From Candidatus Solibacter sp. (GTDB taxonomy: Bacteria > Acidobacteriota > Terriglobia > Bryobacterales > Bryobacteraceae): DNA of 52,220 bases. The stretch is from assembly GCA_025361425.1 (NCBI GenBank), contig JANYAH010000110.1, forward strand, positions 1-52,220. Reading direction: 5' to 3'. The stretch's first letter is position 1. Each line of letters begins with the position of its first letter. The notes under the pieces were generated by a model that did no database searches, was not told where the DNA came from, and saw only the letters and a list, made by a program, of their open reading frames with translations. This document shows, one piece after another, positions 1 to 52,220 of the stretch. The position numbers and the translations under genes were made by a program.

Positions 1-560
1 CGGGCAATATCTCGCGCCGAATCGTCGCTTCGACCCTGGACTCGAAAGCCTCCGTAGGCGTGAACGGATTGGGGCTGGAGGCCGAGATGGCCCATGACGG
101 GTATCCCGCTCTGCACCAGGCGTTGAATCACATCCTCATGTCCGTCTACACCCTCGAGCTTCACGGCGCTTGCGCCGGCGGTCATAAGGACGTGTGCCGC
201 ATCCAGCCCCGCGGCCAGACCCTTCCGGAAAGAGAGAAACGGCATGTCTGCGACTACGAATTTGCCGGCAGCGCCGCGTACGACTGCTTCGGTGTGAAGG
301 CGCATCAACTCGACGCTCGCGGAGAGTGTCGAGGGATGGCCATGCATGACCATCGCAGCACTGTCGCCGACAAGAATTCCGTCGATTGCACTTTTCGATA
401 GCAGACGAGCGAACGTGTAGTCATAACACGTAACCATCGAAAGCTTGCGGCGCCCGGTCTTGGCGCGAAGAAAATCTCTACTGCACACCACACGATTCGC
501 GCTCGAAGGGACGAGCCGATCCGGGTAGGATTCAGAAACTGCGGAATGGTTGCTCAGCAT
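1..560 (-). CDS. panB: 3-methyl-2-oxobutanoate hydroxymethyltransferase, 5' part (gene runs off the window start)
   Basis: PanB transfers a hydroxymethyl group from 5,10-methylene-THF to 2-oxoisovalerate, the first committed step of pantothenate/CoA synthesis, in the cytosol. Reading the reverse strand from ATG at 560 gives an open frame to the window edge with clear PanB blocks: MVTCYDYTFA (start about residue 42), the metal-binding VGDSAAMVMHGH, VADMPFLSF, KLEGVDG and GHLGLQPQSVHAYGG. These match the N-terminal two thirds of the family (about 265 residues). The start is uncertain: the ATG at 560 has no clear Shine-Dalgarno, and it gives roughly 30 extra residues before the conserved core, so an internal GTG is possible. 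The C-terminus is outside the window. Identification is from conserved motifs and I am confident of the family. Confidence 0.9.
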   Translation of the reverse strand, partial: MLSNHSAVSESYPDRLVPSSANRVVCSRDFLRAKTGRRKLSMVTCYDYTFARLLSKSAIDGILVGDSAAMVMHGHPSTLSASVELMRLHTEAVVRGAAGKFVVADMPFLSFRKGLAAGLDAAHVLMTAGASAVKLEGVDGHEDVIQRLVQSGIPVMGHLGLQPQSVHAYGGFRVQGRSDDSARDIA

Positions 561-763
561 TGCCTGGGTACCTGTCAAAAGTCGATCAAGTCGCGGACTT
601 ACATGCGGCCCTGGAGGGCTGCTACGTTCGGTAGTCGCTGCATAACGTCAGCGCTAGGGGCATTATACCAACGTGGGCGGATGCCGGGACTGGCGAGCCG
701 GTTCACTCGGGCCGGAGAGAATCGGCGCGGGCCAGCGCCGGCGCGCGGGAAACCGCTTGCCGT

Positions 764-769
764 TACAAT
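764..769 (+). promoter_or_regulatory. -10 box (TACAAT) of thiG, likely leaderless
   Basis: TACAAT ends six bases before the thiG ATG, which would place the transcription start on or next to the A of the start codon. No Shine-Dalgarno and no good -35 hexamer are visible. No TPP riboswitch is seen in 561-775, although thi genes often carry one. Confidence 0.4.
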
Positions 770-775
770 GGAAAC

Positions 776-1558
776 ATGTCCGACAAATTAACCATCGCGG
801 GGCGCGAATTCTGCTCGCGGCTCATCGTGGGAACGGGGAAGTACCGCAGTTTTCAAGAGATGATGCGTTGCCACGAGGCCAGCGGCGCCGATATGGTGAC
901 CGTGGCTGTGCGCCGCGTCAATCTAACGGACCGCACCAAGGAATCGCTGATCGATTACATCGACCGTACGAAGATTTTCATCCTGCCGAATACGGCCGGG
1001 TGCTACACCGCCGACGACGCGGTGCGTGCGGCCATGCTGGGGCGCGAAGTCGGCCTGTCCAACTGGGTGAAACTGGAAGTGATCGGCGACGAGAAGACGC
1101 TGTTCCCGGATAATGCCGGACTGCTCGAAGCCACCCGGATCCTGGTCAAAGAGGGCTTTGTGGTTCTCCCGTATACCAACGACGACGTGGTCAACGCGCG
1201 CCGCCTGATCGATGCGGGGGCGGCCGCGGTGATGCCGCTGGCGGCGCCCATCGGAAGCGGGCTTGGCATACAGAATCCGGTAAATCTGCGCATTTTCCGC
1301 GAGATGATCACCGAAGTCCCGATGATTGTGGACGCCGGCGTGGGCACGGCCAGCGATGCCGCAATCGCCATGGAACTGGGCGCCGACGGAGTACTGATGA
1401 ACACCGCGATCGCGGTGGCGGACGATGCGGTCAAGATGGCCCGCGCCATGAAACTGGGCGTGGAGGCCGGCAGGCTGGCGTGGGAATCGGGCCGCATGCC
1501 GAGGAAGCTCTATGCGTCGGCGAGCAGTCCGCTGACTGGTGTGGTGGGGTCGTCGTAG
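776..1558 (+). CDS. thiG: Thiazole synthase ThiG
   Basis: ThiG builds the thiazole phosphate ring of thiamine from 1-deoxy-D-xylulose 5-phosphate, dehydroglycine and the ThiS thiocarboxylate. The 260-residue protein has the usual length. Visible motifs are LIVGTGKY at residues 17-23, the Schiff-base lysine K99 in SNWVKLEV, the acidic residue E101 just after it, the phosphate-binding region PLAAPIGSG (154-162) and IVDAGVG with D186. No thiS or thiF lies next to it; the MoaD/ThiS-like gene at 16557 belongs to a different operon, so the ThiS partner is presumably elsewhere. The start is supported by an immediately upstream TACAAT box rather than a ribosome binding site. Confidence 0.96.
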
Positions 1559-1652
1559 GGTTGCGCTACAAGCACTCGTATTTGCGGCGGATCACGGGGC
1601 AGCGCACCCGCCCGTGTGGCCGGGACAGCCACGACTCTGGGACAACTGCCGC

Positions 1653-2684
1653 ATGAGAGTTCTCTTCATCGGCGGGACCGGAATCATCAGCACCGCGTGT
1701 ACTCAACTGGCGGCGCAGCGCGGCATCGATCTTACGCTGGCCACTCGCGGCCGCCGCGCGGCGAACCTACCGGCCGGCGTGAAGACGCTAACCCTGGACA
1801 TGGATGACGCCCACGGCGCGGCGCAAGCCCTGGCGGGCACATCGTTTGACGTTGTGGTGGATTGGGTGGCATTCACGGCGGCACACATTGAGCGCGACCT
1901 GAATCTGTTTCGCGGCCGCACCGGGCAGTACCTCTTCATCAGCTCCGCCAGCGCCTATCAGAAGCCCTCGCGGCACTATCTGATCACCGAATCCACGCCG
2001 CTCGCCAACCCGTATTGGGAATATGCCCGCAACAAAATCGCCTGCGAAGACCGGCTCATGCAGGCCTATCGTGAGGAGGATTTCCCGGTCACCATCGTGC
2101 GTCCTTCGCTCACCTACGGCGAGACGCAGATTGCTCTGGCGGTCAACAGTTGGGCCAAATCCTACACCGCGGTGGACCGCATGCGGCGGGGAAAGAAAGT
2201 GATTGTGCCCGGCGATGGCTCCTCCCTTTGGGTGATCACGCACAACACCGATTTCGCCAAGGGACTGGTGGGCCTGCTGGGGCATCCACAAGCCATCGGA
2301 CACGCCTTCCACATCACCACCGATGAAGTGATGACTTGGGATCAGTTCTACCGGATCGTGGGGGCGGCCGCCGGAGTGGAGCCGCAACTGGTCCACATAC
2401 CGTCCGACTTCATCGGCGCCTGCCTGCCCGAAAAGTTGGGCGGCTTGAAGGGCGACAAGGCCGTCAGCGTGGTCTTCGACAACAGCAAGATCAAGCGCTT
2501 CGTGCCCGCTTACTGTGCCACCGTGCCTTTCGCGGAAGGCATTCGCCGCACCCTGGCCTGGTTTGACGCCGACGCCGCGCGCCGCCAGACCGATGCGGAT
2601 GCCAACGCAGGCTGGGACAAGCTGATCGCGGCGTACGAGCAAGGCGCCGTCGCGGCGGCCCGGCTGTTTCAGAGGCCTGCCTAA
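1653..2684 (+). CDS. NAD-dependent epimerase/dehydratase family protein (extended/atypical SDR)
   Basis: A Rossmann-fold sugar-nucleotide-type oxidoreductase of 343 residues; the true substrate is unknown. The nucleotide-binding glycine motif is at the very start (FIGGTGIIS, residues 4-12), which is why I start at ATG 1653 rather than further upstream. Other landmarks are the SSASAYQ strand (serine of the active site), the YARNK motif (Tyr-x3-Lys) and the C-terminal substrate region. It resembles NAD-dependent epimerases/reductases of the kind used on nucleotide sugars or isoflavone-like substrates. It follows thiG by 94 bases with no obvious functional link. Its stop codon lies between the two arms of the inverted repeat shared with the convergent topB-recQ gene. 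Confidence 0.82.
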   Translation: MRVLFIGGTGIISTACTQLAAQRGIDLTLATRGRRAANLPAGVKTLTLDMDDAHGAAQALAGTSFDVVVDWVAFTAAHIERDLNLFRGRTGQYLFISSASAYQKPSRHYLITESTPLANPYWEYARNKIACEDRLMQAYREEDFPVTIVRPSLTYGETQIALAVNSWAKSYTAVDRMRRGKKVIVPGDGSSLWVITHNTDFAKGLVGLLGHPQAIGHAFHITTDEVMTWDQFYRIVGAAAGVEPQLVHIPSDFIGACLPEKLGGLKGDKAVSVVFDNSKIKRFVPAYCATVPFAEGIRRTLAWFDADAARRQTDADANAGWDKLIAAYEQGAVAAARLFQRPA

Positions 2685-2719
2685 TTTCCAGGCTTAGACA
2701 GACAGTCCAGCAGGCCTCT
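2671..2719. terminator. Perfect 10-bp inverted repeat between convergent genes, possible bidirectional terminator
   Basis: AGAGGCCTGC (2671-2680) and GCAGGCCTCT (2710-2719) are exact reverse complements separated by 29 bases. The left arm is inside the last codons of the epimerase gene and the right arm ends just before the stop end of topB-recQ, so the hairpin would cover both 3' ends. There is no T-run, so it may be only an RNA 3'-end stabiliser. Confidence 0.45.
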
Positions 2720-2720
2720 C

Positions 2721-5700
2721 CTACCCGTGCAGCAGGCGATAGATCTGCGCGCCATACTTCTCCACCGTTCCAATCCCCAGGCCGGGGATGCCGAGCAGTT
2801 CCGCCGCGGTGGCCGGGCGCCGCGCCGCCACGGCTTTCAGCGTCTGGTCGCTGAAGATGCGGAAGGCGGGGACCCCGCGGCGTTTGGCCTCCGCCAGGCG
2901 CCATTGGCGCAGCTTGTCTTCCACCTGCGAATCGGGCGCAAGCTTCGGCCGGTCCGCCGGGCGAGGCGGCGCTGGTGTGGCCACCGCGGCCGGCTTCCGC
3001 GACCGCTTGCGCTTGGCCGGCGCAGCCGCTTTCTTCCTGCCCTTGCGCGCTTTGGTAGCGGCCTGCGCGGCGTCCTTCATGAGCAGATCGCCCGGCACGA
3101 TTTCCTCCAGCGCCTCCCCGTCCGGTGTCAGGCTCGCCTTGCGGTAAGGGATGGTCTTGCCGTCCTTTTCAAAAACCGCGTTGGCGAGGCGGAGGAAATT
3201 GGCGCGCGCCATGGCGCCCAGAATCTCCTCGAACGCGTCGCGCGGCATCTCCCCGTGAGGGCACACTTCGGCGTGCAATTTGCCGGTTGATCGCCCGCTG
3301 CCCGAACGCAGCACAGAGATCGCCGAGAGGGCCGCCGCGCGCTCCGCATCGGTGGCGGGGCGAAAGCGCTGCCCGGAGCACTCGGCAGGGGCGCAGAAAT
3401 CGCAAATGCCGCAGGCGTTCTGCGCGTCCGCGAGGTCGCCAAAGTGGCGCACCAGGCCGGACATGCGGCACTCACTGCTCTCGGCATAACGCAGCATCAA
3501 ATTGAGCTGCTGCTGCTTCTGGTCGCCCTGCGCGATATAGGGCTCGCGCCAATGGTCGTGCCCGCGGCTCACGTTCTCGGCGAAATCCACCAGAGCGCCG
3601 CCGTGAATCCAAAGCTTCTCGAGCGCCTTGTCGAAGACCTCCGGATCCATACGCAATTGATGTTGCAGCGTCGCTTTCTCCACCGGCTCCACGCGCAGGC
3701 GCGCGAAGATGCCATCCAGCACTTTCACGGCGGGGTAATCGCGCTCGAAGAAAAAGTCGTGCGTGCGGCGGTCCGCGTAAGAGTGCATCAGGACGGTGCG
3801 GCTGGGTGCGCCGTCGCGGCCGGCGCGGCCGATCTCCTGGTAGTACGCTTCCAGGCTCCCCGGCAGGGCGGTGTGAATCACGGTGCGCACATCCGGCTTG
3901 TCGATCCCCATGCCGAAGGCGATGGTGGCCACCATCACCTGGATGCGGCCCTCCAGGAATTCCTCCTGCACGCGCTTGCGGTGGTCCCCGTCGAGCCCGG
4001 CGTGGTAGGCGGCGCAGGGGAAGTGGCAGGCAAGTTCGGCGGCCACGGATGTCGCCTGGGCCCGCGTCGGAGTATACACAATGGCCGGGCGGCGCGCCTC
4101 TTCAAGCAGCAGTTCCAGGGTGAGTGCGGCGCGCTGCGACGGCGCCACCTCCACCACTTCAATCGCCAGATTATCGCGGCGGAAGCCCTGAATGAAAAGC
4201 GCGGGCTGCACCAGCCCTAATTGCACGGCGATATCGTTTTGCACCACCGGCGTGGCGGTAGCCGTCAGGGCGATCACCGGGGCGGGCCGCAGGGTGGGCA
4301 GATACTGGCCGAGCATGCGGTAATCGGGGCGGAAATCGTGCCCCCATTGGGAAATGCAATGCGCTTCGTCGATGGCGATCAGCGACGGCTTGCGCTTGGC
4401 CAGCATTTCGGGAAAGCCGGAAACGCGCAGACGCTCCGGCGCGATGAAGAGGAACTGCAGGGAGCCGTTCAGGTAGTCGATGCAGGCCTGGCGCGAGGCG
4501 GCACGGTCGCGCCCGGAGTGTATGCGCTCCACGGCGAAGTTGCGCTCCTTGAGCTTGGCTACCTGATCTTCCATCAGAGCGATCAACGGACTGATGACCA
4601 GCGCCGTGCCGCCGCGCGCCACCGCCGGTAACTGGTAGCACAGCGACTTGCCGGCGCCGGTGGGCATGACCAGCAGGACGTCTCGGCCCGCAATGACGGA
4701 CTGGCAGACGGCTTCCTGGCTGGGGCGGAACGATGCGAATCCGAAGGCCGTTTGCAGTAGATCTGTCAGCGTTCCGCCGGTGTACACGGGGGCTGCCGCG
4801 GCAAGATGAGATTCCGTGGCGGCGGGTGCGCGCGAGGGCACTGACACGTTTCGCGGTTTCGGTGTGGAGCGCGGCGGGGCGGCATCGCGCCATCCCGTGC
4901 CATCGAGCGAGCCGATTGACCCCGACGACCACACCGCGCCGCCCTCATTCAGCCCGACTGCCGATTTCGTTGTGGGGCGGTCGCCCTCGTCCGCGGACGG
5001 CCCCCTGGCCGGCTCATCCCGAGTGGCGAGCGACTCATCTTGCGGGGAGAGAGCGGGTCCAGGGGGACCCGCGCAGACCAGGGGGTCCGCCCCATTAAGG
5101 GCGCCCCGTCCGGGCGGCGCCGAATGCCCCACCTTTCCCACCACCTCGCGCACGTAATCCTCAATACCCTTCACGAAGGGATCGAGTTGCGCCGCGCCTC
5201 GCTGGATGCGGTGCAGGTACGCTTCCCACTGGCCCGTCATGATGGGGCTCTTGACCTCCGCGTGGACCACTTCGATCAGGCGGATCCCCTTATCGGTGGC
5301 CTCCAGACTCTTGCCGTTGCGGATAATATACTCGCGCTTGAGCAGCACTTCGATGATCGACGCGCGCGTCGCCGGCGTGCCCAGCCCGGTCTCCTTCATG
5401 GCGTCCGAAAGTTCCTTTTCATCCAGCGTCTTGCCCGCCGTTTCCATGGCGGTGAGCAGAGTCCCGTCGGTGAGACGCTTGGGCGCTCGCGTCTTTTTTT
5501 TCAAAACCTCGGCGTCCAGTACGTCCTGCGGCTGGCCTTTGGCGAGGCCCGGCGGCAGAACCTGCTCGGCGCGCCTATCGTCGGCGGCCGCCGGGGCTTT
5601 CTTCGGCTTCGCCGCTGCCAGGTCCAGCACTTTCCAGCCGGTTTGCTGCACCGCGCTGCCCGAGGTGTGATAACGGTCTACCGTGGCGTCACTACGAATC

Positions 5701-7016
5701 GCCGTGATCACCGTGGTGACGCTCCAGATGTGGTCGTCATGCCAGGCGCTGAGCAGGCGGCGACAGACAAAATCGTAGATCTTGCGCTCTTCGGGAGAGA
5801 GCGAAACATTGTCGGCGGAGGTGGTGGTGGGAATAATGGCGTGGTGATCGGTCACCTTGGAATCGTCCACGTAGCGGCGTCCCAAGGGCCGCTTCCCAGT
5901 GCCGGGCGCAAGCTGCTCTCGGTAGGGCCCTTCGATCGTGCCGACCACCCGTGGCAGCGTAAGCGCGACGTCCTGCGAGAGGTGCCGGCTATCCGTGCGC
6001 GGATAGCTGATCAACTTGTGGCGTTCATATAGGGCCTGCGCGATATCCAGGGTTTTCTGCGCGCTGAAGCCGAACAGGCGGTTGGCGTGGCGCTGCAATT
6101 CGGTGAGATCGTAGAGCGCCGGTGGCGGCATACGCTGGGTCTGGGCTTCGACGGATTCGATGGCGGCCTGCCCGCTGCGCGCCCGCGCCGCGATGCGCCG
6201 CGCCTCTTCTCCATCGGCGGGCAACCGCATGGCCTGTTGCAGCGATTCCTTGTCGCCGCCAGGCACAGCGGGCGCAACGGCGCGTTCGCAAAACCACGTG
6301 CCCTGGTAGGCGCCCGCCTTCGGTGCCCCGGTGGAGCGGAAGGTGGCCATCACTTCCAGGTATTCCTCCGGGACGAACCGGCGGACGGCCAGTTCGCGCT
6401 CCACCACCATGGCGAGCGTCGGCGTCTGCACCCGGCCCACCGAGAGGACTTCGTCGTAAGCCAGCGAGTAGGCGCGCGAGAGGTTCATGCCGACCAGCCA
6501 ATCGGCGCGGCTGCGCCCGAGCGCGGCATCGGCCAGCCCATCGTAATCGGCGGCCGGACGCAGCGCGTCGAAGCCCTTGCGGATCGCCTCCGGGGTGAGC
6601 GAAGAGATCCACAGGCGGCTCACCGGTTTGGCGCATTGCGCGGCGTCGTATATATAGCGGAAAATCAGTTCGCCTTCGCGGCCCGCGTCCGTGGCGCACA
6701 CCACCCGGGAGACCTTCGGCGAGTTGAGAATCTGCTTCACAATCTCGAACTGGTCCTTGGTCTTCTCGTAGACCACCAGGGGCCATTGCTGTGGCAGCAT
6801 GGGGAGCAGGTGGCGCCGCCACTGGCGCCATTGCGGATTGATCTCGTGCGGTTGGGCCAGCGCGGCCAAGTGACCGATGGCCCAGGTGACCACGTAGCCA
6901 TTGCCGTGCAGGTACCCATTCCCTTTGCTGCCCGCGCCCAGGACGCGAGCGATGTCGCGCGCCACTGAGGGCTTTTCGGCCAGCACCGCGACACTTCCAG
7001 ATTCCGCAGCTACCAT
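2721..7016 (-). CDS. DNA topoisomerase III - RecQ helicase fusion protein
   Basis: A 1,431-residue natural fusion. Residues 1-629 are a type IA topoisomerase (TopB): Toprim residues around AEKPSVA (13-19) and DAGREGE (110-116), and the catalytic tyrosine Y338 in SYPRTDS. Residues 630-745 are a Pro/Gly/Ser-rich linker. Residues 746-1310 are RecQ: Walker A MPTGAGKS (784-791), DEAH (883-886), TATATP (918-923), the GRAGRDG motif near 1063-1069, and the RecQ-Ct zinc site (C1183, C1202, C1205, C1208). A Lys/Ala-rich spacer leads to an HRDC domain (about 1364-1431). The two activities cooperate in nature (RecQ unwinds and Topo III decatenates, as in Sgs1-Top3 and BLM-TopoIIIa), so the fusion is expected to resolve recombination and replication intermediates. 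It starts at ATG 7016, divergent from rsmG. All key catalytic residues are present. Confidence 0.95.
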   Translation of the reverse strand: MVAAESGSVAVLAEKPSVARDIARVLGAGSKGNGYLHGNGYVVTWAIGHLAALAQPHEINPQWRQWRRHLLPMLPQQWPLVVYEKTKDQFEIVKQILNSPKVSRVVCATDAGREGELIFRYIYDAAQCAKPVSRLWISSLTPEAIRKGFDALRPAADYDGLADAALGRSRADWLVGMNLSRAYSLAYDEVLSVGRVQTPTLAMVVERELAVRRFVPEEYLEVMATFRSTGAPKAGAYQGTWFCERAVAPAVPGGDKESLQQAMRLPADGEEARRIAARARSGQAAIESVEAQTQRMPPPALYDLTELQRHANRLFGFSAQKTLDIAQALYERHKLISYPRTDSRHLSQDVALTLPRVVGTIEGPYREQLAPGTGKRPLGRRYVDDSKVTDHHAIIPTTTSADNVSLSPEERKIYDFVCRRLLSAWHDDHIWSVTTVITAIRSDATVDRYHTSGSAVQQTGWKVLDLAAAKPKKAPAAADDRRAEQVLPPGLAKGQPQDVLDAEVLKKKTRAPKRLTDGTLLTAMETAGKTLDEKELSDAMKETGLGTPATRASIIEVLLKREYIIRNGKSLEATDKGIRLIEVVHAEVKSPIMTGQWEAYLHRIQRGAAQLDPFVKGIEDYVREVVGKVGHSAPPGRGALNGADPLVCAGPPGPALSPQDESLATRDEPARGPSADEGDRPTTKSAVGLNEGGAVWSSGSIGSLDGTGWRDAAPPRSTPKPRNVSVPSRAPAATESHLAAAAPVYTGGTLTDLLQTAFGFASFRPSQEAVCQSVIAGRDVLLVMPTGAGKSLCYQLPAVARGGTALVISPLIALMEDQVAKLKERNFAVERIHSGRDRAASRQACIDYLNGSLQFLFIAPERLRVSGFPEMLAKRKPSLIAIDEAHCISQWGHDFRPDYRMLGQYLPTLRPAPVIALTATATPVVQNDIAVQLGLVQPALFIQGFRRDNLAIEVVEVAPSQRAALTLELLLEEARRPAIVYTPTRAQATSVAAELACHFPCAAYHAGLDGDHRKRVQEEFLEGRIQVMVATIAFGMGIDKPDVRTVIHTALPGSLEAYYQEIGRAGRDGAPSRTVLMHSYADRRTHDFFFERDYPAVKVLDGIFARLRVEPVEKATLQHQLRMDPEVFDKALEKLWIHGGALVDFAENVSRGHDHWREPYIAQGDQKQQQLNLMLRYAESSECRMSGLVRHFGDLADAQNACGICDFCAPAECSGQRFRPATDAERAAALSAISVLRSGSGRSTGKLHAEVCPHGEMPRDAFEEILGAMARANFLRLANAVFEKDGKTIPYRKASLTPDGEALEEIVPGDLLMKDAAQAATKARKGRKKAAAPAKRKRSRKPAAVATPAPPRPADRPKLAPDSQVEDKLRQWRLAEAKRRGVPAFRIFSDQTLKAVAARRPATAAELLGIPGLGIGTVEKYGAQIYRLLHG
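5053..5091. repeat. Hairpin/direct-repeat element inside the TopB-RecQ linker
   Basis: GCGGGTCC-AGGG-GGACCCGC (5053-5072) is a perfect 8-bp stem with a 4-base loop. CCAGGGGG(A/T)CC occurs at 5059-5069 and again at 5078-5088. Such short palindromic units are typical of intergenic repeats, yet here the DNA is translated as part of the interdomain linker. Confidence 0.5.
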
Positions 7017-7065
7017 CGTCCTTCTTCAGTTTAACGGCGTCGCGGATTTGCGATCATGGGATCAC

Positions 7066-7707
7066 GTGTCCTTTGCCGATGAACTGCGCCAGCTTCTGCC
7101 CGCCGATTTGCCTTTTCGCGAGGAATGCATCGCTGGAGCGGCCCGGCATCTCGACCTGATCGTCGAGGCCAACCAGCATTTCAACCTGACCCGCATCGTG
7201 AACCCGCGTGAGGCGGCCATCAAACACGTGGTCGATTCGGTATTGCCCTGGCGTCTCTTTCAGGGCGCCGATCACGTCGCCGATGCCGGGTCTGGCGCTG
7301 GATTTCCCGGTATCCCGCTCGCCCTGGTGCTGCCCGAGACGCGCTTCACCCTGCTCGAATCCACGCAGAAGAAAGCGCGCTTCCTGGAATCGGTGGTACG
7401 GGAGCTCGCTCTGCTCCATGTCGAAGTGCGCGCCGCACGCGCCGAGGAGTGGCTGAACACGCACCGCGTGGCCATTGTCACCGCGCGCGCCGTGGCCCCG
7501 CTGAACCGCGCCGCATCGCTCTTTGCCCCGGCACTGCGCGGTGGCGCCCGCGTGCTGTTCTACAAAGGCCCGGACGCGGCTACCGAAATCGCCGAAGCCG
7601 GGCCCGAGACGGCCAAACGCCAGCTCCGCCTACGCATCGTCGAGCGCTACGAACTTCCCGACGCGCTTGGCACGCGCACCATCGTGGAAATGGCGCGCGG
7701 GAAATAG
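7066..7707 (+). CDS. rsmG: 16S rRNA (guanine(527)-N7)-methyltransferase RsmG
   Basis: RsmG uses SAM to methylate N7 of G527 in 16S rRNA (loss gives low-level streptomycin resistance in many bacteria). The SAM-binding loop is ADAGSGAGFPGIPLA, preceded by the conserved NLTRI and KHVVDSV segments, and followed by LLESTQKKARFLE. From GTG 7066 the protein has 213 residues, which fits the family (about 207 in E. coli). An in-frame TTG at 7048 is an alternative; neither start has a strong ribosome binding site. It diverges from topB-recQ with only about 50 bases between the start codons, so their promoters must overlap. Confidence 0.92.
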   Translation: MSFADELRQLLPADLPFREECIAGAARHLDLIVEANQHFNLTRIVNPREAAIKHVVDSVLPWRLFQGADHVADAGSGAGFPGIPLALVLPETRFTLLESTQKKARFLESVVRELALLHVEVRAARAEEWLNTHRVAIVTARAVAPLNRAASLFAPALRGGARVLFYKGPDAATEIAEAGPETAKRQLRLRIVERYELPDALGTRTIVEMARGK

Positions 7708-7755
7708 ATCTAAGCGCAGCTCGGATGTCTGGTTCCTGAGAGGGTGCTGCAATTC

Positions 7756-9425
7756 TTAGTTGCCAGTATTGTGCGCCACGACCACCGGCGCCTTGCGGGC
7801 CGGGCGAGCCGAGCGGGCCGGGCGGGCCGAAGCCGTGGTGGTCGCTTTACCGCGGCTCGTTCCCCGCCGGCGTGCCGATGCCGAAACAATTTTCTTTACC
7901 ACCGGCGCTTGCACACGCTGTACGGACGGAATCAAAAGGCGATCGCCTTCCACTGCTTGTGACGATTCCAGGCGGTTCACCGCAACGATGTTGGCGGGTG
8001 TCACCCCATAGCGCTTGCCAATGGTGGCCAGCGTCTCGCCGGCACCCACCCGATGCATGCGCCAGGCATCCAGGTGGTTGGCCGGGATGAGTTGCAGGGC
8101 AGCCACCAGCGGATTGCCGCTGCCCTTCGGAACGCGCAGTGAGAAATCCTGCGGAATCATGCCTCGCAGGCTCGCCGGATTGAGTGCCGCCAACTCGGCG
8201 AACGGCAGGTCCAGTATATCCGCGACCAAAGTGAGGCTGGTCGGGGCGGTAGTCTCCACCGTGTCGTAAACCATGGCGGATCCAGTTGGAAGCCTTCGAT
8301 GCCGTATTCGGCCGCGTTCTTTTCCATGATCGTCATGGCCAGAATGATGGGCACGTAGCTGGTGGTCTCGGCGGGCAGAACGCCGCGCGAGCGCAATTCC
8401 CAGAAATCGGCGTATCCCGTGCGCTCCACGGCCTTTTGGACCGTTCCCGGACCGCAATTGTAGGCCGCAATGGCCAGGTACCAGTCGCCGAACTCGTGAT
8501 ACAGATCGCGCAGGTGGCGGGCGGCGGCACGCGTAGCCTTCTCGGGGTCCATGCGGTCGTCCGTGTAGGCGGTCTGCTTCAAGCCATATTCATTGCCCCG
8601 CCACTTGAGGAACTGCCACATGCCGCCGGCGGCGGCGCGCGACACGGCGCGCGGGATGAACCCGGATTCCGCCTGCGCCAGGTGAATGATCTCTTGCGGT
8701 ATGCCTTCCTCATCCAGGATGCGCTGGATCATCGGCCGGTAGCGTCCCGAACGCTGCAATCCGAAGAGCAGCGTCTTGCGGCCTCGGTTGGAGAAATAAT
8801 TAATGTATCCCAACACCGCGTCATTCACCGACAGCGGCAATTGGGATGTGGTGGCCGCCACCTGTTCCCGCACCTTGTCTTTCAGTTTGGGGTCCACCGG
8901 GAAAGTCATCTGTAAAATATCTTCGAGCGGGGCTTTTTCGAACTTTCCCTGGTCCACCACGGCGCCCGCGCCCAAGTCCGCCAGATCATAGCGGTGGATG
9001 CTGTCCGCCATCTCGTCCAACTGCCGCTCAAATTGCTGCCGGTCGATCAGGCCCTGCTCGCCGGCTTCCAGCATGAGATCGATGGCGCGGTCGAATTCCT
9101 GGCGCGCGTTGGCTACATCGTTGGCTTGGTAGGCGCGCTTGCCCGCCTGGAACCGCCGGATGGCGGTCTGGATGGTGGCGTCGCCCTGTGTGCGGCGCTG
9201 TAGGGTTTGGGGGTTCGAGAGGATAATTGCGGGGATATCGGCACCCAGGTACAGGTTGTGTTGGACCGGAGGTGGTTCAGGCAGTTCCGCTGCTACGGCG
9301 CTGCGCGGCGCCCGCGGGAGGAATGACATTTGGAACTTGGACTGCTGAGTATAGCCACAACCGGAGGTGACGACGGCTACGAAGAGGAGCGAAAAAATGC
9401 AGAAAGTCTCGGTTTTAACTTCCAT
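7756..9425 (-). pseudogene. mltD: MltD-like membrane-bound lytic transglycosylase lipoprotein with LysM, interrupted by a one-base frameshift
   Basis: The gene would encode a periplasmic peptidoglycan lytic transglycosylase. It starts at ATG 9425 after a GAGG ribosome site. The N-terminus is a lipoprotein signal with C23 in VVTSGC. A helical region follows, then the SLT domain with catalytic E253 in LAQAESGF, AAGGMWQF and AAYNCGPG. Near 8273-8279 the frame breaks: the reading passes from FQLDPP into nonsense, while the next frame resumes with MVYDTVE, exactly what follows LDPP in this family. The resumed frame contains a LysM domain (RVGAGETLATIGKRYGV ... LLIP) and a basic Ala/Arg-rich tail. 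Restoring one base (a C) would give one intact protein of about 556 residues. This is either a recent mutation or a sequencing error. Confidence 0.85.
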
Positions 9426-9489
9426 TCAACCGCCTCAAAGTATGAAAATAAAGTACTTCTGCGGGCCGTAACCCGGTATTGACTTTAAA

Positions 9490-9519
9490 AGCCTACCTTA
9501 CACAGTGTACCAAAAGCAA
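9490..9519 (-). promoter_or_regulatory. Candidate sigma70 promoter of the mltD-like gene
   Basis: On the reverse strand TTGCTT (9519-9514) and TAGGCT (9495-9490) are spaced by 18 bases, giving a leader of roughly 60 bases before ATG 9425. Only a moderate match to consensus. Confidence 0.35.
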
Positions 9520-9560
9520 CCGCTAACTCAGGTAAGCACCCCCATGTGCGCGGTTCGTAA

Positions 9561-9577
9561 GTGCGTCAACCACGCAC
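9561..9577 (-). terminator. Weak hairpin downstream of the EF-G paralogue
   Basis: GTGCGT-CAACC-ACGCAC is a 6-bp perfect stem 15 bases past the EF-G stop, without a following T-run. A possible transcription end before mltD. Confidence 0.25.
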
Positions 9578-9591
9578 ACGGGGCTGGAAAT

Positions 9592-11688
9592 TTATTCCTC
9601 TTCTTCCTCTTCGCCCATTTTGGCGGCCTTAGCGGCGGCGATCACCTTGTCCGCCTGCAATTGCGGCACATAATCGTAATGGTCGAACTCCATCGTGAAG
9701 CTGGCCCGGCCCTGGGTCATGGCCGTTAGATCGCTTTGATAGTTCAACATTTCCGACATGGGCACCTGGGCGCGAATGAACTGGGTGGCCCCCTTGGTAT
9801 CCATACCGGCGATTCGCCCGCGCCGGCTGTTGAGGTCGCCCATCAGGTCGCCGGCGTACTCCACCGGCGCCTGGATCTCAGCATTCATGATGGGTTCGAG
9901 CAGCGTCGGCTTGGCTTCCAGCATGGCGGCCTTGAAGGCCTTGCGGGCGGCTAACTTGAAGGCTAGTTCGCTGGAATCGACGTCGTGGTAGGAACCGTCG
10001 TAAACAGTGACCTTGAAATCCACCATAGGGAAGCCGGCCAGGTAGCCGTTGGCGGCGGCGTCCACCATGCCTTTTTCCACCGCGGGAATGAAGTTCTTCG
10101 GAATCGAACCGCCGAAGATCTCATTGGCGAACTGGAAACCGCTGCCGCGCACCAGCGGCTCCATCTTGACCCAGCAGTCGCCGAACTGGCCGTGACCACC
10201 GGTTTGTTTCTTGTGGCGTCCCTGGACATCCGCCTTGCCGCGAATGGTCTCCCGATACGGAATCTTCGGCGCTTTTAAGGTGACATCCACGCCATAGCGC
10301 TTTTTCAAACGGCTGACCACGATCTCCACGTGCTGCTGTCCGCTGCCAGCCAGCAGAAACTCGCGCGTCTGCGGGTCGCGGTAGAAACGCAGCGACTGGT
10401 CTTCTTCCAGGATGCGGTGCACGGCGTTGCCCATGCGGTCTTCGTCGTTGCGCGACTTAGCTTCAATCGCGAAGGCGATGGACGGCTCCGGCAGTTTGAC
10501 CGGCGGGTACGTGATATCGAAGCCCTTTTCGGCCAGCGTGTCGCCAGTCAACGTGTCTTTGAGCTTGGCCACGGCACCGATATCGCCGGCATGCAGTTCG
10601 GTGATGGGCTGCAGAGTTTTGCCGTGCGGGCTGCTCAAGTGCGCCAGGCGTTCCGGCGTACTCTTGTTCACGTTCTGCAGGTTGCAATCGTTCTTGACAA
10701 TGCCGGTATCGACCCGGAAGAAGTTGATGCGCCCGGCGAACGGGTCGGCGGTGGTCTTGAAAACGTAGGCGGAGGCCAGGTCGCTTTCGGCGATCGGGCG
10801 ATGCGCCTCGGTACCGTTGACGAACGCGGTGATTTCGCCGCGCTCTGTGGGGTTCGGCATATCGTCGACGATCAGGTCCAGGATCAAGTCGCTGCCGATG
10901 TTGTGGTTCGCGGCGGCGCACATCACCGGGAAAATGCGCATTTCGCGAACCCCGGTGCGCATGCCGTCGAGAATGTGTTCCACCGGAAGCGTGCCCTTCT
11001 CGAAGAACTCTTCCATGTAGGCATCGTTGCCTTCGGCGACCATTTCGACCAGGGCTTCGTGAGCCGCCTGCGCCTCGGCGGCGTACTCGGCGGGGATGTC
11101 GCCTTCCTTGCCTTTACCGTCGCCATCGGGCGTGTAGGTAAAGGCGCGCATGCGAATTAGATCGACGATGCCTTTGAACTCGCGCTCGCTACCCATGGGG
11201 AGGTGGATGGGCACGGCGGTGCGTCCGAAGTTTTCCTGGACGCTGGCCAGCGCACGCTGAAAATCCGCGCGCTCGCGATCCAGTTTGTTCACCACAATGG
11301 CGCGCGGCAGTTTGAACTCGTCGGCGAATGCCCAGACTTTTTCGGTCTGCACTTCCACACCGGCAACGCCGTCCACCACCAGCAGCGCGGCATCGGCAGC
11401 CACCAGGGCGCCGCGCGTATCGTTAATAAATATGTTGTAACCCGGGGTGTCCAGGATATTGATCTTGGTCTTCTTCCACTCGGCCACGGCGATGGCAGTC
11501 GAGATGGTAATTTTGCGTTGGATTTCCTCCTCGTCAAAATCAGTGATCGTGTTGCCCTCATCGACCCGGAGAAGGCGGCTGGTAGCTCCGGCGGTGAAAA
11601 GTAACCCGGCTGTGAGCGTGGTCTTACCGGAATCGCCGTGGCCCACTACACCAACGTTCCGTATATCCTTGCTTTCGTAGACTTTCAC
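9592..11688 (-). CDS. fusA: Elongation factor G paralogue (EF-G2 type)
   Basis: A 698-residue translational GTPase with all five EF-G domains. G1 is GHGDSGKTT (16-24), G4 is NKLD (134-137), and domain IV has the usual GGHGQFGD-type segment. The switch II motif reads DTPGY (80-84): the histidine that activates water in canonical EF-G (DTPGH) is a tyrosine, a replacement I associate with EF-G2-type paralogues. So this is probably not the housekeeping translocase, which would normally sit next to rpsL/rpsG/tuf. The C-terminus ends in a run of seven glutamates. The start codon is GTG with GGGAG seven bases upstream; TACTAT further upstream could be its -10. Role (translocation, recycling or a stress function) cannot be told from the sequence. 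Confidence 0.88.
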   Translation of the reverse strand: MKVYESKDIRNVGVVGHGDSGKTTLTAGLLFTAGATSRLLRVDEGNTITDFDEEEIQRKITISTAIAVAEWKKTKINILDTPGYNIFINDTRGALVAADAALLVVDGVAGVEVQTEKVWAFADEFKLPRAIVVNKLDRERADFQRALASVQENFGRTAVPIHLPMGSEREFKGIVDLIRMRAFTYTPDGDGKGKEGDIPAEYAAEAQAAHEALVEMVAEGNDAYMEEFFEKGTLPVEHILDGMRTGVREMRIFPVMCAAANHNIGSDLILDLIVDDMPNPTERGEITAFVNGTEAHRPIAESDLASAYVFKTTADPFAGRINFFRVDTGIVKNDCNLQNVNKSTPERLAHLSSPHGKTLQPITELHAGDIGAVAKLKDTLTGDTLAEKGFDITYPPVKLPEPSIAFAIEAKSRNDEDRMGNAVHRILEEDQSLRFYRDPQTREFLLAGSGQQHVEIVVSRLKKRYGVDVTLKAPKIPYRETIRGKADVQGRHKKQTGGHGQFGDCWVKMEPLVRGSGFQFANEIFGGSIPKNFIPAVEKGMVDAAANGYLAGFPMVDFKVTVYDGSYHDVDSSELAFKLAARKAFKAAMLEAKPTLLEPIMNAEIQAPVEYAGDLMGDLNSRRGRIAGMDTKGATQFIRAQVPMSEMLNYQSDLTAMTQGRASFTMEFDHYDYVPQLQADKVIAAAKAAKMGEEEEEE

Positions 11689-11802
11689 GGAATTGCTCCC
11701 TTTTCAAAACGGAATAGTAACACGTGGTCCAGTAGGGTGGCGGAACGGGGGAAAGTCCGGCGGCCGGGCCGATCCCGTTGCGAAGCACGCCCCGTCGGCG
11801 AG

Positions 11803-14747
11803 CTACTTCTTGTCGCCCATCGTGGATAGCTCGGTGCGCTCGCGCTCCAGGTACGGGACGCCCTTCTCCATCCATGCCGGCGTCGGCGCACCCTTCAGGT
11901 AATGGTCGAAATACTGCTGCAAGCGGATGGTGTAGTCCTTCTGGTTGGGCCGCTTGCGCAAGCCGTGCGGTTCGCCGTTGTAGTCGAAGAGGTAGACTTC
12001 CTTGCCCAGGCGGCGCAGCGCCAGGTAGAACTCCACGCCCTGATACCACGGCACCGCGTCGTCGCCATCATTGTGCAGCAGCATCACCGGCGTCTGTACG
12101 TGGTCCGCCGCGAAGATCGGCGAGTTCTCGATGAAGCGCATGGGATACTGCCAGATCGATCCGCCGATGCGGCTCTGCGTGCGCTCATACTGGAACTGCC
12201 GCGGAATCCCCGTGCCCCAGCGGATCCCGTTATAAGCGCTGATCATGTTGGCCACCGGCGCGCCCGCGGCCACCGCCCGGAAACGCTTGGTCTGGGTCAC
12301 CATGTAGGCGATCTGATAGCCGCCCCAACTGTGCCCCTGAATGCCGATGGCATCTTCCTTCACGAAGCCCTTGTCCACCACGGCCTGCACCCCGGGCAAC
12401 ACGCACTTCATCGCGCTCTGCCCCGGGAAGCCCGTGGTGTAAACTATGTCCGGCGTGAATACCAGATACCCGTTGCTGGTGTAATAGCTCAGATTGATAT
12501 TGTGGCTGGGGCGCGGGTCCACGAAGCGGTTCACACTCTGCGTCATTCGCTCATAGATGTAGACCATCATCGGGTACTTCTTCGTGGGGTCGAAGTTCGC
12601 TGGCTTGTAGAGCGCGCCGGTCAGCGGCACGCCGTCGGCGTTATTGAACTGCACCACTTCAGAGGTTCCCCAAAGCAGGTTGGCCTTTTGCGGATTGGCG
12701 TCGCTCACCTTGCGCAACTCCTGGAAGCTGCCGTCCGTGGTCAGCAGATCGGGAAACTCGCTGAACGTCTGCGCGGTCAGCAGGTAGACGTCGGCGTCCT
12801 TGGCCTTCACCGGCGCCGTCATGTATCTCGGCGACATGACGAGCTGCTTCAACTCACCGCCCTGCGGGGAGGCGCGGAAAAATCCGGTTGCGAACGTCTT
12901 GAGATTCTCGCCCTGCAGCAGGACCGGCTTTGTGCCATCGATCCATCGTTCGCGCGGATTCTCCACCTCGGTGCGGATGTAGCGCAGCCGCAGATCGTGC
13001 GCCCGGCCGTAGCCCGCGGTGAGGATCTTCGCGCCCGTGCCGTCCGGCGACACCAGCCAGATGTCGTAGCGGTCGTAAAGCAGCAGGCTCTTGCCATCCT
13101 TAGTCAGCCCGCGTTGCCGTAGGCGCCGGGTGTACCCGGCGTGTCGGTATCCTCGTTGAAAAACTTCACGCCGAGGCTCGCCGTGAGGTTCGCCTTCTTG
13201 CCGTCTGGCACGGATACCGTACTCCAATCCTTACCGTCGAAATACAGAAGGTAGCGGCCCGAAGGCGACCAGGTCATGCTGCCGCGCTGCTTTTTGGCCA
13301 GCAGCGTGCGCGCTCCAGTGAGCGCATCGATCAGGTACGCATCGGCGTAGCGTTCGTCGTAATCCGCCAGCCGACGGTATTCGCGATCGTCGGTCCCCAT
13401 CACCCACTGCGCGCTCTCTGAGGGCGTCACGGTCGCCACCGCGGAATCGCCAAGCTGCACGATCTTACGCTCCGGAATCAGGTAGGCCGCCGTGAACGTG
13501 CGATTGCGATCGCGCTCCGCGCGCACCTTCTGCATGGGCTGGATGTAGTCGTCTTTATAACTCCACAGGTCCACCACGGCCTTAGTGTCGTCGGTTGGCG
13601 CATCGGCCGCCTCGTCCTTCTTGTCCGGCGCGGGCGGCGCGCAGGCGAAGAACACCCGCGTACCATCCTTGGAAAAGTTCAACGTGCCCTTGTCGCTGAT
13701 CGCGAACTCTTTGCGGAAACCGGGCATCTCGCCAGACGCCAGCACGTTGGCCGCCGGCGATTGCCGTTCCCAGCGGTAGAGCTTCCATTTCGGCTGTTTG
13801 GCGGCGGCGTCATCGCGGTCGCTGAGGAAGACCACCTGCGTCTGGTTTTCATCCCAGGTCAGTTTGGCATATTTGCCCTTACCTTCCGCCAGCGCGGCCG
13901 GCGCATCGGCGGTCCCCGGCTTCACGGCAAAGACACCGTTCTTCGCGGTGTCGCGCGCGCCAACCGCGTAAACCACCTGCTTGCCGTCCTCGGTGAGCGT
14001 GAACTCCACCACATCGGCGATCGTGCGCTCGGAGGCATCGGCCAGATTGCGCACCACCAGGTCTGAGCCGAACTCCGGCCGCGCGCCGCGGCCACCCGCG
14101 CCCGCCGTACCCGCCACCGCTCCACCTCGTCCGCCGCGGCCACCCTGCTGATCGCCTTCCCCCTTCGGCGCCGCTGCCGCTGCGTTCCCCGCGCCGCCCG
14201 CCGGAGCGTCCGGACCTTCCTTTAAATACACCAGCAGACCCGACGCTTTCTCCGGCATGGCGAAGCGCTTCACCCGCTCCACCCGCGCCGCCCTTCCGGA
14301 GGCGAGATCGACAACCACCATGCCATCCTTCGGCGCGGGTTTCTTATCCTTTTTCGCTTTGTCGCTCTCCGCCTTGGGAGGGAAGGTGGAGAACACGACG
14401 GTCTTGCTATCCACCGAGAACCCAAGAACCGCGCCGCGAGCCTCCGGCGCCGGCCCTTCCTGATCCGGCGCGGGCGGCGTGGGCGCGGGGCGCATGCCGG
14501 CCGGCTCGCGCTGCTCCTTGCCGGTCACCAGATTGCGGATCACCACCTCGCCGTCGCCCTCCTGGGGGAACAGTCCGTAGACGAGAAACTTCCCGTCATT
14601 GGAGAGTCGCTGGCCTACGATGGACCGCCAGCCGTCATAGTCGCCGTGGCTGAGGGGTCGCTGGCTTTGCGCAAACGACACCGTAACAAGCACCGCCGCG
14701 GCCAACAGCCACGCGGATACACGCAGAAAACGTCGCCGGTCAAACAT
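11803..14747 (-). pseudogene. S9-family (prolyl oligopeptidase-like) secreted peptidase, interrupted by a one-base frameshift
   Basis: This would be an exported serine peptidase. The start at ATG 14747 gives a signal peptide (RRRFLRVSAWLLAAAVLVTVSFAQ). A beta-propeller-like region follows, with a Gly/Ala-rich insertion near 220-260. At about 13104-13113 the frame hits TGA after AYGNAG; the next frame continues with LTKDGKS and runs to 11803. The second part carries the alpha/beta-hydrolase triad: Ser in GHSWGGYQ, Asp in HNDGDDAVPW and His in NGEPHGL. One missing base (gcgggc|ctg) explains the break, and the repaired protein would be about 980 residues. Whether the lesion is real or a sequencing error cannot be decided here. 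It lies directly upstream of the EF-G paralogue with 114 bases between. Confidence 0.87.
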
Positions 14748-14756
14748 GATGACGGT

Positions 14757-14762
14757 ATTGTA
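14757..14762 (-). promoter_or_regulatory. -10 box (TACAAT) of the S9 peptidase gene
   Basis: TACAAT on the reverse strand ends nine bases before ATG 14747, with no Shine-Dalgarno between. This suggests a leaderless or near-leaderless mRNA, as for thiG, recN and the vWFA gene. Confidence 0.4.
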
Positions 14763-14805
14763 ATCCAGCGCACAACGCCAAACGCCGAGGGAGGCCAATG
14801 CGCGG

Positions 14806-14996
14806 AGCCCGAAGGGCGAAAGATGGTAGCCCACAGAGCAGCGCCGTGGGTAACAGGCGGGCACATTAGGCTGCCCCGGAACGGCGCGTAAGAAGGTACT
14901 ATCGCATGGGTCTTCCGCCCCGTGCCGGGGCTGGGGCTGGGGCCGTCCTTCTCCCAGTGCTGGCGCACTGGGCTACACTCTTTCGCCCTTCGGGCT
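14806..14996. repeat. Palindromic intergenic element with 28-bp terminal inverted repeats and internal hairpins
   Basis: The arms at 14806-14833 and 14969-14996 are reverse complements at 26 of 28 positions (only two adjacent bases differ). Each arm contains a GCCC-GAA-GGGC or equivalent small hairpin. Between them lie CCCCG-TGC-CGGGG (14918-14930), and CCCAGTGC-TGGC-GCACTGGG (14953-14972), a perfect 8-bp stem overlapping the right arm. There is no ORF of note inside. It resembles a REP/MITE-like non-coding repeat. This element and the promoter at 15066 account for the gap of more than 300 bases at 14748-15188. Confidence 0.6.
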
Positions 14997-15065
14997 GGAC
15001 TTTCATGCAACGCGTCGCAGTGGTAGGTACTAGAAAAGCTCGTGCGTCGGCCATTTCCCCCTTTC

Positions 15066-15094
15066 TTGACAGGGATTAGGGTGATGGGTATAAT
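15066..15094 (+). promoter_or_regulatory. Perfect consensus sigma70 promoter of the cysM-mec-cysO-moeZ operon
   Basis: TTGACA (15066-15071), a 17-base spacer and TATAAT (15089-15094): both hexamers and the spacing match consensus exactly. Transcription would begin near 15101, giving a leader of about 88 bases. I see no known riboswitch or T-box in the leader. The first gene has AGGTGG at 15181-15186 close to its ATG. Confidence 0.8.
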
Positions 15095-15188
15095 CGTGAG
15101 AGCTCAGAAGGCTGTCTAATCCCTTTGATTCCAGGAGCATACGATATCCGCATCCTGCCAGCCTCCCTCTGAATCGAAATAGGTGGTT

Positions 15189-16142
15189 ATGGCTAACGCT
15201 CTCCCCATTCCCCATTTGGCGCGCACCGAAGCCGAGCCCTTGCTTGCGACCATCGGTAATACGCCCCTGTTGCGCCTGGAAATAATCCCGCACGAATTCC
15301 CCGGCATCGAAATTTTCGGTAAGGCCGAGTACTTCAACCCCGGCGGCAGCGTCAAGGACCGAGCCGCCCTCAACATGGTGCTCGATGGCGAGCGTTCCGG
15401 CAAGCTGAACCACAACCGGACCATTCTCGATGCCACCAGCGGCAACACGGGCATTGCCTACGCCATGATCGGCGCCAACCGCGGCTACAAGGTCAAACTA
15501 GTTCTCCCCGGCAACGCCAGCGAAGAGCGCAAACGTATCCTAAAAGCCTACGGCGCCGAAATGGTCTTCAGTGACCCGAATGAAAGCTCCGACGGCGCCA
15601 TCCGCCTGGTCCGCCAGATCTACATGGAAGACCCCGACCGCTACTTCTACCCCGACCAGTACAACAATCCGGCCAACTGGAAGGCGCACTTCGAAGGCAC
15701 CGGCGCCGAGATCATCCACCAAACCAACGGCGCTCTCACCCACTTCGTCGCCGCCATGGGAACCAGCGGGACCTTTACCGGCATCACCCGCCGCTTGCGC
15801 CGCGATCTGCCCGACGTGAAGTGCTATTCCGCCCAGCCCTCCAGCGGCTTTCACGGCCTCGAAGGCCTCAAACACATGCCCACCGCCATTCGCCCCGGCT
15901 TCTATGACGACACCATGGCCGATGGCAACCTCTGGATCGAAACCGAGGACGCCTACCGCATGGTCCGTCGCCTGGCGAAGGAAGAGGGCCTGCTGGTCGG
16001 CATCTCTTCCGGCTGCAACGTGTACGCCGCTACCCTCCTCGCCCGCGAAATCGCTGCCCGCGGCGAGACCGCTACCATCGTCACCATTCTCTGCGACAGC
16101 GCCGAAAAATATCTCAGCGAAAACTTCTGGGACCCGGAATGA
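15189..16142 (+). CDS. cysM: PLP-dependent cysteine synthase (CysM-like, likely carrier-protein-dependent)
   Basis: A fold-type II PLP enzyme of 317 residues that makes cysteine from an activated serine. PLP lysine K56 lies in NPGGSVKDRA; the phosphate loop is TSGNTG (83-88); GTSGTFTG and GISSGCN follow. The C-terminal CDSAEKYLSENFW segment resembles that of mycobacterial CysM, an O-phosphoserine sulfhydrylase that takes sulfur from the CysO thiocarboxylate. The neighbours (M67 protease, MoaD-like carrier, MoeB-rhodanese) strongly support this pathway rather than free sulfide. The ATG at 15189 is chosen because AGGTGG lies two bases upstream; a GTG six bases earlier overlaps that site. The stop overlaps the next start by four bases (ATGA). 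Confidence 0.9.
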   Translation: MANALPIPHLARTEAEPLLATIGNTPLLRLEIIPHEFPGIEIFGKAEYFNPGGSVKDRAALNMVLDGERSGKLNHNRTILDATSGNTGIAYAMIGANRGYKVKLVLPGNASEERKRILKAYGAEMVFSDPNESSDGAIRLVRQIYMEDPDRYFYPDQYNNPANWKAHFEGTGAEIIHQTNGALTHFVAAMGTSGTFTGITRRLRRDLPDVKCYSAQPSSGFHGLEGLKHMPTAIRPGFYDDTMADGNLWIETEDAYRMVRRLAKEEGLLVGISSGCNVYAATLLAREIAARGETATIVTILCDSAEKYLSENFWDPE

Positions 16143-16555
16143 TCCGCATCGAAGCCGAACCCTGGGCCGCCATGGTGGCCCACGCCCGCGCCAGTTACCC
16201 TAACGAGTGCTGCGGCGCCATGCTCGGCGCCACCGAGGGCGACACAAAGATCGTCCGCCAAGCCATCTCGCTGCAAAATGCCTTCCAGGGCGCCCAGGCC
16301 GCCCGCTATGAACTCCGCCCCGACGACCTCCTGGCCGCCGATAAGGCCGCCCGGGAACGTCACATGGACCTGATCGGCATTTATCACTCACATCCCGATT
16401 GCGACGCGTATTTTTCCGCTACCGATTTGCAGAATTCCTGCCCGTGGTATTCCTTCGTCGTCCTGTCCATTCAAAAAGGCGAGTTCCACCACGCCAATTG
16501 CTTTCTACCGAACTTCGACCAAACCGAAGCGCCAAAAGAGGAGCTGATCTACTAA
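16139..16555 (+). CDS. mec: M67 family (JAMM/MPN+) metallopeptidase, Mec/QbsD-like
   Basis: A 138-residue zinc isopeptidase-type protease. The JAMM motif is complete: E23 in PNECCG, then H83-S-H85-P followed by S93-x-x-D96. In mycobacteria Mec cleaves the new cysteine from the CysO C-terminus; in the quinolobactin system QbsD trims residues after Gly-Gly of QbsE. Both roles are possible here because the adjacent carrier has a C-terminal extension. Translation is coupled to cysM (ATGA overlap), and the carrier gene begins one base after its stop codon. Confidence 0.9.
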   Translation: MIRIEAEPWAAMVAHARASYPNECCGAMLGATEGDTKIVRQAISLQNAFQGAQAARYELRPDDLLAADKAARERHMDLIGIYHSHPDCDAYFSATDLQNSCPWYSFVVLSIQKGEFHHANCFLPNFDQTEAPKEELIY

Positions 16556-16556
16556 C

Positions 16557-16847
16557 ATGGCCAAAATACTGATCCCGACGCCGCTGCGTCAATTTACCGC
16601 GAAGCAGAATTCCGTCACCGTCCCCGGCGCCACCGTTGGCGAAGTGCTCACCGCGCTCACCACCGAGTACCCCGACCTGCGCAAGCAGATCTTTAACGAT
16701 GAAGGCAAACTGCGCAGCTTCGTCAACGTCTACCTCAACGACGAGGATATCCGCTACCTCGGCAAGGACGCCACCCCGGCCGCCGATACCGACACACTCT
16801 CGCTGGTCCCGTCGATCGCCGGAGGGACGCCCGGAGGAACGAATTGA
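16557..16847 (+). CDS. cysO: MoaD/ThiS-like (CysO-like) sulfur carrier protein with C-terminal extension
   Basis: A 96-residue ubiquitin-fold protein that would carry sulfur as a C-terminal glycine thiocarboxylate. The body is typical (FVNVYLNDEDIRYL, TDTLSLVPSIAGG). Active carriers end at Gly-Gly, but here AGG is followed by six more residues, TPGGTN. The extension comes from a near-repeat in the DNA (GGAGGGACGCCC then GGAGGAACGAAT), the second copy of which also serves as the ribosome site of moeZ. Either the protein is trimmed by the M67 peptidase before activation, or the second Gly-Gly matters. The stop overlaps the TTG start of the next gene. Confidence 0.88.
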   Translation: MAKILIPTPLRQFTAKQNSVTVPGATVGEVLTALTTEYPDLRKQIFNDEGKLRSFVNVYLNDEDIRYLGKDATPAADTDTLSLVPSIAGGTPGGTN

Positions 16848-17992
16848 CGCTTTCGAAAGACGAAATCCTCCGCTACTCGCGCCACCTGATCGTCCCCGAG
16901 GTCGGGATGGAAGGCCAGTTGAAACTCAAGGCTGCCAAGGTCCTGCTGGTCGGCACCGGAGGGCTCGGCGCACCGCTCGGCCTCTATCTCGCCGCCGCCG
17001 GCATCGGCCGCATCGGCCTGGTGGATTTCGACGTGGTCGATTTCACCAACCTGCAGCGCCAAGTGATTCACTTTACCAAGGATGTGGGCCGCCCCAAGAT
17101 TGACTCCGCCGCCGAGAAGATGCAGGCGCTCAACCCCAACGTGGAGATTGTCAAACACGAGGTCGCGCTGACCAGCGAGAACGCCATGGAGATCCTCAAA
17201 GATTACGATCTGGTGGTGGACGGCACCGACAATTTTCCCACGCGCTACCTAGTCAACGACGCCTGCGTGCTGCTGGGCAAGCCCAACGTCTACGGTTCCA
17301 TCTTCCGTTTCGAAGGCCAGGCCACCGTGTTCGCTTACCAGGGCGGACCCTGCTATCGCTGCCTCTATCCCGAACCGCCGCCTCCCGGCCTGGTGCCGAG
17401 TTGCGCCGAAGGCGGCGTGCTCGGCATCCTGCCCGGCACCATCGGCTTGATCCAGGCCACCGAAACCGTGAAACTGATCCTGGGGATCGGCGAACCGCTG
17501 GTGGGACGCCTGCTGCTGTATGACGCACTCGGCATGCGCTTCCGCGAACTCAGGCTGCGCAAGAACCCCGAGTGCCCCATCTGCGGCGATCACCGGACAA
17601 TTACCAAGCTGATCGATTATCATCAATTCTGCGGCGTGCCGCAGCAACCCCCGAAGCAGGAGACCCAGGTGACCGAAGGCGAAATTGAAGTAACCGAAGT
17701 CAAAGAGATGCTGGACCGTGGCGACAAGTTCGTCCTGATCGACGTGCGCGAACCGCACGAACATCAGATCTGCAACATCCCCGCGGCCAAACTGATTCCG
17801 CTCGGCGAAGTCGGCCGGCGCCTGGATGAACTCGATCCCGAAGCCGACATCGTGATCCACTGCAAGAGCGGCATGCGCAGCGCGCGCGCCTGCGGCATCC
17901 TGCGCGCCGCCGGCTTCAAACACGTTCGCAATATGAAGGGCGGCATCCTCGCCTGGAGCGACCAGGTGGACCCCAACGTGCCGAAGTACTAA
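16844..17992 (+). CDS. moeZ: MoeB/ThiF-type adenylyltransferase with C-terminal rhodanese (MoeZ)
   Basis: A 382-residue two-domain enzyme that activates the carrier C-terminus and loads sulfur. The E1-like domain has GTGGLG (37-42), the N-LQRQ segment (69-73), zinc cysteines C170/C173 and C244/C247, and the conserved C187. The rhodanese domain (about 280-378) carries the active-site cysteine C340 in HCKSGMRSA, which would hold persulfide sulfur. The start is TTG at 16844, supported by GGAGG seven bases upstream and by a four-base overlap with the carrier gene (TTGA). It is the last gene of the four-gene cysteine operon. By analogy with MoeZ it may also serve molybdopterin or other ThiS-like carriers. 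Confidence 0.93.
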   Translation: MTLSKDEILRYSRHLIVPEVGMEGQLKLKAAKVLLVGTGGLGAPLGLYLAAAGIGRIGLVDFDVVDFTNLQRQVIHFTKDVGRPKIDSAAEKMQALNPNVEIVKHEVALTSENAMEILKDYDLVVDGTDNFPTRYLVNDACVLLGKPNVYGSIFRFEGQATVFAYQGGPCYRCLYPEPPPPGLVPSCAEGGVLGILPGTIGLIQATETVKLILGIGEPLVGRLLLYDALGMRFRELRLRKNPECPICGDHRTITKLIDYHQFCGVPQQPPKQETQVTEGEIEVTEVKEMLDRGDKFVLIDVREPHEHQICNIPAAKLIPLGEVGRRLDELDPEADIVIHCKSGMRSARACGILRAAGFKHVRNMKGGILAWSDQVDPNVPKY

Positions 17993-18007
17993 CCAGGGAA
18001 CGGCCCG

Positions 18008-19213
18008 CTACCAGCGTAATTTGAGATCCGCCGTCCACTTCTCGGTGGACTTCATAATCTCGTCCCAAGTCACTTCGCGATTCAGATACGCTGCCGTGCG
18101 TCCCAAAATCGCCGTCACGTTGCTGCGCACAGACTCCTCGTAGTTGTAGATTGGCTTGCCTTCGCGAATCGACGCGATGAACAGCTTCACGTTCTCCACC
18201 GCGCCGCCTTTGAACGTGTCATCTTGGGCCGCGCCCAGCCAGGCATTCTTCCCGGTGATGCGGATCTGGCCGCCGTAGTGCGAATCGGCGCAGCCATCGA
18301 TGCCGAACACGCGCACGCACAGATCGTTAAACGAATTGGTGAGCTGGTTGGAACTGAAATCGGCATGCACGCTGTTCCCATAGTGGTACTGCACCAGAAA
18401 GTGGTCCCACGCATCCCCCGCGTCGTAGCCGGTGCCGCTCCAATCCGTGCGTCCCCCGCTGCCGTAGGCCTTCGTCGGATGCCCTTGGAGCAGCCAGTTG
18501 GCGACGTCGATCACGTGAATATTCTGCTCCACGATGATGTCGCCGCCGAGCACCTTATCCATATAGAAATTGGACATGCGCCGCTGCCCGGGTTCCATGC
18601 CGGGCGTACCTCTGTCCTTCGACGGGCGCCCCGCGTAGTAAAACACCTGCGCCAGCACCGGCTTGCCGATATCGCCGCGATGCACACGCGTCGCCAGTTC
18701 CTTATAGACGTCGCGCGACCGCGTCTGGAAATCCACCCAATAGGTAAGCTTCTTCTCCTGCGCCTTCTTCCCGCTGGCCAGCACGCTCTTACACCCCGGC
18801 ACGTCCACCGCGACCGGCTTGGCCATGTACACGTGCTTGCCGGCTTCCACCGCGATCAAAGCCTGTTCCGCATGGTAATAGGTGGGAGTCTCGATGACCA
18901 CCGCATCCACCGCCGATTGCGCCAGTTGGCGCCCCGCGTCGGGCCCGTAGTAAGCGCGCGGCGCAGCCACTTTGAACGTGGCCGCGGTGGCGTCGAGATG
19001 GTCCTTGACCACATCGGCCACAGCCACCACGCGCGCCCCGGTGTGCTCCGGAAAGAAGGGGCCGATCCAGTTGCCGCGTCCGCCGCATCCGATCAGGCCC
19101 ACTTCGACGTTTGAATTGGCTTGCGACCCGAATACCGTGGCCGGCTTCAGGATGAGGATACCGGTGGCGGCGGTCTTCAGGAAACTGCGGCGCTTGCTTT
19201 CGTTCTCTGGCAC
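18008..19213 (-). CDS. Gfo/Idh/MocA family oxidoreductase with twin-arginine-like signal
   Basis: An NAD(P)-dependent sugar or polyol oxidoreductase of 401 residues, substrate unknown. The N-terminus ESKRRSFLKTAATGILILKPATVFG looks like a Tat signal, so the enzyme is probably exported folded. The Rossmann motif is GLIGCGGRGN; the family EKP motif reads AKP (in VYMAKPVAVD), retaining the lysine. The C-terminal substrate domain contains GGDIIVEQNIHVIDVANW, which is conserved. The start is GTG 19213 because AGGAGG lies five bases upstream; the GTG at 19219 overlaps that site. It is convergent with moeZ (15 bases between stops). Such Tat-exported members are expanded in acidobacteria and planctomycetes. 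Confidence 0.88.
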   Translation of the reverse strand: MPENESKRRSFLKTAATGILILKPATVFGSQANSNVEVGLIGCGGRGNWIGPFFPEHTGARVVAVADVVKDHLDATAATFKVAAPRAYYGPDAGRQLAQSAVDAVVIETPTYYHAEQALIAVEAGKHVYMAKPVAVDVPGCKSVLASGKKAQEKKLTYWVDFQTRSRDVYKELATRVHRGDIGKPVLAQVFYYAGRPSKDRGTPGMEPGQRRMSNFYMDKVLGGDIIVEQNIHVIDVANWLLQGHPTKAYGSGGRTDWSGTGYDAGDAWDHFLVQYHYGNSVHADFSSNQLTNSFNDLCVRVFGIDGCADSHYGGQIRITGKNAWLGAAQDDTFKGGAVENVKLFIASIREGKPIYNYEESVRSNVTAILGRTAAYLNREVTWDEIMKSTEKWTADLKLRW

Positions 19214-19308
19214 GATCACCTCCTGCTCAGTGAGATGGTAGCAGCGGCGGACGCTGCCCGTCGCCTACCTTCCGCTTGGCAAGTTGCTCCTGCCTGAGCC
19301 CCCCTGCC

Positions 19309-20979
19309 CTACCCCAGACTCATCTTGATCAACTGCTCCGCATTCTTGAGCGCTTCCGGCGTAAGCTTCTGCCCGCTCAACATGCGCCCCACTTCGCGCG
19401 TCCGCGCCGCCGCGTCCAACTCCTCGACCACCGCCACCGTCCGGCCGTGCGATTCCTGCTTCTCCACCCGGTAATGATGGTCCGCGAAGGACGCAATCTG
19501 CGGCAGATGCGTCACGCACAACACCTGGTTGGCGGCCGCCAGCTTCTTCAGGCGCCGCCCTACTCCCTCCGCCGCGCTCCCGCCGACGCCCGCGTCCACT
19601 TCGTCGAATACCAGGGTGCGCACGACGCTGGTCTTGGGCCCCGGCAGGCACGTCTTCAGCGCCAGCGCGAGCCGCGAAATCTCGCCGCCCGAGGCCACCT
19701 TCTCCATGGCCCGCGGCTCCTCACCCAGATTCGGCGACACCAGAAACTCCACCCGGTCCGCCCCCGCCGGGGACCACGCCGCCTGCGCCATCGCCACGCG
19801 GAACACCGTCCGCTCCATGGCCAGTTGTGCCAACTCCGCTTCGACTCGTTTCTCCAGCCGCCGCGCCGCCGCCTGACGAGCTTCCGTCAACGCGCCCGCC
19901 AGTTTCTCGAACTCCGTTGCCAGGCGCTTCCGCTGCTTGCGCAGCGCCTCCACGCGCTCGCCAGTGGACTCCACGGCCGCAATCTGTCCGCGCACTTCCT
20001 CCAGAAACGCCAGGATCTTCGCAATCGATTGCCCGTACTTCCGCTTGAGCCGTGCGATCGCCTCGAGGCGCGTCTCCACCTCTTCCAACCGCCCCGGATT
20101 CGCCTCTAAGCCCGACAAATAATCGCGCAGCGCGTAGGCCGCTTCCTGCAAGCTCAATTCGGCCGATTTCAGGTGCTCGCGCAGTCCATCCAGCGTGGCA
20201 TCGATACGGTACAACTCCTCCACCCGCTTGGCCGCAATGTGCACCAACGCCCCGGCCGAGTCCGGACTCTCATACACCGCATCGTACGCCGCTGACGCGC
20301 TCTCCTGTAGTTTCTGGACGTTCTGCAGCACGCGCCGCTCGTTCTCCAGTCGCGCGTCTTCGTCCGGCTCTAGCTGAGCGCTCTCGATTTCCTTGCGTTG
20401 GAAACTCCACAAATCCAGCAGCCGCAGCTTCTCCTGCTCGTTGCGCTCCAATTCCTCCAACTCCGCCACCGCCGCCCGCCACTCCTGATAGAACCGCGCC
20501 GCACTGTCCAGCAGTTCGCGATTTCCCGCGAACACGTCCAGCATGTCCCGCTGCGCCTCGCTCGAGAACAAAAGCTGCTGATCGTGTTGTCCGTGAATAT
20601 CCCCCAGGAACGGCGCCAAATCCTTTAAGAGCGCCACGGCTACCGGACGGCTGCCCACGAACGCCCGCGATTTCCCGCTCACCAAAATCTCGCGCTCGAT
20701 CAGCAGTTCCCCGTCCTCTACCTCCAACCCGGCCGGTTCCAGCAACCGCCGCACGGCCGCCTGATCCCGCACTTCAAATATCCCTGCAACCCGCGCCCGC
20801 GCCTCCCCGGTACGAATCATTTCCGCCGATGCCCGCCCGCCCAGCAGTAGCCCCAATGCATCCACCACCATCGATTTCCCGCTCCCGGTCTCCCCCGTCA
20901 GCAGATTTAGTCCCGCATGAAAATGGACGCGCAAACGCTCCACCACCGCGTAGTTTTCCACCACCAGTTCGAGCAGCAT
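19309..20979 (-). CDS. recN: DNA repair protein RecN
   Basis: An SMC-like ATPase of 556 residues (usual length) that acts early in double-strand break repair. Walker A is GETGSGKS (29-36). Two long coiled-coil stretches run from about 160 to 370. The ABC signature is VASGGEISRLALALK, Walker B is TLVFDEVDAGVGG, and the H-loop is CVTHLPQIA. It starts at ATG 20979 with a TATAAT box nine bases upstream and no Shine-Dalgarno. It is divergent from the tol cluster. Nothing unusual is seen in the protein. Confidence 0.96.
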   Translation of the reverse strand: MLLELVVENYAVVERLRVHFHAGLNLLTGETGSGKSMVVDALGLLLGGRASAEMIRTGEARARVAGIFEVRDQAAVRRLLEPAGLEVEDGELLIEREILVSGKSRAFVGSRPVAVALLKDLAPFLGDIHGQHDQQLLFSSEAQRDMLDVFAGNRELLDSAARFYQEWRAAVAELEELERNEQEKLRLLDLWSFQRKEIESAQLEPDEDARLENERRVLQNVQKLQESASAAYDAVYESPDSAGALVHIAAKRVEELYRIDATLDGLREHLKSAELSLQEAAYALRDYLSGLEANPGRLEEVETRLEAIARLKRKYGQSIAKILAFLEEVRGQIAAVESTGERVEALRKQRKRLATEFEKLAGALTEARQAAARRLEKRVEAELAQLAMERTVFRVAMAQAAWSPAGADRVEFLVSPNLGEEPRAMEKVASGGEISRLALALKTCLPGPKTSVVRTLVFDEVDAGVGGSAAEGVGRRLKKLAAANQVLCVTHLPQIASFADHHYRVEKQESHGRTVAVVEELDAAARTREVGRMLSGQKLTPEALKNAEQLIKMSLG

Positions 20980-20988
20980 GCAATGCCG

Positions 20989-20994
20989 ATTATA
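20989..20994 (-). promoter_or_regulatory. -10 box (TATAAT) of recN, likely leaderless
   Basis: Perfect TATAAT on the reverse strand ending nine bases before ATG 20979. I see no LexA-type operator around it. Confidence 0.5.
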
Positions 20995-21148
20995 GCGTTT
21001 GCTCTTCTCTCCGCGTCTTCCTAAGCACCCCTGTCTCCGCGTCCAATCGCTTCCTTCCTCTCTCCCAGCGACCGGGCAGCCGCCCGGCTGGCGTCTCCGC
21101 TGTCATGTATCGAACCCCACCGACTTTTTGAAAGATGCCCGCGTCTCT

Positions 21149-21865
21149 ATGTTAGATTTGAAGTTAGGAGACGAATTGCTCTTCGAGACCCCCGTTGCCT
21201 TCCTCCTGCAGACAGACCTCTGGGAAATGGTGCAGCATAACGGCCCCGCCGGTATGGCTGTGCTGGCCATATTGATCTGTTTTTCCGTCTATTCCTGGAC
21301 CATCATCTTCTCCAAACTGGGCTCCCTGCGCGGCGCAGGCAAGGCGAATTCACGCTTCCTGCGCGCGTTCCGCAAGTCCAGCGGCATGGAAGCCGTGATG
21401 GTTGCCAGTGAGCAGTTCCGCCCCTCGCCTCTGGTGGCCGTCTTCGATTTCGGCTATGAAGAATTGGAGCGGCAGGTCAAACTCCGCGGCAGCGTGACCA
21501 ACCGGACCTCGCTCGAACGCACGCTGCAACTCGGCGTCAGCGAAGAACTGGCCAAGCTGGAGCGCAACATGAACTGGCTGGCCACCACCGCCTCGGTCAC
21601 TCCATTTATCGGGCTAATGGGCACCGTGATGGGCATCATCCGGGCATTCCAGGACCTTGGCCAGATGGGCTCCACTAGCCTCAAGGCCGTGGCTCCCGGC
21701 ATCTCCGAAGCCCTGATTGCCACCGCTGTCGGCTTGTTTGCCGCCATCCCGGCGGCCATCTTCTATAACTACTTCGGCCACCTGATTCGCGAACTGGGCG
21801 CCCGCATGGACGATTTCTCGCTCGAGTTCCTCAATCTGGCCGAGCGCAGCTTCGGCGGAGAGTAG
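21149..21865 (+). CDS. tolQ: TolQ/ExbB family proton-channel subunit
   Basis: Inner-membrane component of the Tol-Pal energy-coupling complex. With the start at ATG 21149 the protein has 238 residues, as usual for TolQ; longer in-frame starts would add a region with no homology. Transmembrane segments are seen near residues 30-52 (GMAVLAILICFSVYSWTIIF) and two in the C-terminal half (ASVTPFIGLMGTVMGII and GISEALIATAVGLFAAIPAA). The conserved TVMGI and TAVGL motifs line the proton path. The next gene begins three bases after its stop, and tolR, tolA, tolB, pal and cpoB all follow, which favours TolQ over ExbB. Confidence 0.93.
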   Translation: MLDLKLGDELLFETPVAFLLQTDLWEMVQHNGPAGMAVLAILICFSVYSWTIIFSKLGSLRGAGKANSRFLRAFRKSSGMEAVMVASEQFRPSPLVAVFDFGYEELERQVKLRGSVTNRTSLERTLQLGVSEELAKLERNMNWLATTASVTPFIGLMGTVMGIIRAFQDLGQMGSTSLKAVAPGISEALIATAVGLFAAIPAAIFYNYFGHLIRELGARMDDFSLEFLNLAERSFGGE

Positions 21866-21868
21866 CCG

Positions 21869-22309
21869 ATGGCGTTCTCCTCCAACGGCGGCGGATACCG
21901 GTCGGGCAGGCGCCACAGCGCAGCAATCTCAGAGATCAACGTCACGCCGTTCGTCGATGTCGTCCTTGTCCTGCTCATCATCTTTATGCTGACCGCCCAC
22001 GTCATGGAGTTCGGCATTGAGGTGGACGTCCCCAAGGTGCGCACCGTGAAAGAAAGCGCCCAGGAGATGCCGGTGGTCACCATCACCAAGGATGCCGTTA
22101 TCAAGCTCAATACCGATGACGTGAACATCAACGATCTCGCCGCTACCATCCGGCAGAAGTACGGCAAGGCAAAGGGCGTCTACGTCCGCGCCGACAAGGA
22201 AACCATCTGGGACCCAATCGCGCAGGTCACCGCCGAACTGGGCGCCGCCGGCTTCCAGGTGAACATGGTCACCCAACCCGAGGATTCGTCCTCCAAGAGC
22301 CGTAAGTAA
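21869..22309 (+). CDS. tolR: TolR/ExbD family protein
   Basis: A 146-residue bitopic inner-membrane protein, proton-sensing partner of TolQ. The N-terminal EINVTPFVDVVLVLLIIFM segment contains the single transmembrane helix with the essential aspartate D30. The periplasmic domain follows (VVTITKDAVIKLNTDDV, VYVRADKETIW). Its stop overlaps the start of the next gene (TAATG), showing translational coupling in the tol operon. Confidence 0.94.
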   Translation: MAFSSNGGGYRSGRRHSAAISEINVTPFVDVVLVLLIIFMLTAHVMEFGIEVDVPKVRTVKESAQEMPVVTITKDAVIKLNTDDVNINDLAATIRQKYGKAKGVYVRADKETIWDPIAQVTAELGAAGFQVNMVTQPEDSSSKSRK

Positions 22310-23103
22310 TGTCGCCCCACGTCGACATTCTGGATCAACCCGAGCGCCTTACCTCTTCCTTCTTCGGCTCCCTGGCGTTTCACGGATTGCTGGTCGCTTC
22401 GGTGGTCAGCGTAGGCTGGGTACAGAGCCGCAACACTATTTCCATGGGCGACCCCAACGGCGGACGCATGGGCGCGGTTACCGTGAACCCCGTTGCCAGC
22501 ATCGCGCTGCCTTCGCATGCCGGCCCTAGGAATCCGGTAGCCACCGATACCGAATCCGCCGTGCCTGTTCCGCCTTCCAAGGCCAAGCCCGCACCGAAAG
22601 TAAAGGCGCCCGATCCCACAGCCATCCCCATCCCGAGCCGCAATGCCAAGGTGTCGCGGCCGTCGCAAGCCGCTGCGGCGCCGGACAAATGGCGCGCCTC
22701 ACAGAAGGATCTGCCGAACCAGCTCTATAGCACGTCGGGCACGCGTGTCAGTACGCCGGACTACGCGTTGGCCGGTGGAGGCGGCGTGGGTGTCGGCAAC
22801 AATTCCCCATTCGGCAGTCAATTCGGCGCTTATGCCGACCTCCTGCGCAACCGGGTCGCGCAGTACTGGCAAACCACCGCGATCGATCCGCGTCTGCGCA
22901 CGGCGCCGCAGGTGAGCGTGGCGTTCACGCTCCACCGGAACGGCAGCGTGACAAGCATCCGCATCATCCAAAAGAGCGGCATCAACGCTCTGGATATCTC
23001 CGCGCAACGCGCCATTATGGATGCCTCGCCGTTTCCCCAGTTGCCGCCCCAGTTCCCCAAGAAAGAGGCGGAGATTGAGTTTGTCTTCGAGCTAAAACGG
23101 TAG
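22309..23103 (+). CDS. tolA: TolA/TonB-like energy transducer
   Basis: A 264-residue protein with an N-terminal transmembrane helix (about 17-37), a Pro/Lys/Ala-rich periplasmic stretch (80-130) and a C-terminal TonB/TolA-type domain (about 170-264: NRVAQYWQT, VSVAFTLHRNGSVTSIRI, ALDISAQRAIMDASPFPQLP). Residues such as the latter fit the TonB C-terminal fold, so it could be named TonB. Its place between tolR and tolB argues for a TolA role, linking the TolQR motor to TolB/Pal at the outer membrane. Confidence 0.85.
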   Translation: MSPHVDILDQPERLTSSFFGSLAFHGLLVASVVSVGWVQSRNTISMGDPNGGRMGAVTVNPVASIALPSHAGPRNPVATDTESAVPVPPSKAKPAPKVKAPDPTAIPIPSRNAKVSRPSQAAAAPDKWRASQKDLPNQLYSTSGTRVSTPDYALAGGGGVGVGNNSPFGSQFGAYADLLRNRVAQYWQTTAIDPRLRTAPQVSVAFTLHRNGSVTSIRIIQKSGINALDISAQRAIMDASPFPQLPPQFPKKEAEIEFVFELKR

Positions 23104-23113
23104 GAGCCCAAAC

Positions 23114-24517
23114 ATGAAGAAGCCCATCTGGTTCGCGGTCGCGTCGGCGGGGGCGCTGTTCGCCCTCATGGCGCAGGACGCCAGAATCATCGTGACCGGA
23201 GGCGAGATCCCGGTTATCGCCATCCCCGATCTGCGCGGAGCCGGTGACGCCCAGAAGTTCATGGCGGCCTTCAACGAGACTCTTTCCGCCGACGTCAAAG
23301 CCTGCGGCCGTTTCAAGATGGTGCCCAAGACATCGCTCCCCACCTTCGTCCCGCAGCAGCCTTCGGATTTCCAGCAGCCCACGCCGCCGCCTGCCGCCCC
23401 TCCAACCCGCGGCCGCAAACAGCCGCCACCGCAGCCCGTCACCGCAGCCAACGGCGGGGGACGCTGGATGCGGGATTGGTCCAGCCCGCCCGTACAGGCC
23501 AACTACCTCGCTTTCGGCTACACCGGCCCACAGAACGGGGTGCTGGTGCTCCAGGGCTGGCTCTACGATCTGAGGAAGGATACCCCCGCCAACGCCCAGC
23601 TCATCGCCAAACGCTATCTGGCAACGGTGGATGAAGCCGGCGCCCGCAAGATCGCGCACGAATTCGCCGCCGATATCATTACCCTGTTCGGCGGCCAATC
23701 CCTCTACGGCACGCATATTTATTTCACCTCCAACCGTACCGCTCACAAAGAAATCTGGATGATGGATCCAGACGGCAAGAACCAGCGACAGATCAGCAAA
23801 TTCAACAACATCTCAACCTATCCGACCGTCTCCCCGGACGGATCAAAAATAGCGTTCACTAGCTGGGTGAAGGGACAACCTGCTATATTTGTCTTTTCGG
23901 TGGATCCGGTCCGGGATTTGCGCTACTACAATCAGGCCGCGTCTGTGAATCAGGCGGGCTCATTTACGCCGGACGGAAAGCAGATTGTCTATGCGTCTTC
24001 CGCGGGTACGGGAAGGTGTTGCCGGATTTTCGCCGCGAATTTAGATGGAACGGGGTTTCGGCCGATCTCTTCGTCAAGTGCCATCGAAGTCGAGCCAAAA
24101 GTAAATCCGAAGACAGGGACTGATATCGTATTCTCTTCGGGTCGCTCCGGTCCGCAACAGGTTTACCGCATGAGTATGGATGGAGCCGACTTAGAGCGAT
24201 TGACACCGGGTATCGGCGAGGCGTCCAATGCGTCTTGGCATCCCGACGGCCAGCGCATCGCTTTTGCATGGACCCAGGGATACGCTACCGGCGCCTTCAA
24301 CATATTCACCATGAATGTTGCAACTAAGGAATACGTGCAGTTGACCCATGGCGATGGCAAAAACGAGAATCCAAGTTGGGCGCCCGATGGGGTCCACATC
24401 GTCTTTGCGAAAACCAGGGGTGGTTCGCACCAGATCTATTCCATGCTGGCCGACGGAACCCAGTTGCAACAGTTGACCACAGTGGGACGGAACGAAAATC
24501 CCGTGTGGGGAAGGTAG
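23114..24517 (+). CDS. tolB: Tol-Pal system protein TolB
   Basis: A periplasmic beta-propeller protein of 467 residues. The signal peptide MKKPIWFAVASAGALFALMA precedes an N-terminal alpha/beta domain (IPVIAIPDLRG, about residues 33-43), interrupted by a Pro-rich insertion at about 85-115 that is longer than in E. coli TolB. WD40-like repeats of the TolB type then follow (IYFTSNRTAHKEIWMMDPDG, PTVSPDGSKIAFTSW, FTPDGKQIVYAS, WHPDGQRIAFAW, WAPDGVHIVFAKTRGG). TAGGAG lies eight bases before ATG 23114. It works with Pal in outer-membrane constriction during division. Confidence 0.95.
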   Translation: MKKPIWFAVASAGALFALMAQDARIIVTGGEIPVIAIPDLRGAGDAQKFMAAFNETLSADVKACGRFKMVPKTSLPTFVPQQPSDFQQPTPPPAAPPTRGRKQPPPQPVTAANGGGRWMRDWSSPPVQANYLAFGYTGPQNGVLVLQGWLYDLRKDTPANAQLIAKRYLATVDEAGARKIAHEFAADIITLFGGQSLYGTHIYFTSNRTAHKEIWMMDPDGKNQRQISKFNNISTYPTVSPDGSKIAFTSWVKGQPAIFVFSVDPVRDLRYYNQAASVNQAGSFTPDGKQIVYASSAGTGRCCRIFAANLDGTGFRPISSSSAIEVEPKVNPKTGTDIVFSSGRSGPQQVYRMSMDGADLERLTPGIGEASNASWHPDGQRIAFAWTQGYATGAFNIFTMNVATKEYVQLTHGDGKNENPSWAPDGVHIVFAKTRGGSHQIYSMLADGTQLQQLTTVGRNENPVWGR

Positions 24518-24538
24518 CGAGTTTAGGAGGCGATGTTC

Positions 24539-25327
24539 ATGTTCAGTAAACGGAAGTTCTCTATCATCTGTCTGGCGCTCGCGCTGACGATGTTTGCGGC
24601 AGGATGCAAGAAGAAGGTGCCGGCCCCGGCCCCTCCCCCTCCGCCGCCACCAGTTGTGGCACCCGAGGCGCCCAAGGCAGCCGCTCCCACCGTGGCGCAG
24701 TTCACGGCGGAGCCTACCTCGATTCAGCGCGGCCAAACGTCCACATTGCGTTGGGAAGTCACCGGTCCCGTCACCAACGTGTCCATTAACCAGGGCATTG
24801 GGACCGTACAGAGCACCGGCAGCAGTCGCGTCAACCCGAGCGATTCCACCACTTATACCCTGACCGCCACCGGTCCGGGTGGATCCATCACGGGTTCGGC
24901 CACGGTGAACGTGTCCGCGCCGCCGCCACCTGCGCCGCCACCGCCTGCGCCGCCGGCCATTACCCTCACGGACCGCCTCGCGTCGGACGTCCAGGACGCT
25001 TACTTCGACTACGATAAGACCGATGTTCGCAGTGACGCCCGCGACATCCTCAGTAGGAATGCCGCGGCGCTCAAGAGCATCCTGAACGATTTCCCCAATG
25101 CGCCCATCAACATTGAGGGCCATTGCGACGAACGCGGTTCCGCCGAGTACAACACGGGACTGGGCGACCGCCGCGCCAGCGCCGCCAAAGAGTTCCTCCA
25201 GGGACTTGGCGTTTCCGCCGACCGGATGAAGACCATCAGCTACGGTAAGGAAAGTCCGCAGTGTACCGAGCAGAGCGAAGCCTGCTGGCAGAAAAACCGG
25301 CGCGTCCACTTCGTGGCAGGAAAGTAG
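24539..25327 (+). CDS. pal: Peptidoglycan-associated lipoprotein Pal with inserted Ig-like domain
   Basis: An outer-membrane lipoprotein of 262 residues. The signal ends in FAAGC with the lipidated C23. A Pro-rich linker is followed by an extra beta-rich domain (roughly residues 50-125; TAEPTSIQRGQTSTLRWEV ... TTYTLTATGPGGS), which looks Ig-like and is absent from E. coli Pal. A second Pro-rich linker leads to the OmpA-like peptidoglycan-binding domain (VQDAYFDYDKTDVR, NIEGHCDERGSAEYN, RRASAAKEFL). ATG 24539 is chosen over 24533 because AGGAGG at 24525-24530 then has an 8-base spacing. It follows tolB by 21 bases. Confidence 0.93.
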   Translation: MFSKRKFSIICLALALTMFAAGCKKKVPAPAPPPPPPPVVAPEAPKAAAPTVAQFTAEPTSIQRGQTSTLRWEVTGPVTNVSINQGIGTVQSTGSSRVNPSDSTTYTLTATGPGGSITGSATVNVSAPPPPAPPPPAPPAITLTDRLASDVQDAYFDYDKTDVRSDARDILSRNAAALKSILNDFPNAPINIEGHCDERGSAEYNTGLGDRRASAAKEFLQGLGVSADRMKTISYGKESPQCTEQSEACWQKNRRVHFVAGK

Positions 25328-25370
25328 GATAAAACCGCGGTAGGGTAAAGTCAGAGTCCATGGCTACAAG

Positions 25371-25402
25371 GGGGCAGCCTCACCGCTGCCCCGTTGATTG
25401 TT
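25371..25402 (+). terminator. Hairpin between pal and cpoB, terminator or attenuator
   Basis: GGGGCAGC-CTCACC-GCTGCCCC is a perfect 8-bp stem followed by GTTGATTGTT. The T-run is imperfect, so it may only attenuate read-through into cpoB, whose ribosome site (TAGGAGAG) is just downstream. Confidence 0.55.
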
Positions 25403-25413
25403 AGGAGAGTTGC

Positions 25414-26334
25414 ATGAAGTCCCGAAGCCTTTTGGTTTGTCTCTTACTTGCGGTCCCCGCACTCGTGCCCGGCGCCAGCAAGGAAATCCAGGAATTGCAG
25501 CGCGATGTCGCCCTGTTGCAGCAGCAGGTCAAGGATCTCCAGCGGTCTCAGGACGAGAAGCTCGCTGCCGTTACGGAGCTCGTGCGGCAGTCCATTGAGG
25601 CCGCCAACCGCGCCAATACCGGCGTGGCCGTGATCACCAGCAACATCGAAAGGAACCTGCGCGACCAGACCGAAAAGGTCGCCACCCCGGTACTGGGCCT
25701 TTCCACGCGCCTCAACGAAATGGGCGGCGAACTGCGCACCGTGGGGCAGGCAGTCGGCGATCTCACTGCCCTCATGAACCGCTTGCAGGTCCAGTTGACC
25801 GATATCAACAACGCCATAAAAGTCATTCAGCAGCCCCCGTCCGCGCCCCCGGCGCAATCTGGCCAGCCCGGCCAGCCCGCCGCCGCTTCCGACGTGCCCC
25901 CCATGCCGGCGGAAACCATGTACAATGCGGCGCGCCAGGACTACGTCGGCGGCAAGTACGATCTCGCCGTGCAGGAGTTCGCCGACTATCTGAAGTATTA
26001 CGGCAACACCGCCTACGCTCCCAACGCGCAGTTCTACATCGCCATGATTCACTTTGTACAGGCCAACTACGAAACCGCGGTCAAGGAATTCGACATGGTG
26101 CTGGAAAAGTACCCCGATAACAACAAAACGGCGGATTCGTTGCTCAACAAGGGCCTCGCGCTGGTCAAGATGCCGGGGCGCAAGACCGATGGCGCCAACG
26201 AATTCATGGAAGTGATCCGGCGCTACCCCAAGAGCGACCAGTCCGTGCAGGCTTGCACGGAGCGCAAAAAGCTGGGCCTGAACTGCGGAGCGCCGTCGGC
26301 GCCGGCACGCACCCCCGCCAGACGCAAGAAGTGA
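25414..26334 (+). CDS. cpoB: Tol-Pal system protein CpoB/YbgF
   Basis: A periplasmic protein of 306 residues that coordinates peptidoglycan synthesis with outer-membrane constriction. After a signal peptide (MKSRSLLVCLLLAVPALVPG) comes a coiled coil (about 22-140), a Pro/Gln-rich linker, and three TPR-like repeats (about 165-285: YNAARQDYVGGKYDLAVQEF, PNAQFYIAMIHFVQANYETAVKEF, ADSLLNKGLALVK). This layout is standard for YbgF. The tail is basic (ARTPARRKK). TAGGAGAG precedes ATG 25414. Confidence 0.92.
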   Translation: MKSRSLLVCLLLAVPALVPGASKEIQELQRDVALLQQQVKDLQRSQDEKLAAVTELVRQSIEAANRANTGVAVITSNIERNLRDQTEKVATPVLGLSTRLNEMGGELRTVGQAVGDLTALMNRLQVQLTDINNAIKVIQQPPSAPPAQSGQPGQPAAASDVPPMPAETMYNAARQDYVGGKYDLAVQEFADYLKYYGNTAYAPNAQFYIAMIHFVQANYETAVKEFDMVLEKYPDNNKTADSLLNKGLALVKMPGRKTDGANEFMEVIRRYPKSDQSVQACTERKKLGLNCGAPSAPARTPARRKK

Positions 26335-26338
26335 AGCG

Positions 26339-27040
26339 ATGCTCCCGCTCGCTACCTCAGAATCTCTAGCCAAACTCATCGACCATTCGCTAGTCCAACC
26401 GGAACTCACCGATGAACAGGTGATCGAGGGACTGGAACTCGCCATGCGATACAAGGTCGCATGCGCCAGCGTTCGCCCCTGCGATATCGATTTGGCCGCC
26501 CGCACCCTAGCAGGCAGCAGCGTCAAAGCGGGCGCCGTCTGCGGCTTCCCTCACGGCTCCGCGAACACCGCCACCAAGCTCTACGAAGCGCGCGATCTGC
26601 TGCGGCGCGGCGCCCGTGAGATCGACATGGTGATTGCCATCTCCAAGCTCCTCTCCCGCGAGTTTCAGTACGTGCAGATGGAACTCCTCCAGCTGTCCGA
26701 ACTCTGCCATAAGGAAGGCGCCCTGCTTAAAGTCATCCTCGAAAACGCCTACCTTACCGATGAATTGAAGATCATCGCCTGCCGCTGCTGCGAGCGCGCC
26801 GAAGTCGATTTCGTCAAAACCTCCACCGGTTTCGCCCCCTCCGGCTACACCCGGGCGGACCTCGCCCTGATGCGCAAGTACCTCCCCGAGGAAATCGGCG
26901 TCGCAGCCGCCGGCGGCATCCATACTCTCGACCAGGTCTTGGAAGGCTACCAGGCCGGCTGCACCCGCATCGGTACCACTTCGACCGCCGCCATCCTGAA
27001 TGAGTGGCAGGCCAGACTGACCCCGCCTCCGCCCGCTTGA
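26339..27040 (+). CDS. deoC: Deoxyribose-phosphate aldolase
   Basis: DeoC cleaves 2-deoxy-D-ribose 5-phosphate to glyceraldehyde 3-phosphate and acetaldehyde. The 233-residue protein shows IDHSLVQPE at 14-22, VCGFPHG, the Schiff-base lysine K160 in DFVKTSTGF, and AAGGIHT near the phosphate site. It starts four bases after cpoB ends, so it is probably co-transcribed with the tol genes, without an evident functional link. Confidence 0.95.
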   Translation: MLPLATSESLAKLIDHSLVQPELTDEQVIEGLELAMRYKVACASVRPCDIDLAARTLAGSSVKAGAVCGFPHGSANTATKLYEARDLLRRGAREIDMVIAISKLLSREFQYVQMELLQLSELCHKEGALLKVILENAYLTDELKIIACRCCERAEVDFVKTSTGFAPSGYTRADLALMRKYLPEEIGVAAAGGIHTLDQVLEGYQAGCTRIGTTSTAAILNEWQARLTPPPPA

Positions 27041-27092
27041 GCAGCCCGGAACCCCTCCTCGCCCGTGTTATCCTGGAATTCCTTACGATACG

Positions 27093-28622
27093 ATGGCGCA
27101 GACCAAATCGCTCCCCCGCATATGCATCGCGTTGGGCCTGCCAGACGTTCCAACATTGCTCGAACACGCCCGCCGCGAAGCCGAGGGCGGTGAGATTTTC
27201 CTCGAATTCCGCCTGGACTACCTGAGCAGCCCGTGCAAAGGCGCGGAGGCTATCCCGCAGTTCCTCGAACTGTACCCGGATTGCATCCTCCTGGCCACCT
27301 GCCGGCGCCACCAGAACCACGGCAAGTTCAACGGCAGCATTGAGGAACAGCTTGCCGTACTTGACTTGGCCGTGCGCAATGGCGCCCATGCCATCGATAT
27401 TGAGATCGAAACCGCCGAGGTGGCTCAGGACCGTCTCAGCCAGTTCCGCGGCCGCACCTTCGTCATCGTCTCTTATCACAATTTCGAAGCCACGCCCCCC
27501 ATGGACACGGTGGTCAACCGGGTCATGAAGGTGCAGGCGGATGCCTATAAAATTGTCACCACGGCCCGCAAGCCCAGCGACAACGTGCGCGTCCTCGCCG
27601 CCGCCAAAGCGCTGCCAAAGCACCGCCTGATCGTCCTGGCCATGGGCGAACTCGGCTTTCCCACGCGCGTGCTCTCGCCGGTATTCGGCGGCGTTTATAC
27701 CTATGCCGCCCCCATGTACGCTGAAGGTACCGCCGCCGGGCAGGTGAGTTCGCGCTTCCTGCGCCATCTCTATCGCGTCGAAAAGCTGAGCAAGTCCGCC
27801 AAGATCTACGGCGTGATTGCAGACCCCGTACGCCACTCCATATCGCCCGCCGTACACAACCGCGCCTTCCAATCCAAACGCGTGGATGCGGTTTATCTGC
27901 CGTTCCTGGTCTCCCCGGCGTGCCTGCGCGATTTCTTCTCGCTGGCCGCCAAGCTCCCCCTCGCCGGTTTCAGCGTCACCATCCCCCACAAGCAGAAGAT
28001 CATCCGCTACCTGGAGGTCGTGGACCCGCTGGCGCGGCGCATCGGCGCCGTCAACACCGTTTGGCGCAAGGCCGGGAAGTGGCGCGGCACCAATACCGAC
28101 GCCGCCGGCGTCACCGTCCCGCTCTCGCGCCTGCTCAAAATCGCCAACGCCAGTGTACTGATCGTCGGCAACGGCGGCGCCGCCCGTAGCGCGGCTTGCG
28201 CGCTTTCCGACGCCGGCGCCAAGATTACCCTGGTGGGCCGTAATGCCGACCGCGTCCGCGCACTCGGCAAGATCTGCGGCGCCGAAGCGCTCCTCAAGGA
28301 GCAGCTCGATTCCCGCCACTTCGATGCCGTAGTTCATGCCACCCCGCTCGGCATGTTCCCGCACGTCAACGAGTGCTTCTTCGAAGACAAAATCCCCGCC
28401 GACATCGTTTTCGACATGGTGTACAACCCGCTCGAAACAGTGCTTGTGAAGCACGCCAGGGAGCAGGGCAAAACCGTCGTTCCCGGCTTGGAAATGTTTA
28501 TCGAACAGGCCGTGCGCCAGTTCGAAATCTGGACCGGCGAAGCCGCGCCGCGCTCCGTCATGCAGAAGGCCGCGCTCGAGGCACTCTCTGGCAACGGCCA
28601 CACCGTGCACCCGTCGAGGTGA
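27093..28622 (+). CDS. aroDE: Bifunctional type I 3-dehydroquinate dehydratase / shikimate dehydrogenase
   Basis: A 509-residue fusion catalysing two consecutive steps of the shikimate pathway. Residues 1-225 are AroD type I with H129 (VSYHNF) and Schiff-base K153 (AYKIVTTA). Residues 235-500 are AroE: SISPAVHN (249-256), the catalytic lysine K300 in IPHK, NTDAAG with D336, the NADP loop VGNGGAARS, and the C-terminal PGLEMFIEQA segment. All catalytic residues are present. This order (AroD then AroE) is like the plant fusion and is known in several bacterial groups. It follows deoC by 52 bases. Confidence 0.95.
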   Translation: MAQTKSLPRICIALGLPDVPTLLEHARREAEGGEIFLEFRLDYLSSPCKGAEAIPQFLELYPDCILLATCRRHQNHGKFNGSIEEQLAVLDLAVRNGAHAIDIEIETAEVAQDRLSQFRGRTFVIVSYHNFEATPPMDTVVNRVMKVQADAYKIVTTARKPSDNVRVLAAAKALPKHRLIVLAMGELGFPTRVLSPVFGGVYTYAAPMYAEGTAAGQVSSRFLRHLYRVEKLSKSAKIYGVIADPVRHSISPAVHNRAFQSKRVDAVYLPFLVSPACLRDFFSLAAKLPLAGFSVTIPHKQKIIRYLEVVDPLARRIGAVNTVWRKAGKWRGTNTDAAGVTVPLSRLLKIANASVLIVGNGGAARSAACALSDAGAKITLVGRNADRVRALGKICGAEALLKEQLDSRHFDAVVHATPLGMFPHVNECFFEDKIPADIVFDMVYNPLETVLVKHAREQGKTVVPGLEMFIEQAVRQFEIWTGEAAPRSVMQKAALEALSGNGHTVHPSR

Positions 28623-28625
28623 AAC

Positions 28626-28820
28626 ATGAAGCTGACCCGCCGCAAACTGGCCACCGTATTGGTATCCGCCACCGCCATGGCCGCCCAGCAACCCCAACCC
28701 GTCCCCGCTCCCGACAACGATCTGCAGGCTGCCCGCGATCGCTTGCAGACGAACGCCGCCGCGCTCGCCACCACCCCGATTCCCATGGCCACCGAGCCAG
28801 CCTTTCAATTCAAAGCCTGA
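28626..28820 (+). CDS. Small exported protein of unknown function, upstream of amidase
   Basis: A 64-residue ORF between aroDE and the amidase with a proper ribosome site (GAGGTGA, ATG 28626). It begins with a basic, hydrophobic signal-like segment (MKLTRRKLATVLVSATAMAA) followed by a short Pro/Gln-rich stretch, a predicted helix (LQAARDRLQTNAAALA) and the end PMATEPAFQFKA. I think I have seen similar small proteins beside amidases in acidobacteria, but I cannot search. The gene is tightly packed (4 bases after aroDE, 9 before the amidase), which supports it as real. Function unknown. Confidence 0.65.
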   Translation: MKLTRRKLATVLVSATAMAAQQPQPVPAPDNDLQAARDRLQTNAAALATTPIPMATEPAFQFKA

Positions 28821-28829
28821 GGAGCATGC

Positions 28830-30248
28830 ATGGCCTCCATCGGCACCGACACCTACTTCGCCCCTCTTTCCGAACTGAACGCCAGTCTCAAAGCCAGGGA
28901 ATTTTCCGCCGAAGATCTGGCGCGCGCCTTCTCCGAACGGCTCCAGCAACTTGGCCCGCGCTATAACGCGCTCGCCCTGCCGCTGCACCAGGAAGCCCTT
29001 CGTCAGGCCAGGGAGGTCGATAAGGAACTCAAGCGCCAACGTTACCGCGGCCCCCTGCAAGGCATCCCGTACGGCGTCAAGGATCTGCTCGCCTTCGCCG
29101 GGCAGCCCACCACCTGGGGCGCCAAGCCTTACTCCGGCCAGGTCTTCGATTACAATGCCACGGTCATTGAGAAGCTTTCCGCCGCGGGCGCCATACTCGC
29201 CGGCAAGCTCTCCATGGTGGAACTCGCTGGCGGTGGCGGCTACCGTTTCCCCTCCGCCTCGCTCACCGGCCCCGGCCTCAATCCCTGGGACCGCACGCGC
29301 TGGTCGGGTGGTTCCTCCAGCGGGTCGGCCGCCGCCGTCGCCGCCGGTCTGGTGCCCTTCGCCATCGGCTCGGAAACCTCCGGGTCCATCGTCACCCCGG
29401 CCTCCTTCTGCGGCGTCACCGCCTTGCGCCCCACCTACGGACTGGTGAGCCGCTACGGCGCCATGGCACTCTCCTGGACCCTGGATAAACTCGGCCCCTT
29501 CGCGCACAGTGCCGAAGAGTGCGGTGTCATCCTGCAAGCTATCGCCGGCAAGGACTCTAGAGATGCCGGTTCCGCCGGCAAAAGCTTTTACTACACGCCC
29601 CAATATGCGCGGCCCATGAAGGATCTCCGCGTGGGATACGCGCCCGTCGATTTCGCCGAGTGGGTCGAACCCGCCACGCGCCCGGCCTTCCAGGCCGCCA
29701 TCGCAGTCCTCAAGGCGTCTGGTATGCAATTCGTGGAAACTAAACTGCCGGACCTCCCCTACGGCGCGGCGCTTTCCACTATTCTCGCCGGCGAAATGGG
29801 GTCGATTTTTGAGCCCTTGATTGCCAGCGGCAAGGTCGACGAGTTGGCCGACAAGCCGCAGATCGCCGGCCTCAAAGCCAGCCTGGAACTTCCCGCCAAG
29901 GATTACCTGAGAGCCATGCGCCTGCGCCGCCTGATTCAAGAAGAAATCGGCAGCCTCTTCGGGTCGGTGGATGTACTGCTGGCCCCCGGCCGCGCCGGCA
30001 TCGCCTCCAAAATCGACCAGCCGCTCGACCGTGGCGCCGGCGGCACACCTCCGAAGGATCCCGGCTTCCGCTCCATCATTCCGATGGGCAATCTCGCCGG
30101 ACTCCCCGCCCTGGTGCTCCCCTGCGGGTTTGCAGAAAACATGCCCGTCGCTCTCCAGGTGGTAGGTGTCCCCTTCTCCGAAAACACCCTGCTCGCCATC
30201 GGCCGCGAATTCCAGTCCCGCACCGACTGGCACAAGCGCCGTCCGTGA
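28830..30248 (+). CDS. Amidase signature family protein (GatA-like)
   Basis: A 472-residue amidase of the Ser-cisSer-Lys class, hydrolysing an unknown amide. The triad is K84 (GVKDLL), S162 (GGSSSGSAA) and S186 (SETSGSIVTP), with the family spacing of 24 residues between the two serines. It could be the GatA subunit, but no gatB or gatC is adjacent, and the partner is instead a small exported protein. So a stand-alone amidase is more likely. GAGGAG precedes ATG 28830. It ends convergent to the enolase-superfamily remnant. Confidence 0.88.
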   Translation: MASIGTDTYFAPLSELNASLKAREFSAEDLARAFSERLQQLGPRYNALALPLHQEALRQAREVDKELKRQRYRGPLQGIPYGVKDLLAFAGQPTTWGAKPYSGQVFDYNATVIEKLSAAGAILAGKLSMVELAGGGGYRFPSASLTGPGLNPWDRTRWSGGSSSGSAAAVAAGLVPFAIGSETSGSIVTPASFCGVTALRPTYGLVSRYGAMALSWTLDKLGPFAHSAEECGVILQAIAGKDSRDAGSAGKSFYYTPQYARPMKDLRVGYAPVDFAEWVEPATRPAFQAAIAVLKASGMQFVETKLPDLPYGAALSTILAGEMGSIFEPLIASGKVDELADKPQIAGLKASLELPAKDYLRAMRLRRLIQEEIGSLFGSVDVLLAPGRAGIASKIDQPLDRGAGGTPPKDPGFRSIIPMGNLAGLPALVLPCGFAENMPVALQVVGVPFSENTLLAIGREFQSRTDWHKRRP

Positions 30249-30299
30249 AATCGGGCGGTCCCATAACCGGTCTTGGAATCATTGGTCGCGCCTCCGCCG

Positions 30300-30797
30300 T
30301 TACCAGTTCGTAATCGACCCATCCGGCCGCCGGTAGATCGGGATGGGCGCGGAGCGTTCTGTGATCTCAGAGATCAAGTCGGCCCTTTTGGGGTCGAATT
30401 CAACGCCAAGCCCCGGGGCTTCGCGAGGCCATAATTTGCCATTCCGGAAGTCGGGCCCTTGCAGCAGGTATGCCGGCTTGGGGACGCTTCCGCACTCCAT
30501 GAGTACGGGCCCGGGGAACGCACCCAGCGTATGGGTCAGCGCCGCCACGGAGATGGGACCCGTGCCATGTGGAATCATGCCGACGTTGTGGGTCTCGCAG
30601 AGCGTGGCGATCTTCATGAATTCGGTGATACCGCCGGTGTTGGGCAGGGTGACTCGCGTGTAGTCGATCAGGTTTTGCTCGATCAACTCATTGGTGTCCC
30701 ACCGGTCGCCGAATTGTTCGCCCACCGCGATGGGTACTCTGACTTGAGCCCGCAGCTGCTTATAGATTCCCTTATTTTCCGAGCGCAGCGGTGCTGT
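30300..30797 (-). pseudogene. 3' remnant of a mandelate racemase/muconate lactonising enzyme family gene
   Basis: The reverse strand encodes about 164 residues that match the C-terminal end of acid-sugar dehydratases of the enolase superfamily: APLRSENKGIYKQLRAQV, PIAVGEQFG, the NTGGITEFMKIA strand and HGTGPIS, ending in DGSITNW. The family is usually near 390-400 residues, so more than half is missing. Homology stops abruptly near 30794. The open frame continues beyond this point only by chance, over the promoter of the TonB-receptor gene. So the 5' part was lost, most likely in the rearrangement that brought the receptor gene here. It is inactive as it stands because the N-terminal capping domain and the first metal ligands are gone. 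Confidence 0.75.
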
Positions 30798-30844
30798 TGG
30801 ACCCGTCACTGCAACTCGGAAATTTAACAGACGGCGCACCGATG

Positions 30845-30850
30845 TATAAT
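30845..30850 (+). promoter_or_regulatory. -10 box (TATAAT) of the TonB-dependent receptor gene
   Basis: Perfect TATAAT with TTTAAC (30823-30828) 16 bases upstream as a weak -35. It gives a leader of about 70-75 bases. The ribosome site AGAGGAGG (30917-30924) sits five bases before the GTG start. Confidence 0.5.
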
Positions 30851-30929
30851 TGTTTTTGTCTTGGATGGCAAAACGGAAATCCTCGCTCAGGCCGAGTGGA
30901 TTCACGCTGCCCGTCCAGAGGAGGTTAGT

Positions 30930-33900
30930 GTGAGAATTCGGCTTCTCGCAGTTTTTCTTGCCATGGGGATGTGGTCCTCGCAGGCCCAGGACACCCGGGG
31001 TATGATTTCTGGAACGGTGACCGATCCGGGAGGTGCCTCCGTAGTGGGCGCCAAGGTGTTGGTGACTAACACCGGGACCAACGTCTCGACGCCCCTGACT
31101 ACCAATGTCAGCGGCTATTATGAAGCGCCTTTGCTGCTCGGTGGACAGTACCAGGTAACCGTGGAGGCTCCCGGATTCAAGAAAACTGTTCGCTCCAACC
31201 TGGTGCTCACGATGAGCGATCAGATTAAGATCGATATCCGGCTGGAAGTCGGCGGGGTGAACGAATCGATTACCATCACCGCCGAATCTCCTATTCTCGA
31301 TACCAGCACGGTGACCACCGGCAAGGCGCTGACCACACGCGAAATTATGGACCTGCCGGTGATGACCAACGACCTTGTCCTGCTGGCGCGAGTGGCGGCC
31401 GGCGTGGTGAACCAGGGGACCACCCAGTACCTCGCGCAGGGCATGGTCGGTGGCAGCTCCGCCTTCTCTTCTCCGCTCGGGATTGGCCAGAACGAATGGA
31501 CCATCGACGGCTCGCCGAATCTTGGCTCCGGAGGCATTGCCTTCACGCCCTTCACCGACCAGATATCGGAGTTTAAGATTGAGACGACGAATTTCGACGC
31601 TTCTTTCGGGCATGCCATCGGACTGAATATCGCTTTTTCGACCAAGTCCGGTACCAACGACATCCACGGCTCGGGTACCGAGCAATACTGGAACACGCAC
31701 TGGAATGCGGCACCGTTCTTCGTGAAACAGAAGTACTTTCAGAATATCGACGCGGTCAACGCGAGCGGGAATTCGGCGCTGGCAAGCCAGTTACGAAGTC
31801 AGCCAATGCAGCCTGGCGGGCATTCTAACGACTACGGCCTCACCCTCGGCGGGCCGGTATACATTCCCAAAGTGCTCAACGGCAAGAACAAGCTCTTCTT
31901 TTTCTTTTCCTTCTCTCAGAACAAGGCGCGCCAGCCGGCCCGCGCCAGTGAAATGACCAATTCCGTCCCCACCATGGCGGAGCGGCAGGGCAACTTCTCA
32001 GACCTGCTGAGCATCAATTCGAAATACCAACTCTACGATCCGCTGAGTGTGGCGCCCGATCCGTCCCGGCCCGGGCATTACATCAGGACGCCCATTCCGG
32101 GAAACGTCATTCCCCAAAACAGAATTCTCAGTCCCAAGATCTTTGACTGGTACACCAGCCGGCTCCCCGCTCCCAATAGTCCAATCAGTGCGGGCGCAGA
32201 GCCTTTCAACAACTACCTGGCCTTGGGCCAGAGCGACAACACCAACTACACCGGCTTGACGAACCGGACCGACTGGGCGCCCACCGTGAAGCACCGCTTC
32301 TCGTTCTCCTGGAACTGGAGCCACTTCCTCGAGACCGCGCAGGACTGGACCTACGCCACCGACCCAGGCCTGCAGGACTGGTATAACGTCCGGGTAGGCA
32401 GGAATGGGATTGTGAACTGGAGTTACGCCAAGAACTCTGCCACCGTGTTTACCGCAAGCCTCTCCGCCAACCAATGGCTGAACGTGCAGCAAACTAAGGG
32501 AGCGAGAAAGTATAAGCCCAGCGATATCGGGTTCCCCACGTACCTGGATCAGCACTGCCAGGCCCTGAACGGATGCGCCGCGCCCCTGGTGTCGTGGAAC
32601 GGATACACGTCCGCTTTCGGTGGAAGTAGCCTCGTCATGGGCCGTAGTCTCGCCGGCGACGCTCGCCAGCGCTCGACGGGTCTCAAGGCGAGCGTGTCGC
32701 ACGTCCGGGGCGCACACTCTGTCCAGGGCGGTATCGATTTCCGGCGGGCTTACGCAACCGATCCCGGTGGCGCCGGGAATCCCATGGGAAATTTCACCTT
32801 CAACAGCAACTATGTGAGAAAGGACGACGACGGCCTCGCCCCGAATGGCACTCTCGGCCTGAGCTATGCCGCTTTCATGCTCGGGATACCCAGTTCCATG
32901 GCAGCGGACACCAACGGTAGCTACGCACTGATGAATCCCTATTACGCCTGGTATGGGCAGGATACCTGGCGCGTAACCCGGAACCTGACTCTGACTCTGG
33001 GGCTCCGCGTCGAGTACGAACAGGCCCCCACGGAACGGTACAACCGGGCGCTTACTTACTTCGACAAGTCCGTCTCGTTGCCGATCGCGGCCGGCGCTCA
33101 GGCCGCCTATGCAGCCAACCCGTTGGCGGAACTTGCGGCCAGCGGCTTTACGGTCCAGGGTGGGTCGATGTATGCCGGCGCCAATGGCGCTCCGCGCCAA
33201 CCCTGGCAGAATGAACTGATGTGGCTGCCCCGCTTTTCGGCCGCCTGGCAGCTCAACTCCAAGATGATTCTTCGCGGCGGCTATGGCGTTTATTACGATT
33301 CGATCAACGTGCAAAACGAAACCCTCAATCAGTCGGGTTTCTCGCGCACGACTTCCACGAACCTTACCAACGATTTCGGCACCACCTGGCTGGCCGGAAA
33401 TCCGGGAACCGGCGTATCCCCGCTCGCGGATCCCTTCCCCACGCGCAGCGACGGGACCCGTTTCGACGCGCCTCTTGGAAGCTCGCTCGGGGCCATGTAT
33501 GTAGCCGGACAAGGCTTTTCTTACCGGCCCTTCGACCGGAAGCATCCCCGCCAGCAGCAGTGGAGAATCGGGATACAGCGCCAGCTAAGTCCCAACATGG
33601 TGGTGGAGGTTTTTTACTGGGGTGAGTGGGGCAACCATCTCGCCGTCAGCCAGAACCTGCAAGGGCTGCCGGAGCAGTACTGGAACACCACCCTGGTCCG
33701 CAACCCCGCCATCGCGACCAATCTCAACGCAAACGTTGCGAACCCATTCAACATAAGTAATTTCGCGTCCATCAAGACGTCCAATCCGGCACTCTACCGG
33801 CAGATGTCCACGCTCGGTTTCTTCACCAGTTCGACCATCCAGAAGAACCGGCTGCTCCGCGCCTATCCGCAAATGAACGGGCTTTCCACAACACAGTATT

Positions 33901-34604
33901 ACGGCGAGGCCAAGAACAACTCGGTGCAGATCATTTTCCAGCGGAGACTCTCCAAGGGTTTTAACTTGAACGCCACCTATACCAGGTCGGATGCGCGGTT
34001 TTGGAACTCGATCGTTAATGAATACGACCCCGCCCCGAGACAGTGGACACCAACCAATAACCCGCTGCCCAACCGCTTCAACGCTACCGGCATCTACGAG
34101 CTCCCCTTCGGTCCCGGTAGGGCATTTTTGAAGAGTGGAATTCTCAGCCATGTCGTAGGCAACTGGCAGATGGCGTTGACGTACGATTTTCAGCAGGGTC
34201 CTTTCCTTACCTGGGGCAACAACTTCTATTACGGCAACCTGAACACGATCGGCAACACGCTGACTCAAGGCACCAAGACGCTGGATCGATGGTTCAACAC
34301 CGGCGCGCAGTTCGAGAGGAATGCCGCCAATCAGCCCGCGGCATACCAGGCGCGCGTGTTTCCCGTCGATGTCACCAGCGTGCGGGCCGACGGGGTCAAC
34401 CAGTGGAATGGTAACCTCCGGCGCGACTTCCGGTTGCGGGAAGGAATGCGGCTGGAGGTGCGCCTGGACGCGCTCAATCTTCTGAACCGCTCGCAGTTCG
34501 CCGCGCCGGACAACAACCCTAACAACACGACCTTTGGCAAGGTCACCAGCACGACTTCAACCCTGAACCGCTTCTATCAGATTCAAGGCAGAATTCGGTT
34601 CTGA
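30930..34604 (+). CDS. TonB-dependent receptor, Oar-like, with N-terminal carboxypeptidase-regulatory domain
   Basis: A 1,224-residue outer-membrane protein for uptake of an unknown large substrate. From GTG 30930 (AGAGGAGG five bases upstream) there is a signal peptide (MRIRLLAVFLAMGMWSSQAQ), a CarboxypepD_reg-like domain (about 25-105, ISGTVTDPGGASVVGAKV), a plug region (about 120-240) and a long beta-barrel. The last residue is phenylalanine (GRIRF), the usual outer-membrane assembly signal. I see no obvious TonB box. Such proteins are strongly expanded in Solibacter-like acidobacteria, often beside carbohydrate genes; the only such neighbour here is the truncated enolase-superfamily gene. 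Confidence 0.9.
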   Translation: MRIRLLAVFLAMGMWSSQAQDTRGMISGTVTDPGGASVVGAKVLVTNTGTNVSTPLTTNVSGYYEAPLLLGGQYQVTVEAPGFKKTVRSNLVLTMSDQIKIDIRLEVGGVNESITITAESPILDTSTVTTGKALTTREIMDLPVMTNDLVLLARVAAGVVNQGTTQYLAQGMVGGSSAFSSPLGIGQNEWTIDGSPNLGSGGIAFTPFTDQISEFKIETTNFDASFGHAIGLNIAFSTKSGTNDIHGSGTEQYWNTHWNAAPFFVKQKYFQNIDAVNASGNSALASQLRSQPMQPGGHSNDYGLTLGGPVYIPKVLNGKNKLFFFFSFSQNKARQPARASEMTNSVPTMAERQGNFSDLLSINSKYQLYDPLSVAPDPSRPGHYIRTPIPGNVIPQNRILSPKIFDWYTSRLPAPNSPISAGAEPFNNYLALGQSDNTNYTGLTNRTDWAPTVKHRFSFSWNWSHFLETAQDWTYATDPGLQDWYNVRVGRNGIVNWSYAKNSATVFTASLSANQWLNVQQTKGARKYKPSDIGFPTYLDQHCQALNGCAAPLVSWNGYTSAFGGSSLVMGRSLAGDARQRSTGLKASVSHVRGAHSVQGGIDFRRAYATDPGGAGNPMGNFTFNSNYVRKDDDGLAPNGTLGLSYAAFMLGIPSSMAADTNGSYALMNPYYAWYGQDTWRVTRNLTLTLGLRVEYEQAPTERYNRALTYFDKSVSLPIAAGAQAAYAANPLAELAASGFTVQGGSMYAGANGAPRQPWQNELMWLPRFSAAWQLNSKMILRGGYGVYYDSINVQNETLNQSGFSRTTSTNLTNDFGTTWLAGNPGTGVSPLADPFPTRSDGTRFDAPLGSSLGAMYVAGQGFSYRPFDRKHPRQQQWRIGIQRQLSPNMVVEVFYWGEWGNHLAVSQNLQGLPEQYWNTTLVRNPAIATNLNANVANPFNISNFASIKTSNPALYRQMSTLGFFTSSTIQKNRLLRAYPQMNGLSTTQYYGEAKNNSVQIIFQRRLSKGFNLNATYTRSDARFWNSIVNEYDPAPRQWTPTNNPLPNRFNATGIYELPFGPGRAFLKSGILSHVVGNWQMALTYDFQQGPFLTWGNNFYYGNLNTIGNTLTQGTKTLDRWFNTGAQFERNAANQPAAYQARVFPVDVTSVRADGVNQWNGNLRRDFRLREGMRLEVRLDALNLLNRSQFAAPDNNPNNTTFGKVTSTTSTLNRFYQIQGRIRF

Positions 34605-34651
34605 GCGGCCGGCGAGTGCGCTTCCGAAGCGCCATCAGCGCGGAAAACGTC

Positions 34652-34670
34652 CGCCAACCTGAGGTTGGCG
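34652..34670 (+). terminator. Hairpin after the TonB-dependent receptor gene
   Basis: CGCCAACC-TGA-GGTTGGCG is a perfect 8-bp stem with a 3-base loop, 48 bases past the stop. No T-run follows, so the terminator call is tentative. Confidence 0.5.
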
Positions 34671-34731
34671 CTGAGGGGAACACTCGCCGAAAACGCCGCC
34701 AGGTTTCGACGCTACACTATGATTTGTCGCT

Positions 34732-35022
34732 ATGACCAAATCGGCCGGCAAAGCAATCGACGCAAAGCGATGGCTCATCCGCGGGCGCGTGCAGGGCGTC
34801 GGCTATCGCTATTTCGCGCAGCGCGCGGCCGTTGAACTCGGCCTCACCGGCTACACTCGCAATCTCGACGACGGGCGCGTCGAAGTTTATGCCGTCGGCC
34901 CCGTAGCCAAGCTTTCCGAACTGGCCGGCAGGCTGCACCGCGGCCCCCAGTGGGGCGACGTCCGCGGCGTCGAAGAACAGGAGGCGGCAATCCAGGAATA
35001 TGGCTCCTTCCGAATCGGGTAA
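34732..35022 (+). CDS. acyP: Acylphosphatase
   Basis: A 96-residue enzyme that hydrolyses acyl phosphates. The active-site pattern is clear: GRVQGVGYRYFAQ holds the phosphate-binding loop and catalytic arginine (R26), and GYTRNLDDGRVEV holds the asparagine (N44). TATGAT lies eight bases before ATG 34732, again pointing to a short or absent leader. Its 3' end overlaps the next gene by 23 bases, so the two are translationally coupled. Confidence 0.93.
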   Translation: MTKSAGKAIDAKRWLIRGRVQGVGYRYFAQRAAVELGLTGYTRNLDDGRVEVYAVGPVAKLSELAGRLHRGPQWGDVRGVEEQEAAIQEYGSFRIG

Positions 35023-37219
35023 CCGCATTCGTATCGCCGTGCTCTTGTTCGTGATCATGGCCGGCTTCTATTGGAAGCTCACCCTCACCCGCCAGTTCGA
35101 GTGGATGAGCGGCCCCGACCTTGCCGAACAGGTCCTGCCCTGGTTCCACGTGCAGGCCCAGGAGTGGCACGCCGGGCGCTTCCCGCTCTGGGATCCCTAC
35201 CTCTGGGCCGGCCAACCGCTCTTCGGAGAGGCGCAGCCCGGCGCCGCCTATCCCTTGAATTGGATCCTCTTCCTGCTGCCGCTGGAGAACGGCCATATCG
35301 CGGGCTGGGCACTGGCCTGGTATTACGTAACGATCCACCTGATGGCGGCTGGTTTCTGCTACCTCTTCTGCCGCAGCCTCGGCCGTTCGCGCAGCGCCAG
35401 CCTCGCCGGCGGTCTCATCTTCAGCCTCTCCGGCTACCTCGCCAACACCGCCTGGCCCCAGATGATCAACGGCGCCGTCTGGATCCCCCTGGTGTTCCTC
35501 TTCCAGTTGCGCGCCTCGCGTAACCGGCGGCCCGCCGCCAACGCCGCACTCTCCGGCATGTTCCTGGGCATCGCTTTTCTGAGCGGCCATCATCAGATCC
35601 CCATCTTCACTTCCGTCGCCTGGGCCGGCGTCTGGGTCTACCTTCTTGCCCGGAATCGGCGCCTGCTGGTTCCCGCCGTGGTCGCACTTCTGTTCGCCGG
35701 ATTGAGCGGCGCCATGCAGACGCTCCCCGCCTACGAGTACGGCCGCCTCGCCAAACGCTGGGTGGGCGCGGCCGAACCCATCACGTGGAACCAGCCTGTC
35801 CCGTACTCCGTCCACGCCTACTACGACCTCAAGGCGTTCAGCCTCTTCGGTATTGTCTTCCCCGGTGTGAAGGCCCATTTCGATCCCTTCCTCGGAGTGG
35901 TCGCGTTCTCTCTCGCGCTGTTCGCCGTCACCGCCCGGTGGCGCGACGCCCGCGTGCGCCTGTTGGCCGCGCTCGCTCTCGCCGTAATTCTCTATGCTTT
36001 GGGCCACAACAGCGTCTTTCAGGGAGCGCTCTACGGCCTCATCCCGGAACTCGACAAGGCGCGCTCGGCGTCCGCCGTGGTGGTGCTCTTCCAGTTCGCC
36101 GCCGCCGCGCTGGCAGCTTTCGGAATCGATCGACTCGCCGCTTCCTGGACCGCCCGCGGCACCTGGATCCTGGCCGGATTCGGCGCGCTCACGCTTGCCA
36201 TCGCCCAAGCTGTGATCTTCGCCAACAAGCTAACCTTCCCCGCCGACGACCGCGTCATCCTGACCGCCGTCATCGCGCTGCTTGCCGCCGCGCTCTTCGC
36301 CGCCTGGCGCCGCCAGGCCCTGACCGAGACGCAGGCGCGTGTCCTGCTGGTGCTCCTGCTCCTCCTCGAACTCGGCAACACCGGCCAATACGGCTTCGCC
36401 GACCGCTCCGACCGCAACCAGATGCAGTGGCTCGACAAAATCCACGCCAACGCCGATATCGCCGAGTACCTCCGCAAGCAGCCCGGATTCCAGCGCGCCG
36501 AAGTCGCCGCGGACGCCTTCCCGCCCAACTGGGGCGCCTTCCACGGCGTCGAAATGCACGGCGGCATGGGCGCCAGCGTTACCACCAATGTGCTGCAATC
36601 GGAATTCTTCAGCCTGACCGGCCGCCGCATGTACGGCGTCGCCTACACCATCGCCACCGCCCCGCAGCCCGACGCCGGTGACGAAGTCTTCGCCGGCGCC
36701 AGCGGCATGAAGGTATACCGCCGCGACGCCTTCCCGCGCGCCTGGGCCGTCCACGAACTGGTCCGCGTGTCCGAGACCGGCGAGGGGAATATGCTGGTGG
36801 GCCGGGCCCCGGAATCCTTCCGCCGTAAGGCTCACATGGTGGCGCCACCTCCACGCGTGGAACCCTGCGCCGCGCCAGACACCGTCCAACTCATCGAGCA
36901 CGCACCAGACCGTCTCGCCATCCGCGCCGAAATGGCGTGCGACGGCATGGTGGTTCTCTCCGATGCTTTCTACCCCGGTTGGCGCGCCCGCGTCGATCAC
37001 CGCCCCGCGCAGATCTACGAAGTCAACGGCGCCATGCGCGGCGTCGCCGTCCCGCGCGGCACGCACACCGTCACCATGCGCTATCGCCCGGTCAGCGTGT
37101 ATCTGGGCGCGGCGCTGACCCTGCTCGGCATCCTCGGCGCGCTCGGTTGGGCGGCCTTCGCTCTACCGTCGCCCGGCCAGCGTCGCCTCCATTGCCAGCG
37201 CTGGCACGCTACATCTTAA
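35000..37219 (+). CDS. YfhO-type polytopic membrane protein
   Basis: A 739-residue inner-membrane protein with about a dozen transmembrane helices (for example 11-23, 84-96, 100-125, 200-235, 290-330, 350-440) and a soluble C-terminal domain (about 460-705) before a last helix. The first loop has GPDLAEQVLPWFHVQ and FPLWDPYLWAGQP, typical of YfhO/GT-C-like proteins. These are thought to act in glycosylation of cell-envelope polymers; the exact reaction here is unknown. It starts inside acyP, and its end overlaps the convergent vWFA gene by 11 bases. Confidence 0.82.
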   Translation: MAPSESGNRIRIAVLLFVIMAGFYWKLTLTRQFEWMSGPDLAEQVLPWFHVQAQEWHAGRFPLWDPYLWAGQPLFGEAQPGAAYPLNWILFLLPLENGHIAGWALAWYYVTIHLMAAGFCYLFCRSLGRSRSASLAGGLIFSLSGYLANTAWPQMINGAVWIPLVFLFQLRASRNRRPAANAALSGMFLGIAFLSGHHQIPIFTSVAWAGVWVYLLARNRRLLVPAVVALLFAGLSGAMQTLPAYEYGRLAKRWVGAAEPITWNQPVPYSVHAYYDLKAFSLFGIVFPGVKAHFDPFLGVVAFSLALFAVTARWRDARVRLLAALALAVILYALGHNSVFQGALYGLIPELDKARSASAVVVLFQFAAAALAAFGIDRLAASWTARGTWILAGFGALTLAIAQAVIFANKLTFPADDRVILTAVIALLAAALFAAWRRQALTETQARVLLVLLLLLELGNTGQYGFADRSDRNQMQWLDKIHANADIAEYLRKQPGFQRAEVAADAFPPNWGAFHGVEMHGGMGASVTTNVLQSEFFSLTGRRMYGVAYTIATAPQPDAGDEVFAGASGMKVYRRDAFPRAWAVHELVRVSETGEGNMLVGRAPESFRRKAHMVAPPPRVEPCAAPDTVQLIEHAPDRLAIRAEMACDGMVVLSDAFYPGWRARVDHRPAQIYEVNGAMRGVAVPRGTHTVTMRYRPVSVYLGAALTLLGILGALGWAAFALPSPGQRRLHCQRWHATS

Positions 37220-38159
37220 GAGCGTAATAGCCCTTACGAACATGTACCACCAGATCCCGCCGGTTCTTTACCCGCAGCTCGATGGCATGGAACAGGCCGT
37301 CGGTCTTCAGCGGCTCGGGCTTGTAGGCGATGTTGTATTGGTGGCGCAGCTCGTTAGCGATGTTTTCGAACGATTGCTCCAGGTCTTCCACTTTGAAGGG
37401 GAAGAATGCCCGGCCGCCGGTCTCCGCGGTGAGGTACTTTAACACTTTATCGCCATCGCTTTCGATCTTGCTGATATTCGTGGAGATTGCGTAGACCACC
37501 ACGTCGGCCTTCTGCGCCATCTCGAGCGCCTGGTCACGCGTGTACTGGCTCTGGTTGTCGTCGCCATCGCTGACCACTACGATCGCGCGCCGGAACTTGT
37601 GCTTCGGCTGGTCCTGCGAAAGCTTGTCTCGGCAGGCGAAAAAGATGGCGTCATACAGCGCAGTGCCACCGCCCGGCCGCAACTGCCGGATCGCCGTAGC
37701 CAGCTTCTCCGTGTCGCCGATCAGGTCGCTGACCAGTTCCGCTTTGGTGTCGAAGCTCACCAGCATAGCGCGGTCCTGATTGGCGTGGAGCGTGTTGGTG
37801 AGGAACTCAATGGCGGCGTCCTGCTCGAACTTGAATCGCTCCCGTATGCTGTTGCTGGTATCGATCAGGATCCCCAGCCGCAGCGGCAGATCGCTTTCCG
37901 CGTTGAATTCAAGAACGGTCTGCGACTTCTTGCTGTCAATTACCTCGAAATCTTCCTTGGTCAGGTTGGTGACGAAGCGGCCCTTGCGATCCGTGACCGT
38001 GTACAGCAGGCTGACCCGCGTCACGTCCACCTGGATCCGCGTGGGCTCATCCGCCTGCACCGGCTGCTGGACAGGCGGTGGGACAACGGGTTTCTGCTCT
38101 GCGGCCCAGAGGCCGGCGCCAATGGCGGCGAAGGTCGCGAGAAGAACCCAGAATTTCAT
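37209..38159 (-). CDS. Secreted von Willebrand factor A domain protein (acidobacterial VWFA-related family)
   Basis: A 316-residue exported protein. A signal peptide (MKFWVLLATFAAIGAGLWAA) and a Pro-rich stretch precede a beta-rich segment with VTDRKGRFVTNLTKEDFEV, then a vWFA domain with the metal site DTSNS at about 99-103, the T/D residues in GGGTALYDAI, and SDGDDNQS. The family is greatly expanded in acidobacteria, and its role is unknown (probably adhesion or protein interaction). TATAAT lies eight bases before ATG 38159, suggesting a leaderless mRNA. Confidence 0.9.
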   Translation of the reverse strand: MKFWVLLATFAAIGAGLWAAEQKPVVPPPVQQPVQADEPTRIQVDVTRVSLLYTVTDRKGRFVTNLTKEDFEVIDSKKSQTVLEFNAESDLPLRLGILIDTSNSIRERFKFEQDAAIEFLTNTLHANQDRAMLVSFDTKAELVSDLIGDTEKLATAIRQLRPGGGTALYDAIFFACRDKLSQDQPKHKFRRAIVVVSDGDDNQSQYTRDQALEMAQKADVVVYAISTNISKIESDGDKVLKYLTAETGGRAFFPFKVEDLEQSFENIANELRHQYNIAYKPEPLKTDGLFHAIELRVKNRRDLVVHVRKGYYALKM

Positions 38160-38167
38160 ATGGCCTA

Positions 38168-38173
38168 ATTATA
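38168..38173 (-). promoter_or_regulatory. -10 box (TATAAT) of the vWFA gene, likely leaderless
   Basis: Perfect TATAAT on the reverse strand, eight bases before ATG 38159, with no Shine-Dalgarno between. Confidence 0.5.
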
Positions 38174-38281
38174 CCCCTGCCCAGAGTGAGACTATGGGCG
38201 GTATAAAGACCACTTTGCTCCAACACCCCGGCCCACTCAGGGTGTACCATGAGGTCGCGGCGGCATTGGCCGCGCTCAAAT

Positions 38282-41200
38282 ATGCCTGCTCGACTCCTGT
38301 GTTTTGCGGCGGCGCTGGCGCTCGGCCTGACAGCGGCGCCAGCCGACGTCCGCGTGTGGCAGGATGTCCTCACCCTCCCCACTTACCAGGAGGGGCAGCC
38401 CGATCCCAATCCGCCCTTCGACCAGTTCGCCGCAACAAAATTCAACTACCCATATACGCTGCGCGAAAATATTACCGGCCGCCGTGTGGACACCGCCTGG
38501 CGCGCCATTTACCTGGAAAACGAGTACTTGAAGTGCTCAGTGCTGCCCGACATCGGCGGCCACCTCTATACCTGCATCGACAAGCTCAGCGGGCAGCCGA
38601 TGTTCTATGCCAACCCGTCGATCAAAAAGGCGCAGATCGGCTACCGCGGCGCCTGGGCGGCATTCGGCATCGAGTTCAATTTCCCGGTGTCGCACAACTG
38701 GGTTTCCATGTCTCCGGTGGATTTCTCCTTTGCGAAAAACGCGGACGGCAGCGCGTCCGTTTTCGTCAGCAACATCGACCGCCCGTACGGCATGCAATGG
38801 ACGGTCGAGTTGCGCCTCGCACCCGCCTCCGCCCTGTTGGAACAGCGCGTCACCCTCTATAACCGCGGCGACGTGCGCCATCGATTCTACTGGTGGAGTA
38901 ACGCCGCGGTGCGCGTGTGGGACGACTCGAACATCTGGTATCCCATGCGCTGGGCCGCCAGTCACGGTTTCACCGAAGTGGAAAGCTGGCCGGTCAACTC
39001 CGCCGGTCTCGATCTCAGTGTGATTCGCAACCAGACACGCGGTCCGGTTTCCCAGTTTGTCCACGGCAGCCGCGAACCGTTCATGGGCATCTACCATCCC
39101 ACGACGCAGACCGGCGTGGCGCACTATGCCGGCTATGCCGACCTGCCCGCCAAGAAGATCTGGTCGTGGGGCGTCGATACCGACGGTCTCGACTGGCGGC
39201 GCGCCCTCTCCGACGACAACAGCGCCTACGTCGAGGTTCAGGCGGGGCTCATGCGCAACCAGGAAACCTATGCGTTCCTGGAGCCACGGCAGAGCATCCA
39301 CTTCACCGAATACTGGATGCCGGTGCGCGCCATCGGCGGCGTCGCCCGCGCCAACCTCGCCGGAGTGCTCCACCTGCATCGCGAGGGGGGCAGCCTGCTG
39401 GCCGGATTCAACACCAACCGCACCGTGGCGGGCGCCAAAGTGCGGATTCTCACTGGGACGCGGCTCCTCCGGGAAGACACGGTGGACCTTGCACCGGAGC
39501 GAACCTGGGCGCTCAAAATGGCGGATGCTCCCCAGTCCCACCTCACGTTCGAATTGTGGGACGCCGCCGGCCACGCGCTGATGCGGCACACGGAGGGTGA
39601 GTACGATTGGACGCCGGAACAGGAGATCCGCACCGGCGCCCAACCGCGACCGCCGTCTGGCGGACCGCTCGAAGCCGGCGACGCTTTAGAGCGCAATGGG
39701 AACCTGCCGGCGGCCTACGATGTATACGACCGCGCCCGGCGGCAGTCGCCGGACGACCAGGCGCTCCGCGTCGCCGCGGGACGGCTGGCAGCTTCGCTGC
39801 TGCGATATGCGGATACAGTCCGCTGGCTGGAGCCGGCGCAGGCCCGCGCCACTCACGATGCGGAGATCGCCTACTATCTCGGGCTGGCGTACCAGGGGCT
39901 CGGGCGGATTCGGGATGCGCGGCTGCAATTTGAAACCACGCGGCGCATGCCGCGCTTCCGCGCTGCCGGAAACCTGAAGTTAGCCGAATTGCTGGCGCGC
40001 GAGGGCGACCTGGCGAGCGCCTCCACCTACCTGGAAGAGGCGCTCTACACGGAACCCGACGACCAGCGTGCGCGCGAAGAGTGGATCGCCGTTCAGCGCG
40101 CGCTGGGCCGGATACCGGACACGGCAAAACAACCGCTCAGCCTGTTCCTCTCCGGAGAAACCGGATCGGATGCCGAGCGCGTGCTGGCCATCGCCGCGCA
40201 GTACATGCGGCTGGGCCTGTGGCGCGAGGCTTGGACCGTGCTCGCGCGCCCCTACCCGCCAACGCCGCCGGAGCAGTCCGAACCTGGCGTGCCCTCGCCG
40301 CGGCAGCATCCCCTGGTTGCCTACTATCGCGCGTTCTGCCTGCGGAAGTTGGGAGAACCCGCTGCCGCCGATTACGACCTGGCCGCGAAGTTGCCCACGG
40401 CCTTTGTGTTCCCGCATGGCGCACAGACGCTGGAAGTGGTCGAGGCCGCGCTGCGGGAAAGGCCGCGCGACGCCACGGCCCATTTCCTGCTGGGCTCGCT
40501 GCGCATGGCCTCCGGGCTCATCGACGCCGCCCTTGACGAATGGCGGACCGCGCAGAAGTTCAACCCCGCAATTCCGGTGTTGCACGCCAACCTCGGCCGC
40601 GCCCTGCTGCGCATCAAGCGCGACGTACCCGCTGCCGCGGAAGCCTTCCGCGCCGGCCTGGTTACCGACCCGTCCAACACCGAAATCTACGCCGGGCTCA
40701 GCTCCGCGCTCGGCATCCTCGGGCGGCCGGCGGCGGAAGTGGTCGCGGCACTAGAGCGCTATCCGGATCCGCCGCGAATGCCGGCGGCGCTGGTTTACGA
40801 TGCGGCGCTCAGCTACGCCGAGGCCGGGCGTTTCGACCAGGCCAAGGCAATCTTCCAAGGCCGCTTTTTCCCGCGCGAGGAGGGCGGCACCAACGTCCGG
40901 CAGGTGTGGATCCGGGTGCGCGCACTCGAAGCTCAATCCAACGCGACGCTCGGCCGCTGCCCTGCCGCACTCGCCATCGTGGATCATATCGGCGCGGAAG
41001 TCGGGCAACTCGATTTCACGCGCGACGGGCTCGATCGCTTCGTCTCCGCCGCGCCCAACCAGGCGGCTCTCGGAATCGCTGAGGCGCGTTGCGGCCGGGC
41101 CAACGCCGCGGCCCGCCGCATCCGAAGCCTGAGCGCGTCCAGCGAAGCCGACAGTCTGGTCTTCGCCTACGAACTCGCACGACAGTTGCCCGGCTTCAAT

Positions 41201-41422
41201 GCCGCGGAGTGGACCGCGCAATTGCGGACGGCGGCTCGCCGCTGGGGCGGGCGCGGCGCCGAGTCGAGTTGGAACGCGGCCATCTCCGGCATGCTGGAAC
41301 TTGACTTGGGGCGCACGAAAGAAGGCCGGGCCCTCATCGAGCCCGCGCTGCTGCTCCCAGACCGCGGCCTGGCCCACCATTTGGGCCGCGAAGCGCTGCG
41401 CAGCATCGCCGCGAAACCATGA
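38282..41422 (+). CDS. Exported DUF5107 and tetratricopeptide-repeat protein
   Basis: A 1,046-residue protein. From ATG 38282 there is a signal peptide (MPARLLCFAAALALGLTAAPA). Residues about 20-420 form the DUF5107 region, a mutarotase-like beta-supersandwich with YLENEYLKCSVLPDIGGHLYTCID and several aromatic-rich strands; this suggests carbohydrate handling. From about 455 to the end are many TPR-like helices (AGDALERNGNLPAAYDVYDRA, YYLGLAYQGLGRIRDARLQFE, HANLGRALLRIKRDVPAAAEAF). No catalytic residues can be assigned. It diverges from the vWFA gene over 122 bases. Confidence 0.8.
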   Translation: MPARLLCFAAALALGLTAAPADVRVWQDVLTLPTYQEGQPDPNPPFDQFAATKFNYPYTLRENITGRRVDTAWRAIYLENEYLKCSVLPDIGGHLYTCIDKLSGQPMFYANPSIKKAQIGYRGAWAAFGIEFNFPVSHNWVSMSPVDFSFAKNADGSASVFVSNIDRPYGMQWTVELRLAPASALLEQRVTLYNRGDVRHRFYWWSNAAVRVWDDSNIWYPMRWAASHGFTEVESWPVNSAGLDLSVIRNQTRGPVSQFVHGSREPFMGIYHPTTQTGVAHYAGYADLPAKKIWSWGVDTDGLDWRRALSDDNSAYVEVQAGLMRNQETYAFLEPRQSIHFTEYWMPVRAIGGVARANLAGVLHLHREGGSLLAGFNTNRTVAGAKVRILTGTRLLREDTVDLAPERTWALKMADAPQSHLTFELWDAAGHALMRHTEGEYDWTPEQEIRTGAQPRPPSGGPLEAGDALERNGNLPAAYDVYDRARRQSPDDQALRVAAGRLAASLLRYADTVRWLEPAQARATHDAEIAYYLGLAYQGLGRIRDARLQFETTRRMPRFRAAGNLKLAELLAREGDLASASTYLEEALYTEPDDQRAREEWIAVQRALGRIPDTAKQPLSLFLSGETGSDAERVLAIAAQYMRLGLWREAWTVLARPYPPTPPEQSEPGVPSPRQHPLVAYYRAFCLRKLGEPAAADYDLAAKLPTAFVFPHGAQTLEVVEAALRERPRDATAHFLLGSLRMASGLIDAALDEWRTAQKFNPAIPVLHANLGRALLRIKRDVPAAAEAFRAGLVTDPSNTEIYAGLSSALGILGRPAAEVVAALERYPDPPRMPAALVYDAALSYAEAGRFDQAKAIFQGRFFPREEGGTNVRQVWIRVRALEAQSNATLGRCPAALAIVDHIGAEVGQLDFTRDGLDRFVSAAPNQAALGIAEARCGRANAAARRIRSLSASSEADSLVFAYELARQLPGFNAAEWTAQLRTAARRWGGRGAESSWNAAISGMLELDLGRTKEGRALIEPALLLPDRGLAHHLGREALRSIAAKP

Positions 41423-41948
41423 GTCAACGCACTTCTTTGACTTATCAAAGGAACTTTTGGTGGACTTGGATCGGTTCGAGCTATCGCCTAGATTATTGAA
41501 TTTTGCGTAGATACTATATCCCAAGCGGTTCAAGCCACCTAACCGAGAGATACGCTTTGGGTTGGACGAAAGTAGTAGGCCCACTCTGGGTCTTCGAAAA
41601 CAGTTCGTTAAAACGAGACAACCAGTTCACTCTGCGGCTGATCGACTGGTCATCGAGTTAGCTTCCCGAGGGCGTGACGCGCTTCTCGGGTGCGCATCGG
41701 AGGGTTACACCACCAGCGGCTCCGAGGCGGAGACATTTTGACATTGTCCGAGCTGTGCAACTTATACCCGAGTGCAACTCTTGCATGCCACGGAGAAGAT
41801 CCGGAAAGAGCCCTGTTCGGCCTCCAGATCACTGAAATAGCAGAATTCATGCGGCCGGCAACCGAACAGCGATTCCAGCGGAATGGACTTTTTCTCACGC
41901 TACGCCAGCTCGATTCGCCATTGGCCTTCGACTTGCTAAACCAACATT
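41423..41948. other. Long gap without a supported gene
   Basis: No convincing gene in 526 bases. A TTGACA (41738-41743) with TTATAC 18 bases later is a possible promoter, and CCCGAG...CTCGGG near 41663-41688 could form a hairpin. An ORF at 41690-42076 reads across the start of the BON gene in another frame and has no recognisable features. The DNA is less GC-rich than what precedes it, so this may be the edge of the accessory region. Confidence 0.5.
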
Positions 41949-42356
41949 ATGAATCGATCACTCAAATTTGTCGTTCCTGCCCTCACAGTTTGGACGCTGC
42001 TTTTTGGCGTGGGACAGTTGGGAGCTGCTCAGGACCCTCAACCGGCACCCGACAATACCAAAATGAACAAGCGTGATCGGGCCCCATCGCAACCGACCGC
42101 GGACCAGGCGAAAGAGACCTCTGCCGATCGGGACACCATGCAAAAGATCAGAAAAGCGATCATGGCTGACAAATCGCTCTCGACCTACGCTCACAATGTC
42201 AAGGTCATTTCCGAGCACGGCAAAGTCACGCTCAGAGGACCTGTCCACACGGAAGAAGAGAGCCGGAACATCGCAGCTAAGGCAACCGAAGTAGCCGGGG
42301 TCGGGAATGTCGTAAATCAACTTTCTGTTAAAGGCGACAAGACTCCCCGAAAGTAA
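41949..42356 (+). CDS. Exported BON-domain protein
   Basis: A 135-residue protein with a signal peptide (MNRSLKFVVPALTVWTLLFGVGQLGAA), a hydrophilic linker and one BON domain (about 65-130: IRKAIMADKSLSTYAHNVKVISEHGKVTLRGPVHTEEE..., ending VNQLSV). BON proteins bind lipid or envelope surfaces and often belong to osmotic or envelope stress responses (OsmY-like). It is followed 54 bases later by a stress protein gene, so the pair may be a stress unit. Confidence 0.82.
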   Translation: MNRSLKFVVPALTVWTLLFGVGQLGAAQDPQPAPDNTKMNKRDRAPSQPTADQAKETSADRDTMQKIRKAIMADKSLSTYAHNVKVISEHGKVTLRGPVHTEEESRNIAAKATEVAGVGNVVNQLSVKGDKTPRK

Positions 42357-42410
42357 CCACAAGCCGCCTGAAAACGGCATGAACCTCAACTCACGAAAGG
42401 AAGTGATAAC

Positions 42411-43037
42411 ATGGCTGGAAAGAACACGGCGGTATTCGGAATTTTTAAGTCTCTGCCGCAGGCCGGGCATTGCGTAGATTCATTAGTTGCCGACGGCTTC
42501 AAAAGCGATGACGTGTCGATGTTGGCGCCGGATCAGAGAACAACTAAGGAGTTGGCAGCCGAGAAGAATACCAAGGCCCCAGAGGGCACCACCGCGGGTG
42601 TGGTGGCCGGGGGTGCACTTGGAGGAACTCTTGGTTTGCTGGCCGGTATCGGCGCTCTTGCCATCCCGGGCCTCGGGCCTTTTATCGCAGCGGGGCCGAT
42701 CATGGCGGGACTTGCGGGCCTGGGTGTTGGCGCCGCGACCGGTGGTCTTATTGGCGCTCTGGTCGGAATGGGAATTCCAGAGTACGAAGCGAAACGCTAC
42801 GAAGGCCGAGTGAAAGACGGAGGGATATTACTGTCTGTTCATTGCGACGACTCTAATTGGGTAGGCAAGGCTAAAGACATTCTCAAAAATGCCGGAGCTG
42901 AAGACATCGCTTCAGCCGGGGAGAAGGCTATCAGTACACACGGCGTCGAGGTGCACCCGGGAGAGGGAGTTCGCCCTTCTCCGACTTCATCGGCTGCATA
43001 CAGAGATCCAGCAGAACGCGGTCCAAAGGTCAGGTAA
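42411..43037 (+). CDS. YflT-like general stress protein with glycine-zipper membrane segment
   Basis: A 208-residue protein. The N-terminal FGIFKSLPQAGHCVDSLVADGF matches the heat/general stress (YflT, GSP-17M type) fold. A Gly-rich hydrophobic stretch (about 60-130, GGALGGTLGLLAGIGALAIPGLGPF) looks like a membrane-inserting glycine zipper. EYEAKRYEGRVKDGGILLSVHCDD then follows, and the tail is disordered. The ribosome site AGGAAG precedes ATG 42411. A strong hairpin terminator lies just after the stop. Confidence 0.78.
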   Translation: MAGKNTAVFGIFKSLPQAGHCVDSLVADGFKSDDVSMLAPDQRTTKELAAEKNTKAPEGTTAGVVAGGALGGTLGLLAGIGALAIPGLGPFIAAGPIMAGLAGLGVGAATGGLIGALVGMGIPEYEAKRYEGRVKDGGILLSVHCDDSNWVGKAKDILKNAGAEDIASAGEKAISTHGVEVHPGEGVRPSPTSSAAYRDPAERGPKVR

Positions 43038-43042
43038 GTAAA

Positions 43043-43072
43043 CGGGCGCAATCCCCATTGCGCCCGTATTCT
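43043..43072. terminator. Strong hairpin terminator between convergent genes
   Basis: CGGGCGCAAT-CCCC-ATTGCGCCCG is a perfect 10-bp stem with a 4-base loop, followed by TATTCT on the forward strand. It sits between the stress gene and the convergent histidine kinase and could serve both. Confidence 0.75.
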
Positions 43073-43145
43073 GCCCTTACTACCTTGCGCTTTCGCGGAT
43101 GGTACGCGCGCCGGACCCGACCCTGGTTAGTGCCACTTTCAGTTT

Positions 43146-43859
43146 TCACTCAGTCCCATCCGCGGCTAGTGTGAAAACGAAAGTAGAACCTGCCTGGGTG
43201 TTCGATTCGACCCAAATTGTTCCGCCATGGGCTTCGACAATCTTTTTGCAAATCGCGAGACCAAGGCCGATGCCTTGATGGACGCCGCCGTGGAGTCCTT
43301 GGAAAGGCTGAAATATTTGATCCTGGTACTTCAGCGGAATACCAATTCCGTTGTCGCTGATGGCGAATCGCCACCGGTCTCCGTCTCTGGCAGCCGTTAT
43401 TTCAATACGAGGGAGGGCCGTTGCACGATAGTCGAGAGCATTACTCAGCAGGCAGCGAAAGAGTACGCTGAGTTGCCCGTGAATTCCGCAGAGGCGCGGC
43501 AACGCGTTGTACTGAATGGTCGCGCCTGTCTCGCGAATTTGCACCTGCAAAGTGGCGAGAGCGCCTTGGAGCGCGATCTCGACGGGTATTGGCCCGGATG
43601 AGGGGCTCTCGGGCATCAGGGCCATCGAGTAGCTTGCCAAGGATTTCGCGAGATTGTCGATTCGTGTCACGCCCTCAAACACCTCCTTTAAAAGAGCCCT
43701 TGCCTGCTCATCGAAGCGATCGTCCCACCCTTCAGACAGCAAGGCGGCCGACGTGGCAATAACGCGAAGAGGGGCGCGGAGATGGTGAATGGCGGTGTCT
43801 AAGAAGCGCTGATATTCCCGAACTGATACTCGATCTTCAATAGAGTGTTGGGGTGACAT
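43146..43859 (-). CDS. Soluble histidine kinase lacking a sensor domain
   Basis: A 237-residue kinase without transmembrane or PAS segments. The HisKA box is AIHHLRAPLR, with H25 as phosphoacceptor followed by a second His where most kinases have an acidic residue. The N box (LLSNALDYR), G1 (DNGIGIP) and G2 (GIGLGLAICKKI) are present. The start at ATG 43859 has GGAG upstream. It follows the sigma54 regulator gene by 37 bases, so the two probably form a pair and sense an internal signal through another protein. Confidence 0.85.
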   Translation of the reverse strand: MSPQHSIEDRVSVREYQRFLDTAIHHLRAPLRVIATSAALLSEGWDDRFDEQARALLKEVFEGVTRIDNLAKSLASYSMALMPESPSSGPIPVEIALQGALATLQVQIRETGATIQYNALPRLCGIHGQLSVLFRCLLSNALDYRATALPRIEITAARDGDRWRFAISDNGIGIPLKYQDQIFQPFQGLHGGVHQGIGLGLAICKKIVEAHGGTIWVESNTQAGSTFVFTLAADGTE

Positions 43860-43896
43860 GAATGTCTCCAAAGGAAGCCAAAGCAACACGGATGGC

Positions 43897-45315
43897 TCAG
43901 CAGGCCGACACTGTCTTGGTCCTGCGTGCGACATCCTTGAGGCGGTTGTGAAGAGTTCGGAGACTGACTCCGAGAATCTCCGCAGCCCTTGTTCGATTGT
44001 TCTTTGTGTGCTTTAAGACTAGTACGATGTATGCTTCCTCGAGTTGCTGCATCTTTGGTCCAACCCGAAATTGGATCGAATCCTCGGATTCCACACCGGC
44101 TGCTGGCCTGCTGATTGCCGCCATGTTGCCAAGATGTGCTTCCTGGGGCAAATGCCTCGACAGAATCAGTCCCTCGCCAGCTACAATCACGCAGCGCTCA
44201 AGCACGTTCCGTAGCTGCCGGACATTTCCGGGCCAGGACGAGTTCTGGAATCGTGCAAGGACCTCCGGATGCAGCCCGCCGACACGGCAATCATGCTTCC
44301 GATTCAAGTTCATCAGCAGGGCATCGCAGATCGCGGGAATATCCTCTTTCCGGTCGCGCAGAGGCGGCAAAGCGATGTGGAAGACATTGAGCCGGTAGTA
44401 AAGGTCTTCGCGAAGATGTTTCTCGATAATCGCCTGTTCAGGCGCGCGATTGGTCGCGGCGATCACGCGAACTTGGACGGCCAATTCTGTCTTCCCCCCC
44501 AGACGCCGCACGTTGCCTTCTTCGAGTACACGCAAAAGTTTGGCCTGGGTTCCGATGGGCATGTCGCCGATCTCATCGAGAAAAACCGTGCCGTTATGGG
44601 CTTGCTCGAAACAGCCGGCATGCCGCTCCACTGCTCCTGTGAAAGCGCCCTTTTCATGACCAAAGAGTTCGCTTTCGATCAGGCTCTCGGGCAAGGCAGC
44701 GCAGTTGATGGCAATAAAAGGGCCGCCAGCGCGAGTACTGATGCGGTGCACCGCGCGAGCCACCAGTTCCTTCCCGGTCCCGCTTTCCCCTGTGATCAGC
44801 ACCGATGCCGATGTCGGGGCGACTTGGCTGATCAACGAGTATACCTGGCGCATGACCGGGGAGCCGCCGACCAGATCTCCCAGCACGCCCTGAAAGCTCA
44901 ACTGGCGCTGAAGAAGGCTGGTTTCGTCGATCAAGCGCTTCTGCGTGGCAGCGCGTTCCAGCAGAACTCGCAGGATGTTCGGCTGCACAGGCTTCTCCAG
45001 AAACCAGAACGCCTTGAGATCGTGAACAATAGAGATCGCCTTCTCAATGTTTCCAAAGCCGGTCAAGACGATCGTGGGAGTGGTGTCACCCCCGGCCTGG
45101 AGGCCTCGGAGCAGTCCGAACCCGTCCATCCTGGGCATCATCAAGTCGGTTACGATGACATCTGCGGGAGACTTGGCCTGCGCTTCCATTGCTTCCTGTC
45201 CATCGGAAGCTGTCTCGACCGCGAATCCCAGCGCAGCAACCATTTCCGCCAGCAACTGCAGTTGTGCGTCTTCGTCGTCTACCACTAAAACGCGGATAGA
45301 GTTTTCGTAAGACAT
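43897..45315 (-). CDS. Sigma54-dependent response regulator (NtrC family)
   Basis: A 472-residue activator. The receiver has D57 in VTDLMMP and K108 (LEKP). The AAA+ domain has Walker A GESGTGKE (176-183), GAFTGA (223-228), which contacts sigma54, and VFLDEIGDM as Walker B. A Fis-type helix-turn-helix is at the C-terminus (NRTRAAEILGVSLRTLHNRLKD). The start is ATG 45315. All parts needed for sigma54 activation are present. Its targets are unknown; the divergent MEDS-metOD1-kinase cluster is a natural candidate. Confidence 0.93.
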   Translation of the reverse strand: MSYENSIRVLVVDDEDAQLQLLAEMVAALGFAVETASDGQEAMEAQAKSPADVIVTDLMMPRMDGFGLLRGLQAGGDTTPTIVLTGFGNIEKAISIVHDLKAFWFLEKPVQPNILRVLLERAATQKRLIDETSLLQRQLSFQGVLGDLVGGSPVMRQVYSLISQVAPTSASVLITGESGTGKELVARAVHRISTRAGGPFIAINCAALPESLIESELFGHEKGAFTGAVERHAGCFEQAHNGTVFLDEIGDMPIGTQAKLLRVLEEGNVRRLGGKTELAVQVRVIAATNRAPEQAIIEKHLREDLYYRLNVFHIALPPLRDRKEDIPAICDALLMNLNRKHDCRVGGLHPEVLARFQNSSWPGNVRQLRNVLERCVIVAGEGLILSRHLPQEAHLGNMAAISRPAAGVESEDSIQFRVGPKMQQLEEAYIVLVLKHTKNNRTRAAEILGVSLRTLHNRLKDVARRTKTVSAC

Positions 45316-45325
45316 GATGATCAGT

Positions 45326-45463
45326 CTACTCCGCCGGGCAACATAGCGCCAGCGCCAGAGCGGGCAATTCCGCACTCCTGGCTGGATCGGGGAGACGCAC
45401 AAAACTAGCAGGTTTGGCGGGCTTGGCCGCGCGCTTCTTTTTTGCCGTAATCAGCCGAGACAT
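45326..45463 (-). CDS. Possible 45-residue basic protein upstream of the sigma54 regulator
   Basis: ATG 45463 with AGGGAC about eight bases upstream opens a 45-codon frame ending 10 bases before the sigma54 regulator start. The N-terminus is Lys/Ala/Pro-rich (ITAKKKRAAKPAKPA) and the end is hydrophobic (LPALALALCCPAE). No homology is recognised. The tight spacing is the main argument for it being real. Confidence 0.3.
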   Translation of the reverse strand: MSRLITAKKKRAAKPAKPASFVRLPDPARSAELPALALALCCPAE

Positions 45464-45523
45464 TGATTCGTCCCTGGGCGTATACTGAAAATCAGGGGCA
45501 CGCTTTGGCGTGAAAAATGTGTT

Positions 45524-46324
45524 ATGTCCATCTGGGATGACGTTCTTGAAAAACCGGCTCATCGGGGCCATTTCGTCCAACTGTATTCCGATCTGCGGCC
45601 ACTCGCCCGTAACGTTGGGCGCTATCTCGCGCAGGGCTTGAGGCGCGGCGACCCGCAACTGGTAATCGCCAGCCGAGAGCACAGTGAAGCGTTCTGCCGC
45701 GAAATAGAAGCTTTCGGAATTGACCCGGAGACTGCCCTGGAAAGCGGCGGTCTACTTCTCCTCGACTGTCGAGAAACTCTAACTCAGTTTATGATGAACG
45801 GCCAGCCAGATTGGTTTCGCTTTAAAAGCACGTTAGAAGAAGCGATTCACCGGCTCCGGCCCATGGGACATGGCGCCACGCTTAGGGCTTATGGCGAAAT
45901 GGTGGGCCGACTTTGGACAACGGGCCAATACTCCGCGGCAATCGCGCTGGAGGGTTTTTGGAATAAGCTTCTTTGCGCTTTGAACTTCAACCTCTTCTGC
46001 GCCTACCCGATCGATATTTTTGACAAGGAGTTCCAGATGAATGGCGTGGACGCGATATTGTGCGATCACACACATCTGATGCCAACCGGCGACGATGGGA
46101 AGCTGGCTGAGGCGCTAACTCTTGCTTTGGGCGAAATACTGGGAATCAAGTCGGACGAGGTCCAGCGGCCGATGGCAGCCAACTATCGGCCATCGTGGGG
46201 CGTGGTTCCGAAGGCCGAAGGCACAATCCTCTGGATCAGGAAAAATCTGCCGGGCAAGGCGGGAGAGATCCTGCGGCTTGCCCGGCACCATTACCATGCA
46301 TCGCAGTCCGCAGTTTGTGCATAG
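45524..46324 (+). CDS. MEDS-domain sensory protein (DcmR-like sensor)
   Basis: A 266-residue protein made mostly of a MEDS domain (methanogen/methylotroph, DcmR sensory), seen in [45 protein letters not shown] and [15 protein letters not shown]. In DcmR this type of domain is linked to sensing dichloromethane-like small molecules; here the ligand is unknown. No DNA-binding domain is seen, so it probably passes its signal to a partner. It diverges from the sigma54 regulator operon and precedes metOD1 and a multi-PAS kinase. Confidence 0.82.
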
Positions 46325-46457
46325 ACCACGCGCCCTGCAAACCCTTCGCCGTTTCGTTACAAGCGGATGGCCACTCGCGGTGTATGTTCTGTTTGGACCA
46401 TGGCGTGCTGAGCTCAGGTCTCGCATACCCAATGATTTTCGAATTCTTGGAGATTTT

Positions 46458-46997
46458 ATGCCAACCTTTCCTAACGCAGCCAGCGCCGCAAGTTTGCAGG
46501 TGCCTTTGAATCGCGACATTTTCCTTCGCACGCTGATCCGCGAGCTGTCTGGGACTTTAGAGGACGTGGTGGGGCTCGAAGCCGCGGCCGGTTATATCAG
46601 CGTCGTCGGGCAAAATGTCGGAGAACAGATTAACCGGGACTATCGGGCGGCATTCCGCATCGACCGGCTGACCCGGCAACAGGTGTCGCAGGTCCTTGTC
46701 GATCTGAAACGCAGGATTGAAGGCGAGTTTTACATCATTGAGGAGAGTGAAGACAAGGTAGTGCTGGGCAACCGCCGTTGTCCTTTCGGGGATAGAGTCA
46801 TTGGTCGAGACTCAATGTGCATGATGACTTCGAATGTGTTCGGAGCTATCGCTGCTGACAATTTGGGTTACGCGAAAGTCGAGCTTCAGGAAACCATCGC
46901 CGCGGGCAACCTCGGTTGCCGGGTTGTGGTGTACCTTACGCCGACACCCGAGGCGCAGACCGCCCACGGTCGAGAGTATTTCCGGGCCCGCGACTAA
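46458..46997 (+). CDS. Methanogen output domain 1 (metOD1) protein
   Basis: A 179-residue single-domain protein. The sequence [44 protein letters not shown] and [20 protein letters not shown] fits the metOD1 family, usually found as the output part of sensor proteins and of unknown activity. The paired cysteines (in RRCPFG and SMCMMTS) could bind a metal or be redox active. GGAG six bases upstream of ATG 46458 sets the start. Its stop is directly followed by the kinase ATG, so the two are coupled. Confidence 0.8.
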
Positions 46998-49274
46998 ATG
47001 GAACCAGATCCGTTCCGGCAGTTGTACGATATTCTTCCCGAACCGATATTGCTGGTGCGGAGCGACGGGGTGTTGCTTTCGGCGAATGCCGCCGCTACGG
47101 AACTTCTGGGTTGCCCGGCATCGGGATTGATAGGAAAGACGCTTCGCGAGATCACCCTGGACACGGACGACAAACTCAGGCGCCTCTTCAAGACCTGGGA
47201 GCGCAGTCGTAAGCTCTTGCCTGGACGCCTGGTGTTTTGCGTGGATGGCTGCACGACCGTCGATTGCCAAGTTGAAGGGGGAGTATGTGCTCCCGCAAGC
47301 GAGCGGGCGCCGGGCTCTTTGGTCTTACGGTTGTCTGAAAAAGCGAAGGCGTCGTCCGCTTTTCGCGCGCTGACCAGACGCATCGAACAGCTGAACACCG
47401 AGATCATGGTACGGCGGCGGAGCGAGGCCATTTTGCACGGCCACAGGGAGTGGCTCCGCGCGATTCTTTCGAGCATCGGTGAAGGTGTTCTCGCCACGAA
47501 TGCGGCGGGCGAAATCACTTTCCTGAATCCAGTAGCTGAGGAACTAACGGGCTGGAAAGAATCGGAGGCGAAAGGCCGCCCTGTCCAGGAGGCCTTTAGG
47601 GTTGTGAATAGAATCACGAGAGAACTCCTTTGCAACCCTGTCTCCGAAGTCGTGTTGGAAGGGAGGACCACCATCTTAGAAAGTCAGGCACTGCTCATCG
47701 CTCGCGAGGGGAGGGAGCGGCTCGTCACGGGCCGCGGCACTCCCTTACATGACGAGGGTGGGGCTATCTCCGGCGCCGTTCTGATCTTTCGCGACGTCAC
47801 GGAGCAGGGCTTGGCCGCCATAGCTCTAGCCGCCAGTCAGGAGCGGCTCCGCGTGACCCTGAAGAATGCACCGGTATTTCTCTATACCGCCGACCGGGAC
47901 CTTCGCTATACCTGGATCCAAAGGCCTCATGCAAGCATTCCGGTCGAGGAACTGCTTGGAAGAAGGGACGACGAGATCTTCGCTCCAGAGGAAGTTCGGG
48001 AGCTCATCGAATTGAAACAACGGGTTCTCGACCGCGGTGCCGGTGAGCGAAAGGAGATTACGCTCAACGTCGGTGCGAGCCTGGAGGTATACGACATGAC
48101 GGTGGAACCGCTTTTAAGCGATGGCGCGGTCCTCGGCGTGACGGTTGCCGCTTTGGATGTTACGAAACGGGCGCGCGCGCAGCAAGCCCTTCGAAGCAGC
48201 GAACTGCACTTTCGGGAGCTCGCCAATTCTATGCCCCAGATGGTCTGGGAGGCGCGCCCTGACGGGTATCTCGACTATTATAACGAGCGTTGCTACGAGT
48301 TCACCGGTTTTCCGCGGGAAGAAGGCGGAGATCGAAGTTCGAGGCCTATCCTTCACCCGGAAGATAGGCAGTACTGTTTCGATACTTGGTACGGTGCGGT
48401 TTACTCCGGCCAACGCTATGAGATCGAGTATCGCTTCTGGGACCGCGTTACGGAGCGCTACCGGTGGTTCCTGGGCCGAGCGTTACCGGTCAAGAACGCA
48501 GAGGGCGAGATCACCCGATGGTTCGGCACTTGCACCGATATCGACGATCAGAAGCGTGTAATGGAGGAACTGAGACAGGCAAACGAGGGGCTGCAACAAT
48601 TCGCGTATTCGGCGAGTCACGACCTGCAGGAGCCTCTCCGGATGATCGCGATATACAGCCAACTCCTGGGCCGCAAGCTTGAGAATGAGTCCGACGCGGA
48701 GATCGCGGAATATCTCAGTTATACAATTCAGGGAGCGCGCCGTATGGAAGCCCTCGTCCGGGACCTGCTGGCGTATACCCAAGCTGGAGCCACAGGCGTC
48801 TCCGGCGACTTGAACGAGGTGGATTGCAGGACTGCTCTCGAAATCGCGCTTGAGAATCTCCAGCTGAGTATTGAAGAGACCGACGCACAGATTGTGGGCA
48901 CTGACTTACCCCTTGTCTGCGCGGATAAGATTCACGTGGTTCAGCTCTTTCAGAACCTGATTGGAAATGCACTGAAGTATCGCAGCGGGCAACAGCCGCG
49001 GATCAATATAACGGCCGTGCGCCGGGAGGCCGAGTGGGAATTTTCCGTGTCCGATAATGGCATCGGCATTGCAGAGCAATACCATGGCCAAATTTTCGGC
49101 GTCTTCAGACGGCTTCATCCGCATCACCCCTCTCCGGGGACGGGCATTGGACTGGCGATCTGCAAGAAAATTATCGAGCGCTACCGCGGTCGCATCTGGG
49201 TGGAATCGACAGAGGGCCAAGGCTCCACATTTCACTTCACGCTTCCTGCCGGCCACCCGCCGGAGAGTGTATAG
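46998..49274 (+). CDS. Cytoplasmic multi-PAS histidine kinase
   Basis: A 758-residue kinase with no transmembrane segment. PAS or PAS-like domains occupy about 5-75, 145-270, 280-395 and 400-515 (the last with the PAC-type FWDRVTERYRWFLGRALPVKN). The HisKA phosphoacceptor is in YSASHDLQEPLR (about 537), as in phytochrome-like kinases. The HATPase has N box LIGNALKYR, G1 DNGIGIA and G2 GTGIGLAICKKI. It has no start-to-stop gap with metOD1 and is followed 11 bases later by a single-domain receiver, its likely partner. Confidence 0.9.
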   Translation: MEPDPFRQLYDILPEPILLVRSDGVLLSANAAATELLGCPASGLIGKTLREITLDTDDKLRRLFKTWERSRKLLPGRLVFCVDGCTTVDCQVEGGVCAPASERAPGSLVLRLSEKAKASSAFRALTRRIEQLNTEIMVRRRSEAILHGHREWLRAILSSIGEGVLATNAAGEITFLNPVAEELTGWKESEAKGRPVQEAFRVVNRITRELLCNPVSEVVLEGRTTILESQALLIAREGRERLVTGRGTPLHDEGGAISGAVLIFRDVTEQGLAAIALAASQERLRVTLKNAPVFLYTADRDLRYTWIQRPHASIPVEELLGRRDDEIFAPEEVRELIELKQRVLDRGAGERKEITLNVGASLEVYDMTVEPLLSDGAVLGVTVAALDVTKRARAQQALRSSELHFRELANSMPQMVWEARPDGYLDYYNERCYEFTGFPREEGGDRSSRPILHPEDRQYCFDTWYGAVYSGQRYEIEYRFWDRVTERYRWFLGRALPVKNAEGEITRWFGTCTDIDDQKRVMEELRQANEGLQQFAYSASHDLQEPLRMIAIYSQLLGRKLENESDAEIAEYLSYTIQGARRMEALVRDLLAYTQAGATGVSGDLNEVDCRTALEIALENLQLSIEETDAQIVGTDLPLVCADKIHVVQLFQNLIGNALKYRSGQQPRINITAVRREAEWEFSVSDNGIGIAEQYHGQIFGVFRRLHPHHPSPGTGIGLAICKKIIERYRGRIWVESTEGQGSTFHFTLPAGHPPESV

Positions 49275-49285
49275 GATTCTTGAAC

Positions 49286-49732
49286 ATGAGTAACGGCCAA
49301 GCCCGCTGGGAAGAAGAACCTGATTTCCTACTGATCGCGGAAGACAACCCTGCCGACGTCCACCTGATTCGGTTGGCGCTGAAGCGCCATGGTATCTCTT
49401 GCGAGATTTGTGTTGTCCAGGATGGCGAGAGCGCGGTACGCTTTATCGAGCAGACGGAAGCGGATGCTTTTGCGCGGTGTCCCACGCTAGCGGTTCTTGA
49501 TCTGAATCTTCCGAAAGTCGGCGGCGATCGAATTTTGCAACGTTTACGTGAATGCTCTAAATGGATTCATGTGCCGGTTATTGTGATCAGCTCCTCCCTG
49601 TCCCACTTAGATCGCGCGACAGCGATCAACCTAGGCGCATCTGCCTATTTCTCCAAGCCAACTGACCTGGAGCAGTTCCTGGAGCTTGGAGCACTGATCA
49701 AGAACTTACTCCGACGGAAGCCTGCCGTTTAG
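49286..49732 (+). CDS. Single-domain response regulator, Rcp1-like
   Basis: A 148-residue receiver with phosphoacceptor D72 (LDLNLPKVGG), acidic pair in AEDNPAD and lysine in FSKP. There is no output domain. Rcp1-like receivers normally take phosphate from phytochrome-type kinases, matching the SASHDLQEPLR kinase just upstream. ATG 49286 is preferred over a TTG six bases earlier. Confidence 0.88.
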   Translation: MSNGQARWEEEPDFLLIAEDNPADVHLIRLALKRHGISCEICVVQDGESAVRFIEQTEADAFARCPTLAVLDLNLPKVGGDRILQRLRECSKWIHVPVIVISSSLSHLDRATAINLGASAYFSKPTDLEQFLELGALIKNLLRRKPAV

Positions 49733-49747
49733 CAGCCGCCGAGCGGC

Positions 49748-49870
49748 GTGAACGTGTTCGAAGCCATGGCTCAAGCCGGACACACGAAGCCGGAGACCAC
49801 GCTGGGCTACATGTTGCTCGATGTTTCACGGCGCGAGAAGGCGGCGCTAGACATTCAGCAGCGACAGTGG
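49748..49870 (+). pseudogene. C-terminal remnant of a tyrosine recombinase (integrase)
   Basis: Only about 40 codons match: FEAMAQAGHTKPETTLGYMLLDVSRREKAALD, the end of a phage-type integrase, with the nucleophile tyrosine in TTLGY and the His of AGHT. The rest of the frame up to 50197 has no homology. It is a remnant of a mobile element just after the signalling island. The stretch between here and 50072 holds nothing else that I can support. Confidence 0.55.
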
Positions 49871-50071
49871 CGGACGCAACTTGTCGAGATAGCGAAGGGT
49901 CAGAGGCTCCATTTCCGGAACGGTCTCGAAAGGGATGAAGCTGGCGGTCGAGTCCGCAAGGAACGAGCAGGGCCAGCGTGCCTACAAGGTGAAGTAGGCC
50001 GGCGGAACGCCCAGCTCACCGCCGCCGCCCTGCTTGGGTGCCGGCTTTATTACGGTAACGGGAGACCACAG

Positions 50072-50464
50072 CTAGGCAACTGGGACCGGGTTGATTACCC
50101 ACGAAGCGCCGTTACGAAGCTTGCCAGCGATCCCGCTGCGCTTCTTTTGGCCGTACACTACTCCGTGCGCTGGTTCTTCATCGATGGGATCGCGTGACAC
50201 GTGCTGGTTCAGCGACCGGGCATGTGCCGCGGTGATCGCTGCCAAGCCATAGCCAGCGTAGTTACGTCTGGCATCACCTGGCGGACGCCCGTCTCGGAGC
50301 ATAACGGACTCCAGAGCTACGGAGAGTTCCTCGTCCTTGAACGCAGTAGACGAGATGGAGGCGTTGCCGTGCTCATCCCAATCAACCCACGTGCGCGGAA
50401 TCCGGCGAAACAGTCTCTCCTCGTCCGCTATGCTCGGATCATCCTCAAAGGTGCGGGCTGTCAT
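50072..50464 (-). CDS. Conserved hypothetical protein
   Basis: A 130-residue protein that reads like a real gene: DDPSIADEERLFRRIPRTWVDWDEHG, SSTAFKDEELSVALESV, a GYGLAAITAAHARSL helix, then DPIDEEPAHGVVYGQKK and a C-terminal ASWVINP. I recall similar uncharacterised proteins with RRIP...WDE...SSAF...EPAH motifs in many bacteria, but have no function to offer. It lies among decayed genes, so it may itself be part of the lost mobile element. Confidence 0.6.
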   Translation of the reverse strand: MTARTFEDDPSIADEERLFRRIPRTWVDWDEHGNASISSTAFKDEELSVALESVMLRDGRPPGDARRNYAGYGLAAITAAHARSLNQHVSRDPIDEEPAHGVVYGQKKRSGIAGKLRNGASWVINPVPVA

Positions 50465-50689
50465 TCTGCTATGGTGAACGGCTACACCAGATTGGCGATT
50501 ATAGGAATGAGCAGCACCGTGTTCTCAGGGAGAGGGTGCTCAGTCTCCTCACCGGTCACTCGATTTCGGCAGTAAAAAAACGGCCGTTCACCCCGATCGA
50601 AGACAACTTCGAGGAGTGGCTGGCCGAAGTCTTGCCGCCGTCTGCACGTGGATCTGCAGCCAGCGGTCAGGATCAGTGCTTCTGCTGCC

Positions 50690-51400
50690 TACCTGGTCGC
50701 CCGTCGCTGCCTTTGCTGGCATCGCCGGTGGACACTGTGCGGCTGATATCGGACCTGCCCGCGGCGGCGCGAGATGCTGCCGCGGCCTCGCGCGCAGCCC
50801 GGCGGGAACAAATGCAGGCTCCAGCCTTTCGCGCGGTCGCGATTTCCGCGATGACGGCCCATGGCTCGGGAGGTGTGGTTGAGCGCGGCGGTGATGAGGG
50901 CACTGCCGGCAGGGATTGGGGATCGCTGATTCACGCGCTGCTCGATTATTCCGTCGTGAACCTCGCCTGTTCCGCCGAGGACCTTGCAGCCGTGGCCCGC
51001 TGGCAAGCGGCGCGGCTCGGCGCGGTTACTGGCGGACGTTCCGGCAGCGCTCGATGCGGTCGAGCGCGTGCACGCATCGGCGCTGTGGGAGCGCGTGCGC
51101 CAAGCGGAGGAACGCCACACTGAGGTTCCGCTCGCCGCCCGGATGGACGGGGACCCCGTGTCCTTGGCCCGCGGCATCGTTGATCTCGCGCTGAAATACC
51201 CCGACGGATGGCACATCGTCGACTACAAGACCGACTTCGCGCCTGTCGCTCAACTTGTCGAAATGTACGGCGAGCAGGTCCGCACTTACGCGGCTCTGTG
51301 GCAGAAGACCACCGGTGAACGGGTTGTCTTTGCCGGCCTATATTCGGTGCGGGAACTGGAATTGACCTGCGATGTCCGAGACGCTGTCCGAGGCGCCTGA
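50690..51400 (+). pseudogene. addA: Decayed C-terminal end of an AddA/RecB-type helicase-nuclease
   Basis: Two frames together give the end of AddA. The first (to about 51015) has LPAAARDAAAASRAARREQ, then RDWGSLIHALLDY. The second continues with LLADVPAALDAVERV, TEVPLAARM and the PD-(D/E)XK nuclease core GIVDLALKYPDGWHIVDYKTD, ending at 51400. A shift of frame near 51015-51030 breaks the gene, and the helicase part (about 800 residues) is absent. It cannot make a working recombinase and is probably a relic of a deletion. Confidence 0.65.
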
Positions 51401-51472
51401 ATCCGGCATTTGTGATCTACCAGCGAACAGGAGCAGAAATCACCTAATGCCTTTCCAAACTAGTGGAGTGCG

Positions 51473-52079
51473 TCATGCAGAATGCCGATTATCCAAGGCC
51501 TTGCGGGCGCGTTTGACCTTCTCCAGGATATCGGCTGCTTTCGCGGTCCAAATGAACGGCTTGGGGTGGTCGTTGTGCTTGTCGATGTAGGTGCCGATGG
51601 CCGTGATCGGTTCCTCGACATCGCGGAAGACGCCTCTCCGCAAGCGGTTTTGAGTCAGGTCCCGGAAGAAGCGTTCCACCCTGTTCAGCCACGAACTGCT
51701 GGTCGGCGTGAAGTGGATATGGAAGCGCGGATGACGGGCCAACCACTTCTGCACTCTCGGATGTTTGTGAGTGGCATAGTTGTCCAGGATCAGGTGGAGG
51801 ACTTTTTCTGAGGGCGTGACTTCGTCGATGACGCGCAAAAAGCGGAGCCACTCCTGATGCCGGTGACGATCATCGCACATTGAAATCACCGTGCCGTCGA
51901 GAGTATTGAGTGCCGCAAACAGGGTAGCCGTTCCATTCCGTTTGTAGTCGTGAGTCATGGTTCCGCAACGCCCCTTCTTGAGCGGCAAACCGGGTGGAGT
52001 CCGATCCAAAGCTTGAATCTGGCTTTTCTCATCGGCGCAGAGTACGATGGCGTGTTCCGGCGGGTTCAGATACAGCCCC
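51473..52079 (-). mobile_element. Truncated IS630-family transposase
   Basis: The reverse strand encodes the catalytic half of an IS630-type DDE transposase, from [13 protein letters not shown] to the stop at 51473. The DDE residues are seen as D in CADEKSQ, D in [10 protein letters not shown] and E in LNRVERFF. The N-terminal helix-turn-helix region (about 130 residues) is missing: homology stops near 52079, where aconitase sequence on the other strand begins. No terminal repeats can be verified because one end is lost. The element is immobile by itself. Confidence 0.85.
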
Positions 52080-52220
52080 AACATCACGGATCGGGCAGAT
52101 CTGGCGAATCTTGCGATCGCCAACACATCATTGCTGGTGGCGGACCCCGAGGTTTTTCAGTCGCCTGAGAAATACTACGACCAAATTGTCGAAGTCGATT
52201 TGTCGACACTCGAACCCCAT
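52080..52220 (+). pseudogene. Internal fragment of an aconitate hydratase gene (runs off the window end)
   Basis: The last 47 codons read [28 protein letters not shown] and VEVDLSTLEPH in one frame. This closely follows the stretch of mitochondrial-type aconitase that leads into its Leu-Glu-Pro-His segment, some 300 residues into the protein. The preceding part of the gene is absent: the sequence upstream is IS630 transposase on the other strand. Aconitase converts citrate to isocitrate. Whether the downstream part is intact cannot be seen. Confidence 0.7.

Follow-up and report, generated by a model that had tools for sequence, protein, structure and literature searches.

RecQ helicases move 3'-5' and melt DNA, and type IA topoisomerases use a tyrosine to cleave one strand and pass a second one. 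In human cells, a topoisomerase and a RecQ helicase are separate proteins that are brought together to untangle recombining chromosomes. The eukaryotic dissolvasomes (Sgs1-Top3-Rmi1 and BLM-TOP3A-RMI1-RMI2) combine this pair of enzyme classes as separate proteins held by binding, with RMI subunits, whereas the gene described here encodes the same pair in one chain. Reverse gyrases also carry an SF2 helicase-like part and a type IA topoisomerase in one polypeptide, but their helicase is not a RecQ and the two parts stand in the opposite order. Yeast Top3 and Sgs1 have been joined by engineering (Bennett and Wang 2001, as cited in PMC3905885), and the discussion of PMC3905885 likens Sgs1-Top3 to reverse gyrases, noting that both activities can share one polypeptide.

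Whether bacterial topoisomerase III really partners RecQ is disputed. A 2026 study (PMC13244152) relates that E. coli RecQ modulates topoisomerase III in vitro and reports that an interaction of the two was not observed in E. coli. The joined gene suggests that topoisomerase III and RecQ also work as partners in bacteria. A natural, conserved and apparently once-formed fusion constitutes independent comparative evidence for this pairing, at least outside Enterobacteria, and it offers a single protein in which helicase-topoisomerase coupling could be tested directly. Both families are old; the natural single-chain architecture, its recurrence and the fused-or-absent pattern of TopB in the sampled class appear to be new. 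None of these three was found in the literature searched, whose coverage leaves out most subscription journals. The two families are listed under separate HMM names, so automatic annotation may name just one half of such a gene.

Architecture of the topB-recQ fusion gene

The fusion gene lies at positions 2721-7016 of the window (the whole 52,220-nucleotide stretch that was analysed) on the minus strand, as are all parts of the gene given below. Its start codon, ATG, is at 7016 and its stop codon ends at 2721. A ribosome-binding-site-like AAGGA, read from the sequence, is located 3 bases upstream of the ATG (7019-7023, minus strand). Residues 11-628 form a topoisomerase III core, and residues 751-1428 form a RecQ helicase that includes a zinc domain, a winged helix and HRDC. 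The initial annotation, which gave no strand, had placed both enzymes in one frame of 1,431 residues, and Pfam and NCBIfam matches bear this out.

In the TopB half, Pfam identified a Toprim domain (residues 10-139; 6600-6989), with E14, D110, E114 and E116 within invariant motifs, and a type IA topoisomerase core, Topoisom_bac (residues 158-615; 5172-6545), which was aligned with E. coli TopB. The AEKPS, TDAGREGE and YPR motifs align with those of E. coli TopB without a break and are invariant in all 39 aligned fusion rows. When this half is aligned to E. coli topoisomerase III, Y338 (codon at 6003-6005) falls on the tyrosine of the YPR motif and is the catalytic tyrosine. The likeness to bacterial topoisomerase III (TIGR01056/PRK07726) thus comprises Toprim, type IA core and YPR motif, and both family cut-offs were exceeded (for topB TIGR01056, 583.7 bits against 515.75). 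Among the known structures of E. coli TopB (1d6m, 1i7d), 1i7d aligned with the model of a relative (Z 32.7, rmsd 8.0 over 431 residues). The match stops close to position 599 of the 706 in the topB model: where bacterial topoisomerase III has its C-terminal tail, the fusion has the linker and the RecQ helicase. The description of both enzymes as complete versions therefore holds for the catalytic motifs, all of which are there, and is slightly too strong for the TopB half. With this tail lost, DNA binding may differ from that of the E. coli enzyme.

The RecQ half begins with the two RecA-like domains of the motor, both matched by Pfam: DEAD (residues 764-925; 4242-4727), with Walker A at 787-791 and DEAH at 883-886, and Helicase_C (residues 966-1069; 3810-4121), with motif VI at 1060-1069. 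These motifs, an aromatic-rich loop and four zinc cysteines were all found; position 890 of the loop varies (Q, M or H). In alignment with E. coli RecQ, the motor is matched end to end, followed in the fusion by about 65 additional residues ahead of the zinc domain. A part of these (residues ~1095-1152; 3561-3734) is predicted to contain helices and strands in winged-helix order, and from this predicted secondary structure we describe it as a winged-helix-like insert. The zinc domain RecQ_Zn_bind (residues 1165-1208; 3393-3524; Pfam) carries C1183, C1202, C1205 and C1208. It is followed by a predicted RQC-type winged helix with a long beta-hairpin (residues ~1223-1296; 3129-3350), which had no Pfam match and reached a pLDDT of ~81-92 in its blocks. 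A second tether, basic, rich in Ala, Lys, Arg and Pro and predicted at low confidence (residues ~1318-1358; 2943-3065), leads to the Pfam HRDC domain (residues 1365-1428; 2733-2924).

This half scored 391.6 bits with the RecQ family model TIGR00614 (cut-off 219.8) and 482.7 bits with the stricter recQ equivalog TIGR01389, below its cut-off of 640.2; it is a RecQ-family member outside the TIGR01389 equivalog. Its predicted structure (17 rows, mean pLDDT 83.8, pTM 0.74) aligns strongly with the E. coli RecQ core (1oyw/1oyy), giving Z 28.5 and rmsd 5.9 over 473 residues for 1oyy. Motor motifs, aromatic-rich loop, zinc domain, winged helix and HRDC are common to both proteins, whereas E. coli RecQ lacks the winged-helix-like insert and is not carried on a topoisomerase. 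Standalone RecQs of the fusion's subfamily were observed in family f4 and its relatives (L123-L129, L055, L056), in frames of 805-930 residues. Ahead of HRDC they appear to have a second, lengthened spacer, and no TopB remnant precedes them.

The linker between the two halves (residues 631-750; 4767-5126) is of low complexity. Across 36 distinct rows, linkers measure 22-195 residues (median 57) and are rich in Ala, Pro, Ser, Arg and Gly, with neither length nor sequence conserved. A stop codon or frameshift in the linker, which would have undone the reading of the initial annotation, was not present at this locus. Methionine is missing from this linker and from 25 of the 36 distinct ones, which disfavours an internal ATG start yielding RecQ alone; a start at GTG or TTG may exist.

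Within the linker, a dispersed palindromic repeat of about 125 bases (4970-5094) is read in frame. At least 44 matches, itself included, were found there at E ≤ 0.01, with 40 of 135 first-look candidates scored. Inverted repeats form the two ends of the element (44 columns, 77%), which folds better than shuffled DNA (z -2.36). Near-full copies were present in 6 of 20 regions examined, and half copies in the linkers of G008 and G001. The element is reminiscent of the Rickettsia palindromic elements. It is also REPIN-like; its matches include L237-L256, and one copy (C252) sits in a long open frame. In a sister species (L178, G003:C1067), the linker of 158 residues lacks the palindromic element and has tandem-like SRGASVPSRDASVPSRGA repeats. 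Linkers in the genus thus grow by different repeats. As the linker accepts such inserts, it is presumably an unstructured tether.

Around the gene, reading of the translations by eye suggested a ThiG-like (776-1558, plus strand) and an NAD-dependent epimerase-like neighbour (1539-2684, plus), an RsmG-like one divergent from the fusion gene (within 6901-7707, plus) and a lytic-transglycosylase-like one (8157-9425, minus). RsmG, epimerase or ThiG was seen in just 3 of the 32 loci examined, many of which are short. Promoter and terminator scans of the locus gave results near chance.

Recurrence, distribution and descent of the fusion

Among 41 genomes compared, the present one included, TopB and RecQ are co-linear in 29 and share one open frame in 27; the fusion is thus not unique to this assembly, and further cases were found in other Acidobacteriota, Myxococcota and Bdellovibrionota bins. 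Within the co-linear set, the frame of G002 crosses an N-run in the linker, and those of G001 and G005 are cut by contig ends. The pair is split between two contig ends in G023 and broken beside an N-run in G026. Near-closed genomes also carry the fusion (G028, a single contig; G035; G221, on a 6.18-Mb contig). The window's assembly consists of 377 contigs, which might favour an assembly or frame artefact; with the same one-frame architecture in 27 of the 41 genomes, among them G028, and on the G221 contig, we regard the chance of such an artefact as negligible and reject it, as we do a frameshift.

Y338, the Toprim acids, Walker A, DEAH and all four zinc cysteines match their first description and do not vary in any of the 39 fusion rows (36 distinct), a count that leaves out the partial Myxococcota rows L039 and L044, row L209 and the later loci L262-L266. 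In six same-genus pairs, dN/dS was 0.09-0.14 in TopB and 0.08-0.15 in the RecQ core. Values of 0.09-0.44 were obtained in the C-terminal part and of 0.29-0.67 in the linker, whose alignments are poor. Purifying selection acts on both halves and is much weaker on the linker.

Scanning of the named genome contigs, with the best 80 of 593 kept, revealed at least 12 loci with both parts in one frame. These belong to Bryobacterales and other Acidobacteriota, to three Myxococcota bins and to one Bdellovibrionales bin, whose fusion lies on a 122-kb contig; two Myxococcaceae fusions, on contigs shorter than 4 kb, may be mis-binned. In a phylum sample of 149 genomes, with three candidates scored per genome, fusions were identified in G000, G045, G061, G095 and G102, and TopB occupied a separate frame of its own in family f25, G086 and G106. 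A further sample covered 101 genomes of the window's class. All seven TopB matches at E ≤ 1e-100 were fused, six of them in full fusion frames and the seventh (G204) running from TopB into RecQ where the contig ends. The other 94 genomes were without TopB at this threshold; one of them, G015, does have a fused TopB whose match falls in two pieces, and other genomes may have been missed likewise. Eight viral loci matched the RecQ part only, and no place covering 80% of the query was found among the best 5,000 plasmid records.

A set of 49 chosen genomes was examined for TopB. In all 24 Acidobacteriota fusion genomes among them, the fused TopB is the sole TopB over the cut-off, and the weaker matches are TopA-like, apart from one 243-residue fragment in G010. 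At E ≤ 1e-60, TopB was not found in any of the 14 genomes with a standalone RecQ of the fusion's subfamily. The absence of separate topB and recQ genes, raised as a check in the initial annotation, stands for the fusion's own 95%-complete assembly, where none was found, and does not extend to all relatives: further RecQs occur, for example, in G006, G007, G021, G022 and the Myxococcota genomes G189, G191, G192 and G193, and G191 has two further TopBs. All 29 first-look candidates in the fusion's own genome were scored, and the other matches were assigned to TopA, RecG, a DEAD-box RNA helicase and two large helicases of LHR and DECH type.

Separate recQ and topB genes were also observed close together. 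In a Listeria record (L275, NZ_LR134400.1) they are adjacent on one strand, 23 bases apart; like the halves of the fusion they are same-strand neighbours, but they remain separate genes in the opposite order, recQ-topB. In a Bacteroidales genome (L207, G200), the two genes share a strand and are separated by about 2.6 kb that hold a frame of 585 residues.

Trees of both halves were of a quick kind and carried long-branch warnings. In the TopB tree, the 39 fused rows all group in a single clade that excludes the remaining 14 rows (SH-aLRT 99), which suggests one fusion event. In the RecQ tree, standalone members are nested among fused ones, and a tree holding all fused RecQs together was rejected (AU p 0.0004; 36 fused rows against 20). 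For this test, short or long-branched rows (fused L039, L043, L044 and L209; standalone L061, L136 and L137) were dropped, as were the remaining distant outgroups apart from L059, L060 and L062. The result rejects the fused RecQs as a group separate from the standalone ones, and by itself cannot separate gain of the fusion from loss of TopB. Since these standalone RecQs are nested and their genomes have no TopB, the simplest history would be a single fusion after which TopB was lost repeatedly. Family f4 has standalone RecQs that branch outside and could predate the fusion, and the Myxococcota and Bdellovibrionota members, which are scattered, may have been acquired laterally. A fossil TopB ahead of standalone RecQs was sought in the upstream frame parts of 28 loci, with no TopB-like match.

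Proposed function and alternative explanations

We propose, with a probability of roughly 0.6, that the gene encodes a genuine single-chain topoisomerase III-RecQ pair, most likely clearing joint DNA molecules. From the enzyme classes joined here we infer the reaction, its coupling and its substrates, which would include D-loops, double Holliday junctions, hemicatenanes and late replication intermediates. The RecQ motor would translocate 3'-5' and melt or branch-migrate the DNA, exposing single strands. The tethered topoisomerase III would then cut one strand via Y338, pass the other strand and reseal, and the duplexes would be unlinked without crossover. A linker of 22-195 residues would keep the enzymes at 1:1 and near each other without holding them rigidly. 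An enzyme acting in this way could be called a one-chain dissolvasome, the term used in the initial annotation. The proposal draws on what the sequences show, namely the architecture, the intact catalytic residues and purifying selection in both halves, the recurrence of the fusion, the single TopB clade and a TopB found only fused in the sampled class, and further on the neighbouring Listeria genes and the in-vitro effect of E. coli RecQ on topoisomerase III. Several observations count against it: most class genomes (94 of 101) are without TopB at the threshold used, RecQ of the same subfamily also occurs without TopB, the TopB tail is lost, the joint model described below gives no confident interface, and PMC13244152 names RecG instead of RecQ as the partner in E. 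coli.

A joint model of both halves was built from 11 rows for L046, a relative whose linker is short. Both folds are recognisable (1i7d, Z 32.7; 4q48, Z 31.4); the pTM is 0.44 and the linker pLDDT is below 50, and no fixed interface is therefore claimed. A rigid two-enzyme assembly is unsupported by this model, which speaks weakly on the point given its shallow alignment.

The lack of a confident interface is also what would be expected if the fusion merely fixed co-expression and a 1:1 dosage, with both enzymes brought to the same places and no concerted reaction. An unconserved, fast-evolving linker of such variable length, into which a mobile repeat has entered in this genome, agrees with that explanation. 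An operon suffices for plain co-expression, however, as in Listeria, and co-expression does not account for a TopB that occurs only fused in the sampled class and is absent where the same RecQ stands alone; we consider a tether without coupling unlikely, while giving it appreciable weight. The single-chain pair might instead serve replication, unlinking converging forks and precatenanes at termination, a role proposed from in-vitro work for E. coli RecQ and topoisomerase III (Suski and Marians 2008, as related in PMC7614492 and PMC13244152). Both families are present in the fusion, and by sequence a replication role is inseparable from the clearing of joint molecules. No replication-linked gene context was seen, as neighbours recur in so few loci, many of them short, and we judge a replication role improbable.

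That a type IA topoisomerase and an SF2 helicase share one chain would also fit a reverse-gyrase-like enzyme introducing positive supercoils with ATP, and the protein does score 105.9 bits with TIGR01054. This score is far under the cut-off of 471.7, the helicase-then-topoisomerase order of reverse gyrase is reversed, and its zinc, winged-helix and HRDC parts mark the helicase as a true RecQ. Identity with reverse gyrase is rejected on the first two grounds, and a reverse-gyrase-like activity appears very improbable.

RecG in genomes with the fusion

PMC13244152 argues that E. coli topoisomerase III works with RecG and not with RecQ, and recG was therefore searched in 40 genomes. It was not detected in 11 of the 29 fusion genomes, against none of the 11 comparison genomes, which have a standalone RecQ and no TopB and all of which gave recG matches over or near the cut-off at full model length. 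The difference is nominally significant by genome (p 0.019) and not by genus (4 of 20 against 0 of 5; p 0.55), and for this reason it is treated as a lead and not as a result. As a speculative and rather unlikely extension, the fusion might be a bacterial dissolvasome complete in itself, independent of any RMI subunit and strong enough to replace RecG, so that lineages holding it can lose RecG. If so, TopB-RecQ would do in these bacteria what RecG and topoisomerase III are said to do in E. coli. RecG is present in the fusion's own genome and in 18 of the 29 fusion genomes. Those in which it was not detected are G028-G031, G033, G034, G039 and G040 of genus g19, the single-contig G028 among them, together with G045, G061 and G102. 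In these 11 genomes, the only recG match left scores about 350-372 bits and lies in a frame that spans some 1,100-1,300 residues, and all three such frames that were checked are Mfd.
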